Position numbers and translations under genes: made by a program. The notes below the pieces were generated by a model that searched no databases, was not told where the DNA came from, and saw only the letters and a program-made list of their open reading frames with translations. A stretch of 45,783 nucleotides of DNA from Propionicimonas sp. (lineage in GTDB: Bacteria; Actinomycetota; Actinomycetes; Propionibacteriales; Propionibacteriaceae): contig JAOATP010000160.1 of NCBI GenBank assembly GCA_030158185.1, positions 1-45,783 on the forward strand. The letters are read 5' to 3'. Of this stretch, positions 1-45,783 are shown piece after piece. How positions within the stretch are numbered: the stretch's first letter is position 1; each line of letters opens with the position of its first letter.

Positions 1-294
1 CTCGCTACAAACCGTATTGCGGCTCGTCCTCGCCTGCCGGGAATCGGAGGGCCTCGTCATGAACATGTGGCCAACAAACAGCGACGGGCGCGGTCTAGTG
101 GAGACCCGACACGTCCAGATGCGAACTGCTCGCACCACATCGCGGATCCAACATCCTCCACATCTGGAATCCCCGAAGTGCTCCCGTTTCGCCATCACGC
201 CACCCCTCGAGTTCACCTTGATGAGGCGGCTCTCATATTCGTGCACCCGGTTCGTGGCGCTCTCAACACACGCACGGTAGGCGGGCGTGAACAT
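1..294 (-). CDS. Possible partial hypothetical gene running off the left edge
   Basis: An ATG at 292-294 on the minus strand opens a frame that stays free of stops to base 1, about 98 codons. The first part, beginning MFTPAYRACVESATNRVHEY, looks protein-like; further on the composition becomes Cys/Arg/Trp-rich and unlike a normal globular protein. A strong hairpin (297-327) ends two bases before the ATG, leaving no room for a normal leader. It may be a decayed gene end or chance. I recognise no family and give it low weight; otherwise I see nothing in 1-296. Confidence 0.2.
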   Translation of the reverse strand, partial: MFTPAYRACVESATNRVHEYESRLIKVNSRGGVMAKREHFGDSRCGGCWIRDVVRAVRIWTCRVSTRPRPSLFVGHMFMTRPSDSRQARTSRNTVCSE

Positions 295-296
295 GC

Positions 297-327
297 GAAC
301 GCCCCCGGGGTCTGTCCGGGGGCGTTC
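297..327 (-). terminator. Perfect 12-bp hairpin, likely terminator of the HEAGH gene
   Basis: GAACGCCCCCGG at 297-308 pairs without mismatch with CCGGGGGCGTTC at 316-327 around a 7-nt loop. It lies 58 nt beyond the stop of the minus-strand gene at 386-865. There is no T run, which is common for actinobacterial terminators. Confidence 0.6.
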
Positions 328-385
328 ACCGCTGGTGGCTGGCAGCCTCGCCGATATGGCGAACCCAGCAAGGGCTGCTCTGCGA

Positions 386-865
386 TCAGGTCAAGGCCAT
401 TTCCGCCTCAGTGAGATCTCGGACTCGTTGATTGGTGACCGGCTCGCCAACCAGCAGCCATTCGGCAACCTGCTGGATCGCTGGCCACATGCGCGTGAGT
501 TCCATCCCCCAGACCCTCTCGGTGCCGGCCCGCATCGAGGCCCATGGCAAGGGGGCAAAGTGCTGCTCGACGATCACCCAGTCCGAGTAGCCGCCGCCCA
601 GGTCGGTCGTCAAGAGGTAGTCGGCGAACACGTACTCGTCGCCGCCCCTACCGAGAGGCTGCTCGCACCACTCCGCGCGCGCCTGTGCCCAGGGCCCTGC
701 CCACGCAACGAACCCCGGATCCATTCCGGGCGAAAGGTGGCACGTGCTGTTTGGGTACTCATCGGCTGACGTGATCGTGAATGGCCGCAAGGAACTTCCA
801 TCGCGCAGCACGGTCGCGACGGCATGGCCGGCCTCGTGATAGGCGGCGCGTGCTGGGATGTTCAT
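386..865 (-). CDS. HEAGH-motif M41-like metalloprotease-domain protein
   Basis: 159 residues. YHEAGHAVA at about residues 8-16 is the HExxH zinc-binding helix as used in M41 (FtsH-type) peptidases. It is followed by a Gly/Trp-rich stretch (FVAWAGPWAQAR) and a C-terminal helix near EWLLVGEPVTNQRV, the layout of small stand-alone M41-like proteins seen in actinobacteria and their phages. The AAA domain and membrane segments of FtsH are absent, so it is not FtsH. Zinc binding and proteolysis are inferred from the motif only. The ATG at 865 is the first possible start, since a stop lies two codons upstream; no clear ribosome site is seen. It sits alone in a sparse region, compatible with acquired DNA. 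Confidence 0.65.
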   Translation of the reverse strand: MNIPARAAYHEAGHAVATVLRDGSSLRPFTITSADEYPNSTCHLSPGMDPGFVAWAGPWAQARAEWCEQPLGRGGDEYVFADYLLTTDLGGGYSDWVIVEQHFAPLPWASMRAGTERVWGMELTRMWPAIQQVAEWLLVGEPVTNQRVRDLTEAEMALT

Positions 866-1075
866 GACTCAATGGTTGCCCAGTTGCATGAACCCACGGC
901 GACCGTTTGCGGGAGAGGTGCGATCGCCACAATGAACATGCAGCGACATCTTCCCCATCGCGCGCAGCGTGCCAAGCGTTTCCCGGGCTGTTGCGCGAAC
1001 CTTTCCGTTCGGCCGCCAACCCGTCTCACGAGCCCGGACCTCACTGGCCGGCCCGGAACCGCCACGGCGATGCGG

Positions 1076-1318
1076 TCAGTTCTCGCCCATCGCCGGTGGC
1101 GTGAAGTCGCGGGCAGCGAACTGCAACACGCGGCCGTCGTCGTCGCGAACCTCAGCAACCTGCCTTGCCAGCCAATTCCAGAGCGCCGCCATGTTCGAGT
1201 CGCCCTTGCTCGCGGCCTCGTCGCGAAGCTCGGTCATGCTGCGAAGGAGTTGGGGATAGTGCCCAATCGCACGCAGGGTGCTGTGAAGCTCACGGATCTC
1301 ATCGAATTCGTTACCCAT
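1076..1318 (-). CDS. Small hypothetical protein (80 aa)
   Basis: Starts MGNEFDEIRELHSTLRAIGH and is mostly helical and charged, ending FTPPAMGEN. A longer in-frame start exists at 1417 but lacks a ribosome site. The ATG at 1316-1318 has AGGA seven bases upstream, so I chose it. No family recognised. It is transcribed toward the HEAGH gene, with 210 nt between them in which I see nothing else convincing. Helix-rich composition and the neighbour suggest a small accessory or phage-type protein, but that is inference. Confidence 0.5.
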   Translation of the reverse strand: MGNEFDEIRELHSTLRAIGHYPQLLRSMTELRDEAASKGDSNMAALWNWLARQVAEVRDDDGRVLQFAARDFTPPAMGEN

Positions 1319-1653
1319 GTCGCAATCCTGGTCCGGCCCGGTTAACCCCCCGCGATCGTAGGCAGGGCAGTCAAGGATGCTCTCGTGAACACCTGGCGAT
1401 GGCGCCGGTGTCAGCATGGAACGTGTGCGTAGCGGTCGAGCCCGCGAACGTGACGCAACAGGACGGTCGATTCACGAAGATGTCGCGAGCCGCCGGCGTC
1501 GCGATTCGTTCCCTATGACGTGATTCCGAGGCTCGATGTCCGCGCGTGTTCGGATCGGGTGCCGTGGGCCCATCGAGACGCTGGATTGCCGTCATCCTCG
1601 ACAACGGCAACCGGGTTCGCAATCGACCGGGGTTGTCATCGGTTCCAAGACCG
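1319..1653. other. Intergenic, no supported feature
   Basis: 335 nt between the small hypothetical gene and the stop of ansA. Frames on both strands translate to low-complexity Arg/Ser/Pro-rich sequence without recognisable domains. No tRNA, integrase remnant or clear hairpin was seen. Confidence 0.5.
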
Positions 1654-2712
1654 CTACGGCGTGAGCTCACCCCGCAGGTCCTGCTGCATCAGTCGTCGAA
1701 CGTCCGTCGGGTCCTGGTGGCGATCGAGCGCGAACATGAGCTTGGTCAGGGCCGCCTCGAAGGTCATGTCGCCGCCGGAGATCGCTCCGCTCGACAGAAG
1801 GGCCGCGCCGCTGGCATACAGGCCCGGCCGCACTGCTCCGGCGAGGCACTGCGTGGTCACCACCACGGTGATCCCGTTGTCGCTGGCCCGCTCAAGCTCC
1901 CTGAGGAACCAGGGTTCCGATGGACCGTTGCCTGCGCCGTAGGCCTGTAGCACGACACCACGCAAGCCCTTCCGGGAGAGCGTCGACACGAGGGCAGTCT
2001 CGTCGAGCGCAGGGTGCAGGAGGATCGCCGCCACGTCGGTGCACATCCCCCCGGCCCGGCGTATCGGCCCCGGTTCAGGGGTGCGAAGGAGTTCGGTGGC
2101 GAAGTCCAGGGACACTCCGGCGGTCGCGAGAGGCGCCAGGTTGGGCGAGGCGAACCCCCGATAGCTGCTGGCGTGCACCTTCACGGCGCGGTTCCCTCGC
2201 AGCAGAACGTCGTTGAAGAAGATGGTCACCTCAGGAACCAGCGGTGCGCCGGTGAGCTTCGCAGAGGCCACCTCCAGAGCCGTGACCAGGTTCTCGCGCC
2301 CGTCGGAACGGACCGAGGTGATTGGCCGCTGAGCCCCGGTGAGCACGATCGGGATGTCGATGCCTTCGAGCAGGAAACTGAGCGCTGACGCGGTGTAGGC
2401 CATCGTGTCGGTGCCGTGCAGCACCACTACCCCGTCGTGGCCCTGGCTGTGCGAGACGATCGCGTCGGCAATCTCCAGCCAGTCGGCGACTCCGATGGTC
2501 GCTGAGTCAATCGCCTCATCGAATGTTGCGACCGTCAACCCGACAGGAAGCTCGCGTGCGGTCGGGACGTACTTGAGGAGGCCTGCCAGGTCGAGGGGCA
2601 CGAGCGCACCGTCAGGACCCTCGACCATGCCGATCGTCCCGCCGGTGTAGAGGACGAAGATCCCTGCCTGGCCACCGCCGAAGTGACCCACAGTTTCTAC
2701 TTTGACGCCCAT
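1654..2712 (-). CDS. ansA: L-asparaginase, type I (cytoplasmic)
   Basis: Hydrolyses L-asparagine to aspartate and ammonia. The 352-residue protein has both signature motifs: YTGGTIGM near residues 22-29 (nucleophilic Thr23) and HGTDTMAYT near 99-107 (Thr101-Asp102), plus the RGNRAVKVHA segment carrying the expected catalytic lysine. No signal peptide, so it fits the cytoplasmic AnsA type. The frame stays open upstream to 2877, but that extension is Cys/Arg/Trp-rich and non-homologous; the ATG at 2710-2712 has AAGG nine bases upstream. Divergent from the DUF2252 gene, with about 230 nt between their starts. Confidence 0.93.
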   Translation of the reverse strand: MGVKVETVGHFGGGQAGIFVLYTGGTIGMVEGPDGALVPLDLAGLLKYVPTARELPVGLTVATFDEAIDSATIGVADWLEIADAIVSHSQGHDGVVVLHGTDTMAYTASALSFLLEGIDIPIVLTGAQRPITSVRSDGRENLVTALEVASAKLTGAPLVPEVTIFFNDVLLRGNRAVKVHASSYRGFASPNLAPLATAGVSLDFATELLRTPEPGPIRRAGGMCTDVAAILLHPALDETALVSTLSRKGLRGVVLQAYGAGNGPSEPWFLRELERASDNGITVVVTTQCLAGAVRPGLYASGAALLSSGAISGGDMTFEAALTKLMFALDRHQDPTDVRRLMQQDLRGELTP

Positions 2713-2941
2713 CTGGCAAACCTTAGCCTCAGTACCGTCATCACACGGTTGAAGAGAGTCCCGGCGCCAACGGGTTCTGCAGCCGGAGAATGTTCTCCAT
2801 CGCGATGGATGAGGGGCTGTGCAGGTGCGGCAAACGCACACGGACCCAGAAAAACCTGACGCAGGCTTCCTGACCAACCCCCATCGACAGCATGCTTGCG
2901 ATCCAGAAGAGATCGTGAACCGGGAAGGTGTTTGTGTAGCA

Positions 2942-4375
2942 ATGGCGTCCCCACCGTTTGTCGAGCCATCTGGGGGAGGGCCCTCCCCAAGGAATGTCTG
3001 GACGGCCCGCCCCTGGGCGGAGCCCGCCGCCCGGGCGCGCGACGGGCGGGCCGCTCGTGCCGGCGCGCCACGCGGCGGCCACGCTGTCTTCGCTCCGACA
3101 CCCGGACGTGACCCGATCGCGATCCTTGCCGCACAGGAGGCTGACCGCCTGCCCGAACTGGTGCCGCTGCGTCACCGGCGAATGGCCGAATCGCCGTTCG
3201 CCTACTTTCGGGGAACGCCCGCCGTGATGGCCTACGACCTGATGGGCACTCCGCGCACCGGCCTCACCGTGCAGGCCAGCGGAGACGCCCACATCGGCAA
3301 CTTCGGCCTGTTCGCATCACCGGAACGCTCCCTGGTCTTCGATGCCAACGACTTCGACGAGACCTTTCCCGGCCCATGGGAATGGGACGTGAAGCGCCTG
3401 GCGACCAGCGTGGTGATCGCCGGACGAGCCAACGGCTTCACCGCGGACCAGAACAGGGCCGCCGCCATGGCCACGGTGCGGGCCTACCGGAGCCGGATGG
3501 CGCGCTTCGCCGGCATGCGCCTGATCGACATCTGGTACTCGGTGATCACCGACCACGACATCCGTGTCGCGATCGAGGCCACCGACTGGTACCAGGGGTC
3601 CACCGGCCGGCGCCGACGCGCCGCGCTGGAGTCGATCTTCACCAAGGCCCGGCGGCGCGACGGCATGCGCGCCTTCCATTCCCTCACCCGGCTCGTCAAC
3701 GGTCATCGCGTCATCGTCGAGGACCCCCCGATGGTCGTCCGGGTCGACGTCGACAGCGTTGCCGCCGAGCTGGAACGGATCTTCCTCGACTACCGCTCCA
3801 CCCTGCCGGAGAGCCGCCGTGAACTGCTGGAGCGCTACCGCTTCGTCGACTTCGCCCGCAAGGTCGTGGGGGTCGGAAGCATCGGTACGCGCTGCTTCGT
3901 CCTCGTGCTGGAAGGGCGGGACGGCACCGATCCGCTCATCCTGCAGGCCAAGGAGGCGACCGCGTCCGTCCTCGAGCCTTACCTGTCGGCCAGCCGGCAT
4001 GAGAGCAACGGCCAGCGCGTCGTGGCCGGGCAGCAACTGATGCAGACCACCCCCGACATGTTCCTGGGGTGGACGCGAGGGCCCCAAGGGCGCGACTTCT
4101 ACCTGCGGCAACTCTGGGACATGAAGGGGTCGGTCGACCTCAGCCTGCTCGAAGCCCCCCGGCTCGGCTACTACGGCAGTCTGTGCGGATGGGCCCTGGC
4201 ACGCGCACACGCCCGCAGCGGCGACCCCGTTGCCATCGCCGCCTACCTGGGCACCTCGGACCGCTTCGACGGCGCCGTCGCAGATTTCGCCGAGAGCTAC
4301 GCAGACCAGAACGAGACCGACCATGCCCGCTACGTCGAGGCGGTCAGAGCCGGTCGCGTTTCCACCTGCTTGTGA
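2942..4375 (+). CDS. DUF2252 family protein
   Basis: About 477 residues with the hallmarks of DUF2252: YFRG near 88-91, GDAHIGNFG near 114-122, DANDFDE near 134-140 and [11 protein letters not shown] near 147-157. The GDxHxxNFG / NDFDE pair resembles the HxDxxxxN and metal-binding Asp arrangement of the aminoglycoside-phosphotransferase/protein-kinase-like fold, so a phosphotransferase activity is plausible; no substrate is established. The N-terminal 50 residues are Pro/Arg/Gly-rich and probably disordered. The start is uncertain: ATG 2942 is about 13 nt from GGGAAGG, and GTG 2915 is an alternative. Stands alone on the plus strand. Confidence 0.8.
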
Positions 4376-4456
4376 CGTCCGGGAACGGCGAGCGACAAGG
4401 TCGGTCATGCGCCCGGAGCGCCCGAACACGCGCCAACTACCGAGCACCTTCCGGCC

Positions 4457-4570
4457 TCAGGCGACAACGCCCTCGAGCGCGGCGATGTCAGCTGACGAGA
4501 GGACGGTCTCGCCGGCCGCGAGGTTCTGCTCCAGGTGCGGCCCGGGAATCAGCAGGATGTTGTTCCTGTT
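4457..4570 (-). pseudogene. Remnant of an aldo/keto reductase (C-terminal end only)
   Basis: The minus strand encodes, up to a stop at 4457, about 37 residues with the typical end of an aldo/keto reductase: NILLIPG, then [23 protein letters not shown]. In intact family members the first motif continues as GTSS before HL-EN; here about five residues are missing. Upstream of it on the minus strand the homology stops abruptly and the frame runs antisense through the dehydrogenase gene. The remainder, about 250 residues of barrel, is gone. I read it as a gene relic left by deletion. It lies in the 247-nt gap that must also contain the promoter of the next gene. Confidence 0.6.
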
Positions 4571-4622
4571 GCGGGTAGGTTCCAGACAAGGACCCCATCG
4601 AACCGCACGCACAGGAGGCATC

Positions 4623-5558
4623 GTGAGCTGGACCGCAGCCGAAATCCCCGACCTCGCCGGACGGACGGCCGTCGTCACCGGCGCCAACGGTGGCCTCGGT
4701 GTGGAGACGGCCTCCGTCCTCGCGGCGAAGGGCGCCCACGTCGTGCTGGCCGTCCGGAACCGGGCCAAGGCCGCCGACGCGGTCGCGCGAATCCGCAGCG
4801 AGTCCCCGGGCGCGAGCCTGGAACTGGTGGACCTCGACCTCGGATCGCTGGCTTCCATCCGTGCAGCGGCCGACGCGATCAGCGCCGCCAACGAGAAGAT
4901 CGACCTCCTCATCAACAACGCAGGGGTGATGGCGACGCCGGAGCGCGAGACGGCGGACGGTTTCGAGCTGCAGTTCGGCACCAACCACCTCGGCCACTGG
5001 GCGCTCACCGCCCACCTGATGCCGAGGCTCCTTGCAGCGCCGGGCGCACGGGTGGTCTCCGTGACCAGCACGGCGCACCACATGGGCCGGCAGCTCGATC
5101 CACGCAACCCGCACCTGCACGGCACCTACGACCCGTGGAAGGCCTACGGCCAGTCGAAGCTCGCCAACTACCACTTCGCCCTCGGCCTGCAGCGGGAGTT
5201 CGAGCGGGCCGGCGTCACTGCGCAGAGCCTGATGGCGCACCCCGGGCTCTCCCACACCGACCTGCAGGTGGTCACGGAACGCGAGGGCGGTGTCGGGGCG
5301 AGCGGGCCCTTCTGGCGCTGGCTGGCCGCGCGCACGGGCATGACGCCCGCCGACGGGGCCCTGCCCCAGCTACGTGCAGCGACGGACCCGGAGGCGCGTG
5401 GCGGTGAGCTCTACGGACCGAGATTCATCAACAGCGGCCCGCCGGTGCGACTGCCGCTCTTCCGTCCGGGCGTGGACGGGGCCATCGCCATCCTGTGGCA
5501 GGTGTCCGAGCGGGAGACCGGAATCCCGATGCGGATCGCGCCCCTCGGCATGGTCTGA
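4623..5558 (+). CDS. Short-chain dehydrogenase/reductase (SDR)
   Basis: 311 residues, NAD(P)-dependent oxidoreductase of the retinol-dehydrogenase/protochlorophyllide-reductase-like SDR group. Cofactor motif TGANGGLG at about 19-26, NNAG at 98-101, Ser near 149 (SVTSTAH) and YGQSK with Tyr175 and Lys179 complete the catalytic set. The GTG at 4623 has AGGAGG four bases upstream, which fixes the start; the open frame upstream is non-homologous. Actinobacterial members are usually annotated only as oxidoreductases; the substrate is unknown. It may share a message with the following small gene, 27 nt downstream. Confidence 0.88.
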
Positions 5559-5585
5559 GCGACCCTCCCGACGCATAATGCGAAG

Positions 5586-5999
5586 GTGATCTCCCTGACA
5601 GCTGCCCAGGACCTGAGCCGTGCCGGCGTCCGCTGGTCGCCACGTGCCGGTGACCGCTTCACCGTCCGCACCGAGGAGATGTCCGGTGAGGTGTTCACCG
5701 TCGCCGACATGGTGGTGGAGGCACGGGAGTACCCCACGGGGACGCTGCTGGCGTTCAACGGCACCACCGAGTGGGCACTGGACTCCGTGCAACTCGAGCA
5801 GGCGCTCTGGCTGCCGCGGGAGGATCAGCTGCGTGAGCTGCTCGGCCCGTCATTCCGCAGCCTCGCCCGGTCGAGCACGGCCAGCTACCAGGTCCTTGCG
5901 GAGATCCCCGGCCAGCCGGAGCGGCTGTTCACCGCTGACGACGCTGCCGACGCCTACGCCGAGGCAGTGCTCGCCCTTGTGAAAGCGGCACAGCACTGA
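5586..5999 (+). CDS. Conserved actinobacterial protein of unknown function
   Basis: 137 residues, GTG start. Recognisable conserved segments are AGVRWSPRAGDRF near the start, FNGTTEWALDSV in the middle and WLPREDQLRELLG after it. Homologues are often labelled as pilus assembly protein CpaE, but there is no P-loop or receiver domain here and the label appears to be carried over without basis. Soluble, no signal peptide. Ribosome site is weak (GAAG directly before GTG). It closely follows the dehydrogenase gene and may be co-transcribed with it. Confidence 0.72.
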   Translation: MISLTAAQDLSRAGVRWSPRAGDRFTVRTEEMSGEVFTVADMVVEAREYPTGTLLAFNGTTEWALDSVQLEQALWLPREDQLRELLGPSFRSLARSSTASYQVLAEIPGQPERLFTADDAADAYAEAVLALVKAAQH

Positions 6000-6091
6000 G
6001 CGACCCCGCGGCACCGGGGTGATGGTGCCCTTCGCGGCAATGCCGAATTGTGTCCCGCGGCAGGCACCCCGGACTGGGCAAGGATGGATCG

Positions 6092-6589
6092 ATGGACCTC
6101 ACCACGTTCTACGCGCTCATGTCCGTCACGTGCTTCACGCTGGTCGGCCTGTGGTGGACGGCGATCGAGAAGCACGACGAGTGGCGTGCAGACCAGCGCC
6201 TTCGCCGCCTTGCCGGCGGCGCCTACCTCTCGTTCCTGCTGCCTGGTGTGATGGGCATGATGTCCCAGGTGAACCCGGACAATCCGCTGATGTGGCGGAT
6301 CAGCTTCGGCGCCACGTCGATTGTCGGGCTGGTGACCTCGGTCAAACTCGTCGCGGTCGAATCGCGCGGCCACGTGGGCCCGTTCCGCAGGTTCCGGTGG
6401 CTGGCTCCCGTGGTCTACGCGGCCATCGTCGTGCTCGGCGTCTTCCCGGGCCTGGCCGCGCTGTTCGGTGCGACCCCGCTGCAGGTGGCCTCCGTGCTTC
6501 TGATGCTGCTCGTCCTCCTGGCGCACGGCCTCACCTGGGAGTTCCTGATGGAACCCGACGCACGCACGTCCGTCCAGCCGCGGACGTAG
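6092..6589 (+). CDS. Hypothetical integral membrane protein
   Basis: 165 residues with about five membrane segments: FYALMSVTCFTLVGLWW (5-21), AYLSFLLPGVMGMM, FGATSIVGLVTSVKLVAV, PVVYAAIVVLGVFPGLAAL and VLLMLLVLLAHGLTWEFL. The ATG at 6092 has AAGGA seven bases upstream; a longer start at 6050 would add a charged non-membrane leader without a ribosome site. No family recognised. Convergent with the minus-strand gene that ends at 6612. Confidence 0.7.
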   Translation: MDLTTFYALMSVTCFTLVGLWWTAIEKHDEWRADQRLRRLAGGAYLSFLLPGVMGMMSQVNPDNPLMWRISFGATSIVGLVTSVKLVAVESRGHVGPFRRFRWLAPVVYAAIVVLGVFPGLAALFGATPLQVASVLLMLLVLLAHGLTWEFLMEPDARTSVQPRT

Positions 6590-6611
6590 TGGCGCCGGCC
6601 CGAGGAAGGTC

Positions 6612-7217
6612 TCAGCTGAAGGAGTAGCCGGCCGCTGCACAGATGCGGCCGAGTTGTCCCTTCACCTCCGCGTACGGGAACCCGGGAGCGTATTTCGTTC
6701 CGAACCGGACGGCCTGCTCCTCGATGGACTCCGCGATGCCGTCGGTCCGCGAGTTGTAGGTCGACTTCTGGAAGCCGAACCCGGTGGGCGTCCCGAAGTC
6801 CCCGTCGTCGCCACCGCCGCTGGTGAGGCCGGACCCGGATTCCTTCAGCAGCTCCGTGAGCCTCGCCGTCCTGCGCGCATCGTCGAGCGAGATCGTGGCG
6901 CGGTATTCGAGCTTCGCTGTGGAGAGGAAGGACTTTCGCTCTGCCACAACGCGGTGGAGCGTCAGCTGGTGCGCTGACTGCTCGACGGTGAACCCCACGG
7001 CCTGGGCGTACCGCAGGATCTCGCCCACCAGCACTGCTGGTGCAGCCGGCTGCTGCGGCGGGCCCAACGGGATCCACTGGACACCGTTCCACTGATAGCC
7101 GTTCGCGACCTGCCCGACCTGCGGCGGCGGGCCCAACGGAACCCACTGGACACCGTTCCACTGATAGCCATTTGCGACCTGCCCGACCTGCGGGGGTTGT
7201 TGCGGTACCTGACCCAT
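6612..7217 (-). CDS. Hypothetical protein with a duplicated 23-residue WNGVQW unit
   Basis: 201 residues. Residues 9-31 and 32-54 are two copies of a unit reading PQVGQVANGYQWNGVQW then V/IPLGPP, differing at one residue. The unit resembles the short Trp-rich N-terminal modules often found on actinobacterial membrane or secreted proteins, but this protein has no membrane segment. The remainder (about 60-201) is a soluble domain with a Gly/Asp-rich loop near 128-140 (SGGGDDGDFG) and an Ala/Tyr/Ser C-terminus. No family recognised. Start ATG 7217; no strong ribosome site. The 118 nt between this gene and the GH3 stop hold nothing I can identify. Confidence 0.65.
   Translation of the reverse strand: MGQVPQQPPQVGQVANGYQWNGVQWVPLGPPPQVGQVANGYQWNGVQWIPLGPPQQPAAPAVLVGEILRYAQAVGFTVEQSAHQLTLHRVVAERKSFLSTAKLEYRATISLDDARRTARLTELLKESGSGLTSGGGDDGDFGTPTGFGFQKSTYNSRTDGIAESIEEQAVRFGTKYAPGFPYAEVKGQLGRICAAAGYSFS
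7056..7193 (-). repeat. Two tandem copies of a 69-nt coding unit
   Basis: In-frame duplication inside the gene at 6612-7217. The two copies differ at only a few bases (for example GCCGTTCGCG against GCCATTTGCG on the plus strand), so the duplication is recent or kept uniform by recombination. Confidence 0.85.
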
Positions 7218-7335
7218 GACTCATGCTAGGCCGGGCTCGCTCGGCGGGCTGCTAGAACCGTGCAGTTGCCCTCCGGCGGGGCGTGGCGTCCAGGCCAAGT
7301 CACGCTCTCCTCAAGCACCCGCAGCCGGCCAGGCG

Positions 7336-9525
7336 CTACTGCTTTCCGGCGGCGTTCAACCCGTCCAGCACGGCGACGAAAGCGTCCTCCGGCTGGCCGC
7401 TGAAGCCCAGCAGCGCTGCCAGCGGCATCGACTCCATCATCTTCATCAGTTCGGGATCCTCGCCGAACACGCTCAGCAGGGGTGCGAGGACCGCCTCGAA
7501 CCCTGGAACGGCCACAGCCTCTGCCACCGTCGACGTCAGCGACAGCGGGCGGAAGGGCTCGTTGCCGGCCACCTGCGCGCTGGCGGTGAGGCGAAGGTCA
7601 CGGCTCGACGACCCGACCTCGACGACATAGGTGCCACCCTCGGTGACCCACCCGGAGTCGATGACGCTCCAGTACGAGAGCTCTTCGGCTGCGATGGCAA
7701 TCTCGACCTGACGGGACTCCCCCGGCTCGAGTGTCACAGCTGCGAAGCCCTTCAGCTCGCGCGGCACCCGCACCACCCGCGAGGCGGGCACGGACACGTA
7801 GGCCTGCACCACTTCGCGGCCGGCACGCCCGCCGGTGTTGGTGACCGTCACGGTGACCGCGAGGCCGGAATCGTTCGCGACAACGCCGAGGTCGGAGTAG
7901 TCGAAGCTGGTGTAGGACAGGCCGTGACCGAACGGGAAGGCCACCTCCGTACCTGCCGCGTCATAGCCGCGGTAGCCGACGAACAGGCCCTCGCCATAGC
8001 GCACGCCCGAGTCGTCGCCGGGGAAGTGCAGGAACGACGGCACATCCTCCAGCCGGCGCGGGATCGTCTCGGTCAACTTGCCCGAGGGGTTCACCGCTCC
8101 GAAGACCACGTCGGCGAGCGCAGCGCCACCGGCCTGGCCGAGCAGCCAGCCCTCGACGATCGCACGCACCTTGTCCGCGAACGGCAGCAGCACGGACGAG
8201 CCGTTACTCAGCACCACGACGACGTTCGGGTTGGCCGACAGCAGGTCCTTCAGCAGCGCCAGCTGCTCTGCGGGAAGGTCGCAGGTCTCCCGGTCGTAGC
8301 CCTCGGACTCATGGCTCTCGCCGAGGCCGAGGAAGGCGAGCACCACGTCGGCGTCGCGTGCGACGGCGATGGCGTCGTCGTGGGCCGATGCCGGAAGGTC
8401 CTGACCGGGCGCCGTTGTGAAGCCGGGCGCGAACGGCACGTCGTGACCGACGATGGCGCTGATCGCGTCCAGCGCGTTGTCGAGCCGGGTCGGGTTGACC
8501 CGGGACGAGCCGGCGCCCTGGTAGCGCGGCGTGCGGGCGAACTCCCCGACAACGGCAACCCTGGTCTGGGGCGTGAGCGGGAGGATGCCGTCGTTGGAGA
8601 GCAGCACGACGGCCTCCTCTGCCGTCCGGCGGGCGAGCGCGTGGTGGGCCTCGACATCGAACCCGTCGGGGGCGTCCGCAAGTCCGGCGAGGCCCTTGCG
8701 CACCATGTCCTCGACCCGGCGGTAGGCCTGGTCGATGGTGGCCTCGTCGATCTCCCCCGCGGCGAGCGCGTCACGGACCGCGTCCTCGTGCTGCTGGTTC
8801 GCCGGCATCTCGAGGTCGAGACCGGCCTTCAGTGCCTCGACCCGGTTCCACACGGCGCCCCAGTCGGAGACCACCACGCCGTCGTAGCCCCACTCGTCGC
8901 GGAGCACCTCCGTGAGCAGCCAGTGGTTCTCGCTGACCTGGGTGCCGTTCAGCTTGTTGTAGGAGCACATGATCGTCCACGGCCTTGCCGCACGGACGAC
9001 CTTGGCGAACCCGCGCAGGTAGACCTCGCGCAGCGTCCGCTCGTCCACCTGGGAGTCGCGACGCATCCGGTCGGTCTCCTGGTTGTTGGCGGCGAAGTGC
9101 TTCACGGAGGTGCCGACGCCGCCGCCCTGGATGCCGTTCACCAGCGCGCTGGCAAGCTCACCTGCCACCAGCGGGTCCTCGGCGAAGTACTCGAAGTTGC
9201 GGCCGCACAGCGGGGAGCGCTTGATGTTCATGCCGGGGCCGAGCAGGACGCCGACGTTCAGCGCGCGGCACTCCTCGGCCAGCGCGGCGCCGACCTCCTC
9301 GAGCAGTGCCGGGTTCCAGGTGGACGCCAGACCGACGGCGGGCGGGAAGCAGGTGGCGGGCACGGAGTCGTTGATCCCGATGTGGTCGGCGGACGCCGTC
9401 TGCAGGCGCACGCCGTGCGGCCCGTCCGTCATCGTCATCCGCGGCAGTCCGTCGGCCTCGATCGCGTGGGTGTTCCAGAAGTCCGCGCCACCGGTGAGCG
9501 CGATCTTGTCGTTGATGTCGGTCAT
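7336..9525 (-). CDS. GH3 beta-glucosidase with Fn3-like domain
   Basis: 729 residues. GH3 N-terminal barrel with the substrate-site motif KHFAANNQET (about 142-151) and nucleophile Asp221 in VVVSDWGA. A second alpha/beta sandwich domain follows (AVVLLSNDGILPL through NPSGKLTETIP), then a fibronectin-III-like domain (VTVTNTGGRAGREVVQAYV). About 70 further residues after that domain end are not part of the standard fold. No signal peptide, so cytoplasmic; it removes terminal beta-glucosyl or related residues from imported oligosaccharides. ATG 9525 has AGGAG about eight bases upstream; the open frame continues far upstream only as a shadow of the GH1 gene. Second gene of a GH1-GH3 pair, 68 nt apart. 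Confidence 0.93.
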   Translation of the reverse strand: MTDINDKIALTGGADFWNTHAIEADGLPRMTMTDGPHGVRLQTASADHIGINDSVPATCFPPAVGLASTWNPALLEEVGAALAEECRALNVGVLLGPGMNIKRSPLCGRNFEYFAEDPLVAGELASALVNGIQGGGVGTSVKHFAANNQETDRMRRDSQVDERTLREVYLRGFAKVVRAARPWTIMCSYNKLNGTQVSENHWLLTEVLRDEWGYDGVVVSDWGAVWNRVEALKAGLDLEMPANQQHEDAVRDALAAGEIDEATIDQAYRRVEDMVRKGLAGLADAPDGFDVEAHHALARRTAEEAVVLLSNDGILPLTPQTRVAVVGEFARTPRYQGAGSSRVNPTRLDNALDAISAIVGHDVPFAPGFTTAPGQDLPASAHDDAIAVARDADVVLAFLGLGESHESEGYDRETCDLPAEQLALLKDLLSANPNVVVVLSNGSSVLLPFADKVRAIVEGWLLGQAGGAALADVVFGAVNPSGKLTETIPRRLEDVPSFLHFPGDDSGVRYGEGLFVGYRGYDAAGTEVAFPFGHGLSYTSFDYSDLGVVANDSGLAVTVTVTNTGGRAGREVVQAYVSVPASRVVRVPRELKGFAAVTLEPGESRQVEIAIAAEELSYWSVIDSGWVTEGGTYVVEVGSSSRDLRLTASAQVAGNEPFRPLSLTSTVAEAVAVPGFEAVLAPLLSVFGEDPELMKMMESMPLAALLGFSGQPEDAFVAVLDGLNAAGKQ

Positions 9526-9593
9526 GGGTGGGGCTCCTTGCTCTCTGCTCTGATGCTGTGGTCTCGACAGGTGCGACCAGCGGGATGGTGTGG

Positions 9594-10961
9594 TCAGTCG
9601 ACGTGGCCGGTGCGGGCCACGTCGGCGAACCAGAGGGCGCTGGCCTTGGGGATGCGGCGCAGGTTCTCGTCCACCCGCACGACGCCGAAGCGCTTGTCGT
9701 AGCCGTAGGACCACTCGAAGTTGTCCATCAGCGACCAGGCAAGGTAGCCGCGTACGTCGGCGCCGGCCCCGATGGCCTGGTGCACGGCACCCAGGTGGGT
9801 GCGCAGGTAGTCGACGCGATCCTGGTCGTCGACGAACCCGTCGGCGTCGGCGTGGTCTTCGAAGGCCGCACCGTTCTCCGTGATCACGAGGGCCGCGCCG
9901 GCCGGTCCGGTGTAGGTGGTGTGCAGCCAGGTGAGCAGGTCGCGCAGCCCGGCGGGGTGCACCTCCCAGCCCATCGCGGTGAGCGGCAGGTCCCGCAACA
10001 CCTGGACGGCGTCGGGGGCTGCGATGTGGGGGGTTGCGCCGGCGGTCGCCTCGTCCTCGCCCGCCGCCCGGAACACGTTGGTCGTGTAGTAGTTCACGCC
10101 GAGCACGTCGATCGGTGCGCTGATCGCGTCCAGGTCGCCGTCCTGCACGAGCCCCGACGGCCAGATCCCCGCGAGATCCCTCAGCACGTCTGCGGGATAG
10201 GCACCGGTGAAGATCGGGTCGGCGAAGAACCGGTTGGCCGTGCCGTCGACGCGCCGCGCGACGTCGGCGTCCGCCTCGCTGCCGGTGGCCGGGAGCGCGG
10301 GGGTGAAGTTCAGCGTGATGCCGAGGCTTGCGGTCGGGTCTGCCTTGCGCAGCGCCTGCACCGTCCAGCCGTGGGCCAGCAACAGGTGGTGCGCCGCGGC
10401 GATCGAGCCGGCCGGGTCGGTCTCCCCGGGAGCGTGGACGCCGGCGGCGTAGCTGAGGAAGGAGGAGCACCACGGCTCGTTCAGGGTCGTCCAGGTGCGC
10501 ACCCGGTCGCCGAGGTGCTCGTGCACGGCAACGGCGTAGTCGACGAACCGCTTCGCCGTGTCGCGGTTCTTCCAGCCGCCCGGCAGCGCCGCCGGCAGGT
10601 CCCAGTGGTACAGCGTGAGCCACGGCGCCACGTCGTTGGCGAGCAACTCGTCGACGAGGCGGGAGTAGAAGTCCATCCCCTTGGCGATCACGGCACCGTC
10701 GCTGCCGAACACACGCGGCCACGAAACGGAGAAGCGATAGGTGGACATGTCGAGGTCGGCCAGCAGCTTCACGTCCTCACCGATGCGGTGGTAGTGGTCG
10801 CAGGCCAGTGTCGCGTCCTCGCCGTTGGCGATCGCGCCGGGCACCCGGCAGAACACGTCCCAGATCGAGTCCTCCTTGCCGTCCTCCGCTGCGGCGCCTT
10901 CGATCTGGTAGGCGGAGGTGGCTGAACCGAAGAGGAAGCCCTCGGGGAAGTCGATGCCCAT
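9594..10961 (-). CDS. GH1 beta-glucosidase
   Basis: 455 residues, the normal size for a single-domain GH1 enzyme. N-terminal FPEGFLFGSATSAYQIEG signature; acid/base Glu162 in TLNEPW; nucleophile Glu362 in ITENGAA; C-terminal WSLMDNFEWSYGY with the aglycone/glycone residues. No signal peptide, cytoplasmic. Likely hydrolyses beta-glucosides or beta-mannosides such as those delivered by the adjacent importer; specificity cannot be read off. ATG 10961 has AAAGGA six bases upstream. It is separated from the transporter genes by a 137-nt gap that carries a strong palindrome, so it may be transcribed partly independently. Confidence 0.93.
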   Translation of the reverse strand: MGIDFPEGFLFGSATSAYQIEGAAAEDGKEDSIWDVFCRVPGAIANGEDATLACDHYHRIGEDVKLLADLDMSTYRFSVSWPRVFGSDGAVIAKGMDFYSRLVDELLANDVAPWLTLYHWDLPAALPGGWKNRDTAKRFVDYAVAVHEHLGDRVRTWTTLNEPWCSSFLSYAAGVHAPGETDPAGSIAAAHHLLLAHGWTVQALRKADPTASLGITLNFTPALPATGSEADADVARRVDGTANRFFADPIFTGAYPADVLRDLAGIWPSGLVQDGDLDAISAPIDVLGVNYYTTNVFRAAGEDEATAGATPHIAAPDAVQVLRDLPLTAMGWEVHPAGLRDLLTWLHTTYTGPAGAALVITENGAAFEDHADADGFVDDQDRVDYLRTHLGAVHQAIGAGADVRGYLAWSLMDNFEWSYGYDKRFGVVRVDENLRRIPKASALWFADVARTGHVD

Positions 10962-11048
10962 GCGGAGTCCTTTCAACTCAGGCAGAGTCCACACTCGCCG
11001 TCCGTTCCCGGGCGGCGGCGTGGTGTGTCACCGGCAGCGGTGAACGTT

Positions 11049-11092
11049 GGGGACGGTTCCCCCGGTTCAGGTGAACCCCGCGAACCGTCCCC
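11049..11092. repeat. REP-like palindrome, copy A (GGGGACGGTTC ends)
   Basis: GGGGACGGTTC at 11049-11059 pairs perfectly with GAACCGTCCCC at 11082-11092; inside, GGTTCA and TGAACC pair around GG. It begins a few bases beyond the stop of the OppF-type gene and can act as terminator or attenuator between importer and hydrolase genes. The same 11-bp ends recur at 21232-21295 with a different interior. Confidence 0.75.
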
Positions 11093-11098
11093 GCGATG

Positions 11099-11932
11099 TC
11101 AGAAGTCCTTGCTGACCTTCAGGCTGCCCTTCAGGTCGGGCACGTCGGCGAGCAGGCGCTTGGTGTACTCGTTCTTCGGTTCGAAGATGACCTCGTCGGT
11201 CGTGCCGCGCTCGACGATCAGCCCGTGTTCCATCACGACCACCTCGTCGGCCAGGTAGCAGGCCTGCCCGATGTCGTGGGTGATGAACAGCACGGTCAGC
11301 CCGAGGTTCTCCCGCAGGTCCTGCAGCACGTTCAGGGCGCTCACGCGCAGCGAGGCGTCCAGCATCGAGGTGGCCTCGTCCGCCAGCAGCACCTTTGGGT
11401 TCATCATGAGCGCGCGGGCGATCATCACACGTTGCCGCTGGCCGCCGGAGAGCTGGTGCGGGTACTTGTGCACGGCGTCGCCGGGCTTCAGCCCGACGTA
11501 GCCGAGGCAGGTCTCGATCAGCTGCTCGAGGGTCTCCTTCTCCAGGCCCTGCGCGCCCATCCCGCGACGGAGCGTCTGCCCCACCGTGTAGAACTGGTTG
11601 AACGAGGAGAACGGGTCCTGGAAGACGGCCTGCACGTCACGCCAGTACTTGCGCAGCTCGGCGCCCTTGATGTGGGTGACGTCCTTGCCCTGGTAGCTGA
11701 TCGTCCCGCTGGTCACCGGCATCAGCCGCAGCAGCATCCGTGCCAGCGTCGACTTGCCGGAACCGGACTCGCCGACGACAGCCAGCACCTTCCCGGCGTG
11801 GAAGTCGACACTCACGTCATCGACAGCAGTGATGTGACCACCGGACACCCGGAACTGCTTGGTGACATGGGTGGCAGAGAGCACGGGCTGGCCGACGGCC
11901 GGGCGCGCCTCGAGGGAGTCTTTGTCACTCAT
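11099..11932 (-). CDS. ABC importer ATPase, OppF/DppF type
   Basis: 277 residues, second ATPase of the Opp/Dpp-type importer. Walker A GESGSGKS (about 54-61), signature LSGGQRQR (161-168), Walker B VLLADE (181-186), H-loop in FITHDIGQACYLADEVVVM. The C-terminal oligopeptide-importer extension is short, as usual for OppF partners. Its ATG overlaps the TGA of the OppD-type gene by four bases, indicating translational coupling. Works as a heterodimer with that ATPase on the cytoplasmic face. Confidence 0.9.
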   Translation of the reverse strand: MSDKDSLEARPAVGQPVLSATHVTKQFRVSGGHITAVDDVSVDFHAGKVLAVVGESGSGKSTLARMLLRLMPVTSGTISYQGKDVTHIKGAELRKYWRDVQAVFQDPFSSFNQFYTVGQTLRRGMGAQGLEKETLEQLIETCLGYVGLKPGDAVHKYPHQLSGGQRQRVMIARALMMNPKVLLADEATSMLDASLRVSALNVLQDLRENLGLTVLFITHDIGQACYLADEVVVMEHGLIVERGTTDEVIFEPKNEYTKRLLADVPDLKGSLKVSKDF

Positions 11933-12957
11933 GCCTTGTACACCTCCATCGGGACGGTTTCGTACGCGTGGTCATTCGCCCACCAGCAGGCCACCTCGTG
12001 GTCGCGCTCGTTCAGGAACTTCGGCTCCTCGACCTTGCACACGTCCATGGCGAACTGGCACCGGGGGTGGAACCGGCACCCGCTGGGCGGGTTGCCGAGG
12101 TTGGGCGGCGAGCCGGGGATCCCGAGGACGTGCTTGGTCCTCGTCTCCTCGGTCGGGTCGAGCACGGAGGACAGCAGCGCGGACGTGTAGGGGTGCCTGG
12201 CGTTGTTCACCAGTTCCTCCGTCGGCCCGTTCTCGACGATCTTGCCCGCGTACATGATGGCCAGCCGGTCGGTGACCATCGAGAGCACCGGCAGGTCGTG
12301 GGTGATGAAGATCACGCCGCGCATGATCTTCTTCTCGACCATCGCCAGCAGCATCTCGATGAGCGCCTTCTGGCTGGACACGTCCAGGGCCGAGGTCGGC
12401 TCGTCCGCGATGAGCAGCTTCGGGTTGAGCAGGGTGGAGACCACCGTCACCATGCGCTGCTTCATGCCGCCAGACAGTTGGTGGGCGTAGGAGTCGAGCA
12501 CCCGGGTGGGCATCTCGAGCATCTTCAGCCGGTCCGTCGCCCGGTCCATGGCCTCCGCGACCGTGGTGTCGCGCTTGTGGGCGCGCATCACGTCGATGAC
12601 AAGGTTCTTGACCTTCAGCGTGGGGCTGACGGCGTTCATCGCGCCTTGGGGAAGGAGGGAGACGGTGGAGCCGCGATACGGGCGGTGGGCCTCGTTCGAA
12701 CCACGCGCCAGCGTGCTGAGGTCGATCTCCTCGTCGTCGATCTCCATCTTGCCCGCGACAACGTAAAGCGGCGGGTTGGCGATCATGGCGAGGGCGTTGC
12801 CCATGGTCGTCTTGCCACACCCCGACTCGCCGGCGAGGCCGACGATCTGGCCCTCCGGGACCTCGAGGGTGACGTTGTCGACAGCGGGCACGTCCTGCCC
12901 CGAGTCGGCGGCGTAGACGGCCGTCAGGTTGCTGGCCCGCATCAGGATGCTGGTCAT
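11929..12957 (-). CDS. ABC importer ATPase, OppD/DppD type
   Basis: 342 residues. Walker A GESGCGKT (about 43-50), signature LSGGMKQR, Walker B LLIADEPTSALD, then the C-terminal oligo_HPY region with four cysteines (CRFHPRC, MDVC, ACWW). That Cys pattern is conserved in OppD proteins, and in the mycobacterial homologue it holds an iron-sulfur cluster, to my knowledge. ATG 12957 overlaps the end of the upstream permease gene by four bases; the longer frame to 13149 is a shadow of that permease. Energises uptake together with the OppF-type protein. Confidence 0.9.
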   Translation of the reverse strand: MTSILMRASNLTAVYAADSGQDVPAVDNVTLEVPEGQIVGLAGESGCGKTTMGNALAMIANPPLYVVAGKMEIDDEEIDLSTLARGSNEAHRPYRGSTVSLLPQGAMNAVSPTLKVKNLVIDVMRAHKRDTTVAEAMDRATDRLKMLEMPTRVLDSYAHQLSGGMKQRMVTVVSTLLNPKLLIADEPTSALDVSSQKALIEMLLAMVEKKIMRGVIFITHDLPVLSMVTDRLAIMYAGKIVENGPTEELVNNARHPYTSALLSSVLDPTEETRTKHVLGIPGSPPNLGNPPSGCRFHPRCQFAMDVCKVEEPKFLNERDHEVACWWANDHAYETVPMEVYKA

Positions 12958-14003
12958 GCGTTCACCTCCACGGGTTGGTTCTCGGCGAGCTTGCGCGCGG
13001 TCTCTGCTCGCCGCGCGGCTGCCTTGGCAAGGTTCTTCTTCTTGCCGCGCCGCAACCTGGGGTTGAACACCTCGTCGAGCGAGGACTGCAGGTAGAGCAA
13101 GCCGAAGCTGATCATGGTCAGCACGATCGTCGGGGGCAGGAAGGCCCACCAGGCGCCCGTGGCAACGGCCTGGAAGGCCAGTGCCCAGAACAGCTGCTTG
13201 CCCAGGGAGTTCGCGCCCGACGGGCCGAGGCCCAGCATCGAAAGGGTCGATTCGGCGAGGATCGCGCTGGCCAGCTGGAGCACCCAGGCCATCACGGCGT
13301 AGCTGGCAAGATAGGGCAGCACATCGCGGACCATGATGCTCGGGGTGCGGGCACCGGAGAGCTTGGCCACATCGATGTGTTCTCGCGTCGCCACCGAGCT
13401 CGCCTGGGCTCTGACGGCTCGCGCCGTCCAGGGCCAGGACGTGATGCCGATCACCAGGGCGAGCCCTACGGCGCCCTTGAGGAACGGCACATTGGTGCTC
13501 TGCAGCGAGATCGAGATCAGGATCAGGATCACGATGGACGGGATCGCCAGCACGATGTTGGTGAAGCCCATCAACAGCTCCTCGACCCAGCCGCCGACAT
13601 AGCCGGCCAGGACGCCGATGGCAACGCCGATTACCACAGCGATGGTGCCGGCAAGGAGGCCGATGATGATCGAGGTCCGGGCGCTCGCCATCAGCACGGC
13701 GAGCACGTCGTAGCCGAAGTTCTCCGTGCCAAGGACGTGCTCAAAGGTCGGCGGGGTGTTCATCCAGGTGGGGTAGTCGTACAGCGATCCCACCTTCTCG
13801 TCCGGCCCGAACGGGTAGAACAAAGGGCCGATGAAAGCCAGCGCGGCAACGAAGCCGATGATGCCGAGCGCGATCCACATGCGTGAGCCGAAGTTGAGGC
13901 TGCGCCAGCCCGGCTTGGCCTTCTTTGGTTCGGTGGGCAGGCCCACCGGAACCAGCGGGCCCTCCGCCTCCGCGACAACGGCACTGCTAGAGATGTTCGT
14001 CAT
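12954..14003 (-). CDS. ABC importer permease, OppC/DppC type
   Basis: 349 residues. A charged cytoplasmic N-terminus, first membrane helix near WIALGIIGFVAALAFIGPLFY, a periplasmic stretch, then about five more helices. The coupling loop (EHIDVAKLSGARTPSIMVRDVLP) is the EAA-type sequence that docks on the ATPase. The C-terminal 35 residues are strongly Lys/Arg/Ala-rich. ATG 14003 has GGGGAGA seven bases upstream and lies one base from the stop of the preceding permease gene. Confidence 0.9.
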   Translation of the reverse strand: MTNISSSAVVAEAEGPLVPVGLPTEPKKAKPGWRSLNFGSRMWIALGIIGFVAALAFIGPLFYPFGPDEKVGSLYDYPTWMNTPPTFEHVLGTENFGYDVLAVLMASARTSIIIGLLAGTIAVVIGVAIGVLAGYVGGWVEELLMGFTNIVLAIPSIVILILISISLQSTNVPFLKGAVGLALVIGITSWPWTARAVRAQASSVATREHIDVAKLSGARTPSIMVRDVLPYLASYAVMAWVLQLASAILAESTLSMLGLGPSGANSLGKQLFWALAFQAVATGAWWAFLPPTIVLTMISFGLLYLQSSLDEVFNPRLRRGKKKNLAKAAARRAETARKLAENQPVEVNA

Positions 14004-14004
14004 A

Positions 14005-15012
14005 TCACTTCTCCCCGGACTTCGATGCACGGATCCGCGGGTCGATGAAGCCGTAGAGGATCTCGACCATGTAGTTGGCGACCAGCACCGCGATAGTGAT
14101 GAGCAGGGTGACCGCCTGGATCACCGGGTAGTCGCTGGAGGAGATCGCGCCGAACAGCAGCGATCCCATTCCGGGATAGCTGAACACCAGTTCGGTGATC
14201 AGCGCTCCGCCGACCATCGTGCCGATGCTGAGCGCGAGGCCCGTGATCTGGGGAAGCATGGCGTTGCGGAAGATGTAGCCGGTCATCTTGCGATCCCCGA
14301 TACCCAGGCTCCGTGAGTAGTTCACGTAGTCGGATCCCAGTTCGTAGATGGCCATCGAGCGCATACCGACGGCCTGCCCGCCGATGTTGATCAGCACGAG
14401 CGAGGCGAACGGCAGCCACCAGTAGGAGAGGGCGTCGGAGAAGAACGCCCAGCTCCACTCCGGGGAGGTTCCGAGGGAGTAGGCACCGCCGACAGGGAAC
14501 CAGCCGAGCACCACGGCGAAGACGTAGAGCAGGATGATCGAGAGGCAGTAGTAAGGCGTCGAGTTGAACAACAGGGCTGTCGTGAACACCGACTTGTCCC
14601 AGCCGCCGCCCTTGTAGGCAGCGATGGCGCCAAGCAGGTTGCCGATGATCCAGCCGAGGACGATGGCGGGAAGTTGGAGTGCCAGGGTGTACGGCACGGA
14701 TTGGGCGATGAGACTCGACACGGGGGTGGGGTAGAACGAGAACGATGCCCCGAAGTTCCCGTTGAACACCCCTGAGATGTACAGCAGGAACTGGTCCCAG
14801 ATCGGCTTGTCAAGGCCGAACTCCCTCATGAATGCCTCATACGTCCTTTGCTGGGCCTCGGAGGAAAGTCCTCCTTGGCCCATTTTCGAGACCAGCACGT
14901 CGACCGGGTTACCCGGGATGAGTCGTGGTAGCACGAAGTTCAGAACTACGGCTACCACGAGCGCACCCAGATACCAGACGGTCTTGTTGGCCAGATAGCG
15001 CCGTAGACCCAT
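14005..15012 (-). CDS. ABC importer permease, OppB/DppB type
   Basis: 335 residues, six predicted membrane helices beginning with VWYLGALVVAVVLNFVLPRLIPG. The characteristic N-terminal periplasmic part with GLDKPIWDQFLLYISGVFNG precedes the core, and the EAA coupling loop is YVNYSRSLGIGDRKMTGYIF. ATG start with AGGAAAG about eleven bases upstream. Pairs with the OppC-type protein to form the pore. 32 nt downstream of the binding-protein gene. Confidence 0.9.
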   Translation of the reverse strand: MGLRRYLANKTVWYLGALVVAVVLNFVLPRLIPGNPVDVLVSKMGQGGLSSEAQQRTYEAFMREFGLDKPIWDQFLLYISGVFNGNFGASFSFYPTPVSSLIAQSVPYTLALQLPAIVLGWIIGNLLGAIAAYKGGGWDKSVFTTALLFNSTPYYCLSIILLYVFAVVLGWFPVGGAYSLGTSPEWSWAFFSDALSYWWLPFASLVLINIGGQAVGMRSMAIYELGSDYVNYSRSLGIGDRKMTGYIFRNAMLPQITGLALSIGTMVGGALITELVFSYPGMGSLLFGAISSSDYPVIQAVTLLITIAVLVANYMVEILYGFIDPRIRASKSGEK

Positions 15013-15044
15013 GGCAATCCAACTTTCCTAGAACGGTCGCTGAC

Positions 15045-16853
15045 TCAGCCGGCGATCTTCTTGATCTTGTACATCCAGGTGTTGCCGGCGCCACGGAACA
15101 TCGGCGGGGCGTAGCTGTTCTTCTCGTCGGGCCAGTTGAAGAAGTTGCTGGCGTTGTACTCGTAGAACTCGTCCGGCCGGTACATGATCGGGCAGGCGGG
15201 AACCTCGGTGCGGTACAGGGCGTCCAGCTTGTCGTACGCGGCCTTCTTCGTGGCGTCCTCTGTGGCCTGCGAGGCCTCGGTGAGGAGCGCCTCGACCGTG
15301 TCGTTCTTCCAGCGGCCGTAGTTGGCGAAGGTCGTCTTGCCGATCGGCTGCACCTCGGACTGGCTCATGATGTCCTTGAACCGGGCCCACGGGGTGGCCG
15401 GGTTCACACCGGACACGTACCAGACAGCCATGTCGAAGGTGCCGCCCTGGATCGACTGGGTGGTCTCCGCCTGCTGCGGGAAGTTGGTCGAGCAGTCGAT
15501 GCCGATGGCCTTCAGGCTCTTCGCGATGATCTCGCAGGATGCGTTCCAGTCGGTCCAGCCGGTCGGGGTGATCAGCTTGAACGGGCCGAGGCGGGTGCCG
15601 TCGATGACGTAGACGCCATCGCTGCCCTTCTTGGCGCCGGCATCGGTCAGGATCTTCTCTGCTGCAGCCGGGTCGTACTTCCAGCCGTTGGCCTTGGCGT
15701 CGTCGGCGTTGAAGAACTTGCCCTCTGCACCGGTCGGCAGGATCAGGCTGGGCTGAACCTCGGCGGAGTAGCCCGACATCGCAGTCTCTGCGATCGACGC
15801 GTAGTCGATGGCGGAGGCGATCGCCTTGCGGACGGCCTTGTTGTCGAGGCCCTTCTTGGTGGTGTTCATCAGCAGCATCGGCATGCTGCCAGGAACGAAG
15901 TAGGGCTTGTCCTTGAGGTAGGTGCCGACCGGCTTGCCACCCTCCCACATCTTCCAGATCTGGGAGACGAACTGCTGCATGATGTCCAGCTCGCCGGCCT
16001 GGAACTTGATGTTGCCGTCCTCGTTGGACTTGAAGATCGGGTGGATGATCTGCTTGACCACCGGCAGGCCGCCGTAGAAGGTCTTGCCCCAGTAGTTCTC
16101 GTTGAGGGCCAGCACGACCTGGGTCTGGTCGGCCTTCGTGAGCGTGAAGGGGCCGGTGCCGATCGGCTTGTCCATGATCTCGGTGGGCAGCTTGTCGTCG
16201 GCGATCTTGCTGAAGACGCTCATCGGCAGGATGTAGGTCTCGGTGAGCAGCCGCAACAGGTTGCCCACGTTCTTGGTCTTCTGGCTGACGGTGACGACAA
16301 CGGTCTTGTCGTCAGGCGCGGTGACGGCGTCTGCCGCCTGCCAGAACGCGTTCCGGGAGATACCGGTGTTCTTCTTGCCGAGTTCGAAGTTGGCGGCGAC
16401 GTCAGCGGCGGTCAGTGCCGAGCCGTCGGAGAAGGTGACGCCGTCCTGCAGGGTGAGCGTGACGGTCTTGGTGCCGTCGAGCTTGTACTCCTTGGCAAGG
16501 CCCGGCATGACCTCACCGGTGGCGATGTTCCAGCGGAGCAGGGTTTCGTAGGTGATCTGCATCACGTTGGCTGCTGCGGGCCACGCAGCGGTCGGGGCGA
16601 GCGGGTTGAAGGTCGCCGGGGCGCCCCACTGGAAGCCCGCGATGAAGAGGGTGTCGGCCGTGGCGCCGGTACGGCCCTTGCCGACCTGGCCGTTGTTGCC
16701 CACGCCGAGCTTGGCCTCTGTGCCACCGGTTGCACCGGTGGAGCCGGTGCTGGCATTCGGTGCACACGCCGCGAAGGCGAGGCCACCGATCGCCAGGCCG
16801 CCGATCGTGATGAACGCGCGGCGAGACGGCTGCTGGAAGACGGAATCTGACAT
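15045..16853 (-). CDS. ABC importer substrate-binding lipoprotein (SBP_bac_5), Tat type
   Basis: 602 residues, family 5 binding protein as used for peptides but also for oligosaccharides. The N-terminus PSRRAFITIGG followed by a hydrophobic stretch and FAAC (Cys30) combines a twin-arginine signal with a lipobox, so the folded protein is probably exported by Tat and anchored by lipidation. Family motifs include GTGPFTLTKADQ and LNENYWG. ATG 16853 has AGGAGG seven bases upstream; the much longer frame upstream is a shadow of the mannosidase gene. Neighbouring GH genes suggest beta-manno/gluco-oligosaccharides as ligand rather than peptides (inference). A hairpin at 16936-16955 separates it from the mannosidase gene. 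Confidence 0.92.
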   Translation of the reverse strand: MSDSVFQQPSRRAFITIGGLAIGGLAFAACAPNASTGSTGATGGTEAKLGVGNNGQVGKGRTGATADTLFIAGFQWGAPATFNPLAPTAAWPAAANVMQITYETLLRWNIATGEVMPGLAKEYKLDGTKTVTLTLQDGVTFSDGSALTAADVAANFELGKKNTGISRNAFWQAADAVTAPDDKTVVVTVSQKTKNVGNLLRLLTETYILPMSVFSKIADDKLPTEIMDKPIGTGPFTLTKADQTQVVLALNENYWGKTFYGGLPVVKQIIHPIFKSNEDGNIKFQAGELDIMQQFVSQIWKMWEGGKPVGTYLKDKPYFVPGSMPMLLMNTTKKGLDNKAVRKAIASAIDYASIAETAMSGYSAEVQPSLILPTGAEGKFFNADDAKANGWKYDPAAAEKILTDAGAKKGSDGVYVIDGTRLGPFKLITPTGWTDWNASCEIIAKSLKAIGIDCSTNFPQQAETTQSIQGGTFDMAVWYVSGVNPATPWARFKDIMSQSEVQPIGKTTFANYGRWKNDTVEALLTEASQATEDATKKAAYDKLDALYRTEVPACPIMYRPDEFYEYNASNFFNWPDEKNSYAPPMFRGAGNTWMYKIKKIAG

Positions 16854-16935
16854 TGAGTTCCTCCTGTTGACTGGCCCCGCTCCGGGGTCACTTGGTGTTG
16901 TTTGAGTCTCCGTTGACTGACGTTTGGTTGAAGGT

Positions 16936-16955
16936 GCCCGGCGCGAGGACCGGGC
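16936..16955 (-). terminator. Weak hairpin between mannosidase and binding-protein genes
   Basis: GCCCGG at 16936-16941 and CCGGGC at 16950-16955, six pairs, in the 110-nt gap after the mannosidase stop. It could set the expression ratio or protect the abundant binding-protein message. No T run. Confidence 0.3.
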
Positions 16956-16963
16956 CTGCGCGC

Positions 16964-19546
16964 TCATCTCTCCCGGGCGGCTCCGAGGGCGAGCGGGACG
17001 GTCAGGGAACGCAGCACCGTCGGGCAGGTGAGCTGCGACAACTCGATGCCCTCGAGGTCGCCTGCGACGTCGAAGGTGTGGGATTCGCCGGGGAAGAGGT
17101 CGACCATCATGGTGTCGGTCGTCGCATCCTCCGCGACGCGGTCGGCGAAGAGGCACAGTGTCCGCAGGAAGCTGCCCGCCACCACCGTCACGGCTGCGCC
17201 GGTTGCCGTCGCCGAGGCTGTCGCTTCGAGGACGGGTGCAGGGATCGCAGCAGCGGCGTCCTCGACGAGGAGCTGCACGAGCCGCTCGGCGCCGCGGACG
17301 GTGACGACGAGGGCCAGATCGTCGGTCGGGCCCTCCGGGACGGGCACGACCACTGCCACGTCGGTCCGCGCGCGGACCGGCACGACGGCGTCCACCGGCA
17401 TCGACCAGAGCACCTCGCCGGAGAGGCGCCGCAACTCGACCTGGCCGGTGGCCTTCCAGTCGGCGACGCTGTCGTTGACCAGCGCAAGGCGCCATCCCGT
17501 CGACTCAGCCTTGAGGACGGCGACACGGTCCGCGTAGGCGGAACGCACCGCGTACCACAGCGGCTTGCGACGGGCGACCGGTGCCCCGGCGGCGTTGGTG
17601 CCCAGGTCGAGCGCAGCCCAGGACGTCACGGGCCAACAGTCGTTGAGCTGCCACACGATGGAGCCGAGGCAGCGTCCGCGCAGTGAGCGCCAGCGGTCGA
17701 TGCCGTAACGCACGGCCCGTGCCTGCTGCAGCTGCATCGCGAACAGCCACTCGTCGAAGTCGTCGATGCCCTCACCGGGTGCGGGCAGGTGGCCGACGAT
17801 GCCGTTGTTGAGCTTGGTGTTGCCGCCGGCCGCCTTCTGGTGCGCGAGCATCGTCGCGGAGGTGGCGCTGCGGTCCTCCGGCGCGAGGGTGCGCGCCCAG
17901 GTGGCGTACGTGGCCGGGCCCTGGTAGCCGAACTCGCTGACGAACCGCGGGGAGTAGGCGTCGTAGCCGGTGTAGTCGCGTTCGTTCCAGACGTCCCAGA
18001 TGTGCACGCAGCCGTAGTTCGGGTCGTTGGGGTGCAGGCCCTTGGCGACCTCCTCCGGACCCGACGACGGGCTGCCGGGCCAGTACGGACGGGACGGGTC
18101 GAGCTCTGCAACGATCTTCGGGAACAGGTCGTAGTAGTAGCCGGCACCCCACGTGCGACCTTCGAGCTTGTCGGCCCAGTTCCAGTCGTGGAAGCCCCAG
18201 ATGCACTCGTTGTTGCCGTTCCAGACCACCAGCGAGGGATGCGCGGACAACCGGATCACGTTGTCGCGGGCCTCCGCCTCCACCTCGAAGCGGAAGGGCT
18301 CCTCCTCGGGGTAGGCGGCACAGGCGAGGCAGAAGTCCTGCCAGACCATGACGCCCAGCTCGTCGCAGGCCTTGTAGAAGTCCGCCTGCTCGTAGATGCC
18401 ACCACCCCAGATGCGCAGGAGGTCGACATTGGCGTCCTTGGCCTGCTGCACCCGCTCGCGGTAGCGCTCTGCGGTGATCCGGCTCGGGAAGCAGTCGTCG
18501 GGGATCCAGTCCATGCCGCGGACGAACACCAGTTCGCCGTTGATCCGCAGGCCGAAGGTCTCTCCGGCGCCGTCGGCGTCCGGGGTGGTGTCGAGCTCGA
18601 TGCTGCGGAAGCCGGTCTCGCGTTGCACCTCGTCGAGCACCGCGACATCGTTGTGCAGCATCACGTCGACGGTGTACATCGGCTGGTCGCCGAGGCTGTG
18701 CGGCCACCACGGCTCGATGTCGCTGATCGGTATGACGATTTCCGTCCAGTCCTCCGCCGGCGTCGCCGCCTCTGCGTTGGCCTGGGTTGCGTCGGCCCCG
18801 TGCACCCGCACGGTGAGCGCTGCGAAGCGGGTGCTTCCCGCCACATGGACGTGGACGCGCAGCTCGCCGTCCCAACCGCCGGAGCCGTTCGGGGTGGCGG
18901 TCGCGAACACAGCGACGTCGGTGATGCGGGCGGTGTCCCAGCTGCGAAGGCCGATGGTCTTCCAGATGCCGGCGGTGATGAGCCGTGGTCCCCAGTCCCA
19001 GCCGAAGTTGCAGGCCATCTTGCGGACCAGGTTGTACGGGTCGCGCTCGACGTGGATCCGCTCGCCGACGAGGGCCGCCATGAACGCGGTGTACTCCAGC
19101 ACGGGTGCGAAGGTGACCTCGATGACGTTCGTCCCGGCCCGGAGCAGGCTGCCGACGGTGAAGATGTTGCGGCGGTGCATGTTCACGGAACTGCCGACCG
19201 GTGTGCCGTTGCAGAAGACTTCAGCGATGGTGTCGAGGCCGTCGCACAGGAGCTCGCAGTTGTCGGACTTCAGTTCCTCGGCGTAGGCGGCCAGGTCGAA
19301 TTCAGCACGGTAGGTCCAGGCCTGCTGGCCCACCCAGTGCTGGTCGGCCTCTGCGGCGCCGAGGTAGGGATCATCGATCAGGCCCTCTGCCAGCAGGTCG
19401 GTGTGCACCACACCGGGCACGGTGGCGGGGATGCCCGAGGCGAGTTGGTCACGCAGGGCTTCGGGCACCGAGCTCCAGCCCTGGGCGGACGCATCCGCGC
19501 GGACGGTCCACGTGGCCTCAGCCAGATCCAACCAACCTTGCCCCAC
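16964..19546 (-). CDS. GH2 beta-mannosidase
   Basis: 860 residues, typical length. Domain order is the GH2 sugar-binding sandwich, immunoglobulin-like domain, TIM barrel and C-terminal beta domains. CNFGWDWGPRL (about 179-189) is characteristic of beta-mannosidases. Acid/base Glu447 is in WNGNNE and nucleophile Glu538 in FVSEFG. No signal peptide: cytoplasmic exo-enzyme releasing mannose from beta-linked manno-oligosaccharides. GTG at 19546 has AAGGAGG four bases upstream, which fixes the start. First gene of the sugar operon; a LacI-type operator-like site lies about 110 nt upstream. Confidence 0.93.
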   Translation of the reverse strand: MGQGWLDLAEATWTVRADASAQGWSSVPEALRDQLASGIPATVPGVVHTDLLAEGLIDDPYLGAAEADQHWVGQQAWTYRAEFDLAAYAEELKSDNCELLCDGLDTIAEVFCNGTPVGSSVNMHRRNIFTVGSLLRAGTNVIEVTFAPVLEYTAFMAALVGERIHVERDPYNLVRKMACNFGWDWGPRLITAGIWKTIGLRSWDTARITDVAVFATATPNGSGGWDGELRVHVHVAGSTRFAALTVRVHGADATQANAEAATPAEDWTEIVIPISDIEPWWPHSLGDQPMYTVDVMLHNDVAVLDEVQRETGFRSIELDTTPDADGAGETFGLRINGELVFVRGMDWIPDDCFPSRITAERYRERVQQAKDANVDLLRIWGGGIYEQADFYKACDELGVMVWQDFCLACAAYPEEEPFRFEVEAEARDNVIRLSAHPSLVVWNGNNECIWGFHDWNWADKLEGRTWGAGYYYDLFPKIVAELDPSRPYWPGSPSSGPEEVAKGLHPNDPNYGCVHIWDVWNERDYTGYDAYSPRFVSEFGYQGPATYATWARTLAPEDRSATSATMLAHQKAAGGNTKLNNGIVGHLPAPGEGIDDFDEWLFAMQLQQARAVRYGIDRWRSLRGRCLGSIVWQLNDCWPVTSWAALDLGTNAAGAPVARRKPLWYAVRSAYADRVAVLKAESTGWRLALVNDSVADWKATGQVELRRLSGEVLWSMPVDAVVPVRARTDVAVVVPVPEGPTDDLALVVTVRGAERLVQLLVEDAAAAIPAPVLEATASATATGAAVTVVAGSFLRTLCLFADRVAEDATTDTMMVDLFPGESHTFDVAGDLEGIELSQLTCPTVLRSLTVPLALGAARER

Positions 19547-19656
19547 GAGTCCTCCTTGACCCCCGACGACCCCGGGCGAACCGGGTGTCGGCTGCTGTCT
19601 TGAGGACCCGCCACTGACGCAGCGATGCAGCCAACTGCAGGCAAGCTAGCACAGAC

Positions 19657-19670
19657 CGCAAACGCTCTCA
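19657..19670 (-). promoter_or_regulatory. LacI-family operator-like site upstream of the mannosidase operon
   Basis: On the minus strand the site reads TGAGAGCGTTTGCG. It matches the LacI/GalR-type pattern TGNNARCGYTNNCA at every fixed position except the last. It lies in a locally AT-rich patch about 110 nt upstream of the GTG start, a normal place for catabolite or substrate-specific control. No LacI-type regulator is in the window. Confidence 0.4.
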
Positions 19671-19920
19671 TTGACTCTCATGCAAAATTATCAGCCTCCT
19701 GCGCTGATCGTTATCGGCCCGATACATATGCACGCTCAACCCGGACGCGCGAGCGTCGCGCCTGCTCAGGGCAGCGTCCGGGGCGCAGGACACAGGATGC
19801 CGCGCACGCACGTCGCGCCGGACGAGACAGCATGTCGCCGACGACGATGCTCGACCCCGGCGATTGGCGACGATTCAACTGGTCGACCGCCCGCGCCGGG
19901 AGGTTGCCTGCTTTTCATCC

Positions 19921-19937
19921 CGTCCCTTCGGGGGACG
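19921..19937 (-). terminator. Possible tatA terminator hairpin
   Basis: CGTCCC and GGGACG pair around TTCGG, about 48 nt beyond the tatA stop. A second short GC stem (CCCC/GGGG around GTCAC) lies about 20 nt closer to the gene. Confidence 0.35.
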
Positions 19938-19984
19938 CTTCCGATCCCGGTCCCCCCGTCACGGGGCGCCCGGATTTCCTCGAA

Positions 19985-20173
19985 TCAGGCCTTCGGGGCC
20001 TCGTCGTCGTCGGACGGCTTCGTCGCGTCGTCGGAGGAGTCGGTCTTGATCTCGTCCTTGAATCCGCGGATCGCCTGCCCGGCACCCTTGCCGAAGTTGG
20101 CCAGTCGCGCACCGCCGAACAGCAGCAACGCCACGACGGCGATGATCACCCATTCCCAACCGCCAAGACTCAT
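19985..20173 (-). CDS. tatA: Twin-arginine translocase subunit TatA
   Basis: 62 residues. One membrane helix (WEWVIIAVVALLLFGG), the Phe-Gly hinge, an amphipathic helix (ANFGKGAGQAIRGFKDEI) and an acidic tail rich in Asp/Ser: the TatA layout. TatA forms the variable-size pore that moves folded proteins bearing RR signals. ATG 20173 has AAGGAGA seven bases upstream; a longer upstream frame would add non-homologous residues. No tatC is adjacent, as is common in actinobacteria. The neighbouring importer lipoprotein carries an RR signal, so it is a likely client, though Tat serves the whole cell. Confidence 0.88.
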   Translation of the reverse strand: MSLGGWEWVIIAVVALLLFGGARLANFGKGAGQAIRGFKDEIKTDSSDDATKPSDDDEAPKA

Positions 20174-20331
20174 GACGCTCTCCTTCTTCCTCGGGCTGGT
20201 GCAATTCTCGTGCCGCCAGCAAGGCGTCTTCGTGAGATCGCTCCCAAAGAGTGCCATATCGTGGGCGTCGAGGCGACCAACCGGCACCATCGCAGCTGGT
20301 GGCACTGCGGCCACAACGAGGAGGATCGCAA

Positions 20332-21216
20332 ATGGAACAGCAAGCACGCACCTTGCAGCCGGGACAGCGTTCGCAACTGTTCACCTACGACCTGGCCACC
20401 GGTGTCAGCACCCTGGTGACCGAGTCGACGTCGGTGCTGTTCGAGGCGCCGAACTGGACGGTGGACGGCGAGTGGCTGATTGTGAACGGTGACGGCCTGC
20501 TGCAGCGCGTCCCCGCGACCGGCGGTGAGCTCGAACCCATCGAGGTGCCGGGACTCCCGCTCCTGAACAACGACCACGTGCTCAGCCCGGACGGCGGCTC
20601 CGTCTACGTCTCCGGGTTCGACGGGCACCTCCACCAGGTGGACCTTGCCGCGCGCACCTCCCGCCAGGTGTCGAACGACCGCGGGCCGGCCTTCATCCAC
20701 TTCCTTCACGGGGTGTCGCCGGACGGCAAACTGCTCGCCTACATCGGCATGGACCTGCTGGCCGACGGCGGCGTCCGCACGAACATCTACACCGTTCCGA
20801 CGGCCGGCGGACCTGACGTGCAGCTCACTGACAGCGCGGCCCCGCACGACGGCTCCGAGTTCAGCCCGGACGGCGCGTGGCTCTACTTCAACTCCGAGCG
20901 CGGCTCGGACGTGCCGGGCCATGCCCAGCTGTTCCGGATGCGGCCGGACGGCTCCGGCATCGAGCAGCTCACCCACGACGAACGGGTGAACTGGTTCCCG
21001 CACATCTCCCCCGACGGCAGCCAGGTGGTCTACATCAGCTTCCCGCCGATGACGCTGGGCCACCCCGCCGACCTGGACGTGATCATCCGCCTGCTGGGGG
21101 CCGATGGCCTCGGTACCGACCTCGTCCACCTCTTCGGTGGCCAGGGCACGATCAACGTCCCCAGCTGGTCGCCCGATAGCACCCGCTTCGCCTACGTCGC
21201 CTACCCGCTCCCCTGA
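20332..21216 (+). CDS. TolB-like beta-propeller (PD40 repeat) protein, no signal peptide
   Basis: 294 residues with repeated S-P-D-G blades: LSPDGGSVYVSG, VSPDGKLLAYIG, FSPDGAWLYFNS, ISPDGSQVVYIS and a last WSPDSTRFAYV. These are the PD40/TolB-type repeats. Unlike TolB it has no signal peptide or extra N-terminal domain, so it should be cytoplasmic. Stand-alone propellers of this type are sometimes annotated as biopolymer transporter TolR/TolB proteins or WD40-like proteins; function is unknown. ATG 20332 has GGAGG eight bases upstream. Divergent from tatA; it ends just before the large palindrome at 21231-21296. Confidence 0.85.
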   Translation: MEQQARTLQPGQRSQLFTYDLATGVSTLVTESTSVLFEAPNWTVDGEWLIVNGDGLLQRVPATGGELEPIEVPGLPLLNNDHVLSPDGGSVYVSGFDGHLHQVDLAARTSRQVSNDRGPAFIHFLHGVSPDGKLLAYIGMDLLADGGVRTNIYTVPTAGGPDVQLTDSAAPHDGSEFSPDGAWLYFNSERGSDVPGHAQLFRMRPDGSGIEQLTHDERVNWFPHISPDGSQVVYISFPPMTLGHPADLDVIIRLLGADGLGTDLVHLFGGQGTINVPSWSPDSTRFAYVAYPLP

Positions 21217-21230
21217 CCCGCGGCGCAAAA

Positions 21231-21296
21231 CGGGGACGGTTCTCTTTTCCCGCCAGGTTGAATCGTCAACGTGGCGGGAAAAGAGAACCGTCCCCG
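21231..21296. repeat. REP-like palindrome, copy B (25-bp perfect stem)
   Basis: Bases 21231-21255 and 21272-21296 are perfect inverted repeats of 25 bp. After one mismatch five more pairs close on an ATCG loop, so almost the whole 66 nt folds on itself. Its outer part is GGGGACGGTTC / GAACCGTCCCC, identical to the ends of the element at 11049-11092. It sits between two convergent genes, 15 nt past the propeller gene and 9 nt before the stop of the kinase-phosphorylase gene, and can terminate both. Confidence 0.9.
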
Positions 21297-21304
21297 GTTT
21301 CCGC

Positions 21305-23905
21305 CTAGACGGTCGTGGTTGAGCCGTCCTCGGCGGTGGCTGTGATCGTGAAGGCTTCCGCTGCGAGGTCGGCGTCGAGGGTGGCGGTGAGCCCACCCCG
21401 GCTCCAGGTGATCTGCAGCGTCTGGGGGCTGGTCTCGGCAACCTCGCAGGTCGCGTCGAAGCCGAACGCGCCGAAGGTGTTGCGGAACCGCAGCAGCTCC
21501 AGCTGGCGGGTGACCACCGGCTGCGCCAACCCGGCGGTGATGGCCTCGTCGGACAGGTTCGTGCGGTTGATCTCCTTGTGCCCGCCCTCCCCGGCGCGTT
21601 CGACGGCGGCATGGTCGTTGCGGCCTGCGAACAGGTCGAGGTACCAGACCTGCGGCTTGCCCGGGATGAACAGCTGGATCGCGCGGGCCAGCAGCAGCCG
21701 CGCCTCGCTCTCCCCCAGAGCGCTGAAGTAGGTCGCGTTCACCTGGTAGTAGATGTTCTTGGCCCCGTGCAGGTCCTTCACATAGCCGCCGCGGCCCTTG
21801 ATGGTCGCGATGAGCGCCTGGATGCGCTCCTCGGGCAGGAGCCCCTTCAGGTCGAGGACGGGGATGCCGTCGTGGCAGCCGAGCATGTTCACCGTCCGGA
21901 TCTGCCGTCCGAGCAGTTCGCCGACCCACCGCTTCAGGACGGACGCGTCCGCGTTCTCGAAGGCGTCGATCACCAGCCCCGGCAGGAAGAAGTCGTAGGT
22001 GAGGAAGCCCTTGGCTGCGATGGTCTCGTGGATGCCCTCGGCGTAGGTGGAGTGGATCTCGGGGAGCAGCTTGAGGCCGCGACGGTCGGCCAGTGCCTTC
22101 ACCTGCGCCAGCAGGTCCCATGTCCCCGGGTCGTTGAGGAAGTTCTTCAGCCCCGGTTCCTTGGGTGCGTACGCGAACGCGTCCAGCCGGACGATTTGCG
22201 CCCCGTAGGCGGCCAGCTTGTCGAGGGTGTCGGCGTAGAAGTCCCAGACCAGCGGGCTCTTGATGTTGAGGTCCATCTGGCCGAGGTAGCGGCGGCGCGA
22301 CTCGACCAGGTCGACCACGCGGCCGCGCACGGCCTCGTAGCCGGTGAAGTCGGCGTCGACCGGCCGTCCACCCGAACCGAGGACGGTGGCGAGCCGGCCG
22401 GCGAGCACCTCGGCCGTGCCGTACTGCAGGCCGGTGGCCGCCATCAGGTCCTGGGTGTCAGGGACGGTGTAGCGCACCTCCTGGTAGAAGGTGTTCCAGT
22501 ACGGCTTCTCGCTCCCGTCCGGCAGGCGCACCATCAGGATCGGCAAGCCCGGCTTGCGGAAGAACATGTCCTTGATCAGCTCGGGACGCGGCTCGACGTA
22601 GCCATCGGGGGTGAGTTCGCCGTTGCCGGACCAGAACGCGTTCCAGTCGATGAAGAAGTCGGCGTACGCGGAGCGTTCACCCCTGGCGATGATGTCCTGG
22701 AACTGCGGTGAAAGCACGGACGCGTGGTTGAGGATGAAGTCGAACGTGAAGTCGATACCCTCCTCAGCGAGCGCGGTGATGTCGTCACGCGTTGCGAACT
22801 TCTCGCTCAGGTCGTAGTCGATGACCGAGAACCCACGGTCGAGGTCGGTGTTGAAGACGCTCGGCAGCAGGTAGGCGGAGCTGAACACGTCCTTCAATTC
22901 CGGACGGCGCACGAAGGCGACCAGGTCGGCGAGGGTGCCGCCGATGCTGTCGGGGTAGACGTTGAGCATGGTGCCGGCCGCGGGCAGGTCGGCGCCCATG
23001 GCCTTCAGGTACCCGTCGTAGTCGAGCAGTTCCCCGGAGCGGGCAACGATGATCGCAGCGCCGGCGGCGCGTGACCGCAGCCGTGCCTGTTCGAGTTCGA
23101 GCACCATCGTCGTGAACGGGCTGTCGACGGCGCCGTCCCTGCTGCGGGCCCTGCGGTGCGCCAGCGTCTCCTCGGGGGTGCTGTTCAGCAGGATCGGGAT
23201 GTCGACGCCGACGAGGTGCTCGTTGTTGCCGTGCGTCCACTCGACGACGATCACCTGGATGGCCGAGACGTCCACCTCGTCGTACCAGAGGGCGTCGGCC
23301 GTGCGTCCCATCCGTTTGAGCAGCAGGGTGTCCGCGCCGTCACGGAAGGCGGCGAGGATGCGGTTGATCTCGTCGAAGTCCACCTCGTCGGGGGTGCCGA
23401 GATAACCGGCCAGCGCCTTCCGTCCGGCCTTCTGGTAGATGGCCAGCCAGGGATGTGCAGCCACCTGTCGCGGGTCGGCGTCACCGTCGGTTGCCTGCAG
23501 CGCCGCCAGCGCAGAGCGGACGGAGGCGTCATACGCGCGCCTTGCGACCAGGCCCTGGACGCCACCCACGCGGAAGGTGCGCAACCGTTCGGCGTCGTTG
23601 GCGGACGGGACGCGACGCGGGTAGTTGTCGCCGGAAAGGACGTACGCGCTGACGCCGAGGGCGTTCAGCCCATGTGCCAGCAGGGACCCGGTCTCGGACT
23701 TCCCGACGCCGGAACCACCATGGACGGAGACGACCGCCCTGTGGTGCGGGCTGGCTGCGAGAACCGGTTCCAGGAGGCGCCACAGCTCCGGGAAGATGCT
23801 GCGCGCCGCGGCGACGTGGCCGGGCGTGATCTGCACCTTGTCGCCAGGCATGTCCCCTGTGGGAACAGCGTTGAGATCCGTTGCCTCCGGGAAGCTCACG
23901 TCCAT
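21305..23905 (-). CDS. Fusion of P-loop kinase domain and GH13_18 sucrose-phosphorylase-like domain
   Basis: 866 residues. Residues about 25-300 are a P-loop kinase domain of uridine-kinase/adenylylsulfate-kinase-like type: Walker A GGSGVGKS (63-70), LSGDNYPRR (90-98), LKRMGR, LWYDEVD and VEWTHGN (221-227). Residues about 310-866 are a GH13 subfamily 18 domain: nucleophile Asp575 in RLDAFAYAPKEPG, acid/base Glu616 in LPEIHSTY, stabilising Asp679 in GCHDG. All catalytic residues of both halves are present. An insertion of roughly 50 residues (about 490-540) precedes the nucleophile. GH13_18 enzymes phosphorolyse alpha-glucosides such as sucrose, glucosylglycerol or glucosylglycerate to glucose 1-phosphate. 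The kinase could phosphorylate the released acceptor or the substrate itself (inference). ATG 23905 has GGAGGG six bases upstream. Cytoplasmic. Confidence 0.85.
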   Translation of the reverse strand: MDVSFPEATDLNAVPTGDMPGDKVQITPGHVAAARSIFPELWRLLEPVLAASPHHRAVVSVHGGSGVGKSETGSLLAHGLNALGVSAYVLSGDNYPRRVPSANDAERLRTFRVGGVQGLVARRAYDASVRSALAALQATDGDADPRQVAAHPWLAIYQKAGRKALAGYLGTPDEVDFDEINRILAAFRDGADTLLLKRMGRTADALWYDEVDVSAIQVIVVEWTHGNNEHLVGVDIPILLNSTPEETLAHRRARSRDGAVDSPFTTMVLELEQARLRSRAAGAAIIVARSGELLDYDGYLKAMGADLPAAGTMLNVYPDSIGGTLADLVAFVRRPELKDVFSSAYLLPSVFNTDLDRGFSVIDYDLSEKFATRDDITALAEEGIDFTFDFILNHASVLSPQFQDIIARGERSAYADFFIDWNAFWSGNGELTPDGYVEPRPELIKDMFFRKPGLPILMVRLPDGSEKPYWNTFYQEVRYTVPDTQDLMAATGLQYGTAEVLAGRLATVLGSGGRPVDADFTGYEAVRGRVVDLVESRRRYLGQMDLNIKSPLVWDFYADTLDKLAAYGAQIVRLDAFAYAPKEPGLKNFLNDPGTWDLLAQVKALADRRGLKLLPEIHSTYAEGIHETIAAKGFLTYDFFLPGLVIDAFENADASVLKRWVGELLGRQIRTVNMLGCHDGIPVLDLKGLLPEERIQALIATIKGRGGYVKDLHGAKNIYYQVNATYFSALGESEARLLLARAIQLFIPGKPQVWYLDLFAGRNDHAAVERAGEGGHKEINRTNLSDEAITAGLAQPVVTRQLELLRFRNTFGAFGFDATCEVAETSPQTLQITWSRGGLTATLDADLAAEAFTITATAEDGSTTTV

Positions 23906-23946
23906 GGGTCGCCCTCCGTGCTCACAAGCTCGTCCACGATTTCAGC

Positions 23947-23982
23947 AGCCTAGTGAACGTTCAGCGCCGTTGGCAGCCCCTT
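23947..23982 (-). promoter_or_regulatory. Candidate promoter of the kinase-phosphorylase gene with palindrome TGAACGTTCA
   Basis: On the minus strand a TAGGCT (-10 like, 23947-23952) follows a weak CTGCCA (-35 like) at about 18 nt. The perfect 10-bp palindrome TGAACGTTCA (23954-23963) fills the spacer, where a repressor could bind. Start of transcription would fall about 35 nt before the ATG. Confidence 0.3.
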
Positions 23983-24088
23983 CGCTAAATCGATTGACCC
24001 CGATTGCTCGACAGCCCACCTCGCCCTCGCACGTTTCGGGAGCGGGAGGGACGGGGTGTGGACTTGAGCCCGACCAGCCCCAGAACCT

Positions 24089-24138
24089 CACAAGCTGTGA
24101 GTCAGCCGCCGATGTCGGCGGTCAACTCACAGCTTGTG
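24089..24138. terminator. Large hairpin beyond pepA
   Basis: CACAAGCTGTGAGT (24089-24102) pairs perfectly with ACTCACAGCTTGTG (24125-24138). After a small internal loop CCGCCGA and TCGGCGG pair around TG. It lies 13 nt past the pepA stop on the minus strand and likely terminates that gene; its size suggests a dispersed repeat rather than a plain terminator. Confidence 0.7.
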
Positions 24139-24151
24139 GTCTCGGCCGACG

Positions 24152-25657
24152 TCAGGAGCGGTAGTCCGCGGCCAGGCGGGCGAGGAGGCGGGCACCGAAG
24201 CCTGTGGCGCCTGCGGAACGCCAGGCGTCGTCGGCGTCGGTCGACATGGTGCCGGCGATGTCGATGTGCGCCCACGGCGTGCCTGCGACGAACTCGTCGA
24301 GGAACAGGGCGGCCGTGGTCGCCCCGGCATGCGGTCCACCGAGGTTCGAGATGTCCGCGACGTCGGAGTCGAGTTGCTTGCGGTACTTCCGCTCCAGCGG
24401 GAGCTGCCACACCGGCTCGTCCGTCGCCGCCGCAGCCGCGGTGACCTGATCGACCATGCCCTGGTCGTTGCCGAGGACGGCGGCACGCGACTTGCCGAGG
24501 GCCATCAGCGCAGCACCGGTCAGGGTGGCGATGTCGATGATCGCGTCGACCCCGGCCTCGACGGCCAGCGCGAGGCCGTCCATCATCGCGATCCGGCCCT
24601 CCGCGTCGGTGTTCTTGATCTCGACGGTCTTGCCGTTGCGGCACGTGAGTACGTCGCCCAGCTTGTACGCCGAACCCGACGGCATGTTGTCGGTGCAGGT
24701 GAGCCACCCCGACACCGCAGCGGTCGTGCCCAGGTCGCGCAGAGCCGTGAATGCGCCGAGGACGGCGGCCGCCCCACCCATGTCCATCTTCATCAGCAGG
24801 TGCATCGGGTCGGACGGCTTCAGGCTGATGCCCCCGGAGTCGTACATGATGCCCTTGCCGACCAGGCCGAGGTGGCCGGTGACATCGCCGTCCGGGGTGT
24901 AGGTCAGCACGACCAGCCGCGGCTCCTCCGCGCTGCCGGCGTTGACGCCGAGGATGCCGCCGCAGCCCATCTCGATCAGCTGGGCCAAGTCGAAGGACTC
25001 CACCTCGAAGCCGTACTCCGCACCCAGTTCAGCAGCCACCCCCGCGATGTCGGTCGCCGTCAGGTGACCGGGCGGGGTGTTCGCAAGGTCACGCGCCACG
25101 ACGGCCGCCCGGACGGTGATCTCCGCGACAGCGACACCGGCCGCCACTGCTGCGGCGTCCGCGCCGGCGACCCGCAGCTGCAGGAGGTCCAGGGCCACCT
25201 CCTTCGGCTCGGCCTTGAGCACCGAGTAGCGGTAGCGCGCAAGGAGGGCGCCCTCGGCCAGCACCTGGCCCGCTGTGGTTGCATCGATGCCGAGGTCAGG
25301 CACGTCGATGCCGATCCGGCCACCCTTCTTCGCTGTGGCGCGGGCGGCGGACGCTGCGGCGTCCCGCAGCTTGTCAGCGTCCAGGTCGGCGACCGCGCCG
25401 ATGCCGACCAGCACCACGGGATGACCGTCACGCGCAACCACGAGACTGCTGCCGGGGCTTGCGTCGAACCCGGCCGCAGCGAGGGCTTCCTCGCCGAGCC
25501 CCACCACGCCGGTCAGGTCCGTGCCAGGAGCGACCAGCAGCGCAACAGCGTCGAGGTCGGACGCGAAAGCGTCAATGACCACCACGTCGCACGAGGCGCC
25601 GAGGGCGGGAACCGGAGTGAAGTCAGCGGGGATCAGTTTGTTCGGGCTGCGGGTCAT
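24152..25657 (-). CDS. pepA: Leucyl aminopeptidase (M17)
   Basis: 501 residues, two-metal cytoplasmic aminopeptidase that removes N-terminal residues from peptides. The metal and catalytic residues of M17 are all there: Lys268 and Asp273 in VGKGIMYDSGG, Lys280, Asp292 in MKMDMGG, and NTDAEGR at 349-355 with Asp351, Glu353 and Arg355. ATG start with AGAGGAG close upstream. Divergent from the SLC13-type transporter gene with about 107 nt between. Some PepA proteins bind DNA; nothing here tests that. Confidence 0.95.
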   Translation of the reverse strand: MTRSPNKLIPADFTPVPALGASCDVVVIDAFASDLDAVALLVAPGTDLTGVVGLGEEALAAAGFDASPGSSLVVARDGHPVVLVGIGAVADLDADKLRDAAASAARATAKKGGRIGIDVPDLGIDATTAGQVLAEGALLARYRYSVLKAEPKEVALDLLQLRVAGADAAAVAAGVAVAEITVRAAVVARDLANTPPGHLTATDIAGVAAELGAEYGFEVESFDLAQLIEMGCGGILGVNAGSAEEPRLVVLTYTPDGDVTGHLGLVGKGIMYDSGGISLKPSDPMHLLMKMDMGGAAAVLGAFTALRDLGTTAAVSGWLTCTDNMPSGSAYKLGDVLTCRNGKTVEIKNTDAEGRIAMMDGLALAVEAGVDAIIDIATLTGAALMALGKSRAAVLGNDQGMVDQVTAAAAATDEPVWQLPLERKYRKQLDSDVADISNLGGPHAGATTAALFLDEFVAGTPWAHIDIAGTMSTDADDAWRSAGATGFGARLLARLAADYRS

Positions 25658-25764
25658 GGCACTCCTCTTTCGGTAAGGCAGCGAGGCTGAAAAGACACTA
25701 GTGCCTAGCCGAGCCCGCGCGTCAGGGCTGATACGCCACCAACTCCTGAAGCTAGGGTTCTCGC

Positions 25765-27324
25765 GTGGGACCGGTGGCGATCGTCTTGACCATCCTCGTG
25801 CTCGCCGTTGTGGCCTTCATGTCCAACCGCGTGCCGATGGGAATCGTCGCGCTCGGCGTGGCCCTTTCCCTGTGGGCCACCGGCCTGCTCACCCTCAACC
25901 AGGCCCTTGCCGGTTTCGGCGACCCGGTGGTGCTGTTCATCGCAGCCCTCTTCGTCGTCTCCGAGTCCCTCGACTCCACCGGCGTGACCGCCTGGGCAGG
26001 GCAACAGGTGATCAGCCGCGGCGGCGAGAAGCGCACGCCGCTGCTGGTGGTTATCAGCCTTCTCGTCGCCGTGCTGACGGCCCTGATCAGTGTCAACGGG
26101 GCGGTCGCCGCCCTCATCCCCGTCGTTGTGGTGGTCGCCGTCCGCGTCGGGCTCGCGCCCAGCCAGATGCTGATGCCGCTCGCCTTCTCCGCCCATGCCG
26201 GCTCCATGCTCGCCCTTACTGGCACACCGGTGAACATCATCGTCAGCGAGGCAGCTGCGGACGCCGGCGCACGCCCGTTCACCTTCTTCGAGTTCGGTCT
26301 TGCCGGCCTGCCCCTCGTCGTGGGCACGATCGTCATCATCGCCCTGTTCGGCGACAAGCTGCTCCCCCACCTGGCACCCAGCGTGCTGCCGCCCGACGTG
26401 AGCGCCCACACACGCATCCTGCGCGAGCAGTACGCCCTGGCCGAGGGCACCGAACTGGTGGGTGTCCGCAAGGGCGTCACCGAGGTGGTCATCGCGCCAC
26501 GCTCCGAGCTGATCGGGCTGCGCATGTACACGGGCATGACCACGCCGAGCGGCGACCTCGTCGTGCTGGGCGTGCAGCGGGCCGGCGAAGACCTGGTCGA
26601 CCCCGAGGAGCGGCTGCAGGTCGGCGACACCCTGCTGCTGAGCGGCACCTGGGAGAAGCTCGTCGCCCACACCGCCGGCCCGGAGGTCCTCGTGGTCAAC
26701 GATCCGGCGACCATGCGTCGCGCCGTTCCCCTCGGCAGGGGCGCGAAGCGGGCCATCGGGATCCTCGCCGTGATGGTCGTCCTCCTTGCCACCGGCGTGG
26801 TGCCGCCGGCCGTGGCCGGCCTGCTGGCCGCCGGGGCCCTCGTCGTGACCGGCGTGCTCTCCCCCGCCCACGCCTACCGGTCGATCTCCTGGACCACCGT
26901 CGTCCTCGTCGCAGGGATGATCCCGCTGTCGACGGCGTTCATCTCCACCGGAACCGCCGACCTGATCGCCAGGGGCCTGCTCGCCATGATCGGCGGCACT
27001 TCGCCCACCCTCGCACTGCTGGCCCTGTGCGTCCTGACGATGGTGCTCGGCCAACTCATCTCGAACACAGCGACCGTGTTGATCATGGCTCCGATCGCAG
27101 CTGTGCTCGCCGCAGACATGCACGTCTCGGTGCTCCCCTTGATGATGGCCCTCACCGTCTCGGGTGCCGCGTCCTTCATGACCCCGGTCGCGACGGCGGC
27201 CAACACGATGGTGATGGAACCGGGTGGCTACCGGTTCACCGACTACTGGAAACTCGGCCTGCCCCTGCTGCTGCTGTTCCTCGCAGTCGCTGTGCTGTGG
27301 GTCCCCCTGATCTGGCACTTCTGA
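25765..27324 (+). CDS. SLC13-family anion transporter with RCK_C domain
   Basis: 519 residues. Two halves of membrane helices flank a soluble insert (about residues 225-320) with two-lobed RCK_C/TrkA-C character: LVGVRKGVTEVVIAPRSELIG and LLSGTWEKL. Family motifs are TGTPVNIIVSEA in the first half and the SNTATVLIMAPIA motif in the second, where the substrate and sodium normally bind. Members move sulfate, di- or tricarboxylates; the substrate here is open. GTG 25765 has AGGG about eight bases upstream. First of three transporter genes in a row on the plus strand. Confidence 0.87.
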   Translation: MGPVAIVLTILVLAVVAFMSNRVPMGIVALGVALSLWATGLLTLNQALAGFGDPVVLFIAALFVVSESLDSTGVTAWAGQQVISRGGEKRTPLLVVISLLVAVLTALISVNGAVAALIPVVVVVAVRVGLAPSQMLMPLAFSAHAGSMLALTGTPVNIIVSEAAADAGARPFTFFEFGLAGLPLVVGTIVIIALFGDKLLPHLAPSVLPPDVSAHTRILREQYALAEGTELVGVRKGVTEVVIAPRSELIGLRMYTGMTTPSGDLVVLGVQRAGEDLVDPEERLQVGDTLLLSGTWEKLVAHTAGPEVLVVNDPATMRRAVPLGRGAKRAIGILAVMVVLLATGVVPPAVAGLLAAGALVVTGVLSPAHAYRSISWTTVVLVAGMIPLSTAFISTGTADLIARGLLAMIGGTSPTLALLALCVLTMVLGQLISNTATVLIMAPIAAVLAADMHVSVLPLMMALTVSGAASFMTPVATAANTMVMEPGGYRFTDYWKLGLPLLLLFLAVAVLWVPLIWHF

Positions 27325-27334
27325 GGAGCCGACG

Positions 27335-28270
27335 TTGACGCAGAACATCTCGCTGGCCGTCATCCTGACCGTCATCGCCTCTGTGGCGTTGGCGGTGGCC
27401 TCGGTCGTGCAGCACAGCGCCGTCGGCACCACGGCAGGTCCCGAACCCGGGGCGAAGTTGTCCGGTGGCCAACTGCTCGCAGTGATCCGCAACCCGCGCT
27501 GGCTGGGTGGCCTGATGCTGACCGGTGTGGGTGCAGTGCTGCAGATGACGGCACTGCTCCTTGCCCCGGTGACGGTCGTGCAGCCGATCGGGGTCCTTGC
27601 CGTGCCGTGGACGATCCTGCTCGCAGCACGGGTGCACAAGCGTCCGATCACGGCTGCCATGTGGGGTGCGACGTCGCTGACCGTCCTCGGCACCGTCGCT
27701 TTCGCCTGGGTCGCGATCAGGAACGCTGCGCCCTACCCGGTGCTGAACGACGCCTGGCTCGTGCTCGGCACCCTCGCCGGGTTCGGCATCGCCGGCCTCC
27801 TCGCCTTCGCCGGCGCCCGCGGACCTGTCGCCTGGCGCTGTCTGGCCTGGTCGGCTGCCGCTGCGGTGATCTACGGCGCAGAGTCGGGCGTGGTGAAGGC
27901 GATCGGTCACTACACGACGAGCCGTCCCTGGCTCGGCTCGCCGGTGTTCTGGATGCTCGCAGGCTCGATCGTCGCCGGCATGGTGCTCGCCGGTATCTGG
28001 ATCCAGCAGGGCTACGCTTCCGGCGCTGCGGAGATCGTCGTCGGGACGCTGAACGCCGCCGGCCCGGTTGCGGGCGTGGCATACGGCATCGCCGTGCTCG
28101 GTGAAGGCATGAACCTCACCTGGGGCTCGGCGCTGTTGATGCTGCTGTTCGCCGCCGTCGCGATCTCGGGAGTGGTGCTGCTCTCGCGGATCCATCCGGA
28201 TGCAGGCGCCGCGGCAACTGTGCCCGAAACCTCGATCGATCCTGCCACCAGCACGGTGGACCAGCCATGA
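27335..28270 (+). CDS. DMT-superfamily (NIPA/EamA-like) membrane protein
   Basis: 311 residues with about nine membrane helices, starting with ISLAVILTVIASVALAVASVVQH, the opening seen in actinobacterial DMT proteins related to NIPA. Conserved LLLAPVTVVQPIGVLAVPWT follows. The C-terminal tail is Pro/Ala/Thr-rich and cytoplasmic. TTG start, supported by GGAG seven bases upstream and by the homologous N-terminus. Ten bases from the SLC13-type gene, so probably in one operon. Substrate unknown. Confidence 0.75.
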   Translation: MTQNISLAVILTVIASVALAVASVVQHSAVGTTAGPEPGAKLSGGQLLAVIRNPRWLGGLMLTGVGAVLQMTALLLAPVTVVQPIGVLAVPWTILLAARVHKRPITAAMWGATSLTVLGTVAFAWVAIRNAAPYPVLNDAWLVLGTLAGFGIAGLLAFAGARGPVAWRCLAWSAAAAVIYGAESGVVKAIGHYTTSRPWLGSPVFWMLAGSIVAGMVLAGIWIQQGYASGAAEIVVGTLNAAGPVAGVAYGIAVLGEGMNLTWGSALLMLLFAAVAISGVVLLSRIHPDAGAAATVPETSIDPATSTVDQP

Positions 28271-28304
28271 TGAACCAGGAAATGCCGATGATGTGGGGGA
28301 CAGC

Positions 28305-29516
28305 ATGAATCCGGTACTGGCGTTTGTCGTCGTGATGCTCGTCTGGACGGTGAGCGACTGGGTCGCCAAACAGACGAAGTCGTTGCTCTCCAGCCTGTTC
28401 GTCGCCTCGATCATCTTCCTGATCGGCTTCATGACCGGCATCTTCCCGACCGACCTGCTGCAGGCGTCATCGCTGCTCGGCCTCGCCGGGGTCGTCGTCG
28501 GCTTCATCATCGTCCACCTCGGGACGATGATCAGCCTCGACGACTTCAAGAAGCAGTGGAAGACCCTGCTGATCGGCATCGCCACCGTGATCGGGATCGG
28601 CGTCCTGCTGCTGGCTGCCGGGGCCATCTTCGGTGGTGGGCCGCGCAATGTGAACGACTACGGCGACCTGGTCGCCACCGGACGCGACTTCGCCATCGCC
28701 GGGATCGGCGCGCTCTCCGGCGGCACGATCTCCGTGCTGATCATCCAGGAGGCAGCCCTCGGCATCGGCCTCACAACCGTCGCGGCCTTCCCCGTCCTGA
28801 TCGCAGCCCTGCAGGGGCTGTTCGGGTTCCCGCTCACCTCACTGCTGCTGCGCCGCGAGGCCGCCCGGTTGAAGGACGAGTACCGCGCCGGACGGCTCGA
28901 GGCGCCGGTCGTCCAGGAGGCAGGCCCGGCGGCGCAGGGACGGCTGCCAGCGTTCCTCCGCACCACCCCCGGCACCCTGTTCTGCGTCGGCGTGACCGTG
29001 CTGCTGAGCATCGGGATCAACAACCTCACCAACGGGACGCTGAACACGTTCGTTGTCGCCCTGATCTTCGGCATCGTGCTGCGCTCCACCGGGATCTTCA
29101 AGCCGTCCGTGCTCACCGGCATCGACTCACTCGGCCTGATGATGCTGGCGATCATGATCATGGTCTTCGGCCCGCTCGCCACCCTGAAGCCCGCCGACCT
29201 GGCAGCCCTCGCCGGTCCGCTGGCGATCGCCTTCGCCTTCGGGCTGGTGGGGATCGCGGTGTTCTCGCTTGTGGTGGGCAAGTTGCTGGGCTACAGCATC
29301 CCGATGTCGATCGCGATCGGGCTGACAGCGCTCTACGGCTTCCCCGGCACGATGATCCTGTCGCAGGAGGCTGCGAAGGGGGCCGGCGAGACCCCGGAGG
29401 AGGTGGCTGCGATCGAGGGCGAGATCCTGCCGAAGATGATCGTCGCCGGCTTCTCCACCGTCACCATCACCTCCGTGATCGTGACCAGCATCATCGCCGC
29501 CGGCATCGGACGCTGA
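28305..29516 (+). CDS. Conserved integral membrane protein, GltS-like transporter fold (substrate unknown)
   Basis: 403 residues, about ten to eleven membrane helices, with well-conserved segments KQTKSLLSSLFVASIIFLIG, GFIIVHLGTMISL and LTALYGFPGTMILSQEAAK. The glycine-rich helix-breaking FAIAGIGALSGGTISVLII suggests a two-repeat secondary transporter such as the glutamate/sodium or malonate type. I recall close relatives in clostridia carrying no assigned function. ATG 28305 follows GGGGGA by five bases; an earlier start at 28200 overlaps the previous gene and lacks support. Last gene of the three-transporter set; a terminator hairpin follows at 29595. Confidence 0.75.
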   Translation: MNPVLAFVVVMLVWTVSDWVAKQTKSLLSSLFVASIIFLIGFMTGIFPTDLLQASSLLGLAGVVVGFIIVHLGTMISLDDFKKQWKTLLIGIATVIGIGVLLLAAGAIFGGGPRNVNDYGDLVATGRDFAIAGIGALSGGTISVLIIQEAALGIGLTTVAAFPVLIAALQGLFGFPLTSLLLRREAARLKDEYRAGRLEAPVVQEAGPAAQGRLPAFLRTTPGTLFCVGVTVLLSIGINNLTNGTLNTFVVALIFGIVLRSTGIFKPSVLTGIDSLGLMMLAIMIMVFGPLATLKPADLAALAGPLAIAFAFGLVGIAVFSLVVGKLLGYSIPMSIAIGLTALYGFPGTMILSQEAAKGAGETPEEVAAIEGEILPKMIVAGFSTVTITSVIVTSIIAAGIGR

Positions 29517-29594
29517 ATTCCGGGTGCGCTGCGCTGAATTCCCGGCCCCTAAGGGTGGCCGGGCGCGCCGGCCGCACTCCCGGTGACAAAGTGT

Positions 29595-29629
29595 GTGGTT
29601 CCTGCCCGGGGGGATGGGGCAGGAACCAC
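29595..29629 (+). terminator. Rho-independent-type terminator of the transporter operon
   Basis: GTGGTTCCTGCCC (29595-29607) pairs perfectly with GGGCAGGAACCAC (29617-29629) around 9 nt and is followed by TTTC. It lies about 78 nt past the plus-strand transporter stop. Confidence 0.75.
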
Positions 29630-29654
29630 TTTCGAGTATAGGTCGGCCTCCGGG

Positions 29655-29680
29655 CCGTGTCACCCCAATGGGTGACACGG
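29655..29680 (-). terminator. Terminator hairpin beyond the thioredoxin gene
   Basis: CCGTGTCACCC (29655-29665) pairs perfectly with GGGTGACACGG (29670-29680) around CAAT, 35 nt past the stop of the minus-strand thioredoxin gene. Confidence 0.65.
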
Positions 29681-29722
29681 ACGGCGTGTTTCTCAGACTG
29701 GGACGGCGTGTTCCTCAGCTGG
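29680..29722. repeat. Two tandem 21/22-nt repeats over the thioredoxin stop
   Basis: GACGGCGTGTTTCTCAGACTGG (29680-29701) and GACGGCGTGTTCCTCAGCTGG (29702-29722) follow each other. The second contains the stop codon and last residue of the thioredoxin gene, so its 3' end was duplicated into the untranslated region. Confidence 0.7.
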
Positions 29723-30083
29723 TTGCCTTGGCGGCCTCTGCCTCGGCCTTGAGCTTGTCCATGTCGAGGTCCTTGACCTGCTGGACGAGCTTCTCGAACT
29801 GGCTCTTGTTGAGGGCACCGGCCTCGCGGTAGACGAGGTAGCCGTCGCGGAACGCCATCAGGGTGGGGATCGAGCTGATCCCGAGTCCACCGGCGAGCTC
29901 GCGCTCCGCGTCGGTGTCGATCTTCGCGAAGACCGCATCGGGGTGCGCATCGGAGGCGGCCTCGAACACCGGGCCGAACATCTTGCACGGCGGGCACCAG
30001 TCGGCCCAGAAGTCGACGAAGACGATGCCGTTCTCACTGATGGTCTGGCCGAACTCGGACTCGGTCAGCGCTGTGGTTGCCAT
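29715..30083 (-). CDS. Thioredoxin
   Basis: 122 residues. WCPPC active site with Cys30 and Cys33; the cis-proline segment is SSIPTLMAF. The common thioredoxin motif is WCGPC; the WCPPC variant alters redox potential and occurs in many actinobacterial thioredoxins. The C-terminus has a Lys/Ala/Glu-rich helical tail (DKLKAEAEAAKATS) beyond the fold. ATG 30083 has AGGA five bases upstream; an in-frame ATG five codons earlier has no ribosome site. Transcribed 67 nt downstream of the dtxR gene. Confidence 0.9.
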   Translation of the reverse strand: MATTALTESEFGQTISENGIVFVDFWADWCPPCKMFGPVFEAASDAHPDAVFAKIDTDAERELAGGLGISSIPTLMAFRDGYLVYREAGALNKSQFEKLVQQVKDLDMDKLKAEAEAAKATS

Positions 30084-30150
30084 GTGTTTCCTATCCATCG
30101 GGGTACGTGGGATGAACGCCGGAAACCCTGCCCGGTATTCCCCCGGCCGA

Positions 30151-30840
30151 TCAGTCGGCGGCGACGAAGAGGTGTTCTGCCACGTGCCCGGGCAGGGTCA
30201 CCTCGTGGTCGCACGACCCCAGCACCAGGTTGCGTCCCATCACGGCAGCCCGCACGGAGGCGCCCGGCTTGGCCCCGGCGTCACGGATCGCTGCCAGGAG
30301 GTCCGGATCGTTCTGGAGGGCCTCGCTCATGCGCAGGACGACCACCTCGTGCTCGATGCCGTCGGCGAGACGAAGGGACAACTGCTCCGTGCCGTCGAGG
30401 AACGACTCGGCGGCGGGGTCGACGCCCAGTTCCTCCAGCGCGGGGATCGGGTTGCCGTAGGGCGAACTCACCGGGTGGTCGAGGATGGCGACGAGGCGCC
30501 GCTCGACGTCGGTGGAGATCACGTGCTCCCAGCGGCAGGCCTCCTCGTGGACGAGGTGCCACTCGAGGCCGATCACGTCGGTGAGAAGTCGCTCCGCAAG
30601 CCGGTGGCGGCGCATCACGCGTGCGGCCAGCATCTCGCCCCTCGGGCTCAGCACGAGGTGCCGGTCGGGGTGGACGGAGACCAGCCCGTCCCGCTCCATC
30701 CGGGCAACGGTCTGGGATACGGTGGGCCCGCTCTGCTTGAGTCGCTCGGCGATCCGGGCGCGCAACGGGGGCACGCCCTCCTCACCGAGTTCGTAAATGG
30801 TTCGCAGGTACATCTCGGTCGTGTCGATGAGGTCGCTCAT
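30151..30840 (-). CDS. dtxR: DtxR/IdeR-family metal-dependent repressor
   Basis: 229 residues, winged-helix regulator that binds DNA when loaded with Fe(II) or Mn(II). Sequence is very close to corynebacterial DtxR (DTTEMYLRTIYEL, SGPTVSQTVARMERDGL, CRWEHV). With the start at 30840, Met10, His79, Glu83, His98, Cys102, Glu105 and His106 fall at exactly the DtxR numbers, which also decides between two adjacent ATGs. A C-terminal SH3-like FeoA domain follows (LRLADGIEHEVVVLRM). Presence of Cys102 fits iron sensing. A Gly/Ala-rich purine run (GGGAGGGAGGG) precedes the start. Confidence 0.95.
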   Translation of the reverse strand: MSDLIDTTEMYLRTIYELGEEGVPPLRARIAERLKQSGPTVSQTVARMERDGLVSVHPDRHLVLSPRGEMLAARVMRRHRLAERLLTDVIGLEWHLVHEEACRWEHVISTDVERRLVAILDHPVSSPYGNPIPALEELGVDPAAESFLDGTEQLSLRLADGIEHEVVVLRMSEALQNDPDLLAAIRDAGAKPGASVRAAVMGRNLVLGSCDHEVTLPGHVAEHLFVAAD

Positions 30841-30881
30841 CATTCCCTCCCTCCCTGCGATTCGGAGGCCAGACTATAGCC

Positions 30882-31532
30882 ATGACACCCCCGCCGGGAC
30901 CTCGCGTCATCGGCGTCGCGCCCGAACGGCTGGCCGGCTGGCTCGCCGGCTTCGAAGGACGCCACGGCGTCCCGACGGTCGACGTCACAACCGACCGCCT
31001 CACCCTGCATGCGCCGGACGGGGCCGAGGCGGCATTCCCGCTGGCGTGGGGTCCTCTCCCCGAAGGCGACCCGCTGCAGGCGCTGGTCGCGGAGGTCACG
31101 CGCGAGCGCAGGGTCGGTGCTGTGATCGCCCGGCGAAAGGCGCACGCCGTCGGCATCTTCGAGGGGTCCCGCCTTGTCAGCGGACGGCACGGCCACCACT
31201 ACGTGCAGGGCCGGACGAAGGCGGGCGGCTGGTCGCAGCAGCGCTACGCACGGCGCCGCGCCAATCAGGCTGGCAGGTCCTTCGACGCTGCAGCAGACGA
31301 TGTCGCCGAGGTGCTGCTGCCTGCCGTTGCGACGCTCGAGGCACTCGTGCTGGGCGGTGACCGGGCCGCTGTCGCAGCCGTGCTCGCGCACCCCGACCTC
31401 GGCCCGCTGGCTGATGCACGGCTGCGTCACGGAACGACGGTCTTCAGCGTGCCGGATCCCAACGCTGGTGTGCTGGCGGGCTTCGGTGAGGTGTTCAGGA
31501 AGGTGGTCGTCGAGCTGAATCAGCTCGCCTGA
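30882..31532 (+). CDS. acVLRF1-type peptidyl-tRNA hydrolase / release factor-like protein
   Basis: 216 residues. The segment GRTKAGGWSQQRYARRRANQA at about 110-130 includes the GxxQ-type loop (Gly116 to Gln119) of VLRF1 proteins, relatives of eukaryotic Vms1/eRF1 that release nascent chains from stalled ribosomes. The positively charged helix after it would contact RNA. The bacterial actinobacterial branch is called acVLRF1; activity is inferred from the fold. ATG start 38 nt from the divergent dtxR start. Ends four bases from the convergent small gene at 31537. Confidence 0.82.
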   Translation: MTPPPGPRVIGVAPERLAGWLAGFEGRHGVPTVDVTTDRLTLHAPDGAEAAFPLAWGPLPEGDPLQALVAEVTRERRVGAVIARRKAHAVGIFEGSRLVSGRHGHHYVQGRTKAGGWSQQRYARRRANQAGRSFDAAADDVAEVLLPAVATLEALVLGGDRAAVAAVLAHPDLGPLADARLRHGTTVFSVPDPNAGVLAGFGEVFRKVVVELNQLA

Positions 31533-31536
31533 GGCG

Positions 31537-31815
31537 TCAGCGCCGGCGCAGGAAGACGACTGTTGCAGCGATCAGGGCGAGCACACCCGCACCGCCGAGC
31601 ACCCACGCCTGGCGGGAGTTGTCGGGCGCGACGTCCGGGGCCTCCGTTGAATCCGAACCGCTCGTCGGGGTGACCTCGCTCGTCGGAGAGGCCGCTACCG
31701 TGGCCGGCGTCGGGGTGGGAGTCTCTGCGAACGCCGACACCGCGGGCGCAGCACCGAGGGACACCACAAGGCCGACAGCGAGTCCGGCCAGCGCACGACG
31801 AACACCCACGATCAT
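31537..31815 (-). CDS. Small secreted, membrane-anchored Thr/Pro-rich protein
   Basis: 92 residues: a signal peptide (RRALAGLAVGLVVSLGAAPAVSAFA), a Thr/Pro/Ser/Glu-rich linker (about 30-68), then one membrane helix (AWVLGGAGVLALIAATVVFLRR) and an RRR end. The topology matches short cell-surface anchors, without an LPXTG motif. No family recognised. Ends four bases from the convergent acVLRF1 gene. Confidence 0.65.
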   Translation of the reverse strand: MIVGVRRALAGLAVGLVVSLGAAPAVSAFAETPTPTPATVAASPTSEVTPTSGSDSTEAPDVAPDNSRQAWVLGGAGVLALIAATVVFLRRR

Positions 31816-31825
31816 GGGGCGGAGC

Positions 31826-31921
31826 CTACCGTCCCGTGCTGATCACCGTTCCCACGATCACCAGCACGATCAGCAGCAGGAGCGCACCGGTAACGATCAT
31901 CCGACGGGATCTGGGGTTCAC
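31826..31921 (-). CDS. Tiny single-helix membrane protein (31 aa)
   Basis: GTG start at 31921. NPRSRRMIVTGALLLLIVLVIVG then TVISTGR and TAG: a short basic head followed by one hydrophobic helix. It lies just upstream of the small anchored protein gene, in the same direction (10 nt apart). Actinobacterial genomes often have such orphan helices. An AGG lies about nine bases before the start; evidence is composition and spacing only. Confidence 0.45.
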   Translation of the reverse strand: MNPRSRRMIVTGALLLLIVLVIVGTVISTGR

Positions 31922-31957
31922 GGCCCCAAACCTATGCCGGGCGGTTAGCGTTGGGCC

Positions 31958-32608
31958 ATGGGCTCACTGAGGCTCTACGCCATCGCGATCGATGAGGTCC
32001 GCGACATCTTCGGCGCCCCGGAGTCGACCGCAACGGCACTCCGGGCCATCGCAGCGCACCGGTTCCCTGCTGCGCCGGCCACGTCGCCCGGTCTCCTCGC
32101 CAAGCTCGGTCCGGTGTTCCGCAGGGCACCCGACGCGCCCGTGCTGCGTCCGGGCGTCCCCAGCGGCAGCGATGTCGACACCCTCCTAGCCGGACGCTAC
32201 GTCCCGCCGCACCGCCTGTCGGCGTGCTGGGCCCTCCTCGAGGCATTCGTCGAGTCCATGGCCTGGGGGTCGACCAGCCAGCCTGTCGACGAGACCGAAC
32301 TCAACGAGTTCGACTTCGACCTCGCGCGTGCCGCCGTTCCTTCCCGCTACGGCCTTCGGCAGCTGCTGCGTGCCGACCTCGGCATCTCGATGCTGCCGTC
32401 TCCCGGCATCGCCGCCGGCTTCGCCCACGCAGAGCATGTGACGGCGATGGCCGCGGTCTGGCGCACCGGCCTTCCCCTGCTCGAGCCGGGCAACCAGCCG
32501 ATGGCCACCAGCCTGCTGGCCTGGTTCGACCAGTACCCCCGCTGGGCCGCGCAGGCGTCGGACGGCAGTCGCCCCGCACCGGACCTCGTGGCCTTCCTCG
32601 GCGTATAG
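31958..32608 (+). CDS. Conserved hypothetical protein (DUF7691-like)
   Basis: 216 residues, soluble, starting MGSLRLYAIAIDEVRDIFGA. It has the start and mid-part pattern (LLRADLGISMLPSPGIAAGF, HAEHVTAMAAVWRTG) of an actinobacterial family that I associate, tentatively, with DUF7691; I am not sure of the name. No catalytic motif visible. ATG 31958 without a strong ribosome site. Divergent from the tiny membrane-protein gene; followed after 85 nt by the TetR gene and its operator. Confidence 0.6.
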   Translation: MGSLRLYAIAIDEVRDIFGAPESTATALRAIAAHRFPAAPATSPGLLAKLGPVFRRAPDAPVLRPGVPSGSDVDTLLAGRYVPPHRLSACWALLEAFVESMAWGSTSQPVDETELNEFDFDLARAAVPSRYGLRQLLRADLGISMLPSPGIAAGFAHAEHVTAMAAVWRTGLPLLEPGNQPMATSLLAWFDQYPRWAAQASDGSRPAPDLVAFLGV

Positions 32609-32649
32609 ATTCCGTCAATTCCGTTCCATCGCGACCGGGCCGAGCTAGA

Positions 32650-32668
32650 CTGACCGACGGTCGGTCAG
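32650..32668. promoter_or_regulatory. Perfect 19-bp palindrome, likely TetR operator
   Basis: CTGACCGACGGTCGGTCAG is a perfect inverted repeat (9+1+9). It lies 25 nt before the TetR start, overlapping a TAGACT (32646-32651) that can serve as -10. TetR proteins typically bind such repeats with a GACC/GGTC core, so autorepression of the efflux operon is likely. Confidence 0.75.
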
Positions 32669-32693
32669 TGCAAGGCGGAAGGGCGGGGCCCAC

Positions 32694-33407
32694 ATGGCGG
32701 GAGCAGCAACGAGGGTGACAAAGGCGCCGGAGGTGCGCCGCGAGGAACTGCTCGACCTCGCACTCGAGCTGTGCCGCACCCAGGGGTACGAGGCGATGAG
32801 CGTCGAACAGGTCACCAAGGCAGCCGGGGTGGCGAAGGGCACCTTCTACCACTACTTCAGCTCCAAGGCCGACCTCCAGACCCAGCTGGTGCGCCGGTTC
32901 GGCGCCGCCCTCTTCGACCACCTGACCGCGGCATCGCGCCACGTGCAGGGAACGGCCACCGAGCGGCTGCGGGCGATCATGGACGCGGCCGCCACCTACA
33001 AGTCGCACCACGCGGACGTGTCCCAGGCCGCCTTCCTCTACACCAACGAGAACTTCGCGCTCCGGCACCGGCTCTTCGAGGAGTGGCGCGAACAGGCCCG
33101 GCTGGTGCTCCTGCCCGTGATCACGGACGGCGTCGCCGACGGCTCCATGCACGTCGCCTCCGCAGAGGGCGCCACCGACATCGTGCTGCTGCTCTGGCTG
33201 GACGCGGCGGACCAGCTGTGGTTGCGCGCCGGGCGGTCAGCCGACGCCGAGGCCTTCATCCAGGTGATGGTCGACGGCTCCGCGTCCATCCTGCAGGCGC
33301 AGGAGCGCGTCCTCGGGTTGCCGGAAGGCACCTTCACCATGCCGATCGGACCGGAAGTGCGCCAGCTCCTCAGGAAACTCCACACCACACTCGACAGGTT
33401 GCAGTGA
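32694..33407 (+). CDS. TetR-family transcriptional repressor
   Basis: 237 residues. N-terminal helix-turn-helix (REELLDLALELCRTQGYEAM, then SVEQVTKAAGVAKGTFYHYFSSK at about 41-63), the family signature ending GTFYHYF. The C-terminal ligand domain is long and helical. The operator upstream suggests autorepression and control of the following adaptor/ABC genes. The ATG is preceded by a purine-rich run. Its stop overlaps the next start (TGATG), so it is the first gene of the efflux operon. Confidence 0.93.
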   Translation: MAGAATRVTKAPEVRREELLDLALELCRTQGYEAMSVEQVTKAAGVAKGTFYHYFSSKADLQTQLVRRFGAALFDHLTAASRHVQGTATERLRAIMDAAATYKSHHADVSQAAFLYTNENFALRHRLFEEWREQARLVLLPVITDGVADGSMHVASAEGATDIVLLLWLDAADQLWLRAGRSADAEAFIQVMVDGSASILQAQERVLGLPEGTFTMPIGPEVRQLLRKLHTTLDRLQ

Positions 33408-34648
33408 TGAAGCGAAAGACCATCGTGGCCACCAGCATCGGCGCAGCAGTCGTGCTCGCCCTCGGCGGCGGATACGCCTACTCGGCCTCGAACAACTCCC
33501 CCGTGGTCGGCGTCGCCCAGGCGGCCGTCGCCCCGCTGAGCGTCACAGTGAGTGCCTCCGGGTCGCTCGTCGCCGCACACTCCGCAGGGGTGTATCCCCC
33601 GGCGCCCGGCACGGTGGCGAAGGTCCTCGTCGCCGACGGTGACACCGTCAAGACCGGCGACACCCTCGCGGAGATGGCCACCGGCCCGCTGCGGCTGGCG
33701 GTCTTCCAGGCCCGCGCAGCGCTCTCCGCCGCCCGCGCACAGGGCGAGGCCGTGAGCAACGGAGTGCCGAGTGCGATCGATCGCTCCGCTGCCGGCGCTG
33801 CGCTGTCCGCTGCGCGCTCGCAGGTGTCCACGGCCAACCTGAACTACACGTCGTTCCGCGCCAACTACGACGCCTCGAACAGCACCGAGAGGCAGATGCT
33901 GCGCACCCTCAGGACCGCCCGGACACAGGCGTCAGCGGCGCTCAAGGCTGCGCAGGCAGCGCTGAGCCGGCTGTCGGCGGCGTCCCGGGTCTCGCTCGCC
34001 CGCACGGCAGCCAGCCAGGGAGTAACGGCTGCCAGCCGGGCGTTGACGCTGGCCGAAGCCAACCTGGACAGGGCCACACTGACCGCGCCCTTCGACGGCA
34101 TCGTCACCATCCATGGCACGGTGGAGAAGGGTTCCGGCCTCACCCCCGGCGTCGCGGCGTTCACCATCGTCGACCCGACCCGGATGGAGTTCGAGGCCGC
34201 CGTCAACGAGACCGACATCGCCGACGTCGCCAGGGACCAGGCAGCAACAGTCACCCTCGACGCGTTCGGCGACGGCTTCACCGGAAAGGTCACCCGGGTG
34301 CAGGCCAGCCCGGAGACGACCAGTACCGGCAGCGTCGCCTTCGGAGTGCGGGTGTCCCTCGACGCTGGGCAGTCCCGGTTGTTCCAGGGGATGAGCGGCT
34401 CCGTGGACATCGCGGTCAAGACCATCCCGGATGCGCTCACCGTGCCGGTCGAGGCCGTCCTCACCAATGGTGCAACCAGGTCGGTGTTCCTGCTCGGCGC
34501 CGACAACGTCGTCCACGCCCGGACGGTGACCGTCGGGGCATCGACCGACAGCTCGGCCGAGATCCTCAGCGGGCTGAGCGCGGGCGACACCGTCGTCACC
34601 ACCGGGGCGTCCGCACTGTCCGACGGCCAACGCGTCCGCACGAAGTGA
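33407..34648 (+). CDS. HlyD/MacA-type periplasmic adaptor-like protein
   Basis: 413 residues. One N-terminal membrane helix (IVATSIGAAVVLALGGGYAYS), then a lipoyl-like half (YPPAPGTVAKVLVADGDTVKTGD), a long Ala/Ser/Arg helical hairpin (about 103-225), the second half (ANLDRATLTAPFDGIVTIHG) and beta-barrel segments with GMSGSVDIAVKTIPDALTVP. This is the layout of HlyD/MacA adaptor proteins; in a Gram-positive cell it would sit outside the membrane and link to the FtsX-type permease. Starts on the TGATG overlap with the regulator gene. Confidence 0.87.
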   Translation: MKRKTIVATSIGAAVVLALGGGYAYSASNNSPVVGVAQAAVAPLSVTVSASGSLVAAHSAGVYPPAPGTVAKVLVADGDTVKTGDTLAEMATGPLRLAVFQARAALSAARAQGEAVSNGVPSAIDRSAAGAALSAARSQVSTANLNYTSFRANYDASNSTERQMLRTLRTARTQASAALKAAQAALSRLSAASRVSLARTAASQGVTAASRALTLAEANLDRATLTAPFDGIVTIHGTVEKGSGLTPGVAAFTIVDPTRMEFEAAVNETDIADVARDQAATVTLDAFGDGFTGKVTRVQASPETTSTGSVAFGVRVSLDAGQSRLFQGMSGSVDIAVKTIPDALTVPVEAVLTNGATRSVFLLGADNVVHARTVTVGASTDSSAEILSGLSAGDTVVTTGASALSDGQRVRTK

Positions 34649-34655
34649 GCCGGCC

Positions 34656-35399
34656 ATGACAACGACAACGGCCTCGATCGTCGAGATCGCAGGGCTGACC
34701 AAGGTCTACGGGAGCGGCGCAGCAGAGGTGCGGGCCCTGGACGGCGTCGACCTCGTCGTGCCCGAGGGCCAGTTCGTCACCGTGATGGGGCCGTCGGGCT
34801 GTGGCAAGTCGACCCTGCTGAACCTGCTGGGCGGGCTGGACACCCCGACCGCGGGGACGATCAGCATCGACGGCACACCCCTGGGCGACATGCCCGATGA
34901 CCGCCTGACCGAGCTGCGCCGGCGCCGGATCGGCTTCGTCTTCCAGTTCTTCAACCTGATCCCGGTGCTGAACGCCGTCGAGAACGCCTCCCTCCCGCTC
35001 CGTCTGGACGGGGACTCCGAGGCGAATGCCCGTGCCACCGCGTGGCTGGAACGCGTCGGCCTCGGCGACCGGCTGGGCAACCGGCCCGACCAGCTCTCCG
35101 GCGGCCAGCAGCAGCGGGTCGCGATCGCCCGGGCGCTCTCCACAGAACCCGCCCTCGTGCTCGCGGACGAGCCCACCGGCAACCTCGACTCGAAGTCAGC
35201 GGGCGAGATCGGCGGGTTGCTGCGCCAGGTCAGCACCGACTGGGGCCGCAGCGTGCTGATGGTCACCCATGACCTTCGGATCGCGAGCTTCGCGCAGCGC
35301 CTCGTGCTCATGCGGGACGGCCGGATCGTCGACGACCTGATGCTGGACGGCAGCCATGAAGGGCCGAGGCTTGCCCTGGAGAGGGCCGGCCTGCTGTGA
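34656..35399 (+). CDS. MacB/LolD-type ABC ATPase
   Basis: 247 residues. Walker A GPSGCGKS (about 45-52), Q-loop FVFQFFNLIPVLNAVEN, signature LSGGQQQR (147-154), Walker B LVLADEPTGNLDS (167-179), and H-loop LMVTHDLRIA. The PVLNAVEN stretch and length are typical of the MacB/LolD group that powers FtsX-like permeases. 7 nt from the adaptor stop; its own stop is read through by the GTGA overlap with the permease gene. Energises the export complex. Confidence 0.92.
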   Translation: MTTTTASIVEIAGLTKVYGSGAAEVRALDGVDLVVPEGQFVTVMGPSGCGKSTLLNLLGGLDTPTAGTISIDGTPLGDMPDDRLTELRRRRIGFVFQFFNLIPVLNAVENASLPLRLDGDSEANARATAWLERVGLGDRLGNRPDQLSGGQQQRVAIARALSTEPALVLADEPTGNLDSKSAGEIGGLLRQVSTDWGRSVLMVTHDLRIASFAQRLVLMRDGRIVDDLMLDGSHEGPRLALERAGLL

Positions 35400-37924
35400 A
35401 ACTCACCCTCACCCTTGCATGGCGCTACCTGCGCGGGCGTGGCGCGCGCTCCATGCTCACCACCCTCGCGGTGGTCTTCGGGGTGATGCTGACCTTCGGG
35501 CTGAACGGGATCCTCCCGGCCATGATGGAAGCGTTCACGCACAACCTGCTGGCGGCTGCCGGCAAGGTCGACCTCACGGTCACCAGCGCCTACAACCAGC
35601 CGTTCCGGCCGGACGTGGTCGACAAGCTGCTCCGGGTGCCGCAGGTCGTGGCGGCCAGTCCGGGCGTCCAGCGCACCGCACCGCTGCCCCGGAGCGCCGA
35701 CGCGGCGCCGGACGCCCTTGCCCAGCTGGTGGTGGTCGGGATCGACCTTCCCACCGTGGATTCGGTCCGCGACTTCCCACTGAGCCAGGGCCGGATGCTG
35801 TCGCCGGGTGACAACAGCGCCGTGGTGCTGAACTCGGACCTCGGCGCCGAGCTCGGGCTCGGGATCGGCGACCAACTGGTGCTGCCGGCCGCCGGGGGCA
35901 CGGCCAGGTTCCGCGTGATCGGGCTCCTCGACACCACCACGTTGCCCGGCCAGGAGCTGGTGTACGTGAGCCTGCCCGCCGCGCAGCAGCTGTTCGGGCT
36001 CGGCACCCGGATCACCCAGGTCGAGGCCGTCCTTACGCCGGACGCCGATCGCGACGCCGCCGAGCTGGCCGTCGGGGCAGCGCTGGGACCGGACTACCAG
36101 GTGGGCGGGCTGTCGACGGAGTCCACGCTGCTCGCCTCGCTGCAGGTGGGCACCTTCGCCTTCAACATGTTCGGCATCTTCGCCCTTGCCACCGCCGGTT
36201 TCATCATCCTGAACAGCTTCCGCACTGTGGTCGCGGAGCGGCGTCGGGACATCGGCATGCTGCGGGCCATCGGCACCCGCCGGCGCACCGTGATGGGGAT
36301 GTTCCTTGTCGAGTCGCTGTTCCAGGGCCTGCTCGGCACGGCGCTCGGCCTGGCAGCGGGCTGGGCGCTCGCCGCCGGACTGTTCGCTGCGATGGGCCCG
36401 ATGTTCGAGTCGGTCATGCACTTCAGGATCGGTGGCCCGATCTTCACCCTCTCCACCTGGGTGACCTCGATCCTGCTCGGGGTCGGCGTGACCGTGGTCG
36501 CGGCCGTCGTGCCGGCCCGCGCCGCCGGTCGGGTGACCCCGATGGAAGCCATGCGTCCCCAGCTCGGCGAGGTCTACGAACGTCGCACCGGTAACCGGGC
36601 GTGGGTCGGACTCGGCCTGATCCTGATGTCGCTGTTCGGCCTCGCCACCGGCTCGGCGATGCTCGTGGGGCTGGGCTCCGTGGTGTTCCTTGTGGGAATT
36701 GCCCTCATCGCTCCGGCGGTGGTGAACCCGCTCGCCGATTGGGGCGCGCGTCCCATTGAGCTGGCCTTCTCCCGCGAGGGCGCGATCGCGCGCAGCAACC
36801 TGCAGCGCAACCCCGGACGCAGCGCCGTGACGGTGACGGCTGTGATGCTCGGCCTGGCGTCCATCGTGGCGATGATCACCATGGTCACCTCGATCTTCGC
36901 CGGTTTCACCAGCTACCTGGACAAGTCACTGTCGGCCGACTACCTGCTGATGCCGCAGTCGATCATCCTCGGCCAGGGCAACGTCGCCGCCGGGCCCCGG
37001 CTGGCCGACCAGGTGCGCGCCACCCCCGGCATCGCTGCCGTGTCGACCCTGCGGATTACCCAGGCAAGGGTCGATGGCGCCGACGTCCAGGTGATCGGCG
37101 TCGACCCGGAGAACTACCTGAAGGTGGCAGCGTTCGACTGGAACGCCGGCTCCTCTGACGCGGCGCTCGATCAGTTGCGCACGGGCCGATGGCTGATCGC
37201 CAATGGCATCTACGCCGCCCAGCACAACCTCGTGGTGGGCCAGGCCGTGCTGATGGACACGCCGACCGGACCCCGGACCTACCATCTGGCGGGCATCGGG
37301 AACGACTACCTGAACGCCAAGCTGTCCACCCTGTACGCGTCCCAGGACAACCTGCAGCGCGACTTCACCGTGACCGCCGACCTGCTGCTGATGGCCAACC
37401 GGACGCCGTCGGCCGACCCGGCGGCCACCAAGCAGCGCCTGGCGCGCATCGTCGGCGACTACCCTGCCTTCCGGCTCTATGAGTCGGCCACCTGGCGGGC
37501 CGAGCAGATGCAGACGTTCAGCCAGTCCATCATCGTGTTCGACGTGCTGATCGCAGCCCTCGCCCTGCCGTCCCTGCTGGCCCTGATGAACACCCTCGCG
37601 ATCAGCGTGCTGGCCCGCACCCGCGAGATCGGGATGCTGCGCGCGGTCGGGGCCACCCGACGCCAGGTCCGCCGGATGGTGATGGCCGAGTCGCTGCTGC
37701 TGTCGGTGATCGGCACCGGCCTGGGCGCGATCGCGGGGCTCTGGCTCGGCTACGCGCTGGTTGCGGCCATCGGGTCCGTCGGCTGGCAGGTGCCCTACGA
37801 GTTCCCGTGGTCGGGGCTGCTGGCCACCGTGGTCGTCGGCATCACCTTCGGCGTCCTTGCTGCCATCGGACCGGCGCGCTCGGCGGCCCGCCTCGACGTG
37901 GTGGCAGCACTCCACCAGGAGTGA
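35396..37924 (+). CDS. FtsX-like ABC permease (duplicated FtsX domains)
   Basis: 842 residues, ABC3-type permease with two FtsX units. First: N-terminal helix (ARSMLTTLAVVFGVMLTFGLN), extracytoplasmic domain, FtsX helices around residues 245-380 (NSFRTVVAERRRDIGMLRAIG is the coupling motif). Then a middle helix pair and a second extracytoplasmic domain, and a second FtsX unit near 700-842 with MNTLAISVLARTREIGMLRAVGATRRQ. Likely exports a peptide, lipid or drug in a mechanotransmission manner; substrate unknown. GTG start overlaps the ATPase stop. The operon ends here, followed by a terminator hairpin at 38036. Confidence 0.9.
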   Translation: MKLTLTLAWRYLRGRGARSMLTTLAVVFGVMLTFGLNGILPAMMEAFTHNLLAAAGKVDLTVTSAYNQPFRPDVVDKLLRVPQVVAASPGVQRTAPLPRSADAAPDALAQLVVVGIDLPTVDSVRDFPLSQGRMLSPGDNSAVVLNSDLGAELGLGIGDQLVLPAAGGTARFRVIGLLDTTTLPGQELVYVSLPAAQQLFGLGTRITQVEAVLTPDADRDAAELAVGAALGPDYQVGGLSTESTLLASLQVGTFAFNMFGIFALATAGFIILNSFRTVVAERRRDIGMLRAIGTRRRTVMGMFLVESLFQGLLGTALGLAAGWALAAGLFAAMGPMFESVMHFRIGGPIFTLSTWVTSILLGVGVTVVAAVVPARAAGRVTPMEAMRPQLGEVYERRTGNRAWVGLGLILMSLFGLATGSAMLVGLGSVVFLVGIALIAPAVVNPLADWGARPIELAFSREGAIARSNLQRNPGRSAVTVTAVMLGLASIVAMITMVTSIFAGFTSYLDKSLSADYLLMPQSIILGQGNVAAGPRLADQVRATPGIAAVSTLRITQARVDGADVQVIGVDPENYLKVAAFDWNAGSSDAALDQLRTGRWLIANGIYAAQHNLVVGQAVLMDTPTGPRTYHLAGIGNDYLNAKLSTLYASQDNLQRDFTVTADLLLMANRTPSADPAATKQRLARIVGDYPAFRLYESATWRAEQMQTFSQSIIVFDVLIAALALPSLLALMNTLAISVLARTREIGMLRAVGATRRQVRRMVMAESLLLSVIGTGLGAIAGLWLGYALVAAIGSVGWQVPYEFPWSGLLATVVVGITFGVLAAIGPARSAARLDVVAALHQE

Positions 37925-38035
37925 GTACAGGCCAGGGACGCCAGGTGGCGACCGGATCTGCACTGGCGACGGTCCGAACCACGGGAGAATGCCTCACTAC
38001 CGTTGCAGGCAGGGCAATTCCCGTCGCCCTGACGA

Positions 38036-38069
38036 AAGGAGCCACCGCCCGGCAGGACGGTGGCTCCTT
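38036..38069. terminator. Bidirectional terminator hairpin
   Basis: AAGGAGCCACCG (38036-38047) pairs perfectly with CGGTGGCTCCTT (38058-38069) around ten bases. It lies between convergent genes, 112 nt past the permease and 17 nt past the purine-permease stop. A smaller stem (CAGGGC/GCCCTG, 38010-38031) precedes it. Confidence 0.75.
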
Positions 38070-38086
38070 GCTCAGCGAACTCCAGG

Positions 38087-39595
38087 TCAGCCGATCATGC
38101 CGGCGATGATGCCCTGGCCGAAGTACAGCACGAAGGCTGCTGCCACACCCCACAGGAGCGGGTGCAGGTCCCTGGCCTTGCCCCGGATGGCCTTGATCAG
38201 CACGTAGCTGATGAAGCCGGCGCCGATCCCGACGGTGATCGAGTAGGTGAACGGCATCAGCACGATGGTCAGGAAGGCGGGAATGCCCTCCTCCGGGTCC
38301 TCCCAGTTGACATGCACGACCTGCGACATCATCAGGAAGCCGACGAAGAACAGCGCCGGGGCAGCCGCCTCCGAAGGCACCATGTTCACCAGCGGGGCGA
38401 GGAAAAGGCTCAACAGGAAGCCGACGCCGGTGATGATCGATGCGATGCCCGTGCGGGCACCCTCGCCGACGCCTGCAGCGGACTCGATGTAGGAGGTGTT
38501 CGAGGAGACCGAACCGAGGCCGCCGGCGATCGCGGCGATCGAGTCGACAACCAGGATCTCCTGCGTGCGCGGCGGGTTGCCCTCGTCGTCCAGCATGTTG
38601 CCCTCGGCGCCGACGGCGACGATCGTGCCCATGGTGTCGAAGAAGTCACTGAGAAGGAGGGAGAAGACCAGCAGCAGCAGGCCGAGCACGGCTGCGGGGC
38701 CGGCAGCCGAGGTGAAACCGCCGAACAAGTCGACCCGGCCCAGCAGGCCCAGGTTCGGCATGCTGAAGCCCGACAGCGCCGGCACGTTGAGCATCCAGCC
38801 GGCCTCGTTCACGACCGCGCCGGTGGCGTCGGTGCGGGAGCCGATCTTCAGCGCAGCCTCCACGATGACGGCGAGCACGGTGGCGCCGAGGATCGCGATC
38901 AGCATCGCGCCCTTGACCTTGCGGACGAACAGGGCGATCAGGATCAGCAGGCCGATCAGGAAGATGGCGATCGGCCAGCCCTTGAGGGCCCCGCCGATAC
39001 CCAGCTCCACCGGAGTCCCGACGGCCTTGCGGACGATGCCGGCATCAACCAGGCCGATGAAGGCGATGAACAGGCCGATGCCGACGGAGATCGCCGCGCG
39101 CATCGAGCGGGGCACCGCCTTGAACACCGCTTTGCGGAAGCCGGTGAGCACCAGGATCGTGATGAGGACGCCCTCCCAGACGACCAGGCCCATGGCCTGG
39201 GGCCAGGTCATCTTCTGGGCGATGGTGTAGGCCACCAGGGCGTTGAGGCCGAGCCCGGTGGCGAGCGCGATCGGGAACCGGCCATAGACCCCCATGATGA
39301 TGGTCATGATCCCGGCGATGAGCGCGGTCGCAGCCGCCACCGCTCCCATGGACGCGACGACCGCTCCAGGGGCCGTGATCGGCATCCCGTTGATGAGGTT
39401 GCCGGCCTTGTCGGGCACGGTGCCGATGATGATCGGGTTGAGGACGATGATGTAGGCCATGGTGAAGAAGGTCACCAGGCCGCCGCGGATCTCCCGGCCG
39501 AGGGTGGAGCCACGTTTGGTGACTTCAAACCAGTCGTCGAGGGTCTTGTTCAGCTTTGGGGCAGGGTTTGCCGTTGTCGTTACAGGGTTCGCCAT
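38087..39595 (-). CDS. AzgA-type purine permease (NCS2 family)
   Basis: 502 residues, about 13 membrane segments. Starts with the family pattern LDDWFEVTKRGSTLGREIRGGLVTFFTMAYIIVLNP; further motifs are GLGLNALVAYTIAQKMTWPQAMGLVVWEGVLI, then DFFDTMGTIVAVGAEGNMLDDEGNPP and SNTSYIESAAGVGEGARTG, with the conserved acidic pair of AzgA proteins. Imports hypoxanthine, guanine or adenine with protons. No clear ribosome site before ATG 39595; a TACCAT lies about 12 bases upstream and could make a leaderless message. Divergent from the DUF2530 gene. Confidence 0.92.
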   Translation of the reverse strand: MANPVTTTANPAPKLNKTLDDWFEVTKRGSTLGREIRGGLVTFFTMAYIIVLNPIIIGTVPDKAGNLINGMPITAPGAVVASMGAVAAATALIAGIMTIIMGVYGRFPIALATGLGLNALVAYTIAQKMTWPQAMGLVVWEGVLITILVLTGFRKAVFKAVPRSMRAAISVGIGLFIAFIGLVDAGIVRKAVGTPVELGIGGALKGWPIAIFLIGLLILIALFVRKVKGAMLIAILGATVLAVIVEAALKIGSRTDATGAVVNEAGWMLNVPALSGFSMPNLGLLGRVDLFGGFTSAAGPAAVLGLLLLVFSLLLSDFFDTMGTIVAVGAEGNMLDDEGNPPRTQEILVVDSIAAIAGGLGSVSSNTSYIESAAGVGEGARTGIASIITGVGFLLSLFLAPLVNMVPSEAAAPALFFVGFLMMSQVVHVNWEDPEEGIPAFLTIVLMPFTYSITVGIGAGFISYVLIKAIRGKARDLHPLLWGVAAAFVLYFGQGIIAGMIG

Positions 39596-39639
39596 GGCGG
39601 AATGGTATGGCCCGCGAGGGTGGCCATAGTGTTGTGTCC

Positions 39640-39966
39640 GTGACCCAGAACACGCACCATCACAAGCCCCTGATGGTGCAGGCTCCTGTCCGTGCGCTGG
39701 ACGCCGACGGAATGGCCGTCGTGAGCACCGGGACGGTGGCCTTCGCGATCGCCGCGGTGGTGTGCTGGCTCACCCGGGCGGACCTCGAAGCCATGGGCAA
39801 GCTGTGGTACCTGGGCGTTTCCCTCACCGGGACGGCGCTCGGCGTGCTCGGTATCGCCTTCGGAATCTCCCGGAAACTGCGCAGGCGCCGGCAGCCGGCC
39901 GTGCCCGCAGCGGCATCAGTCGAAGAGGCCCTCATCGATACTGACGGTGTCCCAGATCGGGAGTGA
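39640..39966 (+). CDS. DUF2530 family membrane protein
   Basis: 108 residues. Two membrane helices (TVAFAIAAVVCWLT and YLGVSLTGTALGVLGIAFGI) followed by an Arg-rich stretch (RKLRRRRQ), the DUF2530 pattern found in actinobacteria. GTG 39640 chosen; GTG 39634 is possible too, and neither has a strong ribosome site. Its 3' end overlaps the convergent DUF3027 gene by 51 nt. Function unknown. Confidence 0.72.
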   Translation: MTQNTHHHKPLMVQAPVRALDADGMAVVSTGTVAFAIAAVVCWLTRADLEAMGKLWYLGVSLTGTALGVLGIAFGISRKLRRRRQPAVPAAASVEEALIDTDGVPDRE

Positions 39967-40692
39967 CAGGTCGACACCCTTGCCAGGCTCGACGACGTCG
40001 GAATGACCGCCGCAGCCGTGCTCGAGGCTGACCACAGCACCGTCGCTGGGTGACAGCTCGTTGGTGCACACCCCGAAGAGCCGTCCGAGCCCGCCGCTGA
40101 TGCCGACGAAGAAACCGCAGGACTGGCACTGCGCCGGCGCCTGCTGCGTCATGGGGTTGTCCGGGCCGCCGGGGCCGGCGAGCCAGCGCTCGGCCGCCTC
40201 GTCGCGTCCGTCGATCGACAGGACACGCTCACGGCCAAGGCCGAGCTCCGCGACGACGGCGCGCAACTGGCTGGCTTCTGCCGGGTCGGTGTCCGCTGCG
40301 AGTTCGCCGCCGGTGTAACCCGGCACGAGCCGCACGTCATCAGGAGTGGTCGGCGCGAGCACGCCGGGGGTCAGGTCCTTCGGGCCGATGCGCTCGGCCC
40401 ACGGCACCCACGCCGGAGCGAGGAGCGCGCCGTCGCCGGGCACAAGCGTGACCTCGGAGATCGTCACGACCCGCGCGCGGGAGGCCCGGGCGACGGTCAC
40501 CGACCACTGCCAGCCCGGGTAGCCGGGGTGGACGCAATCGAACAGGTGGGTGGCCACCCGGACGTCGTCGGCCTGGACGCCGCGGTGCTCGCCGACCTCC
40601 AGCACGCCGGCACGACGGACGGCTGCGGCGTGGGCGAGCTCCACAGCTTCAGCGCAGGCCTCGTCCAGTTCAAGGGTGGCAGCCAAGGTCAC
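39916..40692 (-). CDS. DUF3027 family protein
   Basis: 258 residues. Contains WQWSVTVARASRARVVTISEV, LLAPAWVPWAERIGPKDL, and a C-terminal CQSCGFFVGISGGLGRLFGVCTNELSPSDG...GCGGHSD part with conserved Cys pairs that could hold zinc. The order matches DUF3027, which in actinobacteria regularly follows a cold-shock-type gene. GTG start overlaps the stop of the cold-shock gene (GTGA). The last 51 nt lie antisense to the DUF2530 gene end. Function unknown, possibly RNA-related by context. Confidence 0.8.
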   Translation of the reverse strand: MTLAATLELDEACAEAVELAHAAAVRRAGVLEVGEHRGVQADDVRVATHLFDCVHPGYPGWQWSVTVARASRARVVTISEVTLVPGDGALLAPAWVPWAERIGPKDLTPGVLAPTTPDDVRLVPGYTGGELAADTDPAEASQLRAVVAELGLGRERVLSIDGRDEAAERWLAGPGGPDNPMTQQAPAQCQSCGFFVGISGGLGRLFGVCTNELSPSDGAVVSLEHGCGGHSDVVEPGKGVDLSLPIWDTVSIDEGLFD

Positions 40693-41075
40693 AGCTCCAG
40701 TTCGTCGGCAACAGCGCGGAGCACGGAGGCAGTGCTCCCGCCCGTCTTGCTGTCGGGGTGGCGGCCACGGCGGTAGCCGTTGCCAAGGTTGTCGAGCATC
40801 TTGATCAGGTCCTCGACGATGATCGCCATCTGCTCCGGCGACTTGCGGAGGGCCTTCGACAGCGAGGGCGGCGCCTCGAGGAGGCGGACGGACAGCGCCT
40901 GCTCGCCCTTCTTGCCGTCGACGACACCGAACTCGACCTTCTGGCCGCGTTTCAGGGTGGTCACGCCGTCGGGCAGCGCAGCGGCGCGGACGTAGACGTC
41001 CTCGCCCCCGTCGTCCTTCGACAGGAAGCCGAAGCCCTTCTCCGCGTCGTAGTAACGCACCTTGCCAACCGGCAT
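40689..41075 (-). CDS. Cold-shock-domain protein with C-terminal extension
   Basis: 128 residues. Residues about 1-66 form a cold-shock domain with the RNP1-like KGFGFLSKDDGGEDVYV and the loop GQKVEFGVVDGKKGEQA. The 60-residue tail (SLSKALRKSPEQMAIIVEDLIKMLDNL) is helical and basic and not part of ordinary CspA. This form, longer than CspA and coupled to DUF3027, is typical of actinobacteria. Binds single-stranded nucleic acid. ATG with AGGAG/GAGGA closely upstream. Divergent from the membrane gene at 41226. Confidence 0.88.
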   Translation of the reverse strand: MPVGKVRYYDAEKGFGFLSKDDGGEDVYVRAAALPDGVTTLKRGQKVEFGVVDGKKGEQALSVRLLEAPPSLSKALRKSPEQMAIIVEDLIKMLDNLGNGYRRGRHPDSKTGGSTASVLRAVADELEL

Positions 41076-41225
41076 GATTCCTCACTCCTGATCTGGGCCG
41101 GCGCTTCCCCGTGCACCAGCCACACCAGCCTAACGGCTCCGTCAGGCCGGGGCACACCGATGTGGCTGCCCACCCCCTGCAACCGCCGCGACCGCTGCGC
41201 TGAGGCCGCCGGTTAACATGGGCGC

Positions 41226-42050
41226 ATGGCCAGCTGGCAGGACGGACCCGAGTACGCGCCGCAGGAGCGTCCGGCGGCCTTCGTGGTGCCACCGGTCGCC
41301 CCGTTGACCGACCCGACGCCCGCTCCCGAGGCCACAGCTGCCCCACCCGCCGGTGAGCCGTCGTTCACGCCACCGTCGAGCGCACAACCCGACCTGGCTG
41401 CCCTCGTGCCCTCGGCGGCACCCGGCCGCAACCCCAACCTTCCGTTCGAGGTCGTCACGGCCGCCGTCACGAATGCCGGCGGCTGGGCAACGAGCCCTTC
41501 CGGAGCCGGACAGCCAGAACTGGCCCAGCGGATGCCGACCCAGCCCTTCAACGCACCGGGCCCGTCCTTGAACGGCTACCTCCCGGTACAGCCGACCGTC
41601 GCACCCAACGCCCCGGTCAATCCGGCACCGTTCCCGGCCCCCGGCACCCCGCAGTGGTTCGCGCCGCCGCCGGAGACCCGCGTGCCGGACGCGCCGCCGT
41701 CGGTGAGCATCGGCCAGATCTGGACGGCCGCCACCGCGGGCGTGATGGTGCCGCTGATCATCGGCGCCCTCTTCAACTGGTTCTCCATCCTGATGCTGGC
41801 ACTGTCGTTCGCCCTTTCCGCGCGCATCGCGTACCGCCATGACGCGGTGCGCCGCAGCTACTTCGGCGCGCTGATCGTGGTCGGCATGCTCGGGATGATG
41901 TCCATGCTCTCTGTCGGTTACAGCAGCGACCTGCTCTTCCAGAGCCTCTCCGACGGCGCCCAATTCGCCTGCGTCGTGCTGTTCTTCGTGATCGGGCTCA
42001 TCGTCGGTGCAGCCCTGCGGGCCGGCGAGCGCCCGGACCGGATGGGCTGA
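41226..42050 (+). CDS. Pro-rich N-terminal, four-helix membrane protein
   Basis: 274 residues. The first 155 are Pro/Ala-rich and probably disordered and cytoplasmic; four membrane helices follow (about 165-182, 184-204, 213-233, 246-266). A short basic loop (RIAYRHDAVRRSY) separates helices two and three. No family recognised. It overlaps the following gene by one base (TGATG), so the two are probably made together. ATG is 150 nt from the divergent cold-shock gene start. Confidence 0.7.
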   Translation: MASWQDGPEYAPQERPAAFVVPPVAPLTDPTPAPEATAAPPAGEPSFTPPSSAQPDLAALVPSAAPGRNPNLPFEVVTAAVTNAGGWATSPSGAGQPELAQRMPTQPFNAPGPSLNGYLPVQPTVAPNAPVNPAPFPAPGTPQWFAPPPETRVPDAPPSVSIGQIWTAATAGVMVPLIIGALFNWFSILMLALSFALSARIAYRHDAVRRSYFGALIVVGMLGMMSMLSVGYSSDLLFQSLSDGAQFACVVLFFVIGLIVGAALRAGERPDRMG

Positions 42051-42820
42051 TGTCGGCGACGCCCGGCCAGCCGGAGGGATTCGGTACGCCCTCGGGTGGC
42101 CAGCCGGGCTTCGCGCCGCCGTCGCCGGGTCCGGCCGTGCCGGGTCCCACGGTGCCGGGCCCCACAGTGCCGGGACCCACCGTGTCGTCGCCGATGCCGA
42201 AGCCGCCGCTCGTCGTCGCGCCGCCACCCTCGGGACGGGGACCGCGCCACGCCCGCCGTTCCCGCGTCCGTTGGGTCGCAGCACTCCTTGCCACGGGGCT
42301 CGTGTTGATCGGGATCCTCGGCGCGCTGCCCCTTGTGCCCACCACGGGGCCCGTCCAGCCGCAGCCGTCGCTGACGCCGGCGGCTGTGGACACCGTCACC
42401 CCGTCCGCTGCTCCCGGGTCGGCCAGCACGGCCACCAGCGGTGGCGACCTGGCCAGGCAGGTCACCTTCGCCTCCGGAGCTGGCCGGGGCACGGTCACCG
42501 TGCGCAGCGCCGTGTGGACGGACACCGGCGAGATGGCTCCGCAACCCGGAAGGCGCTACCTCGTGCTGGACATCTCGATCAGCTGCACCGGCGGCACCGT
42601 CGGGGTCGATGCCCTGATGTTCCGCGCCACCACCGCCGGGGACCGCGAGCTTCCCGGCTTCGGCCCGGCGCTCACCGATCCCCTCGGCGGCCAGGTACTG
42701 AAGTCGGGCGAGACGGCCCGTGGCCAGGTGGGGTACGCGCTGCCCCCCGGCGCCGTCACCGTCGAGGTGCTCGACACCGACCTCGCACCGGTGGCAGAGA
42801 TCAGGATCCCTGCTCCATGA
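42050..42820 (+). CDS. Pro-rich single-pass protein with DUF4352-like extracellular domain
   Basis: 256 residues: a Pro/Gly-rich cytoplasmic head with three VPGPT repeats (about 30-44), a basic stretch, one membrane helix (75-95), and an extracellular domain (about 130-256) with VTVRSAVWTDTGE, RRYLVLDISISCTGG and LKSGETARGQVGYALPPGA, the pattern of DUF4352-like immunoglobulin-type domains of surface lipoproteins. The domain may bind a ligand or the cell wall; function unknown. The 15-nt coding repeats are short-range duplications. Overlaps both neighbours (TGATG, ATGA). Confidence 0.65.
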   Translation: MSATPGQPEGFGTPSGGQPGFAPPSPGPAVPGPTVPGPTVPGPTVSSPMPKPPLVVAPPPSGRGPRHARRSRVRWVAALLATGLVLIGILGALPLVPTTGPVQPQPSLTPAAVDTVTPSAAPGSASTATSGGDLARQVTFASGAGRGTVTVRSAVWTDTGEMAPQPGRRYLVLDISISCTGGTVGVDALMFRATTAGDRELPGFGPALTDPLGGQVLKSGETARGQVGYALPPGAVTVEVLDTDLAPVAEIRIPAP

Positions 42821-43374
42821 GCGAGCCGTTCCGCACCCGACGGTTCCAGCCGATCGCGCCAGAACTGCGCCCGCACCGCAGCCGTAGCGCCGCCCGGGTG
42901 ATCATCACCGACGGCGACAGCGTGCTGCTGCTGGCCGACACCGACCCCGGCCTGCCGGGGACGCGCTGGTGGGTCACGCCCGGCGGCGGCATCGACCCCG
43001 GCGAGACACCCCTGACAGCAGCCGTCCGCGAGATCGAGGAGGAGACCGGCCTCGTCGTCGACGCCGCGCGCCTGCTCGGGCCCGTCGCGACCCGCACCGT
43101 CGTGCACGGCTACTCCGATCAGGTGCTCAGCCAGACCGAGGCCTTCTTCGTGCTGACGGTTGCCGAGAGGTTCGACCCGGACGCTGCCGGCCTCACCCCC
43201 GACGAGCAGATCACGCTGGACGGTTGGGCGTGGCACCCGCTCGACGACCTCGCCAGCATCGCCGGACCGGTCTGGCCGTCCGACCTCGCAGAACTGGCGG
43301 CCCTTGGCGCGACGCCGGAGCGCTGGCCTGTCGATCTCGGTCGCGTAGAGGAATCGACGCTCCCACTAGACTGA
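42817..43374 (+). CDS. NUDIX hydrolase
   Basis: 185 residues. Nudix box from Gly57 to Leu79: GGIDPGE, then REIEEETGL, with Glu63, Arg71, Glu72, Glu75 and Glu76 in place. It hydrolyses a nucleoside diphosphate linked to another moiety; substrate unassigned. The ATG overlaps the previous stop (ATGA), so it is translationally coupled. A basic N-terminus (FRTRRFQPIAPELRPHRSRS) precedes the fold. Next gene starts 6 nt after its stop. Confidence 0.9.
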   Translation: MSEPFRTRRFQPIAPELRPHRSRSAARVIITDGDSVLLLADTDPGLPGTRWWVTPGGGIDPGETPLTAAVREIEEETGLVVDAARLLGPVATRTVVHGYSDQVLSQTEAFFVLTVAERFDPDAAGLTPDEQITLDGWAWHPLDDLASIAGPVWPSDLAELAALGATPERWPVDLGRVEESTLPLD

Positions 43375-43379
43375 CGAGA

Positions 43380-44294
43380 GTGCATGACGTCCCCCAGAAC
43401 ACCGATTCCCCGGTAGACCCGAGCGCGAACCAGCGCCTTCTGGAGCGGTTCATCTGGCTGTCGATCGCCACAGCCATCGCCACGGTCGTGATCAAGGGCT
43501 TCGCCGCGTACATCTCGAATTCCGTAGGCCTGTGGTCGGACGCCATGGAGTCGACCGTGAACCTGGTCGCAGCCATCGTTGCGTTGTGGGCGCTGCGGCT
43601 CTCGGCCAAGCCTGCCGACCACAACCACGACTTCGGTCACGGCAAGGCCGAGTACATGTCGGCAGCGGTCGAGGGCAGCCTGATCTTCATTGCTGCTGGC
43701 GTGATCATCTACAGCGCCGTGCAGCGGCTGCTCGTGCCGGCGGAGCTGGCGCAGCTCGACCTCGGTCTCATCCTTTCCGCCGTGGCAACCGTGCTGAACC
43801 TGGCCACCGGGCTGCTGCTGGTGCGCGCCGGGCGCACGCACCGGTCGATCACGCTCGAGGCCGACGGCAAGCACCTGCTCACCGATGTCTGGACCTCGGT
43901 CGGTGTCCTCGTGGCGATGGGCCTTGTGTTCCTCACCGGCTGGAAGATCCTCGACCCGATCATCGCGTTGCTGATGGGCCTCAACATCCTGTTCACCGGC
44001 TACCGGCTCGTGCGGCGTTCGGTCGTCGGCCTTCTCGACGGCACGCTGCCGCCGGACGAGGTGGCAACGGTCTCCACAGCGCTCCAGAGCGTGTGTGAGG
44101 ACCCCCGGGTGGAGATCACCAACGTCCGCACCAGGGAGTCGGGTCGCCAGCGTTTCGTCTACGCCACCCTCACCGTCCCCGGTTCATGGACGGTGAAGCG
44201 CAGCCACGACATGGCCGACGACGTCGAGGTGGCCATCGATTCGGCTCTACCCGGCACCACGACCTTCGTCCACATCGAGCCGGCAGCCGAGTAG
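43380..44294 (+). CDS. Cation diffusion facilitator (CDF) transporter
   Basis: 304 residues, six membrane helices. SDAMESTVN in helix 2 and HLLTDVWTS in helix 5 hold the metal-site residues; HNHDFGHGKAEY is the conserved loop after helix 3, and the C-terminal domain ends VHIEPAAE with the usual His. The second acidic position of helix 2 found in YiiP is replaced by Ser here, as in a large actinobacterial subgroup, so metal choice is open (zinc, manganese or iron). GTG start 43380, ribosome site weak. Effluxes divalent metal by proton exchange. Last gene of the plus-strand run; ends at a C-run and palindrome. Confidence 0.87.
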   Translation: MHDVPQNTDSPVDPSANQRLLERFIWLSIATAIATVVIKGFAAYISNSVGLWSDAMESTVNLVAAIVALWALRLSAKPADHNHDFGHGKAEYMSAAVEGSLIFIAAGVIIYSAVQRLLVPAELAQLDLGLILSAVATVLNLATGLLLVRAGRTHRSITLEADGKHLLTDVWTSVGVLVAMGLVFLTGWKILDPIIALLMGLNILFTGYRLVRRSVVGLLDGTLPPDEVATVSTALQSVCEDPRVEITNVRTRESGRQRFVYATLTVPGSWTVKRSHDMADDVEVAIDSALPGTTTFVHIEPAAE

Positions 44295-44298
44295 CCCC

Positions 44299-44375
44299 CC
44301 CCCCATCTTCCCGACTTGTCAGAACCACAGGGGGCTATAGCGGCCCCAGTTTCTGACAACTCCGAAGACGGGGGG
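44299..44375. repeat. Imperfect palindrome between convergent genes
   Basis: CCCCCCATCTTC (44299-44310) faces GAAGACGGGGGG (44364-44375), TTGTCAGAA (44316-44324) pairs with TTCTGACAA (44351-44359), and GGGG/CCCC with GCTATAGC lies in the centre. It fills nearly the whole gap between the CDF and cutC genes and directly touches the cutC stop. Works as a two-way terminator; also repeat-like in size. Confidence 0.75.
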
Positions 44376-45092
44376 TCAGGCGGAGGCGTGCCGGACCCGG
44401 TGACGGAGCTCGTCGTCGATCAGCGTCCGCCAGGAACGCACCAAGGCCTCGTCGACGTAGGCCTTGTACGACCCGCCCGGACGCGCCGGCTTGCCGATAT
44501 GGAAGGCGCGGACGCCGCTGCGTGCAAGCCAGGGCACGTGATCGGGGTGCAGACCGCCGCCGGCCATCATCACCGAAGCCGCCCACGGGTCGCGCTTCGC
44601 CCTCTCGAGCAGATCGGTGAGCCCGTGCTCCACATCGCGGGCAGAGCCGGCGGTCAGCACCTGGTCGAGCCGCGGAAGGGTGGCCAGCGCCGCCCAGGCC
44701 TTCTCCTGCTCGAGGCAGGCGTCGATCGCGCGATGGAAGGTCCAGGGCCAGTTGCCGTCCCCGATGAGCTCGACGATCACGCCGGAGTCCACGTCGCCGA
44801 GGCCGTTGAGGAAGCCGAGCACCATGCCGTCCGCACCCGCATCGGAGTAGCTGGACATCAGCCCGCGCAGCCGGACCGCCTCACCACCGTCGGTTCCGAA
44901 ACCCTCGCGCAGCCTCACCATGGGCCGCACCTGGATGCTGGTGGCGCGACGGATCTGGTCGACCAGCTGTGGCGTCGGCGCCATCCCACCGTCATCAAGG
45001 GAGCCACAGACCTCGACCCGGTCGGCGCCACCGGCCTCGGCACGCTCGGCATCCGCCGGGTGCAGGGCGATCACCTCGAGCAGCCCGCTCAT
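44376..45092 (-). CDS. cutC: CutC family protein (copper homeostasis)
   Basis: 238 residues, TIM barrel of the CutC family. Motifs: GGADRVEVCGSLDDGGMAPT near the N-terminus, IQVRPMVRLREGF, TFHRAIDACLEQ, LDQVLTAGSARDVEHG and MMAGGGLHPDHV. Named for copper tolerance, but the biochemical role in bacteria is not settled. ATG 45092 with a GAG before it but no strong ribosome site. It lies between two unusual palindromes. Confidence 0.9.
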   Translation of the reverse strand: MSGLLEVIALHPADAERAEAGGADRVEVCGSLDDGGMAPTPQLVDQIRRATSIQVRPMVRLREGFGTDGGEAVRLRGLMSSYSDAGADGMVLGFLNGLGDVDSGVIVELIGDGNWPWTFHRAIDACLEQEKAWAALATLPRLDQVLTAGSARDVEHGLTDLLERAKRDPWAASVMMAGGGLHPDHVPWLARSGVRAFHIGKPARPGGSYKAYVDEALVRSWRTLIDDELRHRVRHASA

Positions 45093-45120
45093 GGCTCAAT
45101 GATGCGACCACGACAGCGCG

Positions 45121-45240
45121 CCGCCCCGCCGACACGCCCTCACGAACTCGCCGAGGACCAGCCTTCGCGTCGAGGGCTCCACCCTGGGGGCAAGCCCTCG
45201 GCCTCAAGGCTGGCCCTCGGCGAAGTGGTGGCGGGGCGGG
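45121..45240. repeat. 120-nt imperfect palindrome between groEL and cutC
   Basis: Successive paired blocks: CCGCCCCGCC (45121-45130) with GGCGGGGCGG (45230-45239), CGCCGAGG (45149-45156) with CCTCGGCG (45215-45222), CCAGCCTT (45158-45165) with AAGGCTGG (45206-45213), and CGAGGGCT (45171-45178) with AGCCCTCG (45193-45200). The arrangement is symmetrical, like a dispersed REP/MITE-type element rather than a single terminator. Confidence 0.8.
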
Positions 45241-45252
45241 GCCGGGACGCAA

Positions 45253-45284
45253 ACGAGGGCGGCCCCTTGCGGGACCGCCCTCGT
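45253..45284 (-). terminator. groEL terminator
   Basis: ACGAGGGCGG (45253-45262) pairs with CCGCCCTCGT (45275-45284), with CCC/GGG inside around TTGC; on the minus strand TTT follows the stem. It lies 20 nt past the groEL stop. Confidence 0.8.
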
Positions 45285-45304
45285 CGAGGTTCAGCAGGCT
45301 GGAA

Positions 45305-45783
45305 TCAGAAGTCCATGCCGCCCATGCCGCCGTCGCCGCCGCCCTGCATGGGCTGCGACTTCTCGGGCTTGTCGGCGATGACTGCTTCCGTTGTCAGGAA
45401 CAGTGCTGCGATCGATGCTGCGTTCTGCAGCGCGGAGCGCGTGACCTTGGCCGGGTCGATGATGCCGGCCTTGACCATGTCGACGTACTCGCCGGTCGCG
45501 GCGTTGAGGCCGAAACCGATCTCGATGTTCGACACCTTCTCTGCAACGACGCCACCCTCGAGGCCGGCGTTGATCGCGATCTGCTTCAGCGGTGCGGAGC
45601 AGGCGCTGAACACGATCTGTGCACCGGTCGCCTCGTCGCCGACGAGGCCGAGGCCCGCGACGTTGATCTTGGCGGCAGCCTGCAGCAGCGCGACGCCACC
45701 ACCGGCGACGATGCCCTCTTCGACGGCAGCCTTCGCGTTGCGGACGGCGTCCTCGATGCGGTGCTTGCGCTCCTTGAGCTCGA
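45305..45783 (-). CDS. groL: 60-kDa chaperonin GroEL, C-terminal part (runs off the right edge)
   Basis: 159 residues of the C-terminal equatorial domain, beginning with [31 protein letters not shown] at the window edge, and ending DGGMGGMDF, the Gly-Met tail found in GroEL2-type actinobacterial chaperonins. [24 protein letters not shown] is the conserved end of the fold. Forms the barrel in which proteins fold with ATP and GroES. The gene is complete at its 3' end with a terminator; no groES is visible, as the 5' part is outside. Confidence 0.97.

Follow-up and report, generated by a model that had tools for sequence, protein, structure and literature searches.

A predicted sucrose kinase-sucrose 6F-phosphate phosphorylase fusion in Propionicimonas and its recurrence in other bacterial genomes

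A kinase and a phosphorylase in one reading frame

The window (the whole stretch of DNA analyzed here, 45,783 nucleotides of contig JAOATP010000160.1 from Propionicimonas sp.) contains a single 866-codon open reading frame that starts with ATG and encodes an intact P-loop kinase followed by an intact GH13_18 phosphorylase (Table 1). This two-domain architecture agrees with the initial annotation, which had also placed the Walker A motif, LSGDNYPRR, VEWTHGN, Asp575, Glu616, and Asp679 correctly in every case. The predicted structure of the full-length protein had a pLDDT of 90.2 and a pTM of 0.80. No second match of the fused type was found in the window's own genome.

A leucyl aminopeptidase gene (M17) lies 246 bases upstream on the same strand. 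Downstream of the fusion we found a convergent beta-propeller ORF, a TatA-like ORF, and then a GH2 enzyme with an oligopeptide-type ABC transporter. Since its neighbors are aminopeptidase, beta-propeller, and TatA-like ORFs, the fusion is outside any sugar operon in the window, which we count against the reading of the protein proposed below. The GH2 glycosidase gene and the oligopeptide-type ABC genes that follow it (binding protein, two permeases, and ATPase; 11929-19546, minus strand) are likely to form an uptake operon.

Table 1. Features of the predicted fusion gene (positions in the window; residues numbered from the ATG)
Feature	Position	Strand	Basis or remark
Whole gene, predicted sucrose kinase (N-terminal)-sucrose 6F-phosphate phosphorylase (C-terminal) fusion	21305..23905	-	866 aa; same fusion in other genomes
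Kinase domain, residues 1-303; pantothenate kinase/uridine kinase/phosphoribulokinase fold group	22997..23905	-	
Walker A GGSGVGKS, residues 63-70	23696..23719	-	Kinase alignment
LSGDNYPRR, residues 90-98	23612..23638	-	Asp93 invariant, 122/122 rows
VEWTHGN, residues 221-227	23225..23245	-	Glu222 and Thr224 invariant, 122/122 rows each
GH13_18 phosphorylase domain, residues 304-866 and stop	21305..22996	-	
Helical insertion of ~54 residues before the nucleophile, about residues 479-532 (approximate limits)	22310..22471	-	
Asp575, nucleophile (= IcSPP Asp223)	22181..22183	-	Alignment
Glu616, acid/base (= IcSPP Glu264)	22058..22060	-	Alignment
Asp679, transition-state stabilizer (= IcSPP Asp327)	21869..21871	-	Alignment
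Loop A region, residues 710-721, Lys710 (= IcSPP Lys364) and KxxYYQ 716-721	21743..21778	-	Alignment; motif as described in PMC7178133
GGAGGG, probable ribosome-binding site	23912..23917	-	Read from sequence; ends 6 bases before ATG

The phosphorylase domain

The phosphorylase half belongs to GH13 subfamily 18 by its fold and its catalytic Asp, Glu, and Asp. Its best match in the PDB is 6S9U, the sucrose 6F-phosphate phosphorylase (SPP) of Ilumatobacter coccineus (IcSPP), with 292 of the 507 aligned residues identical (58%). The alignment pairs Arg450, Lys710, Tyr720, Gln721, and Lys777 of the window protein with Arg152, Lys364, Tyr377, Gln378, and Lys434 of IcSPP, residues of the fructose 6-phosphate site that are described as probed by mutation or, for Gln378, by docking (PMC6720575). 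Arg450, Lys710, the motif KNIYYQ at residues 716 to 721, and Lys777 reproduce the site of the strict sucrose 6F-phosphate phosphorylases, i.e., the clade of IcSPP and RgSPP, and homology to these two assayed enzymes makes phosphorolysis of sucrose 6F-phosphate a well-supported prediction for this domain. Fructose 6-phosphate is the sole acceptor reported to be used by IcSPP, for which more than 30 acceptors were tried, and by RgSPP. One option put forward in the initial annotation, that the kinase phosphorylates a free acceptor (fructose, glycerol, or glycerate), is rejected because this strict site is fully kept. The window protein scored 316.7 bits against the sucrose phosphorylase model TIGR03852 (cut-off of 334.4 bits), a weak test given that RgSPP (the L145 copy), which is not a sucrose phosphorylase, scores 353.3 bits.

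The nine catalytic and substrate-site residues were complete in 93 of the 99 distinct kinase-linked phosphorylases, a set that excludes two fragments below the score limit, both cut at a contig edge (L043 and L078). Five of the other six are cut by a contig end, and one from a metagenome assembly (L064) has an internal deletion over the acid/base. A second GH13_18 type was seen in genomes of the same genus (L020:1030-2481, L021:925-2358, and L030:973-2514). Its acceptor positions hold Pro, Ser, PHQ, and Arg, and the short stretch seen around it contained no kinase.

The insertion of about 50 residues before the nucleophile is real, since 66 residues separate NTFYQ from GQMDLN versus 12 in the I. 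coccineus enzyme. Its suggested role as the interface between the two domains did not hold: 39 of the 52 distinct unfused phosphorylases have the insertion, and 6 of the 47 distinct fused ones do not. The insertion thus occurs with or without fusion and is ruled out as a fusion interface.

The kinase domain

Taken alone, the window kinase scored above no Pfam or NCBIfam cut-off. It gave no match at E<=0.1 to PF00485 (phosphoribulokinase/uridine kinase; gathering score of 22 bits), a model passed by the RgSK domain (32.9 bits) and by the Ilumatobacter kinase (26.8 bits). The predicted structure of the domain (pLDDT of 92.8) showed fold similarity to the pantothenate kinase/uridine kinase/phosphoribulokinase group. 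A phosphorylase-led search returned two Lachnospiraceae loci (L143 and L145) in which the phosphorylase is preceded by an ORF of 932 or 942 residues. Residues 8 to 727 of the L145 ORF match the GH36 half of Ruminococcus gnavus AgaSK (2YFN) almost exactly, and its C-terminal domain, which corresponds to RgSK, is 36% identical to the window kinase over 251 aa (E=1e-50). The Walker A, SGD.YP, and EWTHG motifs of the two align, placing the window kinase by homology among the AgaSK-type sucrose kinases. It is most likely an AgaSK-type domain and is predicted to phosphorylate sucrose with ATP. RgSK, the isolated domain of R. gnavus E1, is reported to phosphorylate sucrose with a Km of 1.0 mM (PMC7688924).

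Neither half of the fusion consistently loses its catalytic residues among its homologs, a possibility that the initial annotation had raised against itself: Lys69 is present in all 122 rows of the kinase alignment (in which the window is included twice and duplicates are retained), and the phosphorylase site is intact in the 93 sequences mentioned above. Position 94 is Asn in 115 of the 122 kinase rows and Asp in RgSK, which also lacks the residues corresponding to about 111 to 156 of the window protein. The kinases of two fused proteins (L015 and L016) are without some 40 residues (about 117 to 156), a helical segment likewise absent from RgSK-type kinases, which therefore seems dispensable. 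Another ORF, of 722 residues (L146:5699-7864, minus strand), carries the kinase domain at residues 433 to 720, after a serine hydrolase/beta-lactamase-like domain. This N-terminal domain matches PF00144 (E=3.1e-45), and its best NCBIfam match, methyl acetate hydrolase, is below the cut-off; the protein is perhaps an esterase-kinase fusion adjoining the phosphorylase.

Proposed reaction

The window protein is probably a bifunctional enzyme of sucrose catabolism, whose kinase would make sucrose 6F-phosphate and whose GH13_18 domain would cleave that same compound. We favor this reading because the kinase is homologous to a sucrose kinase, the strict SPP site is kept, and the pairing of the two activities is nearly universal in the sampled genomes (see below). 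The sucrose would be imported from outside. In the first step, the kinase domain would convert sucrose and ATP to sucrose 6F-phosphate, with the phosphate on the fructosyl C6, and ADP. In the second, the GH13_18 domain would convert sucrose 6F-phosphate and Pi to glucose 1-phosphate and fructose 6-phosphate via a covalent glucosyl-Asp575 intermediate. The net reaction would be sucrose + ATP + Pi -> glucose 1-phosphate + fructose 6-phosphate + ADP. Both activities are assigned to the window protein from the homology of each half, and the fructosyl C6 is deduced, against the literature, from the specificity of the partner phosphorylase. Of the options in the initial annotation, phosphorylation of the disaccharide before its cleavage is thus the best supported, by the strict SPP residues and by the homology to sucrose kinase.

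The kinase could instead act on the product, converting fructose 6-phosphate to fructose 1,6-bisphosphate or free fructose to fructose 6-phosphate, and thereby pull the phosphorolysis forward. A phosphofructokinase is described in the SPP cluster of T. thermosaccharolyticum (PMC6521584), and some members of the fold group act on sugars or sugar phosphates, for example phosphoribulokinase and the "putative fructose transport system kinase" 3c8u. We nevertheless find such a role quite unlikely, as sucrose is the substrate of the nearest characterized kinase domain, and a kinase of free fructose would be senseless beside a phosphorylase that does not release free fructose.

Kinase and phosphorylase genes are paired

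Outside the actinobacterial clade of fusions, kinase and phosphorylase are mostly encoded by separate genes. In all 53 unfused pairs, the kinase precedes the phosphorylase on the same strand, with -14 to 263 bases between the kinase stop and the phosphorylase match. Stand-alone kinase homologs beside GH13_18 genes, which the initial annotation had proposed to look for, were found in Clostridia and in other Actinomycetota. In an even draw of 391 Clostridia genomes (kinase cut-off of E<=1e-20), centered on a genome known beforehand to be a carrier (G060), the kinase was found in 14, and all 14 had the phosphorylase directly downstream or fused to it (13 of 13 without G060). These comprise G060, G275, and G221, with adjacent genes, and G266, with a fusion (also in the Lachnospiraceae draw), and ten others in which the genes are adjacent. 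Starting from the phosphorylase, a GH13_18 match at E<=1e-60 was found in 24 of 299 Lachnospiraceae genomes (G060 included), 23 of which have the kinase adjacent or fused. The protein of the exception (G318) scores 788 bits as an ordinary sucrose phosphorylase.

Seven of the 396 Actinomycetota genomes matched the phosphorylase at E<=1e-60. Four of them, including that of the window, encode the fusion, and the other three have a divergent kinase gene of 232 to 238 residues directly upstream. ORFs resembling phosphoribulokinases and uridine kinases are found in this position at L167:7456-8151 (+), L168:10268-10972 (-), and L169:10532-11245 (-). The first, of 232 aa, precedes the IcSPP gene, and the other two precede close relatives of IcSPP. 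Since one of the three unfused genomes (G479) carries what reads as IcSPP after the kinase gene, the crystallized enzyme also appears to have a kinase partner. The paper on IcSPP uses "kinase" a single time in its main text, with a different meaning (PMC6720575).

Among the best 80 loci (of 364), one ends at a contig edge (L097), and one kinase (L083) is followed by an unrelated gene, which we count against the main reading. A tblastn search found no phosphorylase after this kinase within the 1.5 kb still covered by the contig. The gene that follows (L083:5893-6900, plus strand) starts MSKLKIGIIGCGGIA and looks oxidoreductase-like by eye.

The neighborhoods of the 56 unfused loci contain an ABC permease of the commonest cluster (27 loci), a LacI regulator (14), and a GH36 alpha-galactosidase (10), the clusters being named by Pfam from their representatives only. 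The GH36 cluster, present in 12 of the 97 loci examined, and the fusion of the L146 kinase to a serine-hydrolase-like domain would fit a pair acting on another sugar phosphorylated on its fructosyl unit, for example an oligosaccharide of the raffinose family or a fructoside, acylated or otherwise. This seems very unlikely: IcSPP and RgSPP are strict for sucrose 6F-phosphate and fructose 6-phosphate, the same site is kept in the window protein, and a substitution on the glucose would be expected to block subsite -1.

Recurrence of the fusion

A search of 60 genomes revealed the one-ORF fusion in 18 of the 59 others, and 39 of the best 80 loci kept among 364 relatives in the named collection were fused. 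All the loci gathered contain 64 fused ORFs, corresponding to 47 distinct sequences. Judging by record titles, the fusion is carried by isolates, among them Tessaracoccus caeni HF-7, Propioniciclava tarda DSM 22130, Propioniciclava soli, Propioniciclava sinopodophylli, Propionicicella superfundia DSM 22317, and Propionibacterium sp. oral taxon 192 F0372. An assembly or sequencing error joining two genes is ruled out, as the single ORF recurs in many genomes, some of them from isolates. One contig (L052), assigned to a metagenome assembly of Corynebacterium, encodes a fusion almost identical to that of P. sinopodophylli (L055), and this assignment is probably a binning error.

On quickly built trees of 98 phosphorylases and 100 kinases (with several long rows and SH-aLRT as the sole support), at least four changes between the fused and unfused states are required, counted irrespective of direction. 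Both trees place the actinobacterial fusions in a single clade of 41 rows (SH-aLRT of 99 for the phosphorylase and 98 for the kinase). The fusion of Propionibacterium sp. oral taxon 192 (L084) is inside this clade by its kinase and outside it, on a long branch, by its phosphorylase. All remaining fusions trace to the Lachnospiraceae draw or record, namely L142 with L150, L149, and, on the kinase tree alone, L093. A Mantel comparison of kinase and phosphorylase distances gave an r of 0.74, which is not counted as evidence because linked genes share their history regardless. The recurrence of the fusion itself argues for sucrose 6F-phosphate as the product of the kinase.

Sources of phosphorylated sucrose and position of the phosphate

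PTS permeases were found in 25 of the 30 genomes of the genus, including that of the window, which makes a PTS a conceivable source of phosphorylated sucrose. A GH32 match was present in 13 of the 30, again including the window's own genome, and the fusion therefore need not be the only sucrose route. Fusion and GH32 invertase showed no mutual exclusion in the genus, several genomes having both. None of the 30 genomes had a sucrose-phosphate synthase over the curated cut-off, and the weaker matches in 28 of them are taken as generic glycosyltransferases. On this basis, sucrose synthesis is rejected as a source of sucrose 6F-phosphate in the genus.

The 2011 AgaSK paper is said to have been the first to assign the position of the phosphate. 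In print, AgaSK puts the phosphate on the glucose C6 of sucrose rather than on the fructose C6, which goes against our reading; the 2020 paper names the product S6P, identified "by mass spectrometric analysis" (PMC7688924). A sucrose phosphate of the glucose-C6 type should not serve as a substrate for a strict phosphorylase. RgSK and the fused kinases may differ in position specificity, given their identity of 36% and the Asp in place of Asn94; both differences, together with the missing residues at about 111 to 156, are counted against the main reading. The alternative is that the fused kinase phosphorylates the glucosyl unit as in AgaSK, while the phosphorylase works separately on sucrose 6F-phosphate from the PTS or the environment. 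This would agree with the published product, with the frequency of PTS permeases in the genus, and with the statement that the components of the R. gnavus locus "could operate independently" (PMC7688924). It gives no reason for the recurrent fusion or for the 14 of 14 adjacency in Clostridia, and the strict acceptor site is intact in the kinase-linked phosphorylases, apart from the six that are truncated or deleted. We consider it unlikely and retain sucrose 6F-phosphate, made and cleaved by the same protein, as the preferred reading.

Comparison with characterized systems

Each half of the fusion has a characterized relative: the kinase domain of RgAgaSK on one side, and IcSPP and RgSPP on the other. 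RgAgaSK (R. gnavus E1; GH36-sucrose kinase, with the GH36 half in 2YFN/2YFO) has a kinase of the window's family and is, as proposed for the window fusion, a bifunctional enzyme of sucrose metabolism, its gene being followed by an SPP gene. Unlike in the window protein, its kinase occupies the C terminus, behind a galactosidase, the phosphorylase has a gene of its own, and the published product carries the phosphate on the glucose C6 instead of the proposed fructosyl C6. IcSPP shares all the catalytic and tested fructose-6-phosphate-site residues with the window protein but is stand-alone, lacks the 54-residue insertion, and has its separate, divergent kinase gene upstream (L167). The strict RgSPP (L145 copy) is 61% identical to the window domain and has the same loop A motif; it is also stand-alone and without the insertion. 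The promiscuous TtSPP (6S9V) is a GH13_18 enzyme catalyzing the same reaction, but it is described as having GFDVHQ in loop A and acting on sucrose too, and its operon as including a PTS and a phosphofructokinase. Sucrose phosphorylases (e.g., 1R7A) share the GH13_18 fold and the -1 subsite at ~30% identity, whereas they act on sucrose and are reported to have another loop A motif.

The clustering of a kinase with SPP genes has been noted (PMC6521584 and PMC7178133), so the pairing is already known for gut loci of the R. gnavus type. A kinase-GH13_18 phosphorylase fusion is not described in the titles or abstract starts of the open-access literature searched, and the statement in the initial annotation that no characterized enzyme has this architecture holds within that scope. 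As far as these searches tell, the fusion, its recurrence, the extent of the pairing across phyla, and the kinase beside IcSPP are new.

Implications

On balance, we lean toward a broader reading in which the strict SPP clade represents one dedicated, ATP-driven, PTS-independent sucrose pathway via sucrose 6F-phosphate. The models for R. gnavus, with phosphorylation on the glucose C6 and independent or imported sucrose 6F-phosphate, would then be wrong or incomplete, and the two steps would have been fused repeatedly, with separate events in actinobacteria and Lachnospiraceae and perhaps a hand-over of the intermediate. The origin of sucrose 6F-phosphate has so far been unknown, and an enzyme of the sucrose kinase family fused to its consumer suggests a source. 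The fusion makes the regiochemistry of the kinase testable with a single purified protein and, if active as read, could be used as a biocatalyst to make glucose 1-phosphate and fructose 6-phosphate from sucrose in one pot. If this is true, a single polypeptide would turn sucrose directly into two glycolytic phosphates.
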